Assembly: GCA_026413965.1 (NCBI GenBank)
Contig: JAOAJY010000005.1
Coordinates: 1-40,359 of the forward strand
Length of the DNA stretch: 40,359 bases
Direction: 5' to 3'
DNA from: Microcaldota archaeon
GTDB lineage: Archaea; Micrarchaeota; Micrarchaeia; Anstonellales; Anstonellaceae
Below the pieces are notes generated by a model. It made no database searches and was not told where the DNA came from. It worked only from the letters and a program-made list of their open reading frames with translations. The translations under genes and the position numbers were made by a program. Shown one piece after another: positions 1-40,359 of this stretch; the first letter of the stretch is position 1, and each line of letters opens with the position of its first letter.

Positions 1-657
1 GATAAGGTCTATGAAAATATTGAACGCCAACATGGTTATAAGGAAGATGACAGGCTAGGAGGTCATGATCCTTATAGCTCATCTAAAGCCTGCGCAGAGC
101 TAGCTATTTCGGCCTACAGGCGTTCTTTTTTTGCAAAATCAAACTGTAAAATAGCTTCTGCTAGAGCTGGGAATGTTATAGGTGGGGGGGATTGGGCAAA
201 AGATCGTCTGATTCCAGACCTAATAAGGTCTATATATGAAAATAAAAAGCTCGAACTTAGATATCCAAATGCAATAAGGCCTTGGCAACACGTTCTTGAT
301 GTTTGTAATGGATATCTTATTCTTGCAGAAAAGCTGTATGAAAATAGAAAATATGAGGGAGCATATAATTTCGCACCACTGTCTGGCAAATCTTTTACTG
401 TAGAAGAAATAGTAAAGATGGGGATAGGCGTCGTAGGTAAGGGTAAATATTCAATATCTAGCGGTTCCGAGCCATCTGAGGCAAGCATTCTGAGACTAGA
501 TGCCACTAAGGCAAAAAGGTTGCTTGGCTGGAGGCCAAAGTTAAAAATCAAAAAAGCCCTCAAGCTCACATTCGATTGGTACGCTTCTTTTTATGAACGT
601 AATGAAGGTAGAGAAGAAATGGAAAAGCAAATTAAAGATTATTTTTTTATTCAATGA
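1..657 (+). CDS. rfbG: CDP-glucose 4,6-dehydratase, C-terminal fragment (5' end outside window)
   Basis: The frame is open from base 1 to the stop at 655-657, giving about 218 residues; the N-terminal Rossmann part lies upstream of the window. This short-chain dehydrogenase/reductase family enzyme makes CDP-4-dehydro-6-deoxyglucose. Visible marks are the catalytic YxxxK in PYSSSKACAEL, the family-typical stretch ARAGNVIGGGDWAKDRLIPD, and IRPWQHVLDV near the substrate pocket. The ORF track shows only the last 79 codons because it needs an internal ATG. The next gene, rfbH, starts 9 bases on and performs the next step, so the two form an operon. The DNA is clearly more AT-rich than most of the window, which suggests recent transfer. 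Confidence 0.9.
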   Translation, partial: DKVYENIERQHGYKEDDRLGGHDPYSSSKACAELAISAYRRSFFAKSNCKIASARAGNVIGGGDWAKDRLIPDLIRSIYENKKLELRYPNAIRPWQHVLDVCNGYLILAEKLYENRKYEGAYNFAPLSGKSFTVEEIVKMGIGVVGKGKYSISSGSEPSEASILRLDATKAKRLLGWRPKLKIKKALKLTFDWYASFYERNEGREEMEKQIKDYFFIQ

Positions 658-666
658 GATGATTCT

Positions 667-1977
667 ATGGATTCTGAGAAAAAAAGACAAGAGATAATCA
701 AGATGGTAAAAGAATTTTATCAAATTAAAAATGATGAGCTAAGTAAAAATGCAGCTATATCTGTTCCAGTTTCTGGAAAAATTATTGATAGTGATGATAT
801 AGCTATGCTTGTAGACGCGGCGTTAGATGGATGGTTGACCGCGGGCAGGTTTACTGACTTGTTCGAAACAAAACTAGCTGAGTTTTTCGGCCTAAAATAT
901 GGACTAATGGTAAATTCTGGATCTTCGGCAAACCTAATAGCCTTATCCGCCTTCACAAGCCGGTTCCTAGGCGAAAAAAGATTGAAAAAAGGTGAAGAAG
1001 TAATTACTACCGCCACTTCTTTCCCAACTACTGTTAACCCGATATTCCAAAACTCGTTAGTTCCGGTATTTTTAGATGTAGAACTTGACACATACAATAT
1101 TGACTTATCTTGCATCGAGGAAGCCATCACTGATAAAACAAGAGCAGTTATGGTTGCACATACGCTTGGAAATCCTTTTGATGTAGAGCGGCTGTCAAAG
1201 ATATGTAAAGAGCACAACTTGTTTCTTATAGAAGATTGTTGTGATGCATTTGGCGCGACTTTCCACGACAAGATGGTCGGAACTTTCGGCGATTTTGCAA
1301 CTTTGAGTTTTTATCCGGCTCACCACATTACTACTGGTGAAGGGGGGGCTGTGCTCACAAACAATCCTTTATATAAAAGAGCAGCAGAATCCATGCGCGA
1401 TTGGGGACGAGATTGCTGGTGTAAACCAGGTTGTGATAATACTTGTGGGAAACGATTTGGCTGGAAACTTGGGAACCTCCCATACGGCTACGACCATAAA
1501 TATATCTATTCAAATATAGGTTATAATCTAAAAGCCACTGATATGCAAGCAGCATTAGGACTTTCGCAATTAGACAAAATTAAGAGATTTATTCAGATAA
1601 GGCGTGAAAATTTTAGATATTATTTTAGGTTCTTTCAAAAATACAGCAAATTTTTCGTTCTTCCAAGGAGTTATGAAGGAGCAAATCCAAGCCCTTTCGG
1701 GTATCTAATTATAATAAAAGAAGATGCCCCATTTTCAAGAAACGAATTTGTTGCTTTTCTTGAAAAAAATAAGATAGCCACTAGAATGCTTTTTGGTGGA
1801 AACATCATAAGACAGCCAGCATACGCATGCACAGAATACAGGATTGTAGGAGACTTAAAAAATGCGGACTATCTGATGAACAATTCTTTTTGGATTGGGG
1901 TTTGGCCTGGAATTGATGAAAATAGAAGAAAATATGTTGGTTCAAAAATTGAAGAGTTCTTGGCTAAATACTTATGA
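667..1977 (+). CDS. rfbH: CDP-4-dehydro-6-deoxyglucose 3-dehydratase (E1), PLP and [2Fe-2S] enzyme
   Basis: At 436 residues this has the usual RfbH/E1 length. It belongs to the DegT/DnrJ/EryC1 aminotransferase fold but is a dehydratase: the lysine that normally binds PLP is replaced by histidine in SFYPAHHITTGEGG (His219/220). The iron-sulfur cysteines C192, C250, C252 and C260 fit the E1 spacing C-x57-C-x-C-x7-C exactly. It removes the 3-hydroxyl of CDP-4-dehydro-6-deoxyglucose with an E3 reductase, leading to 3,6-dideoxyhexoses such as abequose, paratose, tyvelose or ascarylose. The gene is AT-rich like rfbG. Its stop abuts the stop of convergent aglB with no gap. No E3 reductase or epimerase gene is visible here, so the final sugar is unknown. 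Confidence 0.93.
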   Translation: MDSEKKRQEIIKMVKEFYQIKNDELSKNAAISVPVSGKIIDSDDIAMLVDAALDGWLTAGRFTDLFETKLAEFFGLKYGLMVNSGSSANLIALSAFTSRFLGEKRLKKGEEVITTATSFPTTVNPIFQNSLVPVFLDVELDTYNIDLSCIEEAITDKTRAVMVAHTLGNPFDVERLSKICKEHNLFLIEDCCDAFGATFHDKMVGTFGDFATLSFYPAHHITTGEGGAVLTNNPLYKRAAESMRDWGRDCWCKPGCDNTCGKRFGWKLGNLPYGYDHKYIYSNIGYNLKATDMQAALGLSQLDKIKRFIQIRRENFRYYFRFFQKYSKFFVLPRSYEGANPSPFGYLIIIKEDAPFSRNEFVAFLEKNKIATRMLFGGNIIRQPAYACTEYRIVGDLKNADYLMNNSFWIGVWPGIDENRRKYVGSKIEEFLAKYL

Positions 1978-4900
1978 TTAGCCGGTTCTAATTCCATTCC
2001 ACAAAGAATCTTCCATCCTGTATATCTTCACTTCCCCGTTTTTTGAGGAGAAGACCAGGTCAAAGCCCGGAAGGTCATTGAGGAACATTCCGCGGTAGAG
2101 GTTGGAAGTGTAGAATTTGGTGCTGGCGTCCTCCATGCCGCCCACCCAAGTTCCGTTAGGCCCAGGCCAGATGGGCAAATCATCGTATACGACCTCGACA
2201 AATATTGCGCCTCCTTCCTCGCCTATTTTTCTCAGCGTGCCTTTGGCAAGCCTCAGATTGCCGTCTTCATCTTTCCTGTCAAGGTAATACAGCCCAGTTA
2301 TGGTCTCCCCTCCTCTTATTATGGCATCTCCAACACAGTATGTGGGCTTGTCAAACACATTGCTCTTTCCAACCCTGTATGCATACACTCCCTCTTTGCG
2401 TTGGCTTTCTGATATTACGCATGCGACTTCCTTTGAGGCAACCTGCGGAATTATCAGCCTCTCAGGGCTGTGCTCAAATTCGCAATCAGAAGTTCCGGGC
2501 AGGCTCTTTACAGAGGTCTTGTTTTCATATGCGCAGGAAAGATAGTTCAGCGCTCCATATTTGCCGCCAAATTGGCTCCCCAGGCCGCCAATCAGCTCAA
2601 CATCAAATAGGACATACCTGCTTCCGAATCTTTTCATGGTCTCCCTAAGCTCTTCGGGTGTGCCGTCAAGAAAATCATGCGCGATTCTTCCTATCATGTA
2701 TCTTGAGGTGTGCTCGTTCCGCAGAACTGTCTTGCGCTCTCCATGGTAGTTTATCCAATGGCCATAGTCCCACCAAGAGGTTATCCGCGCGTCTGCCTCC
2801 ACATTCTTGCTTATCCACTCCATTGATTCAACCCAGTAATCAGCAAGCCTGTTGCACCTGTATGAGGCGCCTATTCTTGCCCTCAGGGATTTTTCCTGCT
2901 CAGATTGGGAAGGCCCTGGAAGAATCTCTTCCACTGAAAGCTGGGAAGCTATGCAGATTTTGTAGCTGAACTGCTGATTCAAGTCCTCTGAGAAGTTCTT
3001 GTCATACCCTGCTGCGCATATCTCAGCATCGTAGTATCCTTTTTGGCGCAATTCTTCGCAAAGGCTGGCAAGCTTGGGCATGCGCCCTATGGGGTCGTCC
3101 TGGTATCTTGTTTCAAAAGATTTTGAAAGCAATGGGAGAAGATAGCCATTTGACACAGTCATCTGAGCGAATACAAGAAGAACAACTATTGCAGCAAAAG
3201 ACCAATCAATAACCCTGTCTCCTTGCGGGAGCCTGAATCTTGCAGCTGCCTTTTTGAAGGCCATCTCCAAAAGGCCCAATGAAATTGAGGCTGCAAGAAC
3301 AAGCATAACCCCGGCGAAAATGGTGTATTTGACTTTGTTCATGCCCACATACATAACAGGCGAAGCAAAAAGCAGGATAAAAATCAAAACCGATGGGATT
3401 TCCCTGGATTCGCCTTTTCTTGCAAAATGCCAAGCTATTGAGCCTGCAAAGAAAACTGTGAGGAAAAAGAAAAGGAGGGAGCTGTCCTTTTCGCCTGTGG
3501 AAATATTCATCCCAAAAACGCTGTTGAAAAATGCATCGGCAAAACTTAGGCCGGCATTTCCGATCGCGGTGAAAATGTCTGCTACTATTCCCAAAAGCGA
3601 ATATAAAGCATTTGAGATGATGCCCCACGCATCAGCTTGCCTGCTGATGTGGTTTTTGGGCACAATGCCTATAAACCCGCTTTCGCCCTCAAAGCTTGAC
3701 CCTGCTTGGTTTTGCTCTGCTATAGTCCTGTCAAGCGGATAGTTGAACTGCGCAGTCCCAAGGTATGCTGAAACTATGTTTTTTGGGAATTGCCCAGGAG
3801 GAGTAACCAAAAGGAAGACCAAAACTGCTATGATGGAGAGGGCAAAAATAGCCACCCTTTTCTTTTTTTCAAGAAGCATTTTATCAGAGGCAGCCTCAAG
3901 CCCAAATGCGAACAGAAAACCAAAAATTGCAATCAGGCTTGAGCCTGAAAAAATGGCAGCCGCCCCTTCTGCCAACCCAAGAAGGGATATGTTTTTCATT
4001 GCCAACCCAACCACAAATCCTGCAAACGGATAAAGGCTAAGCTGCACAAGGCTGCCTGGCTTTTTCATTCTAAGATAATAGTCAGCTGACTGCAAAGCAA
4101 CAAACAAGCCAAACGGGATTGAAATCAGGGAAGAATAATTTGAGCCAGTTGCGGTTGCGAAAGCAGAGATTGCTGCTATAATTGAAGCCTCGCTTTCGTT
4201 TTTCACCAAAGCATAGGCATAGGTCCCAAGAAAGAGGAATATGGTCATAAGCCCAAAAGGCGCAGTCTCATTCACGCCAGCAGCGGTCTTGAATATTGAG
4301 ATGGGCAAAAAGCACATCAAAAAGGCTGCCAAAAGCCCGTATCTTCTCCCAAAAACAGAAGATACTGCAAGATAGGCCCCAAATGCCGCCATGGCTCCTG
4401 ATATAGGCGGAAGCCAGCAAGCAATGGTGTAAAGCAGGTGGTTGTTGTACGCCCCTCCTCCTGTATAGGCAGCATACCATTGGGCTTCAATATATGCCCT
4501 AAGCTCCTGCCCTCTATGAGAGCTTCTCTCCTCAGGCCACCATGCGGTATCATCGCTGAAAGGCACAGCTCCTTCCTGGATTATCTGAGAAGTAGCATAC
4601 ACATAAAAATATGGGTCTAGCTCGGAGTATATTGGGCTATAAGTCTGGATTCTTATCCAAAAGGCAAGAAGAATGCAAAAAAGAAGAAAAAAAGAGGCGG
4701 CATGCGTTTTGAGGGTTTCGAGGCTCAATATCTCCTCAATTTCGACCTTCGGGGCTTGCAATTTGAAAACTCCGGTTTTGATTCCCCAAAAAAGCCCAGC
4801 AGCAACCACAGCAAAGAAATCAATCAAAACCAAGGCAAGGGAAAACTTTATTCCAACCATGCTTTGCGCGTAAAGCAAGGAGGGGACAGCCACCAGCCCT

Positions 4901-5043
4901 ATGAAAAAAGAAAGCAGGAATTTCTCCATCCGGGAAAAGCCTGATTTCCTAAGAAGCGGCCAGCCAATCGCAATCCCTGGTATTGCGGCAAGAAAGAACA
5001 CCAAAAGAGAATGGTAAGCCTCGTTGAATTCCAAAGCAGGCAT
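1978..5043 (-). CDS. aglB: AglB/STT3-type dolichyl oligosaccharyltransferase
   Basis: This is a membrane protein of about 1021 residues that transfers lipid-linked glycan to asparagine in N-x-S/T sequons on the outer face of the membrane. Numbering from the track start, the first external loop holds the acidic motif SELDPYFY (157-164). A hydrophobic half with roughly a dozen membrane segments runs to about residue 645, and the soluble C-terminal domain carries the hallmark WWDYGHW (774-780). I chose ATG 5043 (MPALEF) over the track start at 5094, because the extra 17 residues run into the promoter shared with the next gene. It sits beside nucleotide-sugar genes, and a cis-prenyltransferase gene lies 1.9 kb away, consistent with N-glycosylation of surface proteins. 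Confidence 0.93.
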   Translation of the reverse strand: MPALEFNEAYHSLLVFFLAAIPGIAIGWPLLRKSGFSRMEKFLLSFFIGLVAVPSLLYAQSMVGIKFSLALVLIDFFAVVAAGLFWGIKTGVFKLQAPKVEIEEILSLETLKTHAASFFLLFCILLAFWIRIQTYSPIYSELDPYFYVYATSQIIQEGAVPFSDDTAWWPEERSSHRGQELRAYIEAQWYAAYTGGGAYNNHLLYTIACWLPPISGAMAAFGAYLAVSSVFGRRYGLLAAFLMCFLPISIFKTAAGVNETAPFGLMTIFLFLGTYAYALVKNESEASIIAAISAFATATGSNYSSLISIPFGLFVALQSADYYLRMKKPGSLVQLSLYPFAGFVVGLAMKNISLLGLAEGAAAIFSGSSLIAIFGFLFAFGLEAASDKMLLEKKKRVAIFALSIIAVLVFLLVTPPGQFPKNIVSAYLGTAQFNYPLDRTIAEQNQAGSSFEGESGFIGIVPKNHISRQADAWGIISNALYSLLGIVADIFTAIGNAGLSFADAFFNSVFGMNISTGEKDSSLLFFFLTVFFAGSIAWHFARKGESREIPSVLIFILLFASPVMYVGMNKVKYTIFAGVMLVLAASISLGLLEMAFKKAAARFRLPQGDRVIDWSFAAIVVLLVFAQMTVSNGYLLPLLSKSFETRYQDDPIGRMPKLASLCEELRQKGYYDAEICAAGYDKNFSEDLNQQFSYKICIASQLSVEEILPGPSQSEQEKSLRARIGASYRCNRLADYWVESMEWISKNVEADARITSWWDYGHWINYHGERKTVLRNEHTSRYMIGRIAHDFLDGTPEELRETMKRFGSRYVLFDVELIGGLGSQFGGKYGALNYLSCAYENKTSVKSLPGTSDCEFEHSPERLIIPQVASKEVACVISESQRKEGVYAYRVGKSNVFDKPTYCVGDAIIRGGETITGLYYLDRKDEDGNLRLAKGTLRKIGEEGGAIFVEVVYDDLPIWPGPNGTWVGGMEDASTKFYTSNLYRGMFLNDLPGFDLVFSSKNGEVKIYRMEDSLWNGIRTG

Positions 5044-5074
5044 AAACTCACTCTTTGCAATTCCGCTACAGCAT

Positions 5075-5083
5075 CTATAAAAA
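5075..5083 (+). promoter_or_regulatory. TATA element for the geranylgeranyl reductase gene, probably also aglB
   Basis: CTATAAAAA is centred about 26 bp before ATG 5106, the spacing expected for a leaderless archaeal transcript. Read on the other strand the same block is TTTTTATAG, centred about 36 bp before the aglB ATG at 5043, and no other TATA-like block lies in the 62-bp gap. Confidence 0.6.
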
Positions 5084-5105
5084 CCTAACCTCATCCAGCA
5101 AAATC

Positions 5106-6200
5106 ATGCCATTTGACGTGCATGTGGTTGGCGGAGGGCCTGCTGGCTGCTTTGCTGGGATTGCGGCATGCCAGCAAGGCAAGAATGTGCTTCTTTCAGA
5201 AGAGCACATGCAGATAGGCAAGCCTGAAGCTTGCTCTGGCTTGGTCTCAAAAAGCGGGCTTGAAGCCATGGCTCCTTACGTGAGCTACAAAAAAGTGATG
5301 CTCAACTCCATAGATTCTGCGAAAATAATGTTCTCTTCCGGAGAAGAATTTGCAATCAAGCCAAAGAAAGAGCCTGCCATACTGGTTTCCAGATGCGGTC
5401 TTGACATGCAGGCAGCAGAGGCTTTTGAGAATGAAGGCGGAAAAATAAGGCTTGGCGAAAAAGTCACACGGAAATTCGAGGCAAAAATGATAATAGGCGC
5501 AGATGGGCCAGCATCCTCGGTTGCGGACTTTTTTGGCTTCCCAAAAATAAATTCCTATGTTGCCTGCATGCAGGGCGATTTTTCATACCAATGCGAAAAC
5601 CCAAACCAGGCCGAGGTGCATCTTTCGGCTAGGGATTTTCCTGGATTTTTCGGCTGGGCAATTCCAATAAATGAGGAGAGGGCAAAAATAGGCCTTGGCG
5701 TGGCTCTGCCTTCGCATCCGCTTCCCTACTATCGAAGATTCCTCAAAAAGCTTGGCGTCAAAGGCAAGCCAGTTGAGGAGTTTGCGGCAGTAATCCCAAC
5801 CTCAGTGAGAAGAATGACTGCCAAGCAATCGGGCAGCTATTCAGTTCTTCTGGCAGGAGATGCTGCAGGGCAGGTGAAAGCCACAACCGGAGGCGGGATT
5901 TTTTTTGGCTCAATGTGCGGCTTTATAGCAGGGAAAAACGTGGGCAGCCCAGAAAATTATGTGAGAGAATGGAAGAAAGCTTACGGGCTGGATTTGGCTC
6001 TCCATCAGGCTTTCCGCAAGCTTTTGAATCTTGGAAATGGCGAGCCGCATCCTCTACTGGTTTTGCTTGCAAAAAGGCTTTTCTTTGAGGAGTGGCTTTC
6101 AAATGAGGGCAGGATGGACAGATGGAGCAGGATGCTGTCCTTGGCTTCGCTTTTGTCCTACGCAAAGCTGCTGGGCAGCAAGGCGCTGGTGGGCAAATGA
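5106..6200 (+). CDS. Geranylgeranyl reductase family FAD-dependent oxidoreductase
   Basis: This 364-residue flavoprotein opens with a Rossmann FAD-binding motif, VVGGGPAGCFAG. It contains the family-typical PEACSGLVS segment, IIGADGPASSVADFFG, and the second FAD motif LLAGDAAGQVKATTGGGI. Family members saturate the geranylgeranyl chains of archaeal ether lipids or reduce other polyprenyl groups such as dolichol-type carriers. I chose ATG 5106 (MPFDVHVV) rather than the track start 5055, because the upstream TATA element places the transcript start at about 5105. The stop overlaps the start of the PHP gene by 4 bases (ATGA). Which lipid is the substrate cannot be read from sequence; the nearby uppS makes polyprenyl carriers a candidate. 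Confidence 0.85.
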   Translation: MPFDVHVVGGGPAGCFAGIAACQQGKNVLLSEEHMQIGKPEACSGLVSKSGLEAMAPYVSYKKVMLNSIDSAKIMFSSGEEFAIKPKKEPAILVSRCGLDMQAAEAFENEGGKIRLGEKVTRKFEAKMIIGADGPASSVADFFGFPKINSYVACMQGDFSYQCENPNQAEVHLSARDFPGFFGWAIPINEERAKIGLGVALPSHPLPYYRRFLKKLGVKGKPVEEFAAVIPTSVRRMTAKQSGSYSVLLAGDAAGQVKATTGGGIFFGSMCGFIAGKNVGSPENYVREWKKAYGLDLALHQAFRKLLNLGNGEPHPLLVLLAKRLFFEEWLSNEGRMDRWSRMLSLASLLSYAKLLGSKALVGK

Positions 6201-6883
6201 GAAATCCAAAAAATTTCCAGGCTGATTTGCACATACACACCTTCTTCTCTTTTGACTCCCTCTCCAAGCCTGAGGATGTAGTGCGCGCAGCAGAAAAGGC
6301 AGGGCTGAGCGCTATTGCCATAACCGACCATAACCAAATCCAAGGCGCATTGCAGGCTTGCGATTTTGCCAAAGAGAGCGGAAGCAAGCTGCAAGTGATA
6401 ATAGGCGAAGAGGTCTCAACAGACAAAGGCGATCTGCTTGTCTATTTTGCCAAAAGAAAAATTGAGAAAGGCGCCCTGGAGGAGGTCTTGGAAGAGGTAA
6501 AAAGGCAAAACGCAGTCTGCTCAGCAGCGCACCCTTATGATTACATAAGAAGCGGAATAAGGCTGGAAAGCCTTCTTCCGCGCACCCTTGCATCCATACA
6601 TGCAGTTGAGGTTTTCAACTCCCGGGCAACATCTGCTTCGCTCAACCTCAAAGCTGAAAAGTTTGCCATATTCAACGGCAAGCCTGCCACTGCAGGAAGC
6701 GACGCCCACCACCCATCTGAAATCGGCAATGCACGGGTGGTTTTTGAGGGCATAAGAAAGCTTGATGCCAGCTTGCTTTTGCAGGCAAAAAGGGCAGTGC
6801 AAGGAAAGCTTTCCCCCAAGCATGTTCATCTTTACTCAAGATATGCAGTGCTTCGCAGGAAGCTTGGCTGGAAGCCGAGGTGA
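6197..6883 (+). CDS. PHP-domain metal-dependent phosphoesterase
   Basis: A 228-residue protein with the PHP signature set of metal ligands: DLHIHTFFSFDS near the N terminus (HxH), ITDHNQIQG, GEEVST, SAAHPYDYIRSG, and GSDAHHPSEIG near the C terminus. Stand-alone PHP proteins hydrolyse phosphoesters, including nucleotides and oligonucleotides; the substrate here is not known. The start is ATG 6197, overlapping the TGA of the upstream reductase, rather than the track start 6122, which would lie deep in the previous gene. The tight overlap indicates translational coupling. Confidence 0.88.
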   Translation: MRNPKNFQADLHIHTFFSFDSLSKPEDVVRAAEKAGLSAIAITDHNQIQGALQACDFAKESGSKLQVIIGEEVSTDKGDLLVYFAKRKIEKGALEEVLEEVKRQNAVCSAAHPYDYIRSGIRLESLLPRTLASIHAVEVFNSRATSASLNLKAEKFAIFNGKPATAGSDAHHPSEIGNARVVFEGIRKLDASLLLQAKRAVQGKLSPKHVHLYSRYAVLRRKLGWKPR

Positions 6884-6916
6884 GCAAAGCGTATTAAAGC
6901 TGGCGCAAAATTGAAT

Positions 6917-7600
6917 ATGAGGGGTTGGATGCTTCCAAAGCACATCGCCATAATTCCAGATGGGAACAGAAGGTGGGCAGCAAGAAAGAAAGTTCCTCTT
7001 GCGCAAGCTTACAGCAAAGGAATAGACCACATAGCAGATGTGCTCAAATGGTGCAAGAAGCACAAAATCAATACTTTGACCATGTGGGGCTTCTCCACAG
7101 AGAATTTCATGCGAAGCAAAAAAGAGGTGGGGGAGCTTTTCAGGCTTTTCAGCCAGAAGCTTTCGGAAGGGCTGAAGCATGACTACAAAAAATACAAAGT
7201 CCGAGTCCGGTTTTTAGGCAGGATATCGGAGCTGCCAAAAGATGTCCAGGAAAAAATGAAAAAAGTGGAGAATGAGACTGAGAAAAACGACAAATACACG
7301 CTGAATCTTCTGCTTGCATATGGCGGCAGGCAGGAGATTTTGGATGCGGTCAATGCCGCAGTGTCATCTGGAGTCAAAAAATTTGACGAGGAGTCATTCT
7401 CCAAACTGCTTTACCTGAAAGATTCTCCTGATTTGGTGATAAGGACCTCAGGTGAAATCAGGACAAGCGGTTTTCTTCCATGGCAGTCCTCTTATTCAGA
7501 GTACTATTTTTCCAAGAAGCTTTGGCCTGATTTTGCCTATTCCGACTTCAAGAAAGCTCTGAAGGACTACTCCCGCAGGAGGAGGAAATATGGCAAATAG
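6917..7600 (+). CDS. uppS: Isoprenyl (undecaprenyl-type) diphosphate synthase, cis-prenyltransferase
   Basis: This 227-residue cis-prenyltransferase has the diagnostic IIPDGNRRWA motif that binds allylic and isopentenyl diphosphate, then TMWGFSTENF, LLLAYGGRQEI and, near the end, LVIRTSGEIRTSGFLPWQSSYSE. It extends an isoprenoid to a long cis-polyprenyl diphosphate, which in archaea supplies the dolichyl-type carrier for protein N-glycosylation. The track uses a TTG at 6911; I prefer ATG 6917 because a TATA-like ATTAAA at 6893-6898 lies about 22 bp upstream, suggesting a leaderless message. Its last 11 bases overlap the next gene. Confidence 0.93.
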   Translation: MRGWMLPKHIAIIPDGNRRWAARKKVPLAQAYSKGIDHIADVLKWCKKHKINTLTMWGFSTENFMRSKKEVGELFRLFSQKLSEGLKHDYKKYKVRVRFLGRISELPKDVQEKMKKVENETEKNDKYTLNLLLAYGGRQEILDAVNAAVSSGVKKFDEESFSKLLYLKDSPDLVIRTSGEIRTSGFLPWQSSYSEYYFSKKLWPDFAYSDFKKALKDYSRRRRKYGK

Positions 7601-7973
7601 GCCTTCTGGCGAACCAAATTTCATAATCTCAAACAAAATTAGGAAAAAGTCGGTCAAAGTGAGCATGGAAATAGCTGACAATGAGCTTTTGAGGATGAGA
7701 GGGCTGATGTTCAGAAGCAAAATAATCCCAATCCTTTTTGTTTTTCCAAAAGCAGGATTGTTTCCCATCCACTCTCATTTTGTGAGGCAGCCTTTTGATG
7801 CAGTCTATCTTTCAGAAGAAGGCAGGGTGCTGGAAATATTCAGGAAAATACCGCCGAACACAAGCTTGGTTTCCCCAAAAAAGAAAGCCAAGTTCCTCCT
7901 GGAGCTGCCGGTTGAGGTTTTTGACAGGCTGGAAATACAAGAAGGCGATCTGGTCTCATGGAGGGAGCTTTGA
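7590..7973 (+). CDS. DUF192 family protein
   Basis: A 127-residue protein matching the DUF192 pattern: a short beta-rich domain with LLRMRGLMFRSKI (family G-L-M-f-R segment), then FPIHSHFVRQPFDAVYL, and a closing LELPVEVFDRLEIQEGD. The family has a known fold but no firmly assigned role. The start at 7590 overlaps the end of uppS, and its TGA overlaps the ATG of the following ATPase gene (TGATG), so uppS, DUF192 and the ATPase gene are probably translated from one message. No signal peptide is evident. Confidence 0.85.
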   Translation: MANRPSGEPNFIISNKIRKKSVKVSMEIADNELLRMRGLMFRSKIIPILFVFPKAGLFPIHSHFVRQPFDAVYLSEEGRVLEIFRKIPPNTSLVSPKKKAKFLLELPVEVFDRLEIQEGDLVSWREL

Positions 7974-9346
7974 TGGAGCCTTCTGAGGCGCTTGGTTGGG
8001 GGGTGGGGAAATGGAAAGCAGGCTACAAATCCCGCCTGCCTCGCCTCTCATCTGAGGAGGCTTCCTTGGCGGTGCAGGCAGCCCAGCTTTTCATCAAAGA
8101 ATCGCAGAACAAGGATATAGAGGATAAAGAGGAGGCAAAAAGCCTGGCTTTGCGGTGCCTTGAGGCTGTATGCGAGCAGGAATCTTTGGAGCTGGACAAT
8201 GAGCAGAGAAAATACCTCTCCTATGTAGTTTATCTTCAGACTCAAGGGGCAGGGTTCCTTGAGGAGCTCCTATCTGACCCCTCATTGGAGGAAATAGCAG
8301 TGAATGGCCTTGGCAAGCCGGTTTTTGTTTTCGTGAGGGGCAAGGGGTGGAAAAAATCCGACCTGTTCATCCATTCCCAGGATTATTTTGTTTCCTTGGC
8401 AAATCGGCTGGCAAGAAAGCTTGGGAAAAGGCTGACTGCCTCAAGCCCGAGGATGAACGCAATATTGGAGGATGGCTCCCGCATGCACGCTTCCATGCCG
8501 CCAATCTCATCCTGCGAGCTTACCATAAGGCGGTTCTCGTCAGAGCCTCTCACCGCATTTGACCTTGTGAGATTGGGGACTTTCCAGCCAAAGGCGATGT
8601 CTTTGGTCTCTCTTGCGATGCAGTGCGATTTGTCTGTCCTTTTCGCGGGAAACACCGCAAGCGGCAAGACCACCACGCTGAATGCATTGCTTTCATGCGT
8701 CCCATCCTCAGAAAGAATCCTTTTGATAGAGGAAACTCCTGAGATTTGCATACCGCATGAGCACCAGCTTAGGCTCATTCCTTTTCAGGAAGGCGGCATT
8801 GGCATGACCGAGCTGGTCCGCGATTCGTTGCGCATGCGGCCAGACAGGGTGGTTGTGGGCGAAGTGCGTCGCCCGGATGAAGCGCAGGCGTTTTTGGAAT
8901 GCGCCCTTTCAGGGCAGTCAAAAGGGAACTATGCCACCTTCCATGCCAAATCTGCCCAAGAAGCCATGCTCAGGCTCAGGATGATGGGGTGCCAAGAGCC
9001 AGACCTGCCAAGCATAAGCTTGATAGTTGTGCAGCGGAGAGTCTCCTTGTATGACAGGGCAAAGCGCAAGACTGGGGAGGCAAGAAAGCTTACGGAGATA
9101 GCTGTGTCCGACAGGTCCAATCCAATGAAGCCTTTCCCTATCATCAGCGGCTCCTCCTTTTCCCCTTCCGCGCAATCAAGATTTGAGGAGCTTCTGGCGT
9201 CTTCAAGCAACCTGTCAAGGAAGGAGATTTCAGAGGAGATTAGGATGCGTGAAAGGCTGTTTGCAAGCGCAAAGCCTCTCAAATACGACCAGGCTTTCAA
9301 GCGCATCCAATCTTTGCTTTTCGGAGGGGATTTGCCTGGGAATTGA
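7973..9346 (+). CDS. Type II/IV secretion (pilus/archaellum-type) ATPase, GspE/TadA/FlaI family
   Basis: A 457-residue motor ATPase that powers assembly of type IV pilus-like filaments at the inner face of the membrane. The N-terminal domain leads to EEIAVNGLGKPVFV, followed by the Walker A motif GNTASGKTTT, an acidic segment LLIEETPEI, the Walker B/arginine region RPDRVVVGEVRRPDEA, and the His box ATFHAKSAQEAMLRL. The start at ATG 7973 has GGAGG about 7 bases upstream and overlaps the DUF192 stop; the track start at 7958 would bury that ribosome site. The downstream gene encodes the cognate membrane platform. Pilins are not in the immediate cluster. Confidence 0.9.
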   Translation: MEPSEALGWGVGKWKAGYKSRLPRLSSEEASLAVQAAQLFIKESQNKDIEDKEEAKSLALRCLEAVCEQESLELDNEQRKYLSYVVYLQTQGAGFLEELLSDPSLEEIAVNGLGKPVFVFVRGKGWKKSDLFIHSQDYFVSLANRLARKLGKRLTASSPRMNAILEDGSRMHASMPPISSCELTIRRFSSEPLTAFDLVRLGTFQPKAMSLVSLAMQCDLSVLFAGNTASGKTTTLNALLSCVPSSERILLIEETPEICIPHEHQLRLIPFQEGGIGMTELVRDSLRMRPDRVVVGEVRRPDEAQAFLECALSGQSKGNYATFHAKSAQEAMLRLRMMGCQEPDLPSISLIVVQRRVSLYDRAKRKTGEARKLTEIAVSDRSNPMKPFPIISGSSFSPSAQSRFEELLASSSNLSRKEISEEIRMRERLFASAKPLKYDQAFKRIQSLLFGGDLPGN

Positions 9347-11048
9347 GGCAAAGCTTGCGCAGCTTATCGGCAGCTTTTCTTTCGGCCTGAGGCTCTTCTC
9401 CTCTGCTTCCTGCAAAAAAGCCTCAGCAGAGCTTCATATGGCAGGGGTGCCTGGGGAAGATGGAGAAAGGTACCTCTCCGGCTCCGCAGTCCTGTCCATT
9501 TTTTTCAGCTTCCTCTTTTTTGCTTTGCTTTTTTCCATAGGGCTTGGCTTGGCAGAAAGCTTCGCAGCTGCCATGCTCTCATTTGCCGCATTTTTCCTTT
9601 TTCTCCTCTTTCTTCCAAGAATGCTTTCATCCAGAAGGCAGCTGCTGATTGAGGCAGAGCTGCCGTTTTTGCTTAGGGAATTTGCGGTGTATTTGGATAT
9701 AGGGATGCCGTTTGAAAAGTGCATGGAGGAAATCTCAAAAAAGGAGTATCTTCTGTCCTCCTCATTCAAAGCCGCTTTGGGCCAGATACGCTCAGGCTCA
9801 ACCATCCCGCAGGCTCTCATCAGGGTTTCTTCCGAAAGCAAATCAATCCAGCTGAAAAGGAGCATGCTCATATTAAGCGAGATATACGAGGTGGGAGCAG
9901 GCTCTGAGCAGCTGAAGCATTTTGCAGACAGCCTGTCGGACATGCAGTCTTCCAATATCCGCGCGCAGGCAGGAAAGCTGGCCTTCCTTTCTGTCCTTTT
10001 CATTTCAGCCTCCGCCATTCTGCCGGCTTTTTTCTGCATTTTTTTTGTGGTCTTGCCGTTCTTTGGCGAGCCTATCAGCGAGGGATATTCATGGCTTTTT
10101 TTCCTATTCATATTCCCCATTCTGGACGCAGCCATACTGCTTGCCATGGTCTTCAACATGCCTGCGCCGGATTCGGCTTTGGCAGGCAAGCAGGCCCTTG
10201 AAGATTACCTTTCTAGGCGCGGGTTTTCATATGGGGCGAAAGGCTTTGCATTATCGCTTGCCTTTGCTTCCCTCGGGCTTTCGCTTCTTTTTCTTGCGTT
10301 CGGGCAGGCATGGCTGGCTGCCCTTGCCTTGTGCGCAGGCCCCTCTGCTTATGCATTGGCCTCCCATTACGCCTCAAAGGAGCATGATAGCGCAGAGGAT
10401 TTCCTCCCCGAAGCCCTCCATTCTGCAGCCTCGGTCCAAAAAGTCCTTTCACCTGAGAAGATGCTGTCCTTCCTTGCGAAGTCTGGCTACGGCAGGCTCT
10501 CTGAGGCTTTTGAGACCGCGCTTCGCAGGCAGAAGGCAGGAGAGAGCTTTTCTTTGTCCATGAGGCACGCCCTGTCCTCCTGCCAGACCTTCCTTGTCAG
10601 GCGGGCTTTCGGCTTGCTCATAGTCTCCTATGAAACAGGGGCGGATATGCGCAAGGCTCTCCGGGAGACAGCATCGGATGCTGCCGCATTTTTTTCAATC
10701 ATAAAAGAGAGAGCGGCTGCACTTGCAGTGCAGCACTATACCCTCCTTGCAGCCTCCTCTTTCCTCGTGCCTTTCATATTGGGAAGCGCTCTTTCAATGG
10801 TGCCTGCCATCTCAAGCTCAGCATCAATAGGCGGCCTTTCGGAAAACCCAGCCCAGTTTTCTTCCCTCGCGCTTGCCTGCCAGCTTTATCTTGCGGCATG
10901 CTCTTTTTTCTCCTCATTTGCCCTGTCAATCTCATCAGGCAAAAGAGAAAGCTGGCTCCTTTATTTTTCGCTCATCCTTCCGCTGTCGCAGTGCGTTTTC
11001 CTCCTTTCCTCAGGCAGCTTGGGCGGCATGCAAGCCCTCGCATCCTGA
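9336..11048 (+). CDS. TadC/FlaJ-type secretion membrane platform protein with two T2SSF domains
   Basis: About 570 residues, hydrophobic, with two copies of the T2SSF (TadC) unit. The first is a cytoplasmic stretch around LLREFAVYLDIGMPFEKCMEE followed by membrane helices; the second runs around EALHSAASVQKVLSPEKMLS and FGLLIVSYETGADMRKALRE, again followed by helices. This is the usual layout for archaeal pilus assembly platforms and fits the adjacent ATPase. The 5' end is uncertain: no ATG or GTG occurs near the ATPase stop in this frame. A strong GGAGGGG at 9322-9328 lies 7 bases before CTG 9336; ATT 9342 is another choice, and ATG 9438 would delete a likely conserved N-terminal helix. The ORF-track start at 9183 sits inside the ATPase gene. 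Confidence 0.82.
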   Translation: MGIEAKLAQLIGSFSFGLRLFSSASCKKASAELHMAGVPGEDGERYLSGSAVLSIFFSFLFFALLFSIGLGLAESFAAAMLSFAAFFLFLLFLPRMLSSRRQLLIEAELPFLLREFAVYLDIGMPFEKCMEEISKKEYLLSSSFKAALGQIRSGSTIPQALIRVSSESKSIQLKRSMLILSEIYEVGAGSEQLKHFADSLSDMQSSNIRAQAGKLAFLSVLFISASAILPAFFCIFFVVLPFFGEPISEGYSWLFFLFIFPILDAAILLAMVFNMPAPDSALAGKQALEDYLSRRGFSYGAKGFALSLAFASLGLSLLFLAFGQAWLAALALCAGPSAYALASHYASKEHDSAEDFLPEALHSAASVQKVLSPEKMLSFLAKSGYGRLSEAFETALRRQKAGESFSLSMRHALSSCQTFLVRRAFGLLIVSYETGADMRKALRETASDAAAFFSIIKERAAALAVQHYTLLAASSFLVPFILGSALSMVPAISSSASIGGLSENPAQFSSLALACQLYLAACSFFSSFALSISSGKRESWLLYFSLILPLSQCVFLLSSGSLGGMQALAS

Positions 11049-11173
11049 CTGCTTTATAAAATGCTATGCCATATCAAATCAAGGAATCTGGGTTTTTTCC
11101 TTGCCTGTGCGGCGAAAGCCGGGCTGGCTTTGGCGAAAGTCAGGTTCTGAAAGAAATGAAAGGAGCTGATGAA

Positions 11174-11392
11174 ATGGGTTTCGGAAGAGGCGGATTTGGT
11201 GCGGATGCGCCAAAGCCAGTCAAAGTGGGCGACGAGCTTGATGTCACAATTGAGGCAGTCGCCGCAAAAGGAGATGGAATAGCAAAGAAGGACGGATTTG
11301 TCATATTCGTTCCAGGAACTGCTGTAGGGGACAATGTGAAGATAAGGATAACAGCAGTGAAGCCTTCTTGCGCAGTGGCAGAGAAGGCCTGA
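11174..11392 (+). CDS. Small TRAM-domain RNA-binding protein
   Basis: A 72-residue protein that is almost entirely a TRAM domain: PVKVGDELDVTIEAVAAKGDG, then GFVIFVPGTAVGDNVKIRIT, ending with a short tail. Stand-alone TRAM proteins in archaea bind RNA and some act as cold-responsive RNA chaperones. A Gly-rich lead (MGFGRGGFG) precedes the domain. I chose ATG 11174 because AGGAG lies about 9 bases upstream and a TATA-like TTTATAAAA at about 11053-11061 would start transcription near 11080, downstream of the track's ATG at 11066. ATG 11156 is the alternative. Confidence 0.85.
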   Translation: MGFGRGGFGADAPKPVKVGDELDVTIEAVAAKGDGIAKKDGFVIFVPGTAVGDNVKIRITAVKPSCAVAEKA

Positions 11393-11393
11393 T

Positions 11394-11420
11394 TTGTTTT
11401 TCTCTTTTTTTCTTTTTTCC
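11394..11420 (+). terminator. Poly-T tract terminator after the TRAM gene
   Basis: A run of long T blocks (TTTGTTTTTCTCTTTTTTTC and on) begins right after the TRAM stop and precedes the pyrE promoter. Archaeal RNA polymerase terminates at such T-rich tracts without needing a hairpin. Confidence 0.6.
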
Positions 11421-11433
11421 CAAAACAATAGTG

Positions 11434-11441
11434 CTATAATA
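11434..11441 (+). promoter_or_regulatory. TATA element of pyrE
   Basis: CTATAATA is centred about 25 bp before ATG 11462, indicating a leaderless pyrE transcript. It lies between the upstream T-rich terminator and the gene. Confidence 0.6.
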
Positions 11442-11461
11442 CTGCCTTCCCAATCTAAACC

Positions 11462-12136
11462 ATGCAAAAATTCCAGAAAGACTTCATAGAGCTTGCCCTT
11501 TTTGCAGGCGCTCTGAAATTCGGAAGCTTCAAGCTCAAGTCAGGGAGGGTTTCGCCATATTTCTTCAATTCAGGGGTTTTTTACACCGGCGAGCTTTCCA
11601 GGGCGCTCTCTTGGGTTTTCGCTGAGCTCATCTCAAGAAGGATTGGGCCTGAAGAATACGACCTGCTTTTCGGCCCTGCCTACAAAGGCATACCTCTTGC
11701 AGTCTCAGTATCCATGGCTCTTGCGGACAAGGGCATAAACAAGCCCTGGTGCTTCAACAGGAAGGAAGCCAAAGAGCATGGGGACAAAGGAGCATTTGTA
11801 GGGGCTCCGATTCAAGATGGGGCGAAGATAGCCATTCTGGACGACGTTTTCACCACTGGCGGGGCAAAAGAAGAAGCCATAGCTCAGCTTTCCTCAGCTG
11901 CCAAAATATCAATCGCCGGGGTTTTCATACTTCTTGACAGGCAGGAAAAGGACGACCAAGGCAGAAACGCAATAGCCGAATTTGAAAAAAAGCACAGCAC
12001 AAGAGTGCATGCCGTAGTCTCTGCCGATGAGGTTTTCTCTTATCTTTCCCAAAACGAGGTTAACGGAGAAATAGTCGTGACTGAAGAAATTCTCCAGGCT
12101 TATAAAAGCTATAGGAAAATCTATGGCATCAGCTGA
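11462..12136 (+). CDS. pyrE: Orotate phosphoribosyltransferase
   Basis: A 224-residue phosphoribosyltransferase that joins orotate to PRPP to form OMP in de novo pyrimidine synthesis. The PRPP-binding loop is visible as IAILDDVFTTGGAKEEAI, and LLFGPAYKGIPLAV and WCFNRKEAKEHG (catalytic Lys/flexible loop region) match OPRTases. The N-terminal KFGSFKLKSGRVSPYF is the orotate-side signature. It is leaderless from the TATA element at 11434. The gene for the next enzyme, OMP decarboxylase, follows 12 bases after the stop, so the two last steps to UMP are co-transcribed. Confidence 0.95.
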   Translation: MQKFQKDFIELALFAGALKFGSFKLKSGRVSPYFFNSGVFYTGELSRALSWVFAELISRRIGPEEYDLLFGPAYKGIPLAVSVSMALADKGINKPWCFNRKEAKEHGDKGAFVGAPIQDGAKIAILDDVFTTGGAKEEAIAQLSSAAKISIAGVFILLDRQEKDDQGRNAIAEFEKKHSTRVHAVVSADEVFSYLSQNEVNGEIVVTEEILQAYKSYRKIYGIS

Positions 12137-12148
12137 AAGGTGTGTGTT

Positions 12149-13003
12149 GTGGGGCCGTACCTTGAGTATTTGGAATCCTCTGCCAGGGAAAGGCAAAGCA
12201 TTGTCTGCTTTGGGCTTGACCCGGTCTCAGAGATGCTGCCCCAGTCAAGTCTTGGGCTGGAGGAGGGCATATTCAGGTTTTTCTCAGATATTATAGACTC
12301 CTCTCTTCAGGAAAGCAAGTCCATTTCTGCAATAAAGCCGAATTATGCGTATTTTGCCCAGTATGGCTGGGATGGGCTTCGTGCGCTCAAAAAGCTGATG
12401 GAAAAGTACTCTGGCAAGCTTCCAATAATCTTCGATGGCAAAAGGGGGGACATCTTAAAATCAAGCGAAGCTTATGCCAAGGAGGCATTCGCCTTCTGGG
12501 GGGCAGACGCACTCACAGTCTCGCCTTACATGGGGCAGGACAGCGTCATGCCATTCATCTCATTTTGCAAAGAGGGGAAGGGAGTGTATGTGCTGTGCCG
12601 AACCTCCAATCCTGGCGCAAGCGATTTCCAGTCTCTTGCCACAGAAAGCGGCAAGAGGCTTTTTTTGGAGGTGGCGGAGAAGGCTGCGAAGTGGCATCAG
12701 GCAGGATTGGGGCTGGTGATGGGCGCAACAGCGCTGGAGGAGCTGGAGGCAGCCCTCTGGATTTTCTATGACTCAGGCAAAAAAACACCTTTCTTGGTGC
12801 CTGGGGTGGGCGCGCAGGGGGCTTCAGCCGGGCAGACCGCCTCGGTTTTGCGCTCCATCTGGAGGGAGTCCCTTTTGCTCCATAGAATAAATTCTTCATC
12901 CGCAATAGCATATGCCTACAAAAGCAGACAAACCTCTGACTACATAGGCGCGGCTTTGGAAGAGATCAAGAGGATGAACAGCCAGATAGGCAAAATAGAT
13001 TAG
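12149..13003 (+). CDS. pyrF: Orotidine 5'-phosphate decarboxylase, subfamily 2
   Basis: About 284 residues; decarboxylates OMP to UMP. The catalytic Lys/Asp array is seen in IIFDGKRGDI, with the phosphate-side segments ADALTVSPYMGQDSVMPF, VLCRTSNPGASDF and FLVPGVGAQGA. The length and the placement of these motifs fit the longer subfamily 2 enzymes rather than the short archaeal form of about 210-230 residues. The track starts at GTG 12140; GTG 12149 is preferred because AAAGGTG lies 6 bases ahead of it. The stop overlaps that of convergent glyS by 4 bases. Confidence 0.93.
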   Translation: MGPYLEYLESSARERQSIVCFGLDPVSEMLPQSSLGLEEGIFRFFSDIIDSSLQESKSISAIKPNYAYFAQYGWDGLRALKKLMEKYSGKLPIIFDGKRGDILKSSEAYAKEAFAFWGADALTVSPYMGQDSVMPFISFCKEGKGVYVLCRTSNPGASDFQSLATESGKRLFLEVAEKAAKWHQAGLGLVMGATALEELEAALWIFYDSGKKTPFLVPGVGAQGASAGQTASVLRSIWRESLLLHRINSSSAIAYAYKSRQTSDYIGAALEEIKRMNSQIGKID

Positions 13004-14526
13004 GCTGGCTCTGGCGCAGTAGTCCTGCCTTCCTTCACATATTTTGATATCCTTTCCGCAAGCCCGTCTGCCTTGACGCGTATCTGCTTTCCGTCATTGC
13101 GGAAACGTATGGTAGCGTCATCGTTCTGCAGCGACTCGTAGTCAATGGTTATGCAGTATGGAACCCCTATCTCATCTGCCCGGGCATACCTTTTTCCAAT
13201 CGAGCCGGAGTCCTGATAATAAACGCTTAGTCCTGCTTCGCGGAGCTTTTCCTCAATCTCTCTTGCCTTCTTGTCAAGCCCGTCCTTTTTCATGAGCGGG
13301 AAAACCCACGCATGGTATGGCGCTATGGCAGGCGGGAAGTCAAACCAATCCCATTCTTTTTGAGGGCTTTTTTCCCTGAAGCAGTGCTCAAGCACGCACC
13401 AGAACATCCTGTCCACTCCCATCGATGGCTCAACCACGTGGGCAAGCACTTTCTGCTTGGTTTCCTCATCAAATACGGTGAGGTCTGCCTTGGAGTGCTT
13501 GGAGTGCTGGGAGAGGTCATAGTCGGTCCGGTAAGCCGTGCCAGCAGTCTCAATTATCCCATATGAGGTCTCCACTTCCATATCCACATTCCCGCGCGAG
13601 TAGTGGGGGGTTTCCTCTTTGGGCATTTTACGGAAGGCGAATTTGCTTTGAGGTATGCCTATGGCAAGGTAAAGCATCTTCTGCTTCCAAAGAAGGTAGG
13701 CCATTATTTGGTTTGGCACCAGACCTTTTTCCAAAGCTTCAGATATCTTTATCTCAAAATAACCTCCTTCGCCATCCGCAAAGCGGAGAGTTTGGTCCTT
13801 TATGCTGTCAAACTTTGGGTGGGTGGAGTCGGATGGGTTGAAGAAATATTCCAGCTCCATCTGGGTGAATTCCCTCATCCTGATGAGCCCTTGCCTGGGG
13901 GAAATCTCGTTCCTTGCGCTTTTTCCCACCTGGCCTATGCCGATTGGAAGCCTGCTTCCGTAATTCCTTATTATCCTTATGTAGTCCAAGAAAATGCCCT
14001 GCGCAGTCTCGGGCCTGAAATACCCTGTGTTTCCCTCTATTGGCCCGATATTGGTGGAAAACATCAAATTGAACCACCCAACATCTGAAAGCTCTTCTTT
14101 TTTGCACTGCGGGCAGGATGCTTTGTATTTTTTCAGCAAACCGGAAAGCTCAGATGGGCTGAGGCCTGAAAGCTGCACCCCGTCTTTTTTCACTTGCGGA
14201 AGTTGCCCGAGCAAGTGGTCTGCGCGGAATTTGCTTTTGCAGGAATTGCAAGCAACCAACGGGTCTGCGAAGTTGTCAGCATGCCCTGACGCCTTCAATA
14301 CAGCTTGGGGAAGTATGAAGGAAGTCTCTATCTCATGGAAGCCTTCTTTTTGCAGCATTTCCCGGCGCCACAAGTCCTCAAGCTTCCTCTTTATGGCGCA
14401 CCCCACAGGCCCGTAATCGTAAAAGCCGGCAGGCGAGCCGTATATCTGGCTTGATGGAATCAAAAAGCTTCTCCTTATTGCAATATCCATCAGCTTCTCT
14501 GCTTTGCCAGGGTTCCTGCTCTCCAT
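13000..14526 (-). CDS. glyS: Glycyl-tRNA synthetase, archaeal/eukaryotic alpha2 type
   Basis: A 508-residue class II synthetase charging tRNA-Gly. Recognisable parts are IYGSPAGFYDYGPVGCAIKRKLE near the N terminus, a Cys4 zinc site (CNSCKSKF and CPQCKKEE), motif 2 in SARNEISPRQGLIRMREFTQMELE, motif 3 in VEPSMGVDRMFWCVLE, and the C-terminal anticodon-binding domain. ATG 14526 is preceded on the minus strand by a TATA-like TTTATA about 28 bp upstream, so the message is leaderless or nearly so. It is divergent from nop5 and converges on pyrF with a 4-base overlap. Confidence 0.96.
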   Translation of the reverse strand: MESRNPGKAEKLMDIAIRRSFLIPSSQIYGSPAGFYDYGPVGCAIKRKLEDLWRREMLQKEGFHEIETSFILPQAVLKASGHADNFADPLVACNSCKSKFRADHLLGQLPQVKKDGVQLSGLSPSELSGLLKKYKASCPQCKKEELSDVGWFNLMFSTNIGPIEGNTGYFRPETAQGIFLDYIRIIRNYGSRLPIGIGQVGKSARNEISPRQGLIRMREFTQMELEYFFNPSDSTHPKFDSIKDQTLRFADGEGGYFEIKISEALEKGLVPNQIMAYLLWKQKMLYLAIGIPQSKFAFRKMPKEETPHYSRGNVDMEVETSYGIIETAGTAYRTDYDLSQHSKHSKADLTVFDEETKQKVLAHVVEPSMGVDRMFWCVLEHCFREKSPQKEWDWFDFPPAIAPYHAWVFPLMKKDGLDKKAREIEEKLREAGLSVYYQDSGSIGKRYARADEIGVPYCITIDYESLQNDDATIRFRNDGKQIRVKADGLAERISKYVKEGRTTAPEPA

Positions 14527-14551
14527 AAGCTAACTTCTTCCTCGGAAGTTC

Positions 14552-14557
14552 TATAAA
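14552..14557 (-). promoter_or_regulatory. TATA element of glyS, possibly shared with nop5
   Basis: TATAAA on the plus strand (TTTATA on the minus strand) is the only TATA-like block in the 67-bp gap between glyS and nop5. It is about 28 bp from the glyS ATG and about 39 bp from the nop5 ATG, which also has a GGGAGGT ribosome site. Confidence 0.5.
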
Positions 14558-14593
14558 CATATTGCGGGAAAACGGAATGGGAGGTCGGCCCAC

Positions 14594-15409
14594 ATGACTG
14601 ATGCCAACAGGAAATTTTCAGCAAAAAGAGAGGAATTTTTCAGGAAGGCGAAAAAGAAGGTGCAGGCAGCGGTAAGCTCGCGCGACAACATCCTCATCCA
14701 ATCAGTCGGGCTTATCGATGAAATCAACAGGAGCGCAAACCTGCTTTTTGAAAGGCTGAAGGAATGGTATGGAATGCACTTCCCAGAAATGAAAGTCTCA
14801 GACAACCAAAAGTATGTTAAAGTGGTCCTCTGCTTGGACAGGAAAAGCCCCGATTTGAGGGAGCTTGAGGCGATTTTGGGGCAATATGGCAGAGAGCTGG
14901 CGCAGAAAGCAGCATCCTCATCAGGAGCAGATTTCTCCGAGCAGGACCTTTCCAAAGTGCGCTCTCTTGGGATGCAGGTCCAAGCCCTATGGAAGCTTAG
15001 GGACGAGATAGAAAGCTACCAAGCCCAAGTTGCCCAAGAAATATGCCCCAATCTCTCACATCTTGCAGGGCCTCATCTTGCGGCAAAGCTGGTTGCCCAT
15101 GCGCACGGCTTGCAAAGGCTGGCTTCATTCCCAGCAAGCACCATCCAGGTGCTAGGGGCTGAAAAAGCCCTGTTCAAGCACCTCAAATCAGGAAGCAAGC
15201 CGCCAAAGCACGGGCTGATTTTCCAGCACCATCTTATCTCCACCTCGCCAAAAAAAGCAAGGGGGAAAATTGCCCGCGCGCTTGCAGCAAAGCTTGCAAT
15301 CGCATCAAAGGCAGACGCAATTTCCCGCAATTTCATCGCAGCGAGGCTGAAAGAGGAATTTGAGCTTCAGGCAAAGAAAATACTCTCCGCATATGCCTCA
15401 AAAAAATGA
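14594..15409 (+). CDS. Nop5 (Nop56/58-like) box C/D RNP core protein lacking the N-terminal domain
   Basis: Nop5 bridges L7Ae-bound box C/D guide RNA and the methyltransferase fibrillarin in the 2'-O-methylation complex. The protein has 271 residues. It begins directly in the coiled-coil region (SSRDNILIQSVGLIDEINRS, FERLKEWYGMHFPE) and continues into a complete Nop domain: NLSHLAGPHLAAKLVAHAHG, STIQVLGAEKALFKHL, PPKHGLIFQHHLI. Usual archaeal Nop5 proteins are near 370-400 residues and carry about 120 residues before this point that hold fibrillarin. Those are absent, and no in-frame coding is possible upstream because glyS is divergent. GGGAGGT precedes ATG 14594. The next gene overlaps by ATGA. 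Confidence 0.9.
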   Translation: MTDANRKFSAKREEFFRKAKKKVQAAVSSRDNILIQSVGLIDEINRSANLLFERLKEWYGMHFPEMKVSDNQKYVKVVLCLDRKSPDLRELEAILGQYGRELAQKAASSSGADFSEQDLSKVRSLGMQVQALWKLRDEIESYQAQVAQEICPNLSHLAGPHLAAKLVAHAHGLQRLASFPASTIQVLGAEKALFKHLKSGSKPPKHGLIFQHHLISTSPKKARGKIARALAAKLAIASKADAISRNFIAARLKEEFELQAKKILSAYASKK

Positions 15410-16053
15410 GTGATGGAATGAGCATGAAGATTCTTGCCCTGTCTGATTTGCATGCTGATGAGGAGGTCCTGGACAGGCTACGCTTCATGTCTGCCTCGCG
15501 CAAATACGACGCGGTTCTCTTCTGCGGCGACCTGACCAATCGCGGACCTGTCTCCTATGCCGAAGAAGCCGTCTCCCTGTTTCCGCGCTCATATGCAGTT
15601 TTTGGGAACATGGACTCTCCGCAGGTTGCCAAAAGGCTTGAGGAGCTTGGCGTTTCGGTGCACGCCAGGAAAGTCAAGCTTGGCGAATGGAATATCGCAG
15701 GGCTTGGTGGAAGCAACCCGACCCCATTCAACACCCCACACGAGTTCTCAGAGGAGCAGATAGCCTCCTTTCTCAGGCAGGCTGGAATTGACTCCCGCTC
15801 AATAGTGCTTTCGCACCCTCCTCCAAAGGGAATCTTTGATTCAGTGGGCAGCATGCAGGTGGGAAGCTTGGCAGTGCGCAGCATGATATTGGAGAAAAAG
15901 CCGCTGATGGTCATATGCGGGCATATCCACGAATATGAAGGCAAGCAGATATTGGATAGCACATTGGTGGTCAAGCTTGGCCCAGCTGAGAGGATGCGCG
16001 CTGCTGAAATAGCCATTAGCGACTCCATATCAGTCAATTTCATGAGCCTTTAG
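15406..16053 (+). CDS. Calcineurin-like metallophosphoesterase
   Basis: A 215-residue single-domain metallophosphoesterase. Metal-ligand motifs occur in family order: MKILALSDLHAD (D-x-H), AVLFCGDLTNRGP (GD-x-x-x-R-type), AVFGNMDSP (GNxD), IVLSHPPPKG (H), and VICGHIHEYEG (GHxH). The substrate is unknown; small archaeal members hydrolyse cyclic nucleotides or other phosphodiesters. ATG 15406 overlaps the nop5 stop (ATGA). ATG 15424, directly before KILALSDLH, would give a more typical N terminus, so the exact start is uncertain. Confidence 0.88.
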   Translation: MSDGMSMKILALSDLHADEEVLDRLRFMSASRKYDAVLFCGDLTNRGPVSYAEEAVSLFPRSYAVFGNMDSPQVAKRLEELGVSVHARKVKLGEWNIAGLGGSNPTPFNTPHEFSEEQIASFLRQAGIDSRSIVLSHPPPKGIFDSVGSMQVGSLAVRSMILEKKPLMVICGHIHEYEGKQILDSTLVVKLGPAERMRAAEIAISDSISVNFMSL

Positions 16054-16055
16054 GT

Positions 16056-16454
16056 ATGGATATGTTCTCTGTTAGAAAGGCAAAGCCTTCTGACATGGAT
16101 GCAGTCCGCCAGATGGTTTCCATTCTTTTCCCATCAGCGCGTCTTCGCCAGCTCCCTGAGGATGTGTTTTTGGTAGCGGAGAAAGAAGGCATCCCAATAG
16201 GCTTTTGCCACTACAGGATAAGGAAAAAAGCCTGCTACATAGCCGGGCTTGGCGTCTTGCCGCAATACCGCGAGCATGGAGTAGGAACAAGGCTTATGGC
16301 TGAGGCTCTTTACAGGATTGACAGGGCGGGTGTGCAAAAAACCTATCTGAAGGTTCGGGCGCTCAACCATGCGGCAAAGCTTTATCTTGGCTTTGGCTTT
16401 TACGAAAAAAGAGCAGGCGACACCATCACACTTGTGAGAAAGAAGCCAAGCTGA
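16056..16454 (+). CDS. GNAT family N-acetyltransferase
   Basis: A 132-residue GNAT protein. The acetyl-CoA binding loop is seen as PQYREHGVGTRLMAEAL (Q/R-x-x-G-x-G/A), preceded by the beta-strand YIAGLGVLP, and the closing LNHAAKLYLGFGFYEKR is the usual C-terminal GNAT signature. The acceptor is not identifiable; archaeal small GNATs include protein N-terminal acetyltransferases such as RimI-like enzymes. It follows the phosphoesterase gene by 2 bases, so nop5, the phosphoesterase and this gene form an operon that ends at a T-rich terminator. Confidence 0.88.
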   Translation: MDMFSVRKAKPSDMDAVRQMVSILFPSARLRQLPEDVFLVAEKEGIPIGFCHYRIRKKACYIAGLGVLPQYREHGVGTRLMAEALYRIDRAGVQKTYLKVRALNHAAKLYLGFGFYEKRAGDTITLVRKKPS

Positions 16455-16483
16455 TTTTTATCTTTTTCTTTCTTTTTTATTTT
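16455..16483 (+). terminator. Poly-T tract terminator after the GNAT gene
   Basis: About 28 bases that are almost entirely T (TTTTTATCTTTTTCTTTC and on) follow the GNAT stop and end at the next ATG. It would end the nop5 operon. It may also hold the promoter of the next gene, since no other upstream space exists. Confidence 0.55.
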
Positions 16484-18340
16484 ATGCAGAAGCAGGAAAA
16501 TGAATCGTGGGCATTGCCCAAGCCGCTTCATCTTTACACCACTAAGGAATTGCACAGTCTGTTACTCGTACGCGGCCTGCCAAAAGAGCTTTTGGAAAAA
16601 ACCGAGCAGGCAAGAATGGCAATAGTGTCTCTTGCCCAGTATTGCATGGAATACAGGCCATTGAGGCAACAGAAGGATGTATTTACAGGACAAATAGTGG
16701 TTCACGAAGATACTTTGGCGAATGCTATGAACAGAAAACTTCTCCATCTTCTCGCAGAGCGTGTAGGCGATGTCATTGTGGAAGAGAGGCTGGTTGATCC
16801 TCAATTTGACAGGCTATGCAGAGATTATTCAAAAAATGACAAAGATTTTTTAGATTTGCAGAAAAAAACTGTCGGCGATCTTTACAAAAAATGGTCCACT
16901 CCGGTCAAAATACATAGTGCTCCTGGATTGTCCACAAACACTGTGACCTATTTTTATCCATATGAGGAAAAATTAGGATTATTAATTAATAAATTTTCTG
17001 AACAACCAGAGCTTTATATCACTTCTGCCAAGAACACAAATTTCTATTATCCTAAAAATGCGAATAGGAACATCAAAATCCCAAATCCTGAAGACACATT
17101 CAAGCCGCAAATGTCTGTTTTTGTGCAAGATGTTTTGAGGTTTGTGATAGGCTTTTCAGAGGTTTATGAGAGAAAATCTTTAGAGCAAAAGATGCAGCAA
17201 GATCCATCAATATCAAATATGCTGAAATCCCATCTTTTTGATCAAGAGTATCCGTATTTGCTGGCAATGTCTGTGCTTGCCTGGGTTCCGTTTGGGAAAG
17301 CCGCCAAAGCTGCAGAAAAATTGTGGGAATTTGCCAATAAGGCTGAAAACAGTCTAGTTAGGACTTTCATCAAAGGATGCGTTGAAAATACTCCCATCAA
17401 CAGAATTGCCCAGCCTGGCGAATTGACTATGGAACATGTATCTAAATTCATTAAAATGGACAAAACAAGGAAAATAAAATATATTTCAGAAAATATTCTG
17501 GAAAAGCGTTATCTTCCTCAATGGATGAAATCGATAAACAGTATAGACATATATGATGAAGTTGGTGAAGGCAGCCAATTCCTTGCTAATAGGGCAAAGA
17601 TGAGCAAATCGAAAGATATCTTGGACCTCTATTCTTTTTTTGGAAACAAAAAGGTCCCTGATTTATTGTATAACCCAAGAAGTAGAATAGTTCAAGTAGG
17701 TGGAGGCAGTCTTCAAAATGATTTTGGGATGAAAATCCATATTACTCTGCCAAGTCTTAATCAGACTGAGCACTACCAGCTTGCAGAAGCAGTCTTTGAT
17801 AGGTTGCTATGGATAAGACAGCAAGTAGGAAGGGACAAAATGGCCTTCAAATTTATGACTAGTTCATCATCATGGCGAATGAATAGATCTCAATTCGGGA
17901 AAGATTTTACCATATATTTTTCAGATGATGAATCTTTCAGAGCTGCCATGCCCCATTTGCTGGATCTTGATAAAGAATTAGCAAGCATTCGGTCAACAAC
18001 CATTCTGTTTAATTCTATGGGAGAAGCTGGGATGTTCATACCTCCTATCAATATTGCCTCTGAGACGGTGTTTGGCACATATATTAGAGGTTCCATAAGG
18101 AATTTTTCAGGCAAACCTTTGTATATAAGTATGGCTGATGCTCACACTGTCATAAATAATCTGGGTCTTAATAACAACAATGCTAAGAAGTTTATTGAAT
18201 ACTTGAATAATTTCAGAAATGGAAATATCTATATGTTTTCAGATGATGCGCTCAGAAAAGTTCCTCTAGAATTTTCAGATCAAATGAACAGGTTCATGTA
18301 CGAGGCATATCTTTCCAGATTTTTGAAGTTGAAGCCTTAG
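16484..18340 (+). CDS. Hypothetical 618-residue protein, AT-rich gene
   Basis: I do not recognise this protein with confidence. It has 618 residues, no signal peptide and no clear membrane span (only a short hydrophobic patch YPYLLAMSVLAWVPFGKAA near 255-275). The N-terminal half is helical and charged. The C-terminal third alternates strands and helices: GMKIHITLPS (about 412-421), AEAVFDRLLWIRQQ, MAFKFMTSSSSWRMNRSQFG, then DFTIYFSDDESF (about 475-486). That order loosely recalls HopA1/phospholyase-type folds, where strand-borne Lys, His and Arg residues form the site; this is speculative. The gene is visibly more AT-rich than its neighbours, sits alone between a terminator and a new promoter, and is probably acquired. 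Confidence 0.75.
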   Translation: MQKQENESWALPKPLHLYTTKELHSLLLVRGLPKELLEKTEQARMAIVSLAQYCMEYRPLRQQKDVFTGQIVVHEDTLANAMNRKLLHLLAERVGDVIVEERLVDPQFDRLCRDYSKNDKDFLDLQKKTVGDLYKKWSTPVKIHSAPGLSTNTVTYFYPYEEKLGLLINKFSEQPELYITSAKNTNFYYPKNANRNIKIPNPEDTFKPQMSVFVQDVLRFVIGFSEVYERKSLEQKMQQDPSISNMLKSHLFDQEYPYLLAMSVLAWVPFGKAAKAAEKLWEFANKAENSLVRTFIKGCVENTPINRIAQPGELTMEHVSKFIKMDKTRKIKYISENILEKRYLPQWMKSINSIDIYDEVGEGSQFLANRAKMSKSKDILDLYSFFGNKKVPDLLYNPRSRIVQVGGGSLQNDFGMKIHITLPSLNQTEHYQLAEAVFDRLLWIRQQVGRDKMAFKFMTSSSSWRMNRSQFGKDFTIYFSDDESFRAAMPHLLDLDKELASIRSTTILFNSMGEAGMFIPPINIASETVFGTYIRGSIRNFSGKPLYISMADAHTVINNLGLNNNNAKKFIEYLNNFRNGNIYMFSDDALRKVPLEFSDQMNRFMYEAYLSRFLKLKP

Positions 18341-18353
18341 CCTTGCCAAAGCC

Positions 18354-18361
18354 ATTTTTAT
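18354..18361 (+). promoter_or_regulatory. TATA-like element of the two-gene membrane-protein operon
   Basis: A TTTTTATT block is centred about 26 bp before ATG 18384, consistent with leaderless transcription of the next gene. Confidence 0.45.
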
Positions 18362-18383
18362 TCTTTGCTTACAATGTCCTCTC

Positions 18384-18728
18384 ATGGCATGCTTCATAGT
18401 TCCCACAATTGTGGGGATAGGCGCGCATCTTATGAGAAAGAAGATTCCTCGGGAATGGAGGGCAGAGTGGCTTGTTGCTATGGTTTTGGGAGGGGCAGCC
18501 GGGCTTACTGTGGAGCACATTGCAAGCGGGGAAATAGTTCCCTGGCCCCCTTTCTTCACTGCAATGGCAAGCCCAGAATCATTTGCGGCTATGCTTGAAG
18601 AGATGCTCTTGGTCGGCATTCCTATGTCAATAGCAATTGTCGCAGCATGGGCAGCCATCGTTCATGCGCACAACAATTCATATTTCAGGAAAAAGTTCCA
18701 GCTTCCAGCCCCTAATGAGGTTTTATGA
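18384..18728 (+). CDS. Small membrane protein of unknown function
   Basis: A 114-residue protein with hydrophobic segments MACFIVPTIVGIGAHL, WLVAMVLGGAAGLTVEHI and LLVGIPMSIAIVAAWAAIV, giving about three membrane spans, separated by a polar loop GEIVPWPPFFTA and acidic EEM. The family is not recognised and no catalytic motif is visible. The start fits the TATA element 26 bp upstream. Its stop overlaps the start of the next small membrane protein (ATGATG), so the two are coupled and may form a complex. Confidence 0.75.
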   Translation: MACFIVPTIVGIGAHLMRKKIPREWRAEWLVAMVLGGAAGLTVEHIASGEIVPWPPFFTAMASPESFAAMLEEMLLVGIPMSIAIVAAWAAIVHAHNNSYFRKKFQLPAPNEVL

Positions 18729-19033
18729 TGTGGCTGCTGGTTTCTCTTTTCGCCGCACTTTCAGCATCTTTGGCTTACCTGCTGTTTCCTAATCACAGGA
18801 GAAAATACAAAACCGGATTTCTGGCGCTCATGCTTTCCGGGCTTGCATTAATGGTCTTGGTCGACAGGGCATTCGCGCTTGCAAGCGGAGAGCCCATGGC
18901 GCCCCTTTCTGCAGAAGGCATTGTGGAAAACAGCGCAGTTTTGGGCTTTCTGATGCTTGCCCCAATATTTATAATCTGGGGGATTTCAGTCGGCATGTCG
19001 TTGGCAAGCCAAAATCCGCAGGCGCGGAATTAG
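18725..19033 (+). CDS. Small membrane protein of unknown function, partner of the preceding gene
   Basis: A 102-residue protein with three hydrophobic stretches: MWLLVSLFAALSASLAYLLF, FLALMLSGLALMVLVDRAFAL and VLGFLMLAPIFIIWGISVGM. Between the first two is a basic NHRRKYK loop, probably cytoplasmic. No known family is recognised. It overlaps the upstream gene by 4 bases and converges on the flavin reductase gene, overlapping it by 4 bases at the 3' end. Confidence 0.72.
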   Translation: MMWLLVSLFAALSASLAYLLFPNHRRKYKTGFLALMLSGLALMVLVDRAFALASGEPMAPLSAEGIVENSAVLGFLMLAPIFIIWGISVGMSLASQNPQARN

Positions 19034-19728
19034 CCCCACTCGTCTTTCTTTATCCTCTCCTTCGGCACCCCTGCTGACGCAAGAGATATCGCAAGCGAGC
19101 CTGCCATCTCTTTGCTTCCGCATAGGTAAAATGTCTTCCCCACAAGGCTTTCCAGCTTTGCCTTTATCATTTCCACATTTATTCTCCCGCTCAACCCGTC
19201 CCAGCCCTCGGGCCTGTTTTCACCAGTTATGGACGGATAGAATTTGAAATGCGGGTTTTTCTCTGAAAGCGCCTTAATCTCGCTGTAATATATCAAGCCT
19301 TCTTTCGTGTGGGCTGAGTGGAAAAGGCAAGATTTTTTGCCCTCTCTTATAGTCTGCAGAATCATGCTTCGCAGGGCAGATATTCCCACTCCTCCGCCAA
19401 CAAACACCCGCTCGGTGTCGTTTGGATTGAGAAGAAAAATACCATAAGGCCCGCTGACCATTATCCTGCTGCCCACCTTAAGCTTCCAAAGATAAGTGGG
19501 GAAAGTCCCCTTCAGCTTGACGCAAAATTGCAGGCCGTCCTCCCAAGGAGCTGAAGCCACAGAATACGGGCGGTGGGTGGGCTTGCCGGTGCTGTCCGGC
19601 AGCTGCAGGAGGAAAAAATGCCCGGGCTGGTAAGCAGGAATTACGCCGTCGTGCCTTTTGAGCCTGAAAGTCCGTACGTCCTCGGACTCGTCCCGTATTT
19701 CTGTCACGAAATATTCCTTGAAGTCCAT
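19030..19728 (-). CDS. Ferredoxin-NAD(P) reductase-like FAD/NAD-binding oxidoreductase
   Basis: About 232 residues with the two-domain FNR layout. The FAD-binding barrel has THRPYSVAS (the RxYS motif) after YQPGHFFLLQLP; the NAD(P) domain has RVFVGGGVGISALRSM, then FYLCGSKEMAG and the terminal DEWG. It would pass electrons between NAD(P)H and a ferredoxin or other acceptor in the cytoplasm. It lacks the C-terminal cysteine cluster of PyrK, so it is not the dihydroorotate dehydrogenase subunit despite pyr genes nearby. ATG 19728 (MDFKEYF) is chosen over the track start 19866, which would run across the promoter and into the divergent gene. Confidence 0.85.
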   Translation of the reverse strand: MDFKEYFVTEIRDESEDVRTFRLKRHDGVIPAYQPGHFFLLQLPDSTGKPTHRPYSVASAPWEDGLQFCVKLKGTFPTYLWKLKVGSRIMVSGPYGIFLLNPNDTERVFVGGGVGISALRSMILQTIREGKKSCLFHSAHTKEGLIYYSEIKALSEKNPHFKFYPSITGENRPEGWDGLSGRINVEMIKAKLESLVGKTFYLCGSKEMAGSLAISLASAGVPKERIKKDEWG

Positions 19729-19750
19729 GCGTTCTGTTCCTGAACAGAGG

Positions 19751-19757
19751 TTTTTAT
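19751..19757. promoter_or_regulatory. Single AT-rich TATA core at the midpoint of a divergent leaderless pair
   Basis: TTTTTAT (AATAAAAA-like on the minus strand) is centred at 19754. That is 26 bp from ATG 19728 on the minus strand and 26 bp from ATG 19780 on the plus strand. No second TATA-like block fits either gene. Confidence 0.55.
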
Positions 19758-19779
19758 TGCTTACCTGTTTTGTTTTTGC

Positions 19780-20313
19780 ATGGCTGCCGAGATCCGCGAG
19801 ATAACCATCAAGCTTGACACCTACGACGACATCTTTTCGGACTTTGACCCAAGGCCCTACTCCCAAAGGGAGCTTTCAGAGGACTTTCTGAAGGAAGTCC
19901 AGCGAAGATACATGGAGGACAAGCACGGAAGGTTTGAGGTGCACTTTACAATCCCCTCCTCTGAAAGGGACACCAAGGAGGAAGCCTTGATAAAAAAAAG
20001 GATAAGGGAGCACTTTTCCCAAATGGCAAAGGCAGAGCATGAGGAAATAAAGAAGACACAAAGGAGGGGCTATGTCTATATCGCCATAGGCGCTGCTGTC
20101 CTGCTTGCCAACGTGGCGGCGCTGTTCACCTTGCATGAGTCATCATGGTTTTACCAAGTCCTGTCCATCCTGCTTGTGCCTGCTGGCTGGTATGGCATGT
20201 TCACCGGAATAGGCAAGGTGATTGACGAGCCTGTGCTTTCGGCTGAGAAAAAGGCCGTTTATGAGCGGTTTGAGAAGGCAAACTACATATTCATGTCCGA
20301 GGAGCTTGAGTGA
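19780..20313 (+). CDS. Conserved-looking membrane protein of unknown function
   Basis: A 177-residue protein. The first 110 residues are soluble and charged, with DIFSDFDPRPYSQRELSEDF and an acidic-basic helix; two membrane spans follow (YVYIAIGAAVLLANVAALF and QVLSILLVPAGWYGMFTGI), and the tail returns to the cytoplasm. The DFDPRPYS..LS.DF stretch looks like a conserved motif, but I cannot name the family. It is divergent from the flavin reductase and probably shares its promoter core. Its 3' end overlaps the convergent dus gene by 31 bases. Confidence 0.78.
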   Translation: MAAEIREITIKLDTYDDIFSDFDPRPYSQRELSEDFLKEVQRRYMEDKHGRFEVHFTIPSSERDTKEEALIKKRIREHFSQMAKAEHEEIKKTQRRGYVYIAIGAAVLLANVAALFTLHESSWFYQVLSILLVPAGWYGMFTGIGKVIDEPVLSAEKKAVYERFEKANYIFMSEELE

Positions 20314-21278
20314 TTGCAGGCTGGCGAAAAGCTCTCCATTACTCCAATGATTTCTTCTTCAGCTTTCGCGCCATTCAGCATCCTGCGCGCAGCCTTTGCC
20401 CCAGGCTGCCCTTTCAGGAACTCAATCGCATGGGCGCGCAACGGCTTTGCCGACATGATGCCATGCTTTTTGGCAAGCAGGACGTATTCTCTGAAGTCCT
20501 CCAGCCTTGATGCCCAAGAATCCGGCTCGTATTTTTTTCCCATCAGAAGCATGTTTGCTCTTTCAAATATTCTCGGGTTGCCAAGCGCTCCTGAGGATAT
20601 CATCACAGCATCGCACTTTGCCTCCTGCAAAAACCGCACCGCAATCTCTGGAGCATAGGCTCCTCCATTTCCAATTACAGGTATGCCCACTTCCTTTTTT
20701 ACCTCGGCAACGCTTTGCCATCCATCAGCTCTTTTCCTCCCCTCCTTTGCGGTCCTCCAATGCACAGTTATGCCTGCTGCCCCTGCCTTCTCAATAGTCT
20801 TGGCGATCAAAACCGCATTGTCCGAGTCCCACCCTGAGCGTATCTTGGCGGTTATTGGAAGAGAGGAAGAGGATACGCATTTCTCCACAATTCTTCTTAT
20901 CTTTTCTGGGTTGCGCAAAAGCGCAGAGCCTGCCCCTGCCCTCACAACCGTACCAGCAGGGCAGCCGAAATTTATGTCTATGCAGGATGCCGGGCATGTT
21001 CCTTCGTCTGCCATCCTGCTTATTTTCCTGCAAGCTTCTGCCATCACATTCTCGTCTGAGCCGAATATCTGGATTCCAACAGGCATCTCCTCTTCGCAGG
21101 TGCGCAGCAGCCTCATAGTCCTGGCAACATTCCTCACTATGGCGTTTGCGTTCGCAAATTCGGTGAAGCACATCGCAGCTCCTCTCTTTCTGCAAAGAAG
21201 GCGGAAGGCCATGTCTGTATAGGCTGCCATGGGCCCAAGCACAAATTTTCCTTCAAGAAGGCTTTTGCCATATCTCAT
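20283..21278 (-). CDS. dus: tRNA-dihydrouridine synthase
   Basis: A 331-residue FMN-dependent enzyme that reduces uridine to dihydrouridine in tRNA. Family marks are LGPMAAYTDMAFRLLCRKRG at the N terminus, FTEFANANAI, the catalytic-cysteine segment DINFGCPAGTVVRAGAGSAL, VKIRSGWD-like AKIRSGWDS, TVHWRTAKEG, and VIGNGGAY for FMN phosphate binding. The catalytic cysteine is present. ATG 21278 is chosen because GGTGGAT lies just upstream on the minus strand; the track start at 21287 is a TTG. The last residues are a Ser/Met-rich tail overlapping the convergent membrane-protein gene. Confidence 0.93.
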   Translation of the reverse strand: MRYGKSLLEGKFVLGPMAAYTDMAFRLLCRKRGAAMCFTEFANANAIVRNVARTMRLLRTCEEEMPVGIQIFGSDENVMAEACRKISRMADEGTCPASCIDINFGCPAGTVVRAGAGSALLRNPEKIRRIVEKCVSSSSLPITAKIRSGWDSDNAVLIAKTIEKAGAAGITVHWRTAKEGRKRADGWQSVAEVKKEVGIPVIGNGGAYAPEIAVRFLQEAKCDAVMISSGALGNPRIFERANMLLMGKKYEPDSWASRLEDFREYVLLAKKHGIMSAKPLRAHAIEFLKGQPGAKAARRMLNGAKAEEEIIGVMESFSPACNHSSSSDMNM

Positions 21279-21417
21279 ATCCACCAACCAACAAACGCAA
21301 AAGCGCCATTTCTTATGTTTTCTTTCTCTTTAAGCTCGGAAGATAGGCTTCTTTTGCATTTTGCACAATGGCAGTAGGTGTTTGGACGCGAAGCAAAGCA
21401 AAAGCTTTGCAGCGCAT

Positions 21418-21445
21418 GGGCTTTCCGGTTATTCTTAGTGCCCCC
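21418..21445. repeat. 28-bp direct repeat, copy 1
   Basis: GGGCTTTCCGGTTATTCTTA (first 20 bases) followed by GTGCCCCC is identical to copy 2, starting 123 bp before it. The GGGC/GCCC ends can pair, closing a loop. Confidence 0.8.
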
Positions 21446-21540
21446 CCAACCAAACCACCAGGTTTCATTCTGGGGGTGATGCGCATTTTCTTGCGAAAAT
21501 GCATCAGACATCAAGCTTCGCTTGATGCTGAGCCCTCAGG

Positions 21541-21568
21541 GGGCTTTCCGGTTATTCTTAGTGCCCCC
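21541..21568. repeat. 28-bp direct repeat, copy 2
   Basis: Identical to copy 1 over 28 bases. It ends 6 bp from the tRNA-Val 3' end and is flanked by extra G/C that lengthens the terminal stem to at least 6 pairs. Confidence 0.8.
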
Positions 21569-21574
21569 TAGGGA

Positions 21575-21647
21575 TGGGCCCGCGCGGGATCGAACCGCGA
21601 ATCTTCGCTGTGTGAGAGCGACGTGTTAACCATTCCACTACGGGCCC
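21575..21647 (-). tRNA. tRNA-Val(CAC)
   Basis: The minus strand folds into a full cloverleaf: acceptor stem GGGCCCG/CGGGCCC, a D arm GTGGAATGGTTAACAC, anticodon stem TCGCT/AGCGA with loop CTCACAC (anticodon CAC), variable AGATT, T arm CGCGG-TTCGATC-CCGCG, and discriminator A. The 73 bases contain no intron and CCA is not encoded. It is divergent from alaS. The hairpin/repeat element begins just 6 bp past its 3' end. Confidence 0.95.
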
Positions 21648-21681
21648 TTTTTCCTGATAGTCCTCACTTCTGCCAAATTAA

Positions 21682-21690
21682 GCATATAAA
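21682..21690 (+). promoter_or_regulatory. TATA element of alaS
   Basis: GCATATAAA is about 28 bp before the alaS ATG, which also has AGAGGAG 6 bases upstream. The adjacent TTAATTTGG block on the minus strand (about 21674-21682) may serve tRNA-Val. Confidence 0.5.
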
Positions 21691-21713
21691 TTTTGGTAAT
21701 TAGAGGAGAATGC

Positions 21714-24353
21714 ATGGATAAGAATGCCCTTCGCGCGCAGTTCCGGTCCGAGTGGGAAAAGCACTACAAGGTGTCTGCCCTGATAGAAAGAGGGTATAGC
21801 CGCCAGCAGTGCAAAAAATGCTCAAGATTTTTCTGGTCTGTGTCGCAAAGGGAGTTTTGCTCAGACCCCTCTTGCATAGGCTATGTCTTCATCGGAAAAA
21901 AGATGGCAAAAAGGCCGCTTGGCTATGTTGAGACATGGAAGAAGATAGAGGAGTATTTCACAAAAAACGGGCACGCCTCTGTCGAGCCCTATCCCACAGT
22001 TGCAAGATGGCGAGACGACCTTTATTTCACAATCGCCTCAATAAACGATTTTCAGCCGTATGTGGTTTCAGGGGAAATAGAGCCTGTCGCCAACCCGCTC
22101 ATCGTCCCGCAGCCTTGCATAAGGTTTTCCGACATCTCAAATGTCGGCGTGACTGGAAGGCACTACACCAATTTCGTCATGGTGGGGCAGCATGCGTTCA
22201 ACACAAAAAAGACAGGAAATTTCTACTGGAAAGACCAGGCAATAACTCATGACTTGAACTACCTTACCCACTTGGGGATAAATGAGGAGCACCTGGTGTT
22301 TTTGGAGGATGTTTGGGCAGGCGGAGGCAATTTTGGGCCCTGCATAGAGTATTTTGCGGACGGGCTTGAGCTTGGCAATTGCGTATTCATGCAGTATGAA
22401 ATCCTTCCTGATGGCTCAAGCCGGGAGCTTTCCACACGAGTGATAGACATGGGGGCAGGGCTGGAGAGGCTGGCTTGGATAACCCACAGCTGCCCCATTT
22501 CCTATGATTTGGTTTTCGGACCGGCAGTTGAGAAGCTGCAAAGCAGGGCAGGAATAAAGGTTGATGAGCGCCTTTTTTTGGAATACGCCAAGCTTTCCGG
22601 CTCTCTTAACACGGATGAAGTGGAGAACATATCTGAGGAAAGGGCGAAGATAGCCAAGCAGCTTGGAATGAGCGCAGAGGAGCTGGTTGCTACTTTTTCT
22701 CCTCTCCATGCCCTTTATGCCTGCGCTGACCATCTGAAGACCATCCTTTTCACATCCACTGACGGAATGCTTCCCTCAAACTCTGGCGGGGGCTACAACC
22801 TGAGGATGATACTTAGGAGGACCTTCGGATTTGATGAGGAGTTCCAGATGGGGATAGACTATGCCGAAGTGCTGGAAGCCCATGCGCAGCACCTCAAAGG
22901 CCTCTTCCCAAAGCTTCTTGAGGGGGTGCCAACCGCTATTGCTATTGTTGAGGAGGAGAAGCGCAAATATTCTGCAGGAAAAGAGAAGGGGAGGGGCAAG
23001 GTGGCAAGCCTTATTTCTCGCGGCAAGCCGATAGCAGTTGAGGACCTAAAGAGGCTTTATGAGTCTGACGGAATACCTGTGGAATTGGTCGCGGAGATAG
23101 CAAAGGAGAAAGGCGTGAAGGTGCAAATACCGGAGAATTTCTACTCGCTTATGAAAAAAGAGGACGAGGCAGGCCCTGCGCAAAAGCAAAAGGTGGATGT
23201 TGAGGGCCATGAGAAGACTCTCACTTTATTCTATGATTCTGTCGAAGAGTTTGACGCGAAGGTTGTGGCGGTCAAAGGCAAGTGGGTGATACTGGACAGC
23301 ACAGCATTTTATCCTGAAGGCGGAGGGCAAATTTTTGACACTGGATATATTGATGGCAAAAGAGTGCTTAACGTGCAAAAGGAGAAGGGAGTGATTCTGC
23401 ACGAGGTTGAGGGCGCCGAATCCTTCAAAGCCGGGCAGGTGGTCCATGGAAAGGTGGATGGCGCAAGAAGAAGGCAAATATCGCGGCACCATACGGCAAT
23501 CCATCTAATCAACGCATGCGCAAGGCAAGTTTTGGGGCCCCACATATGGCAAGGCGGGAGCTATAAGGATGAGCAGAAGGCGCAGATAGATTTGACCCAC
23601 TACAAGAAAATAACAGAGGAAGAGCTGGAGAAGATAGAGAGGCTGGCAAACGAATATGTGCTTGCGGACTTGCCGATAACAATCGAGGTTCTTCCAAGAA
23701 TGGAGGCTGAGGCAAAGTACGGCTTCAGGCTGTATCAGGGTGGCGCGGTTCCTGGAAAAGAGCTAAGGGTGGTCTCAATAGGGGACATTGACCACCAAGC
23801 CTGCGGCGGCACCCACAATTACAACAAAAGCACGCACGAGCTTGGCTACATAAAAGTGATAAAGCGGGAGGGGGTGCAAGACGGGCTGGAGCGTATCATA
23901 ATAAAGTGCGGGCCTGCCGCAGTGGAATACGCCCAAAGCCGCGAGCGCCTTCTCAGGGAAGCCTCCTCGGCTTTGGCAGTGCCTGAGAGCAACCTGAAAG
24001 ACACCATACTCAGATTTTTCAGCGAGTGGAAAGAGCGCGGCAAGGAGATAGAAAAGCTCCACGCCATACTATCAAGGCAGATTTCAGAAAGCCAGGTGGA
24101 GAAAGCCAGGCGCGAAGGAAAAGCGGCAATAGAGATGCTTGGGGTGGATTATACGCAGAAGCTTGCTGAGGAGGTAGGGGTGGCCATCATGGAAAAAGGC
24201 TATCCTGCGGTCATCTCAACGGCCGAAGGGTTCATAGTTGCGGTTGCGCCGAAAGGGAGCGGGCAGTCTGCCCTTGAGCTTTTGAGGAAGCACGGCGGAA
24301 AAGGCGGCGGCTCTGAGCAGTTCGCAAGAGGGCGAGTCCAAAAAAGCCCCTAG
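21714..24353 (+). CDS. alaS: Alanyl-tRNA synthetase, archaeal type
   Basis: An 879-residue class II synthetase. The N terminus has the archaeal-specific Cys-rich segment CKKCSRFFWSVSQREFC. The aminoacylation core follows (EPYPTVARWRDDLYFTIASI, VTGRHYTNFVMVGQHAF, IDMGAGLERLAW). The editing domain carries the zinc ligands SRHHTAIHLI and QACGGTHNY, which deacylate mischarged Ser or Gly. A C-Ala tail ends with GSGQSALELLRKHGGKGGG. ATG 21714 is preceded by AGAGGAG; the track start 21693 is a TTG ahead of that ribosome site. The stop overlaps the convergent gene by 4 bases. Confidence 0.96.
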   Translation: MDKNALRAQFRSEWEKHYKVSALIERGYSRQQCKKCSRFFWSVSQREFCSDPSCIGYVFIGKKMAKRPLGYVETWKKIEEYFTKNGHASVEPYPTVARWRDDLYFTIASINDFQPYVVSGEIEPVANPLIVPQPCIRFSDISNVGVTGRHYTNFVMVGQHAFNTKKTGNFYWKDQAITHDLNYLTHLGINEEHLVFLEDVWAGGGNFGPCIEYFADGLELGNCVFMQYEILPDGSSRELSTRVIDMGAGLERLAWITHSCPISYDLVFGPAVEKLQSRAGIKVDERLFLEYAKLSGSLNTDEVENISEERAKIAKQLGMSAEELVATFSPLHALYACADHLKTILFTSTDGMLPSNSGGGYNLRMILRRTFGFDEEFQMGIDYAEVLEAHAQHLKGLFPKLLEGVPTAIAIVEEEKRKYSAGKEKGRGKVASLISRGKPIAVEDLKRLYESDGIPVELVAEIAKEKGVKVQIPENFYSLMKKEDEAGPAQKQKVDVEGHEKTLTLFYDSVEEFDAKVVAVKGKWVILDSTAFYPEGGGQIFDTGYIDGKRVLNVQKEKGVILHEVEGAESFKAGQVVHGKVDGARRRQISRHHTAIHLINACARQVLGPHIWQGGSYKDEQKAQIDLTHYKKITEEELEKIERLANEYVLADLPITIEVLPRMEAEAKYGFRLYQGGAVPGKELRVVSIGDIDHQACGGTHNYNKSTHELGYIKVIKREGVQDGLERIIIKCGPAAVEYAQSRERLLREASSALAVPESNLKDTILRFFSEWKERGKEIEKLHAILSRQISESQVEKARREGKAAIEMLGVDYTQKLAEEVGVAIMEKGYPAVISTAEGFIVAVAPKGSGQSALELLRKHGGKGGGSEQFARGRVQKSP

Positions 24354-24835
24354 CCTTTCTTCCTTCTTTTAGCATGCGCCTCGCTTTTTGCCTTGTAGGC
24401 TTGAAGCTCCTCTTTTATCGGCACAAGCGTGGAAAGCCGCAAGCAGGCATGCCCTTTGTGGTGCGCCAGCTTCTCTTTTTTGAGCTTTTCGGCTATCAGG
24501 TAGAGGAAAGAGGCGAAATCCCGAAGGTCCAGCTCATAGTCTTTGGCAACCTCTTCGCATTTTCTAAGAAGCTTGACCACATCCACAAGAAGCTTGGGGT
24601 CAATTTTTCCTTCTTTGCTTGCATGGCGTATCTTGTCAAGAAGAAGCAGGCGGGTCATCTGCAGCTCCTTGATTATTTTCTTCACCTTGCTTGATTTTTC
24701 CTCAGCTGAGACTGTGAATTCTTTGGAGAGCTGGGCGACAGTCTCCCAAGAGACTTCCCCCAGGCTGTCTGCGACCTGGGCTGGAAGGGAATAGCGGGCT
24801 GAAAACGGAATGTCCTCCGCAGACGCTTGCGCCAC
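24350..24835 (-). CDS. Hypothetical helical, basic protein
   Basis: A 161-residue soluble protein starting at GTG. It is mostly alpha-helical, with repeated charged heptad-like stretches (VKKIIKELQMTRLLLLDKI, LLVDVVKLLRKCEEVAKDYE) and a basic tail AKRRKKG. No known domain is recognised. The first segment resembles a small winged-helix-like unit (SWETVAQLSKEFTVS), which is weak evidence for nucleic-acid binding. It is divergent from herA with a shared AT-rich promoter core, and overlaps alaS by 4 bases at the 3' end. Association with HerA or repair is only a neighbourhood inference. Confidence 0.75.
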   Translation of the reverse strand: MAQASAEDIPFSARYSLPAQVADSLGEVSWETVAQLSKEFTVSAEEKSSKVKKIIKELQMTRLLLLDKIRHASKEGKIDPKLLVDVVKLLRKCEEVAKDYELDLRDFASFLYLIAEKLKKEKLAHHKGHACLRLSTLVPIKEELQAYKAKSEAHAKRRKKG

Positions 24836-24856
24836 ATAATTGCCTCTCAGATTTCC

Positions 24857-24863
24857 TTTAAAA
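24857..24863. promoter_or_regulatory. Single TATA-like core between the helical protein gene and herA
   Basis: TTTAAAA, centred at about 24860, lies about 26 bp from ATG 24886 (herA) and about 25 bp from GTG 24835 on the minus strand. Its core TTTAAA is palindromic, so it could direct both genes. Confidence 0.5.
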
Positions 24864-24885
24864 CGTTAATGGTGAAGTGCAAAGC

Positions 24886-26403
24886 ATGCAAGAAAATGGC
24901 GTGCTTGGCACGGTGATATCCACCCAAGACGGCCCGACCACCCAGTCTTTCTCATTTGTGATATCCAGCCGCTCTGTGCGCAAAGGGCAGTTTGTCAAGG
25001 TCAAAAGCGAGCCAGGGGCAGGCGTGGCGATAGGCTCGGTTTCCGAAATCACCCGCGCGAACAGGTATTTTGAGAGGGCAGAGGCGGTTGCGGAATATGA
25101 AAGAAGCTCCCCCATGACAGAGAATTTCCCAACCGCAGACTGGGAGTATGTGGTCGCCAACGTCAAGGTGCATGGGGTTTTTGAGGAAGGCAGGATAGCC
25201 AGAAGCTCTTTTCCAGTCGCTCCAGGAAGCAGAGTGCATCTGGCAGAGGATGAGCTTCTCAAAAGATTCCTGCAGCTTGATGACTCCGGCCTTGAGCTGG
25301 GCACCCTACAGCACCATCATCTGCCAGTTAGGGTGTCCATGAGCAAGCTTTTGGAAAAGCACCTTGCGATTCTTGCCATGTCTGGAAGCGGGAAATCCTA
25401 CCTTACCTCAGTCATGATTGAGGAGCTTTTGGACCGCAAGCTTTCTGATGGCAGGATAGCCATAGTTGTTTTGGACAGCCACGGAGAGTACATAGGCTTC
25501 AGGCAGACGCAGTATGGCTCCAGCACAGAGGTTATTGACGCGAAAAAGCTCAAGATAGCCTTCAGGCGGGTGAGCCCGCAGGCGCTCCGCGAGTGGTCGC
25601 CTGAAATCTCGGCTGCGCAAATCAGGGAGCTTGCCCCTGTGATGGAGAGGCTGAAGGCGGAGAAAAAGGAGAAAGGAGAGCCTTATGCCTTGCAGGACTT
25701 GATTTTGCGGGCAGAGCAGGAGATAGAGAAGGAAAATGTCCGCAGGCCGCTTGTGGCTTGGCTTTCTGAGCTGTCTAAGCTCAAGATTTTTTCCGCATCA
25801 GACCAGCCAAAGCTTGAGCAGGCGGTGCTGCCAGGGAAGCTTGTTGTGGTGGACTTGTCAAGCATTGAGAATGCGAAGAAGAAGCAGATTCTGGTCTCAT
25901 ACATATGCAAGCGCCTCTTCAAATTGCGCAAGGCAGGCAAAGTCCCTCCGTTCCTTCTTGTAGTGGAGGAAGCCCACAATTTCGCCCCAGAGAAGATGGA
26001 GAAGGAGTCTGCTCTTGCGAAGGGCCCGATTATCACCATGGCAAGAGAGGGCAGGAAGTTCGGAGCCTGCCTTTGCCTAATCTCGCAAAGGCCTGTCCAT
26101 CTTTCAACCACTGCCCTCGCCCAATGCAACACAAACATCATACTCAGGATAACCAACCCATTTGACATAAAGCATGTGGGCGAAAGCTGCGAAGGGATAG
26201 ACAGCGGAATGCTGGATTCAATAACCACGCTGCGGGTTGGGGAGGCTTTATTGGTCGGAGAGGCAGTAAGCTCCCCAATATTTGTCCAAATAAGGAGAAG
26301 GAAATCCGAATTTCCTTCAAGGGGAAAGGACCTTGCGCAGCTTGCCAAGGCTTTTGAGGAAAGCATGGAGAGAAAAAAGCAGGACATAGAGGCTTTCTTG
26401 TAG
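24886..26403 (+). CDS. herA: HerA bipolar DNA helicase/translocase
   Basis: A 505-residue FtsK/HerA-family hexameric ATPase. The N-terminal HAS barrel is followed by Walker A LAMSGSGKSYLTSVM, VLDSHGEYIGF, a helical insert, Walker B FLLVVEEAHNFAPE, the sensor/arginine-finger region MAREGRKFGACLCLISQRP, and a C-terminal brace ending in a charged helix. HerA works with the nuclease NurA and with Mre11-Rad50 to resect DNA ends in archaea. Rad50 is present 2 kb away on the other strand, but neither NurA nor Mre11 is in the window. ATG 24886 fits the TATA core; the track start 24877 is a GTG. Confidence 0.93.
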   Translation: MQENGVLGTVISTQDGPTTQSFSFVISSRSVRKGQFVKVKSEPGAGVAIGSVSEITRANRYFERAEAVAEYERSSPMTENFPTADWEYVVANVKVHGVFEEGRIARSSFPVAPGSRVHLAEDELLKRFLQLDDSGLELGTLQHHHLPVRVSMSKLLEKHLAILAMSGSGKSYLTSVMIEELLDRKLSDGRIAIVVLDSHGEYIGFRQTQYGSSTEVIDAKKLKIAFRRVSPQALREWSPEISAAQIRELAPVMERLKAEKKEKGEPYALQDLILRAEQEIEKENVRRPLVAWLSELSKLKIFSASDQPKLEQAVLPGKLVVVDLSSIENAKKKQILVSYICKRLFKLRKAGKVPPFLLVVEEAHNFAPEKMEKESALAKGPIITMAREGRKFGACLCLISQRPVHLSTTALAQCNTNIILRITNPFDIKHVGESCEGIDSGMLDSITTLRVGEALLVGEAVSSPIFVQIRRRKSEFPSRGKDLAQLAKAFEESMERKKQDIEAFL

Positions 26404-26412
26404 GGTGGTGGA

Positions 26413-27348
26413 ATGGCGGCAGTTGAAGAGTCTGGAATGAAAAATTCAATCATCAAGGACGTGCTTGGCAGGGCGATTGTGCAAACCGTGGCGCGCTCCA
26501 AAAGGCCGCACGATTCAGCAAGGGAAAGGGTGAAAAAAACAGTCCCTCCTGAAAAGTGCTTCTTCTGCCCTGGAAATGAGCATTTGACTCCTCCTGAGCT
26601 TGCCCGAGCCGAGCGCGGCGGAAAGTGGGAGGTCCGCGTTTTTCCAAACAAGTTCCCAGCTTTCTCCAAAGACAGCAAGAAGGCTTATGGGAGGCACGAG
26701 GTCATAGTGGAGACTCCTGACCACGGCAAGACCCTGTCTGAGCTTTCAGTTGAGAATCTTTCGGATTATCTGGAGATTCTTAAAGGCAGGATGATGGATG
26801 CCAAAAAGGACCCTTCTCTTGCCTACACATGCATTTTCAAGAACGAGGGTAAGGACGCAGGGGCTTCTCTTGAGCATTCCCATTCGCAGCTGGTTGGCAT
26901 GGCATTGGTGCCCAAGCTCGTCAAACGAATGGCCAAAAGATGCGAAGCCATATCCACAATCCCAAGAAAGCAGGCAAAGAACGTTTTTTACGAAAACCGG
27001 CTTTTTTGGGCAGTCTGCCCGAAAGGCTCGCGCTTCCAGCACGAGATTTGGATAATCCCGAAATTCAGGGCAAATTCGCTTGATGCTTTGAGCCAGCAGC
27101 AGATTTCGGAGTTGGCTGACGCGCTGAAAAAGTCCCTTTTTGCCCTTGACTTGCTCACTGGCTTTGCCCCATACAACATAGTTTTCCATTCTGCGCCGCA
27201 TGCTGGCGGCGATTTTCCTTTCCATGTCCAGATTCTTCCCAGGCTTTCCCAGTGGGCTGGCTTTGAGCTTGGGACGGATATGGTCATGACCTCTGCTGTC
27301 CCGTCGCAGTCGGCAAAGCTCCTTAAGGCGTTAATAGAGGCAGGCTAA
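26413..27348 (+). CDS. Galactose-1-phosphate uridylyltransferase family protein (HIT superfamily)
   Basis: A 311-residue GalT-like nucleotidylyltransferase. The active-site triad motif is SLEHSHSQLVGM (HxHxQ), the first histidine being the nucleophile that carries UMP. The N-terminal zinc-site CFFCPGNEHLTPPE, VRVFPNKFPAF and the C-terminal HSAPHAGGDFPFHVQILP (second zinc/HxH half) complete the two-lobed fold. It probably interconverts sugar-1-phosphates and NDP-sugars; archaeal relatives vary in substrate, so galT is not asserted. It starts 9 bases after herA. No other Leloir-pathway gene is in the window. Confidence 0.88.
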   Translation: MAAVEESGMKNSIIKDVLGRAIVQTVARSKRPHDSARERVKKTVPPEKCFFCPGNEHLTPPELARAERGGKWEVRVFPNKFPAFSKDSKKAYGRHEVIVETPDHGKTLSELSVENLSDYLEILKGRMMDAKKDPSLAYTCIFKNEGKDAGASLEHSHSQLVGMALVPKLVKRMAKRCEAISTIPRKQAKNVFYENRLFWAVCPKGSRFQHEIWIIPKFRANSLDALSQQQISELADALKKSLFALDLLTGFAPYNIVFHSAPHAGGDFPFHVQILPRLSQWAGFELGTDMVMTSAVPSQSAKLLKALIEAG

Positions 27349-27363
27349 GCCTTCTTGCAAGGT

Positions 27364-27371
27364 TTTTTATA
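27364..27371 (+). promoter_or_regulatory. TATA-like element before the 74-residue gene
   Basis: TTTTTATA lies about 50 bp before ATG 27417, so this transcript would have a leader of about 25 bases including a GGGAG ribosome site 4 bases before the ATG. Confidence 0.45.
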
Positions 27372-27416
27372 TCCTTCTTCACATATCTAACCATATCTTG
27401 TCAAGGGTCTGGGAGA

Positions 27417-27641
27417 ATGACTGAGACAAAAAGCAACAAGCTTAGCCTAATCCAAAAGCCCCTTCCTGCAATAGCGGAGCGGATGGTGCGCAAAAAGGAG
27501 ATACAGGACTATTTCGAGAAAAACCTCCGCCCACTGCTTTCCAAAATGAAGGACAGGGTGCGCAAAGTTGCCAGGATATCCTATGTTTTCATTCGGGACA
27601 AGAAGCTCACGAGGTTTGATTTTGCAAAGGTGCGCGAATGA
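27417..27641 (+). CDS. Small basic protein of unknown function
   Basis: A 74-residue, highly basic protein (IAERMVRKKEIQDYF, KMKDRVRKVARISYVFIRD) predicted as two or three helices. No family is recognised. It has GGGAG 4 bases before its ATG, and its stop overlaps the next start (ATGA), so it is translated with the kinase-like protein and is likely to be a functional partner. The base composition matches the neighbouring genes. Confidence 0.7.
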   Translation: MTETKSNKLSLIQKPLPAIAERMVRKKEIQDYFEKNLRPLLSKMKDRVRKVARISYVFIRDKKLTRFDFAKVRE

Positions 27642-28291
27642 ACAGCTATGCGGTGCTTGCCTCTGGGTTTGAGCATCTAAGCTATCCTTTGGGCAAAATC
27701 CAGTCTTGCGACAAATTGTCATTCACGTGCGCAAAGCAGAATTTCATGCTGCACAAGCTTAGGAGCAAAACCCAGGCGGAAATGATAATCGGCTCATCTG
27801 ACTGGATTTCCGCCCACTCTTCCCTGCCGGTTGGCTATGTCGAGAATTACCAAAGGGAAGTATTCCTGGTCTGCGCAGTCTCAGGCAATAGCCTGCCGCC
27901 TGAAGGCATGGACAAGAAAAGCAGGATGGATTATTGCGTCGCGGTCATAAGAAGGCTTTCAGCTTTGCATTCTGAGGGGTTTGGCTGCGGCGGCATTTCT
28001 CCAGAGGGGGTTGAATATTTCCGCAAAGAGGCAAGGCTCAAAGACCCGTCAACGATTTTCGCCTTAAGCGATGAGGACCGCATTTTTTTTGAGGCTGCTG
28101 CCACGCTGCGCTCTCTTTTGGCAAAAGGATACGCGGGCAAAAAGGAGCTCCCCTACCTAGCGTCAGTATATCTGTCCAGCTCCCCGATATGCCGGGACGG
28201 GGCAGTTGCCTACATCAAGGGCAGAGGGCTTTCTTGCGCAAAGCCGCATCTTGCAATAGCCGAGGCTGCGATGAGGTTTCTTGGGGTCTAA
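27638..28291 (+). CDS. Divergent protein-kinase-like protein
   Basis: A 217-residue soluble protein without an exact family match. The central segment VIRRLSALHSEGFGCGGISP, followed by EGVEY and then LKDPSTIFALSDEDRIFFEA, has the order of a kinase catalytic loop (LHxxGfxHgdlxpeN) followed by a DFG-like aspartate. The usual catalytic His-x-Asp is replaced by CGGIS. The N-terminal lobe lacks an obvious glycine-rich loop and VAIK lysine. It may be a pseudokinase or a very diverged small kinase. It is coupled to the upstream basic protein and ends at the very base where the convergent rad50 stop begins. Confidence 0.7.
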   Translation: MNSYAVLASGFEHLSYPLGKIQSCDKLSFTCAKQNFMLHKLRSKTQAEMIIGSSDWISAHSSLPVGYVENYQREVFLVCAVSGNSLPPEGMDKKSRMDYCVAVIRRLSALHSEGFGCGGISPEGVEYFRKEARLKDPSTIFALSDEDRIFFEAAATLRSLLAKGYAGKKELPYLASVYLSSSPICRDGAVAYIKGRGLSCAKPHLAIAEAAMRFLGV

Positions 28292-30595
28292 TCAGCTTTC
28301 TTTTTTGACCTGGGTCGGCTGGTTTTTTGACTTGTCCCTCTCAAGCCGGAAAACCGCGCCTTCTGCGCCTTCAGCCAGCGCCGGCTCATGCGTTATCACG
28401 AATGTCTGCTCCACAATCGAGGGTATCTTCTTGCCTATCGCCTGGGATAGCATGGAAATGGCTTCAGAATCCAAATTATGCGTTGGCTCGTCCAATATCA
28501 GCCAAGACAAATCTGGCGTCAAAACAGCCGCAAAAGCTATCCGCAAAGCGAGGCAGAGGCAAGCCCTCTCTCCCCCAGAGGCTATGGCATCAACATCAGC
28601 CCAGCCTCCTGCCTTGCGCATCATGAGCCGGTAGTCCTTGTCATCAGCCTCCAGCTTGACTTCCGGATAGTCTCCATAAGGATAAATGGAAGGCCATATC
28701 TCCCCAAGCGCCTGGTTTATCTCCTCAACAAAAAGATTGCGCATCTCAGACTGCGCTGACAGCAGGCTGTTTTTGTATATCACCATGCTGCTGGCAGCCT
28801 CGCTGTATTTTGCCGCAAGTATCCGCTTCCTCTCAAGCTCAGCAAGCGTTTCCCTCTCTTTTTTTAGCATCTGCTCAATCAAGCCAAGCTGGCTTCTCTC
28901 AGCCTGTAGCTGCGCCTCTGTTTTGGCGCGCTCCACCCTGAGGTTCTCCGCCTCTTTCCTCCAAGCCTCGTGCTCCTCCTCGCTGAATTTCATCTGCGAA
29001 AGCCTCTGCTCTGCTGCAATCAGCTTCTCTTCCGCATCTTTCAAGTCTTGGAAAAGCTGGTTGGCCCTCAAAGCTTCCTCAAGGCTGCTTCTTGCTTCCT
29101 GGGCTTTCTTCTCGCATGCAGCAAGCGCATCCTCCAGGCTTTCAGCAAGCTGCTCTGCCTGGCTCTTTTTTCTGATGGCATCCTCCAGCTCTTTCCTTGC
29201 CAACTCCGCGCCTTCAGCCTCCTCTTTGAGCATGGCAAGCTCCTTTTCCATCACTTTGGCTTGCTGCAGGGTTTTTTGGAGCCTCTCAGCCTCGCTCTTT
29301 CTTTGGGAAGCCGCCTGCCCTTCCAATGAAGCCTCTTTTCTTTTTTGCTCAAGCTTTCTTTTCTTCTCTTCCCTCAAGGCTGATGCTCTGCCTTCAGGCA
29401 AGTCTGAATCGCAAACAGGGCATTTGGCCCCAGCCTCCGCCAGCACCTTGACAGCATTTTCCATCTCCTCTGCCTCGGCAAGCAGGCGCGACTGGCTTTC
29501 AGCATGAAGCGCCGCGTCCTTCTGCAAATCCGCAAGCAATCTTTCAATCTCAAGCAAGCTTTTGCCTTCCAAAAACCGATTCATATTTGAGGAAATCTCC
29601 GCTGCCCTTCTGCCTTTCGCCTCAGCTGCTTTCAGCTTGCTTTCCAGCACTGCCATGCTGCTTTTGGCTGATGAAAGCAAGGCCTGGGCATCCTTGATTT
29701 TGCTTTTGCATACTGCAACTTCACGCTCAGCCTCAGCCTTTTTTGACGAAAGCTCCCTAAGCTCGCTTTCCTCAAAACGCTTCTTGCCATGGCACTCTTC
29801 CCTCAGCCTCTCCAAAGCGCCTTTTGCCTGCTGCGATTCTGAGCGGAGAGCCATCCACTCCGCCCTGGCTTTTTCAAGCGCCAAAAGAGCCTCCTTCTTC
29901 TCGTTGAGCAGGCGTGAGAGCCTCTCATTTTTTTCGGCAAGAGCAAAAATTGCTTCTTGCCTGCCTGCCTTCTGCGACTCCAGCTCAGCAATCTTTTTTT
30001 CAGCCTCTGCTATCCTTTCTGGCTGGCAGCTTGAGGACAAAAGCTCCGCCTGCTCGTAAAGCTTGGTTGAGGCTGCCTGGGCAGCTTCCCTTGCCAAATC
30101 AAACTGCCCAAGCCCAAGCAAGCCGTCAATCTCCTCCTTTCTTGACCTGGGGTTGAGCAAAAGAAGGTAGTCTATTTTGTTTTGCTCTGAGTAAATCGCC
30201 CTTGTGAAAAGATCGTAGTCCACCCCCAAGATTTCCTGGACAAATTCTGTGACTGCCCTGGCTCCCTTTTGCACAAGCTTGCCGTCCTGCCGAGCCTCTG
30301 CCTCAGAAATCTTTTTGCCCACCCTCCTTTCAATCCTATACCGCTTGCCACCTTTCTCAAATTCCAGCTCCACCAAAGCGTATGTGGCTTGGCTTCCTGA
30401 GCTGACCAAGTTCTCTGTGCTCTGGTCCCTTCTGCTCATTTTTGGGAAGTTCCCATAGAGGGCAAAGCATATTGCGTCCAAAACAGAGCTTTTGCCTGCA
30501 CCCATCCTCCCAAGCAGTATGTTGGCTCCCCTGCTGAAATAGAACTGCGAAGATGAGTGGGACTTCCAATTCTCAAGGCGAAGATGCAATATCAC
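28292..30595 (-). CDS. rad50: Rad50-like SMC-family ATPase
   Basis: A 767-residue ABC-type ATPase of DNA double-strand-break repair. The N-terminal lobe has Walker A LLGRMGAGKSSVLDAI (about 30-39) and the Q-loop TRAIYSEQNKIDYLL. Long coiled-coil arms flank the zinc hook KCPVCDSDLP (CxxC at 392-395), which dimerises Rad50. The C-terminal lobe has the signature ASGGERACLCLALRIAF, Walker B WLILDEPTHNLD and the His-switch VITHEPAL. It is shorter than typical archaeal Rad50 (about 850-900), with the loss in the coiled coils. No mre11 is adjacent; the upstream gene on the same strand is the 77-residue protein 15 bases away. Confidence 0.92.
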   Translation of the reverse strand: MILHLRLENWKSHSSSQFYFSRGANILLGRMGAGKSSVLDAICFALYGNFPKMSRRDQSTENLVSSGSQATYALVELEFEKGGKRYRIERRVGKKISEAEARQDGKLVQKGARAVTEFVQEILGVDYDLFTRAIYSEQNKIDYLLLLNPRSRKEEIDGLLGLGQFDLAREAAQAASTKLYEQAELLSSSCQPERIAEAEKKIAELESQKAGRQEAIFALAEKNERLSRLLNEKKEALLALEKARAEWMALRSESQQAKGALERLREECHGKKRFEESELRELSSKKAEAEREVAVCKSKIKDAQALLSSAKSSMAVLESKLKAAEAKGRRAAEISSNMNRFLEGKSLLEIERLLADLQKDAALHAESQSRLLAEAEEMENAVKVLAEAGAKCPVCDSDLPEGRASALREEKKRKLEQKRKEASLEGQAASQRKSEAERLQKTLQQAKVMEKELAMLKEEAEGAELARKELEDAIRKKSQAEQLAESLEDALAACEKKAQEARSSLEEALRANQLFQDLKDAEEKLIAAEQRLSQMKFSEEEHEAWRKEAENLRVERAKTEAQLQAERSQLGLIEQMLKKERETLAELERKRILAAKYSEAASSMVIYKNSLLSAQSEMRNLFVEEINQALGEIWPSIYPYGDYPEVKLEADDKDYRLMMRKAGGWADVDAIASGGERACLCLALRIAFAAVLTPDLSWLILDEPTHNLDSEAISMLSQAIGKKIPSIVEQTFVITHEPALAEGAEGAVFRLERDKSKNQPTQVKKES

Positions 30596-30610
30596 ATTTT
30601 CCCTCGCAAG

Positions 30611-30844
30611 CTAAAATATTTCCTCAATGCTGCTGCAGCGGGCTTTGTAAACCTCCACATATGCGCGATAGCGCATGAAAAAACGGTCTGCCATGCCCTC
30701 CGCAGAGTCCTCCACCACCAGGACTGATTTGGTTTTCCATGGGTATGAAGACAGCCGGCTTTTGCCCAAGTCGTAGTAAAAGCGCCTTTTTACGCGGTTG
30801 TAGTCCCGCAGGCGAGTCTTTATGTCGTAAAAGTAAATCAGCAT
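30611..30844 (-). CDS. Small protein of unknown function upstream of rad50, Cas2-like in pattern
   Basis: A 77-residue protein starting MLIYFYDIKTRLRDYNRVKR, then WKTKSVLVVEDSAEGMADRF and YVEVYKARC. A short hydrophobic strand ending in YDI, a basic helix, a KSVLVV strand, an acidic helix and a final strand suggest a ferredoxin-like fold. The YD plus S-V pattern resembles Cas2/VapD proteins, but no CRISPR or cas1 is present and the resemblance is not proof. It lies 15 bases before rad50 on the same strand and is likely in its operon. A TTTTATG block at about 30878-30884 may be its promoter. Confidence 0.7.
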   Translation of the reverse strand: MLIYFYDIKTRLRDYNRVKRRFYYDLGKSRLSSYPWKTKSVLVVEDSAEGMADRFFMRYRAYVEVYKARCSSIEEIF

Positions 30845-30914
30845 GGAAACACGCCACCCATGTGTCCATGGTTACATAAAAGCCTTTTCTTTTCGCGCAA
30901 TCTCTTTTGGATTC

Positions 30915-31169
30915 TCAAAGCCGGTCCATGGAGACTACTTCCACTCCGGAAACATTGGGAAGCTTGCCTGCCTTCTCCTCAAGAAGGTCCGCGCCGCCAG
31001 CCCCGTCCTCCACTATGAAAGTCAGCATCAGCGCCACAATTCCAAAGGCAACAGGCTGCTCCTCCACCTTGTAGGGCTTAAGCTGGGAAACTGCGTCTTC
31101 TTTCAGCTTTTCAAAGCCTTCCATGCTTTCAGGCATCACTTTCAGGACCACTGCCACCTTTCCCATCAA
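30915..31169 (-). CDS. Translation elongation factor aEF-1 beta
   Basis: An 84-residue protein with the full archaeal EF-1B pattern: MGKVAVVLKVMPESMEGFEK at the start, VEEQPVAFGIVALMLTFIVED in the middle, and VSGVEVVSMDRL at the end. It exchanges GDP for GTP on EF-1 alpha (aEF1A). The start may be 31169 or the next ATG at 31166; AAGGTGC lies 5 bases upstream. The zinc-ribbon gene directly upstream, 6 bases away, is a conserved partner of this gene in many archaea. Confidence 0.95.
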   Translation of the reverse strand: MMGKVAVVLKVMPESMEGFEKLKEDAVSQLKPYKVEEQPVAFGIVALMLTFIVEDGAGGADLLEEKAGKLPNVSGVEVVSMDRL

Positions 31170-31175
31170 AGCACC

Positions 31176-31331
31176 TTATGGCCCAATTTTGCCGGTTGAG
31201 GGGCAGACATACGGAAGGGAAATCCTCCTGCAGCTTTTGCACCTTACTATCTTCACCGAAGGGTCATAAGGAGACGGGAACTCGGAGTAGTCCCTGGTCT
31301 GCGATCCGCATGTTGTGCATTTTTTCAGCAT
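31176..31331 (-). CDS. Small zinc-ribbon protein (51 residues), missed by the ORF track
   Basis: Translating 31331 down to the TAA at 31176-31178 gives MLKKCTTCGSQTRDYSEFPS and on, ending SLPYVCPSTGKIGP. It matches the small archaeal zinc-ribbon proteins encoded next to aEF-1 beta, which typically have four CxxC-type pairs and end in GP after the last pair. Here the pairs CTTC (5-8) and CKSC (31-34) are intact, but the second pair is replaced by FPSPYDPS and the last is reduced to a single Cys (VCPS). One zinc site at most is expected. The gene is 6 bases before aEF-1 beta on the same strand. The role of the family is unclear, probably RNA or ribosome related. Confidence 0.85.
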   Translation of the reverse strand: MLKKCTTCGSQTRDYSEFPSPYDPSVKIVRCKSCRRISLPYVCPSTGKIGP

Positions 31332-31392
31332 GAAGCCTCACCTTTCAGCCATTTTAGTGGGCAATAAGGTTAAAAGCCTGGCGGTGCGGGAG

Positions 31393-32571
31393 TCAAAGAC
31401 CTGCCTGCCTGCGAAGCTCCTTTGCTTTGTCGGTCCTCTCCCAGCTGAAGTCAGGGTCTTGCCTGCCAAAATGCCCATAAGCTGCGGTCTTTGAGTAAAT
31501 GGGCCTGCGCAAGTCCAAGTCCTTTATTATCTGCCCAGGCTTGAGCCTGAAGTTTCTTTTTATCAGCTCCTCTATTTTCTCCTTGGGTATTTTCTCGGTG
31601 CCATAAGTCTCCACAAATATGGAAACCGGGTCCGCTATCCCTATCGCGTAGGCAAGCTGCACTTCGCATCTGTCCGCGATCCCTGCGGCAACTATGTTTT
31701 TGGCTATGTATCTTGCCATGTAGCATGCGGACCGGTCCACCTTGGTCGGGTCCTTTCCAGAAAAGCACCCTCCGCCATGAGATGCCATTCCGCCGTATGT
31801 GTCCGCAATTATTTTTCTTCCTGTAAGCCCGGTGTCTGCGGCAGGGCCGCCAAGCACAAACCTGCCTGTCCCATTGACTATCACTTTTGTGCTTTTTGAG
31901 AAGTATCCCCCAAGGACAGGCTTCACCACCTTCTCAATTATGTCTTTGCGTATCCTTTGGCGGCTTAGCCTCTTTCCGCCATAGCTTTCATCATGCTGGG
32001 CGGCTATCACAACAGCCGAGACTCTTTTTGGGCGGTGCTTCTCGTCGTACTCCACTGTCACTTGCGTCTTTCCGTCAGGGCGCAGGTAGGGGATCGCCTT
32101 CCTTTTTCTTGCCAAGCTGAGCTGATAGGCAAGCTTTTGCGCAAGCGAGATTGGCAAAGGCATAAGCTCAGGCGTTTCCCGGACAGCATATCCGAACATT
32201 ATTCCCTGGTCCCCTGCCCCTATATTCTCCAAATCATCCTCCCTCACCCCTCTGGATATGTCAGGCGATTGCGAGTGGATTGACACAAGAACCCCTGAGC
32301 CTTTGCAGTCAAAGTGGTACTCGGGCTTGTCATAGCCTATTTTCTCCAAAGTCTTGCGCACTATCCCCTCAACGTCAGCGTATCCTGAGGTGGTTATCTC
32401 TCCTGCCACCACCACAAGCCCAGTGGTTGCAAGGGTCTCCACAGCGACATGGGATTTCGGGTCCTGCTCCAAAAGATTGTCCAATATGGCATCAGATATC
32501 TGGTCGCAGACTTTGTCAGGATGCCCCTCAGTCACTGCCTCGGAAGTGAAAAAGTACGACCTTTCAGCCAT
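31393..32571 (-). CDS. metK: S-adenosylmethionine synthetase, bacterial/eukaryotic type
   Basis: A 392-residue enzyme making S-adenosylmethionine from methionine and ATP. All key motifs are present: [11 protein letters not shown] (16-20), [55 protein letters not shown] and [16 protein letters not shown]. This is the MetK form usual in bacteria; most archaea instead have the unrelated-looking archaeal MAT, so a transfer from bacteria is likely. ATG 32571 has GGTGG 4 bases upstream and a TATA element at 32601-32608. It is divergent from a diverged paralogue. Confidence 0.97.
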
Positions 32572-32600
32572 GAAACCACCTAGTGCCTCGCTGCTTCTTT

Positions 32601-32608
32601 ATTTATAA
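32601..32608 (-). promoter_or_regulatory. TATA element of metK
   Basis: TTATAAAT on the minus strand is centred about 33 bp before the metK ATG, giving a very short leader that includes part of the GGTGG site. Confidence 0.6.
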
Positions 32609-32669
32609 GCTGCGCTGCGGCTTTTATTCTAAAATGAATATTCTTTTTTGAATTTTATTATCAAAACGG

Positions 32670-32677
32670 TTTATATA
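32670..32677 (+). promoter_or_regulatory. TATA element of the MetK paralogue
   Basis: TTTATATA is centred about 27 bp before ATG 32701, preceded by a purine-rich AAAACGG that could be the BRE. A leaderless transcript is expected. Confidence 0.65.
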
Positions 32678-32700
32678 CTGCCTCTGCCGCAACAGCGCCC

Positions 32701-34032
32701 ATGAGAAAACCCAAGCCCAAAGACCAGCTAATTTATGTTCCTGCGGAGTTCAAGCGGAAGGGGCACCCTGACCGGCTGGCAGACTCAATAGCCTCTGCCG
32801 CAGGGGCTTGGCTTTTGGAGCTGGATCCATCAGCAAGGTTCGACATCCAAGTCACCGCGCACTTTGGGCCAATTTTGATCAAGGACGAAAAAGGCAATTC
32901 AGCGGCATCCTACAATCCCTCCCCAGTGGTTTTCATGTGCGGGCAGGTTGAGACCTCTGCAAAATGCGAAGCCTATCTGGAGAAAATGGAGCAAGCCGCG
33001 AGGTATTCTTTTGTGCAGGCAGGCTATGGCGCACAAAATTTTTTTGACCCCAAAGACATATTGGTGATAAGCAGCTTCAACAGGCAATCGCCTGATATAG
33101 CAGCTGGGATAAAAAGGAAAGGCAAGCAGGGAGCAGGGGATGCGACAATCTCGATTGCTTATGCAAGCAACCAGACTTCCAACCATCTCAACGCTTCGCA
33201 TGCCCTTGCGCTTGAGATAAACAGGCTGCTTGACGAGGCTTTTGCGTTTGGCTGGATAGATGGGCTTCAGCCTGATGGCAAAGCCCAGGTGGAGGTTGGG
33301 TTTTGCGGAAGGGAGAAAAGCTTCCCTTTCGGCCCAAAGGCAGCCTCTGACATAGTCGTGGCAGCCCAGCACAGCCCTGGCATTGATATTGGAAAATTCA
33401 GGAAAAAGATAAAGGAGCTTGTTTTTTGCGCAAATGATTCTCTTTTGAGCCTTGCTGGAAAGGCGCTTGGCCTGATAAGCAAAAGCACAAGGATAGTGGT
33501 GAATGGCGCAGGCGATTTTTCAGTAGGCGGGACAATGGCTGACACAGGGGTCAATGGCAGGATGGATTCCCTTTATGTTTCAGGCTCAAGCAGGACGTAT
33601 GGCGGCGGCCTGCTTGTTGGGAGGGACATAACAAAGACCGATGTCTCATGCCTGCTTTCTGCCAGGCTCATTGCCATACAGCTTGTGAATGGCTTTGCGG
33701 AGGATGCAGAAGTCAAGATAACTTATGCCATAGGGGCGACAGAGCCAGAGTCCGTCATCGTCACCGCAAGAGGCTCTCCGTATTCTGACAAGCAGCTTTC
33801 TGCTGCTGTCCAGAAGACTTTTGATTTGAGCCCTGAGGGGATGAAAAGCCTCCTTAGGCTGAATGCCGAGGATTTCCTGTCGATATCCAAAAACGGCTTC
33901 ATAGGGGTGCCTGCCAACGGCTCGCACAAGTGGGAGGAGGCAGATTATGAAAAAATCCGAATACTAAAGTCGCATCTTAAGAGAGGGGCTGCTGTGCCTT
34001 CAGGCTTTGAGGCTAAAGCATTGAGAAGATAG
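32701..34032 (+). CDS. Highly diverged MetK paralogue (S-adenosylmethionine synthetase-like)
   Basis: This 443-residue protein follows MetK from end to end: GHPDRLADS (21-29), SPDIAAG (130-136), GAGDATISIAYA (144-155), PDGKAQVEVGF (191-201), AAQH (221-224), VNGAGDFSVGGTMADTGVNG (267-286) and GGGLLVGRDITKTD (301-314). Several active-site positions differ. GHPDK is GHPDR; the glutamate of MetK's ETL/ETY segment is missing; GRK is GRM; SGKDP is VGRDI; the Arg after VD is lost. Conserved are the Asp of GAGD, the Lys of PDGK, the Asp and Arg of ADTG-GR, and the Lys and Asp of TKTD. It carries insertions and a longer C terminus. It may use other substrates, or pair with MetK, whose sites form at the dimer interface. 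Confidence 0.85.
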   Translation: MRKPKPKDQLIYVPAEFKRKGHPDRLADSIASAAGAWLLELDPSARFDIQVTAHFGPILIKDEKGNSAASYNPSPVVFMCGQVETSAKCEAYLEKMEQAARYSFVQAGYGAQNFFDPKDILVISSFNRQSPDIAAGIKRKGKQGAGDATISIAYASNQTSNHLNASHALALEINRLLDEAFAFGWIDGLQPDGKAQVEVGFCGREKSFPFGPKAASDIVVAAQHSPGIDIGKFRKKIKELVFCANDSLLSLAGKALGLISKSTRIVVNGAGDFSVGGTMADTGVNGRMDSLYVSGSSRTYGGGLLVGRDITKTDVSCLLSARLIAIQLVNGFAEDAEVKITYAIGATEPESVIVTARGSPYSDKQLSAAVQKTFDLSPEGMKSLLRLNAEDFLSISKNGFIGVPANGSHKWEEADYEKIRILKSHLKRGAAVPSGFEAKALRR

Positions 34033-34045
34033 CCATCCGCAACGC

Positions 34046-34055
34046 TTTTTTAAAT
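34046..34055 (+). promoter_or_regulatory. TATA element of tRNA-Arg
   Basis: TTTTTTAAAT is centred about 25 bp before the first base of the tRNA at 34076. Confidence 0.55.
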
Positions 34056-34075
34056 GCTGATTATCTATAACCTCT

Positions 34076-34180
34076 GCCCTCGTGGTATAACTTGGATAGC
34101 ATGCGAGCTTGCGGTGGTCTGGGCTTTGCTGCCCAAGCCGCAGAAAGCTTGAGATCAGGGTTCAAATCCCTGCGAGGGCG
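34076..34180 (+). tRNA. tRNA-Arg(GCG) with a 31-base intron
   Basis: Acceptor GCCCTCG/CGAGGGC, anticodon stem CGAGC/GCTTG, T arm CAGGG-TTCAAAT-CCCTG and discriminator G are intact. The anticodon loop is interrupted at the canonical 37/38 position. A bulge-helix-bulge is visible: outer helix CGAGC/GCTTG, central 4-bp helix TTGC/GCAG, bulges GGT and AAA, and an inner helix GGTCTGGGC/GCCCAAGCC with one mismatch. Cutting after the second base of each bulge leaves loop TTGCGGA, so the anticodon is GCG. A20 in the D loop agrees with arginine identity. The D stem is weak (G-U, U-A, A-C, U-G). CCA is not encoded. Confidence 0.88.
34115..34145 (+). other. tRNA-Arg intron, canonical 37/38 position
   Basis: Thirty-one bases between G37 and A38, bounded by the two 3-base bulges of a bulge-helix-bulge motif and containing a hairpin with loop TTTGCT. 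It would be removed by the archaeal tRNA splicing endonuclease. Confidence 0.82.
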
Positions 34181-34195
34181 CTGGAGGTGCTTGCG

Positions 34196-34258
34196 ATGAG
34201 GAAGGGAAAGAAATCTGCGACAAGAAGGCAGTCAAGAAAAAGGGCAAAATCAAATTAG
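34196..34258 (+). CDS. Candidate 20-residue, very basic microprotein
   Basis: An ATG at 34196 opens 20 codons (MRKGKKSATRRQSRKRAKSN) before TAG. Ten of 20 residues are Lys or Arg. A near-perfect Shine-Dalgarno, GGAGGTG at 34183-34189, lies 6 bases before the ATG, one of the strongest ribosome sites in the window. It starts 15 bases after the tRNA-Arg gene and ends 15 bases before crtB. The composition recalls very small basic ribosomal proteins such as L41e, but there is no alignable identity to claim. Alternatively it is a leader peptide for crtB. Confidence 0.45.
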   Translation: MRKGKKSATRRQSRKRAKSN

Positions 34259-34273
34259 GATGGAAATGGTTTC

Positions 34274-35098
34274 ATGCATGCGACCCAGCAGGATTTCCAG
34301 CACTGCAGAAGCATACTCAAAAGAGGCTCCAAGACCTTTTTCTTTTCCTCAAAGATACTTCCAAGAGGCAGCGAAAAGCCGTTCTGGGCAGTCTATGCTT
34401 TCTGCAGGAAAAGCGACGATATAATAGATGAGGGGAATTTGCCCAAAAAAATCCGGGCAGAGAGGCTTTCGCAGTGGAGAGGCGAGCTTCTTAGGGCTTA
34501 CCGCGGGCAGAAAAGCAGCGACCCGGTAATCCGCGCCTTCGCCCAAACTGCCATGGAGTATTCCATACCAAAGTCTTACCCGCTCACGCTCCTTCGCGGC
34601 GTCTCATCCGACTTGCTTGGGGAAGAAATCAGGACTTTTTCCCAGCTTCGCTCCTACTGCTACTCAGTGGCATCTGTTGTGGGGCTGATGCTTCTTTGCG
34701 TCATGAGGGTGAAGTCCAAGAAGGCAAAAAAGCATGCCATCAATCTGGGGATTGCAATGCAGCTTACCAACATAATAAGGGACGTGGCAGAGGACATGCG
34801 CATGGGAAGGGTATATCTTCCAACAAAGGATTTGGAGGCGCACGGGCTTGTCCGCAAGGACATCCGCCCCAACATGCCTGCTGAAAAAAGGGAGCGCCTG
34901 CGAAAGCTCATAGCTTTTGAATGCAGGAGGGCAAGGCATTACTACAGCCTATCTGTGCAAGGGCTCTCTCTCCTCCCAAAAGAGCTGAGGATAGCCATCG
35001 CCACAGCATCCGCGCTGTACTCCAAGATACTTGATAAGGTGCAAAAGTCCGGGCACGATGTCTTCAGTGCGCAAAAGCTGTCTTCCGCCATGACTTAA
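34274..35098 (+). CDS. crtB: Phytoene synthase (squalene/phytoene synthase family)
   Basis: A 274-residue head-to-head prenyl synthase that condenses two geranylgeranyl diphosphates to phytoene. Both Asp-rich motifs are present, as RKSDDIIDE near residues 45-53 and NIIRDVAEDMRMGRVYLP near 170-187, with the substrate segment SKTFFFSSKILP at the N terminus and YCYSVASVVGLM in the middle. GGATGG lies about 10 bases before ATG 34274. It converges on crtYd, overlapping by 4 bases. With crtI and crtYcd it completes a route to a cyclised C40 carotenoid. Confidence 0.92.
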   Translation: MHATQQDFQHCRSILKRGSKTFFFSSKILPRGSEKPFWAVYAFCRKSDDIIDEGNLPKKIRAERLSQWRGELLRAYRGQKSSDPVIRAFAQTAMEYSIPKSYPLTLLRGVSSDLLGEEIRTFSQLRSYCYSVASVVGLMLLCVMRVKSKKAKKHAINLGIAMQLTNIIRDVAEDMRMGRVYLPTKDLEAHGLVRKDIRPNMPAEKRERLRKLIAFECRRARHYYSLSVQGLSLLPKELRIAIATASALYSKILDKVQKSGHDVFSAQKLSSAMT

Positions 35099-35373
35099 GC
35101 TTCTGCTTTGCTTTCCCAAAGGATTATTGTTGCAAGCATGAGCGACAGCCCAAACGCCAAATTCTCCAAAGGTATGAATGGCAAAAAGATTCCAAGCGTG
35201 TGCGAGCGGCTGAAGCTCCAAAGGCCTGCCGCAGTCATCAGGTTGTCGAACACCAGCTGGAATGAAAGCGAAATGGCGGATGCAAGAAGAAGAGGGGCAA
35301 GCTGAATTTTTTGCCGCAAAGCTGCATAAATGAGGGCAAAGGCAACAAGTGCAGAAACGATTGTGTATTCCAT
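35095..35373 (-). CDS. crtYd: Lycopene cyclase, subunit d (C-terminal half of the CrtYcd/CarR type)
   Basis: A 92-residue membrane protein with three spans (MEYTIVSALVAFALIYAAL, IQLAPLLLASAISLSFQLVF, LPFIPLENLAFGLSLMLATI). It matches one lycopene cyclase domain; the family motif PxEE appears as PLEN. In bacteria with split cyclases, CrtYc and CrtYd act together to form the beta-ionone rings of beta-carotene. ATG 35373 is chosen because it lies 1 base after the crtYc stop; the track start at 35589 would run far into crtYc. Confidence 0.82.
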   Translation of the reverse strand: MEYTIVSALVAFALIYAALRQKIQLAPLLLASAISLSFQLVFDNLMTAAGLWSFSRSHTLGIFLPFIPLENLAFGLSLMLATIILWESKAEA

Positions 35374-35374
35374 G

Positions 35375-35692
35375 CTATCCGCCTTTTCCAGAGGCAGCCT
35401 TCTTTGCAGCCTCCCAAACCACCACATAAAAGAAAGGTATGACCAAGAAAAAAGCAAGCTCCTCAATAGGCTGGTTGAGGATGATGATGCCTGACATTTT
35501 ATCCAACCCAAAGCTCCAATGCCCCCTCTCAACTGCGGCGATGTCCCAAAGCACAAATATGGCGAATACAGGAAGCACTGCTTCGGCAAATCTCCGCAAG
35601 CTGATGCGCATTTTCAGGGCAGAAGCCATCAGCAAGGAAGAAAACAAAACCAAGGCAAGATACCCCAGGTAATAAAACCAGCCCATTTTCAT
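35375..35692 (-). CDS. crtYc: Lycopene cyclase, subunit c (N-terminal half)
   Basis: A 105-residue membrane protein with spans at WFYYLGYLALVLFSSLLMAS, AVLPVFAIFVLWDIAAV and LAFFLVIPFFYVVVWE. The cyclase motif is intact in IILNQPIEELAFFLV (PIEE), preceded by GHWSFGLDKMSG. It starts with a 4-base ATGA overlap on the crtI stop, and crtYd follows after 1 base, so the three genes form one translation-coupled operon. The product would work on lycopene at the membrane. Confidence 0.85.
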   Translation of the reverse strand: MKMGWFYYLGYLALVLFSSLLMASALKMRISLRRFAEAVLPVFAIFVLWDIAAVERGHWSFGLDKMSGIIILNQPIEELAFFLVIPFFYVVVWEAAKKAASGKGG

Positions 35693-37170
35693 CCCAGCCC
35701 AAAATCATCCCTGAACCTTTTCTCTATAAGCTCAGCTGAAAGCAGGACAATAGGTATGCCGCTTCCTGGATGGGTGCTTGCCCCTACAAAATAAAGCCTC
35801 TTTATCTTCCGGTCTTTGTTTGGGGGGCGGAATGCTGCAGACTGCAGAAGGTGGGGCGAAAGCCCGAACGTTGCGCCATTCTCCAAGCCGTAAGCCTCTT
35901 TCCAGTCATAAGGCGTGAAAACCCTTTCCATTACTATCCTCTTTTCTATGTCCTTCACCCCTATCTCTTCCAGCTTTCGCAGGGCAATTTCCCTAAGCTT
36001 TGGGGCCTCCTTTTTCCAGTCTATGCCTGATGAGAGGTTTGGGACAGGAATCAAGACGTATATGATGCTTTTGCCCTCTGGGGCAAGCGAAGAGTCGTGC
36101 GCGCAGGGATTGGCTATGTAAATGCCTGGCTTTTGCGGCATGGCTTTCCTGTCAAATATGTCCTCAAATGTTTTCAGATAGTCGCTTGGGAGAATGAATG
36201 AATGGTGCGGAAGCCCAACTTCGCCTTCTATCCCAAGATAAAGCATGAATGCTGAGCAGGATGTTTTGAGGGACAGGACTTTGGAGTCCGTCATGTGCGG
36301 CCGGTGGCGCTCATCTATCAGGCGAAGATATGTATAAGGCAAGTCCGCATTGGATATCACTGCGTCAGCCTCTGCTTTTGTTCCGTCAGCAAGCGCCAAT
36401 CCTTTTGCTACGCCATCCTCAACCATTATCCTTTCCACGCCTCTTGAGGTGTGAATCCTCACCCCCAGCTCATTGCATAGGGCAATCAGCGCTTCGGCAA
36501 TTGAGTAAAGCCCTCCTTTGGGATACCATACTCCTTCTGTGAATTCCACATAGGGTATCAGCCCATAGACCGCAGGTAGCTTGGTTGGAGCAGCGCCTAT
36601 ATAGACTGATTGCAGCGAAAAGGCTATCCTCACTCGCGGGTCTGAAAAATAATCTCCGGTTTTTGAGTACATGTCCCTTAGGGCTCCGCTTGAAAGCAGG
36701 GCAGATATGCTCCGCAAGCTCAGCATGTCCAAAGGGGAGTCAAAGTTCTTCTCTATGAACTCGCTGAGGGCTATTTGGTAATATTTCCTGTAGTCCGCAA
36801 GGTATCGCGAGTAGGCATCTGCGTCTTTTTTTGAAATCTTTGATATTTCCTCTATCATTTTTTTCGCATCTGAGCTGGGCTCAATCCGGCTTCCATCCTC
36901 AAAGTATATCCGATATATCGGGTGAAGCTGCTTGAGCTCCAAATAGTCCTCCATTTTCCTGCCCAGGTCCTCAAAAAGCCTCCTTAGCACCCAAGGCATG
37001 AGGAGAAGCGTTGGGCCAGTGTCCACCCTAAAGCCGTTTTCCTGGAAGTTGGACAGCCTGCCTCCTGCTTTGCTGTTCTTTTCGTATATCTCAACTTCGC
37101 ATCCAAGCTTGGCAAGCCTGCAGGCAGATGCCATGCCTCCAACGCCTGCCCCTATTATTGCGACTTTCAT
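35689..37170 (-). CDS. crtI: Phytoene desaturase
   Basis: A 493-residue FAD enzyme converting phytoene to lycopene. The N-terminal dinucleotide fold KVAIIGAGVGGMASACRLAK is followed by AGGRLSNFQENGFRVDTGPTLL. Further CrtI features are VEFTEGVWYPKGGLYSIAEAL, ADAVISNADLPYTY, and the C-terminal FAD motif LYFVGASTHPGSGIPIVLLS. GGGAG precedes ATG 37170. The gene leads the crtI-crtYc-crtYd operon and is divergent from the oxidoreductase genes, with a palindromic TATA element midway. Confidence 0.95.
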   Translation of the reverse strand: MKVAIIGAGVGGMASACRLAKLGCEVEIYEKNSKAGGRLSNFQENGFRVDTGPTLLLMPWVLRRLFEDLGRKMEDYLELKQLHPIYRIYFEDGSRIEPSSDAKKMIEEISKISKKDADAYSRYLADYRKYYQIALSEFIEKNFDSPLDMLSLRSISALLSSGALRDMYSKTGDYFSDPRVRIAFSLQSVYIGAAPTKLPAVYGLIPYVEFTEGVWYPKGGLYSIAEALIALCNELGVRIHTSRGVERIMVEDGVAKGLALADGTKAEADAVISNADLPYTYLRLIDERHRPHMTDSKVLSLKTSCSAFMLYLGIEGEVGLPHHSFILPSDYLKTFEDIFDRKAMPQKPGIYIANPCAHDSSLAPEGKSIIYVLIPVPNLSSGIDWKKEAPKLREIALRKLEEIGVKDIEKRIVMERVFTPYDWKEAYGLENGATFGLSPHLLQSAAFRPPNKDRKIKRLYFVGASTHPGSGIPIVLLSAELIEKRFRDDFGLG

Positions 37171-37198
37171 GCTCTCCCTACGTCAATTGTTGAAAACA

Positions 37199-37212
37199 AC
37201 ATTTATTAATGT
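37199..37212. promoter_or_regulatory. Near-palindromic TATA core between crtI and korA
   Basis: ACATTTATTAATGT is close to its own reverse complement. Its centre, 37205.5, lies exactly midway (35.5 bp) between ATG 37170 (crtI) and ATG 37241 (korA), so both genes may use it. Confidence 0.55.
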
Positions 37213-37240
37213 GAATACGAAGGGAATAAAGGCGGCAGGA

Positions 37241-38998
37241 ATGAGCATGCAGGCAGTCAACAAGCTCAATTTCATGGTAGGTGGCCCAGCAGGCACAGGA
37301 GTTGCCACTATGGGGCTTCTTTTCGCAAAGTGCCTCCAGCGTTCTGGGCTGGAAGTCTACGGGACAAATGACTATCCTTCCTTGATAAAAGGCGGGCACA
37401 ACACCTACATGGTGGCAGCCTCCACCGAGCCGATTACAGGGATAGTCGGCAAATTCGATATCCTGATTGCTCTTGACAAAACCACAATAGAAAGGCATCT
37501 TCACGAGCTTTCAGAGGGCGCGGCAGTCATTTATGACTCCAACAAAGTCAAAGATGCCGAGTCGCTTGCCCAAGGGAAAAATCTGGTTTTCTTGGGTGCT
37601 CCGCTCACAAAGATGGCTGCTGAGGCAGGCGGGGAGATAATGTTCAACACAGTTGCCCTAGGCGCATCAATGGGGTTATTGTCGCTTGACTTTGGGATAA
37701 TTGAGAACATGCTCAACAAGATATGGGCGCGCAAGGGCAAGAAAGTGGCAGACGCAAACATAGCAGCCGCAAAAGCGGGTTACGATTTCTCCAAGTCAGC
37801 GCTCAAGTCGCCTTTCAAGATACGCGTGGAGTTTGTCAAGCGCGAAAAGACCATGTTCATAAACGGAAACGAGGCAGCTGTCCTTGGGGCAATCAAGGCA
37901 GGATGCAAATTCGTCGCAGAATACCCAATGAGCCCCTCATCCTCCATCCTGCACCTGATGGCAGGGCATGAGAGGGATTTTGGCATAATAGTCAAGCAGA
38001 CAGAGGATGAGATTGCCGCAGCGAACATGATTGCAGCCGCAGGGTTTGCAGGGGTGCGGAGCATGACTGCAACCTCTGGCGGCGGGTTTTCCCTTATGGT
38101 TGAGGCTTTGGGTATGATGGGCATAATGGAGGTTCCATGCGTGATATTCGAGTCGCAGCGCTGCGGGCCTTCCACAGGGCTGCCTACTTACACTGAGCAG
38201 GCAGACTTGCTTTTTGCCCTGCATGCCTCTCAAGGCGAGTTCCCGCGGGTGGTGATTGCTCCAGGCGACCCGGTGGAGTGCTATGTGGAGGCATTCAATG
38301 CGTTCAATCTTGCAGAAAAGGTGCAAACTCCAGTGATAGTGCTTTTGGACAAGTTCTTGTCTGAAACCTCAATCACTGTTGATGATTTCCGGAAGATACC
38401 GCTTAAGGTTGATAGGGGAAAGCTTATGTCTGATTTGGAGATGGAGAAAGCATCAGGGTTCAAAAGGCATGCTTACTCTCCAGACGGAATCTCCCCAAGG
38501 TGCTTGCCTGGCCAAAAGAACGGGATGTATGTTTGCTCATCATACGAGCATGATGAGACTGGCTATACCTCTGAAGACCCTCATGTGCGTGTTGCCATGA
38601 TAGACAAAAGGGCAAGGAAGCTCTCAAGCATACCTCAGGAGATGATTGCCCCAACTTTCTTTGGGGCAGAAGAAAGCCAAGCCCAGCTTCTTTTGGTCTG
38701 CTGGGGCTCCACCAAAATGCCTGCTTTGCAGGCGCTCCGGCTTCTTGAAGCCGAGGGCGTCAAAATCCGCATGATGCACATAAAGTACGCCTCACCATTT
38801 CCTGCGCAGGATGTCCTGCGAGCTTTGCAAAGCGCACGGGATGTTGCCATATTTGAGGGGAATTCGCAAGCCCAAATGCGCTCGCTTATAAGGCAGCAGA
38901 CAGGGTTCTACATAAAGAAGGCTTATTTGAGGTATGACGGGAGGCCGTTTATGCCCGAGGAAATAGCTGAGCAGGTGAAAAAATTCCTTCAGGTGTGA
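37241..38998 (+). CDS. korA: 2-oxoacid:ferredoxin oxidoreductase, fused gamma-alpha subunit
   Basis: A 585-residue protein joining a gamma domain (KLNFMVGGPAGTGVATMGLL, GTNDYPSLIKGGHNTYMV) to an alpha domain that starts near INGNEAAVLGAIKAGCKFVAEYPMSPSSS. The segments KQTEDEIAAANMIAAAGFAG and TATSGGGFSLMVEALGM bind the substrate and TPP with the beta subunit. These enzymes make acyl-CoA from 2-oxoacids (2-oxoglutarate or branched-chain type) with ferredoxin. ATG 37241 is used; the track start 36998 lies inside the divergent crtI. The korB gene follows after 3 bases. The exact 2-oxoacid is not decided by sequence. Confidence 0.9.
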   Translation: MSMQAVNKLNFMVGGPAGTGVATMGLLFAKCLQRSGLEVYGTNDYPSLIKGGHNTYMVAASTEPITGIVGKFDILIALDKTTIERHLHELSEGAAVIYDSNKVKDAESLAQGKNLVFLGAPLTKMAAEAGGEIMFNTVALGASMGLLSLDFGIIENMLNKIWARKGKKVADANIAAAKAGYDFSKSALKSPFKIRVEFVKREKTMFINGNEAAVLGAIKAGCKFVAEYPMSPSSSILHLMAGHERDFGIIVKQTEDEIAAANMIAAAGFAGVRSMTATSGGGFSLMVEALGMMGIMEVPCVIFESQRCGPSTGLPTYTEQADLLFALHASQGEFPRVVIAPGDPVECYVEAFNAFNLAEKVQTPVIVLLDKFLSETSITVDDFRKIPLKVDRGKLMSDLEMEKASGFKRHAYSPDGISPRCLPGQKNGMYVCSSYEHDETGYTSEDPHVRVAMIDKRARKLSSIPQEMIAPTFFGAEESQAQLLLVCWGSTKMPALQALRLLEAEGVKIRMMHIKYASPFPAQDVLRALQSARDVAIFEGNSQAQMRSLIRQQTGFYIKKAYLRYDGRPFMPEEIAEQVKKFLQV

Positions 38999-39001
38999 TT
39001 C

Positions 39002-39856
39002 ATGGTCAGCATCGCGGATTTGAACAACACAAATTGGGTGCAATGGTGCCCTGGATGCGGAGATTTTGGCATTCTGATAGCTTTGAAAGGCGCTCTGGTT
39101 AAGTTGGGGATTGAGCCGCATCAGACAGTGGTGGTGTCTGGAATAGGCTGCGCAGGAAAGCTTCCGCATTACATAAGGACTTATGGCTTTGAGGGCATAC
39201 ACGGAAGGGTTCTGCCTGCTGCCTCCGCAATAAACATGGCAAATGACAGGCTCACAGTTGTGGGCGTGGGAGGGGATGGCGACGGATATGGCATAGGGAT
39301 GGGGCATTTCATACATGCAATGAGAAGGAATTACGACATAGCTTACATTGTCCACAACAACGAAATTTATGGGCTTACAACTGGGCAGACTTCTCCCACA
39401 ACAAAAAAAGGCGTCAAGACCAAATCCACCCCTCACGGCAATATAGAAACAGAAGTCAATCCCATCATGCTTGCCCTTGCCTCTGGAGCCACCTTTGTGG
39501 CAAGGGGCTACTCAGGAGACATACCGCACCTGACCAGCCTGATAGCCGAAGGGATTGCCCACCGAGGATTTGCATTGATTGACGTGCTTCAGCCATGCGT
39601 CACCTGGCGCAAGGATTTGCCGTATGAGCTTTACCAAAAAATGGTCTACAAGCTGGAAAAGGAGGGGCATGACCCAAGCAGCTTTGAGGCGGCAATCAAA
39701 AAGGCGCAGGAGACTGAAAGGTGGCCCATAGGGGTATTCTACAAAACCCAAAAGCCGATTTACACAGACGACATACCATTCATCAAAGAAGAGCCGCTTG
39801 TAAAGCACGACATATCCAATGTGGACATATCCAAATTCATAGAGGAATTCATGTAG
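39002..39856 (+). CDS. korB: 2-oxoacid:ferredoxin oxidoreductase, beta subunit
   Basis: A 284-residue TPP- and [4Fe-4S]-binding subunit. The cluster and TPP features are VQWCPGCGDFGIL, SGIGCAGKLPHYI, GVGGDGDGYGIGMGHFIHAM (GDG motif), and IVHNNEIYGLTTGQTSPTTK closing the TPP site. It pairs with the fused gamma-alpha subunit just upstream. No separate ferredoxin-like delta subunit is present, as is usual for the two-subunit form. Its stop abuts the stop of the next, convergent gene. Confidence 0.94.
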   Translation: MVSIADLNNTNWVQWCPGCGDFGILIALKGALVKLGIEPHQTVVVSGIGCAGKLPHYIRTYGFEGIHGRVLPAASAINMANDRLTVVGVGGDGDGYGIGMGHFIHAMRRNYDIAYIVHNNEIYGLTTGQTSPTTKKGVKTKSTPHGNIETEVNPIMLALASGATFVARGYSGDIPHLTSLIAEGIAHRGFALIDVLQPCVTWRKDLPYELYQKMVYKLEKEGHDPSSFEAAIKKAQETERWPIGVFYKTQKPIYTDDIPFIKEEPLVKHDISNVDISKFIEEFM

Positions 39857-40359
39857 CTACACGCAGGGCAATATTAGAGGGTATTCGCTCATGTCCTGCT
39901 TTTTGACTACCTTTATCCCATTCACATTCTCCCTGTAGTAAATAATCAGCCTGCTGAATTCTATCGCAGAGCCGCTAGGTCCGCCTCCGCTGCAGACTTG
40001 GTTGACTGCATACTGCTGGTGATTTAGCGCAGCATTGCTCCAAACTCTGAATCCAACCATTATCTGCTCCCCAGGGTTGAGTATGTTTTTTTGCGTGTAT
40101 ATTCCTTCTCCATTTCCTCTCGGCGGCGCGATATATGCCTTGTAATTAACTCCTGTAGGCGAGGTTTCTGCCCCAAGGGCCTGCATCTCAAAGTCAGGAG
40201 TGATGGCAAGCCCATCCAAGTTCCAATTTTGCCTCTCTTCAGCTACCTCGCGGCTTCCAATGGGGCCTATGGCAAGAAGCTCCACCGGATATTTGCCGCT
40301 GTTTTTGAGCACAATATATGCCATGTTGGTGGAGTCCGCCCTTCCGCCAAGTATGGCTA
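39857..40359 (-). CDS. Secreted or pilin-like surface protein, 5' end outside window
   Basis: The frame runs open off the right edge; within the window it gives about 166 residues. Upstream of the track's ATG 40324 the frame continues as AILGGRADSTNMAYIVLKNS, so that ATG is not necessarily the start. The composition is beta-rich and polar with few charges (VNQVCSGGGPSGSAIEFSRL, YAVNQ), and it resembles the extracellular domain of archaeal pilin or FlaG-like proteins whose hydrophobic N-terminal helix would lie beyond the edge. Two cysteines (in VNQVC and near the end, LILPCV) could form a disulfide. The function is unknown; the pilus ATPase genes are 30 kb away. Confidence 0.65.
   Translation of the reverse strand, partial: AILGGRADSTNMAYIVLKNSGKYPVELLAIGPIGSREVAEERQNWNLDGLAITPDFEMQALGAETSPTGVNYKAYIAPPRGNGEGIYTQKNILNPGEQIMVGFRVWSNAALNHQQYAVNQVCSGGGPSGSAIEFSRLIIYYRENVNGIKVVKKQDMSEYPLILPCV

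Follow-up and report, generated by a model that had tools for sequence, protein, structure and literature searches.

A divergent MetK paralogue with a partly substituted active site next to metK in a Micrarchaeota genome

Organization of the metK locus

The window, by which we mean the whole 40,359-nucleotide stretch of DNA analysed here, comes from a Micrarchaeota assembly that totals 0.77 Mb, is split into 28 contigs and is 87% complete. It carries a bacterial-type metK, a divergently oriented gene for a second, unusual MetK-like protein, and a tRNA gene:

31393..32571, minus strand: canonical bacterial-type MetK, 392 aa, in divergent orientation and 129 bp from the paralogue (Pfam, TIGR01034)
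32701..34032, plus strand: divergent MetK paralogue, 443 aa (ORF reading, Pfam, TIGR01034, PDB matches, AlphaFold2 model)
34076..34181, plus strand: tRNA gene with an intron, bounding the variable slot described below on the side away from metK (Cys-GCA in ARAGORN intron mode; Arg-GCG by position in relatives)

The paralogue reads from an ATG start to a TAG stop with no internal stop codon, and its GC content and codon usage match those of neighbouring genes. A TATA-box-like TTTATATA at 32670..32677 (plus strand), 24–31 nt upstream of the ATG, suggests a leaderless archaeal promoter of its own. A scan for bacterial-type sigma-70 promoters and terminators gave nothing above chance, and a search of a defence-gene library (PADLOC) gave no match. 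The intron of the tRNA gene lies in the anticodon loop, and the default ARAGORN scan misses the gene.

Within the genus, metK is part of a conserved block: a Rad50-like gene, a small conserved gene, an EF-1beta-like gene, metK, and then two genes interpreted as the alpha and beta subunits of 2-oxoacid oxidoreductase (all names by reading). The variable part is the stretch from the metK start to a tRNA. This slot holds the paralogue in the window and in the genus-mate G003, with the same divergent order of paralogue and metK. In G001 it holds a divergent homologue of SAM hydroxide adenosyltransferase/SAM hydrolase (PF01887 and PF20257; L094:9380-10387), in G006 and G007 unknown proteins of about 550–600 aa, in G009 another unknown protein, and in G008 an AbrB/MraZ-like ORF with unknowns, a set to which that of G002 is similar. 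The nearest relative of G003 is G001, not the source genome (support 100/99). The paralogue is thus an accessory gene occupying a variable position, and either came down vertically with repeated losses or arrived by horizontal transfer. Since other genes fill the slot between metK and the tRNA in genus-mates, adjacency to metK is poor evidence of joint function, which weakens the hint that a first-pass annotation had drawn from it, namely that the paralogue could be a second MetK subunit. The SAM-hydrolase homologue of G001 hints at a SAM-related theme. Other neighbours of the paralogue in the window include carotenoid-type genes (by reading), and the neighbouring genes form no pathway that would name a substrate for it.

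Two further features were seen in G003. A 160-aa ORF (L023:3819-4298) of unknown kind lies between metK and the paralogue in this genome only; its likeness to a SAM_HAT C-domain is faint (E = 0.25), and we do not claim it as one. The 2-oxoacid oxidoreductase beta gene (L023:7725-9683) contains an apparent intein between WCPGC and CGDFG, which the window copy (39002-39856) lacks.

Domain composition and predicted fold

Pfam S-AdoMet_synt profiles match the paralogue in the C domain (E = 4e-24), M domain (1e-13) and N domain (2e-7), and PDB MetK chains match it down to E = 1e-38, values that place its homology to MetK far above chance. Curated Pfam cut-offs are passed by the M domain (51.7, cut-off 29) and the C domain (85.5, cut-off 25); the N domain scores 31.9 alone against a cut-off of 33.1 and 36.7 once the pieces in frame are joined, so that all three domains are present. 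In contrast, the NCBI metK equivalog TIGR01034 (cut-off 309.4 bits) gives 185.7 bits for the paralogue and 194.4 bits for its G003 orthologue, both below the cut-off, and 563.7 bits for the adjacent MetK, to which the paralogue is about 33% identical.

The AlphaFold2 model (mean pLDDT 82, pTM 0.85) has a complete three-domain alpha/beta MAT fold, with low confidence at residues 287–290 and 299–307. The best 50 listed PDB matches to the model are all MetK/MAT, with TM 0.70–0.77 by query and 0.82–0.88 by target (0.76/0.87 for 8jzg_A and 0.77/0.87 for 5t8s_A). The product of 32701-34032 is, as predicted from domains and model, a MetK-fold protein, and the first-pass description of a 443-residue MetK paralogue proved exact in its ORF.

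Kept and changed active-site residues

Translation and alignment bear out the motifs on which that annotation was built: GHPDR (residues 21–25), GAGD (144–147), PDGK (191–194), ADTG (280–283), GRM (286–288), VGRDI (306–310) and TKTD (311–314), with the ETL-type glutamate absent. The mapping of substitutions onto MetK that it had proposed was carried out and gave the full list of positions (E. coli numbering). Kept are E8, H14, D16, Q98, S99, I102, G115-D118, D163, K165, Q167, H189, F230, D238, R244, K269, D271 and I302; changed are K17R, E42Q, E55Q, Q119A, R229D, K245M, S263V and K265R and, in the loop that runs from K245 to the GGG motif, D249Y and Y251S. The annotation had missed the changes at E55 (Q82 in the paralogue), R229 (D272), Q119, D249 and Y251, together with a 19-residue insert (57–75) and a C-terminal extension. 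The main sites are the following (all plus strand):

32761..32775: GHPDR (residues 21–25); H14 and D16 kept, K17 replaced by R (alignment)
32848..32850: Q50 in place of E42, the VET/VEA glutamate of MetK (inter-subunit salt bridge to R244; K+ site) (alignment; PMC6850014)
32869..32925: 19-residue insert, absent from MetK (alignment)
32944..32946: Q82 in place of E55, a methionine amino-group ligand (alignment; PMC6850014, PMC3853416)
33514..33516: D272 in place of R229, before the kept F273 (adenine stacking) (alignment)
33559..33621: rewritten triphosphate-recognition loop R287..G307, with M288 for K245, Y for D249 and S for Y251 (alignment, model)
33622..33642: R308 for K265, then the kept K312 (K269) and D314 (D271) (alignment)

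Compared with the full catalytic set of MetK (EC 2.5.1.6), the paralogue departs at Q50, Q82, M288 and R308 and keeps the remainder. Among 52 residues conserved in both canonical MetK and a distant MetK-like family it keeps 41, and the 11 lost include E42, K245, D249, Y251 and K265 on the triphosphate side.

The roles of these residues are described for related enzymes, in which residues of two subunits together form a MAT site (PMC3853416, PMC6850014). In human MAT, Glu57 (E42) forms an inter-subunit salt bridge with Arg264 (R244), Glu70 (E55) and Gln113 (Q98) of one subunit hold methionine/SAM together with Asp258 (D238) of the other, and residues 264–273 make up the triphosphate-recognition loop; a role of F250 is also described (PMC6850014). 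In the E. coli enzyme, E55* and I102* belong to the second monomer and D163, D238 and F230 to the first (PMC3853416). Equivalents of R244, residue 245 and K265 orient the triphosphate (PMC3793261). Mapped onto these roles, the changes of the paralogue cluster on the wall around the triphosphate, the bridge positioning R244 and the ligand of the amino group. Unchanged are the ribose and adenine residues, the Mg ligands D16 and D271 and the general acid H14. For E. coli MetK, older literature describes E42Q as making the enzyme K+-independent.

Distribution and selection

The altered-site paralogue is so far known from two species only. A profile scan of 301 Micrarchaeota genomes found it in the source genome and, as the sole orthologue, in G003 (UBA10161); a first scan with a single-protein query had returned none. 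The orthologue is intact, 67% identical and retains every listed substitution. Identity between the two is higher at active-site columns (38 of 41) than elsewhere (252 of 402, 63%), and differences by codon position amount to 26%, 19% and 61%. For this pair pN is 0.234 and pS 0.736, a ratio that is indicative at most because synonymous sites are saturated; canonical MetK of the same genome pair is more constrained (pN 0.157). The pattern indicates that the paralogue is under purifying selection.

A decaying duplicate, which the patchy occurrence (2 of 301 genomes) might suggest, is thus highly improbable and was rejected: the gene is intact in both genomes and conservation is highest at the altered site itself. 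The first-pass view of an active but altered site stands as far as it excluded decay, for which it had named frameshifts or neutral rates in orthologues as the sign to look for. The proposed co-occurrence with bacterial-type metK also holds, in both genomes that have the paralogue. It says little, because archaeal-type MAT (PF01941) gave no match in the source genome or in any of eight genus genomes searched. Archaeal MAT catalyses the same reaction class; the paralogue is instead of the bacterial/eukaryotic type and has no PF01941 match.

Relatives and origin

With canonical bacterial and eukaryotic MetK/MAT (TIGR01034; PF00438/PF02772/PF02773) the paralogue has in common the fold, the three domains and H14, D16, Q98, D118, D163, K165, F230, D238, R244, K269 and D271; it differs by E42Q, E55Q, R229D, K245M, K265R, the rewritten 245–262 loop, the insert and the C-terminal extension. 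Its very long branch in the tree attaches outside canonical MetK, which speaks against a recent duplication of the neighbouring MetK, yet the AU test does not reject a placement with Micrarchaeota MetKs (p = 0.26). Viral origin was not retained: four scans of viral contigs found no orthologue and only two canonical-type viral MetKs, and the best phage and plasmid matches reach about 31% identity.

The GHPDR motif, which the first-pass annotation had read as a telling substitution, loses this weight because a separate large bacterial MetK-like family has it too. This family also shares with the paralogue NGAGDF in place of NPTGRF and H at E. coli position 138. Otherwise its pattern is the reverse: K245, K265 and E42 are kept, E55 is R, I302 is P, and the P100/D101 segment cannot be aligned. 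The family sits behind MoxR-VWA, whereas the paralogue is neither linked to MoxR/VWA nor E55R, and of 23 separating columns it follows canonical MetK in 5, the GHPDR family in 4 and neither in 14. We therefore do not place it in this family.

Members of the bacterial GHPDR family (GHPDR ... GDNGSGKK, E55R; L028, L030-L079) follow immediately after genes for a MoxR AAA+ ATPase and a VWA/CoxE protein, on the same strand and in the same order in many phyla: of 51 loci, 48 have VWA and 42 have MoxR, and those that lack one are cut near a contig end. These loci have no PADLOC match, and a paper on MoxR-vWA conflict systems does not mention MetK (PMC7159879); the arrangement looks like an undescribed system. 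In two Opitutae loci (L028:6520-12251, L030:7836-13589) a canonical-like MetK, MoxR, VWA and the MetK-like gene stand in one row, so that a MetK again lies beside a divergent homologue.

The Micrarchaeota genome G024 encodes, besides a normal MetK, another MetK-fold paralogue of extreme divergence (L024:794-2200). It is at most 28% identical to anything in the tree, carries H14K, E42R, R244A, K265E and D271S, and joins the paralogue by long branches only. Given the opposite patterns of the paralogue and the GHPDR family, at least two MetK-fold lineages, and a third in G024, have altered different parts of the site. In G030 a second MetK (L025:2144-3313) lies next to what reads as a ParB-like/DNA methylase gene; in the tree this MetK clusters with those of viral and plasmid-phage type and hence probably came from a virus.

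Discussion

The paralogue is probably a working relative of MetK with a changed job. The reading we tentatively prefer, though with somewhat less than even confidence, is a retained, active adenosyltransferase-type homodimer of MetK/MAT fold with altered handling of the substrate or leaving group. Such an enzyme would most likely still bind ATP (or an adenosine nucleotide) with a methionine-like amino acid or SAM and carry out C5'-S adenosyl chemistry. H22, D24, Q129, D147, D192, K194, F273, D281, K312 and D314 would preserve the function of the adenosyl-transfer half of the site, whereas M288, R308 and the rewritten loop would weaken or change triphosphate binding and hydrolysis, and Q82 would weaken the grip on the charged alpha-amino group. 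Q50 would loosen the usual R244-E42 bridge between subunits and the K+ site, so that K+ independence is expected. The protein would dimerize with itself, with sites at the interface, and the ordinary MetK alongside would supply the SAM of the cell. Canonical MetKs and the bacterial GHPDR family retain both K245 and K265, whose loss or change in the paralogue may therefore abolish turnover; the conservation of the site, seen in two sequences, would also fit a non-catalytic ligand-binding subunit.

The main rival, to which we give a minor though appreciable chance, is that the paralogue does not act alone but pairs with the adjacent MetK, in a heterodimer whose two composite sites depart from the canonical form and tune SAM output or product inhibition. 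The sharing of MAT sites between subunits makes this plausible, the kept R244 could pair with E42 of MetK, and the gene lies divergently beside metK in both genomes that have it; however, the slot is filled by unrelated genes in other genus-mates, and the MetK of both genomes looks ordinary at its active sites. The substituted residues fall in what we take to be both half-sites, so neither mixed MetK/paralogue site would be fully canonical. The human MAT2A–MAT2B pair offers a likeness, a regulatory partner for MAT, except that here the partner would be a MAT homologue, which MAT2B is not. A poorer or specialised SAM synthetase for the same reaction (K+-independent, for example, or slow in triphosphate release) seems unlikely: the adenosyl-transfer residues are kept and extra MetK copies are not rare, e.g. 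on plasmids and phages, but E55 and K245 are lost, the loop is rewritten, the score is 186 bits against a cut-off of 309, and the branch is very long. More doubtful still is the idea that the protein is a pseudoenzyme, a sensor or sink that binds SAM or ATP. Loss of the triphosphate lysine and the amino-group glutamate would suit it, and with a SAM-hydrolase homologue in the same slot of one genus-mate, control of the SAM level could be a theme; a pure binder, though, would not need the general acid, both Mg ligands, K165, K269 and D118, all of which are kept.

A bolder outcome, for which we see only a small chance, would be a MAT-fold enzyme that makes a non-SAM sulfonium/adenosyl product or takes a different activated adenosine in place of ATP, with ordinary MetK retained for SAM, or else a MetK-homologous regulatory subunit; we know of no case of the last in prokaryotes. 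The first-pass annotation had also raised a different thiol or nucleotide as substrate, which is conceivable: contacts to adenine and ribose are unchanged in the paralogue, those to the triphosphate and the amino group are not. In the open-access literature searched we found no paper on MAT in Micrarchaeota or MetK in DPANN.

If the paralogue makes ordinary SAM at an ordinary rate, the finding is a divergent isozyme. MAT is a highly conserved enzyme, and this DPANN assembly of 0.77 Mb has an accessory gene descended from a SAM enzyme, in which the adenosyl-transfer residues are retained and the triphosphate and amino-group contacts swapped. Overall, the paralogue offers a natural experiment on which half of a bifunctional site, SAM formation or triphosphate hydrolysis, can be dispensed with, and it is also a candidate for SAM-analogue chemistry.
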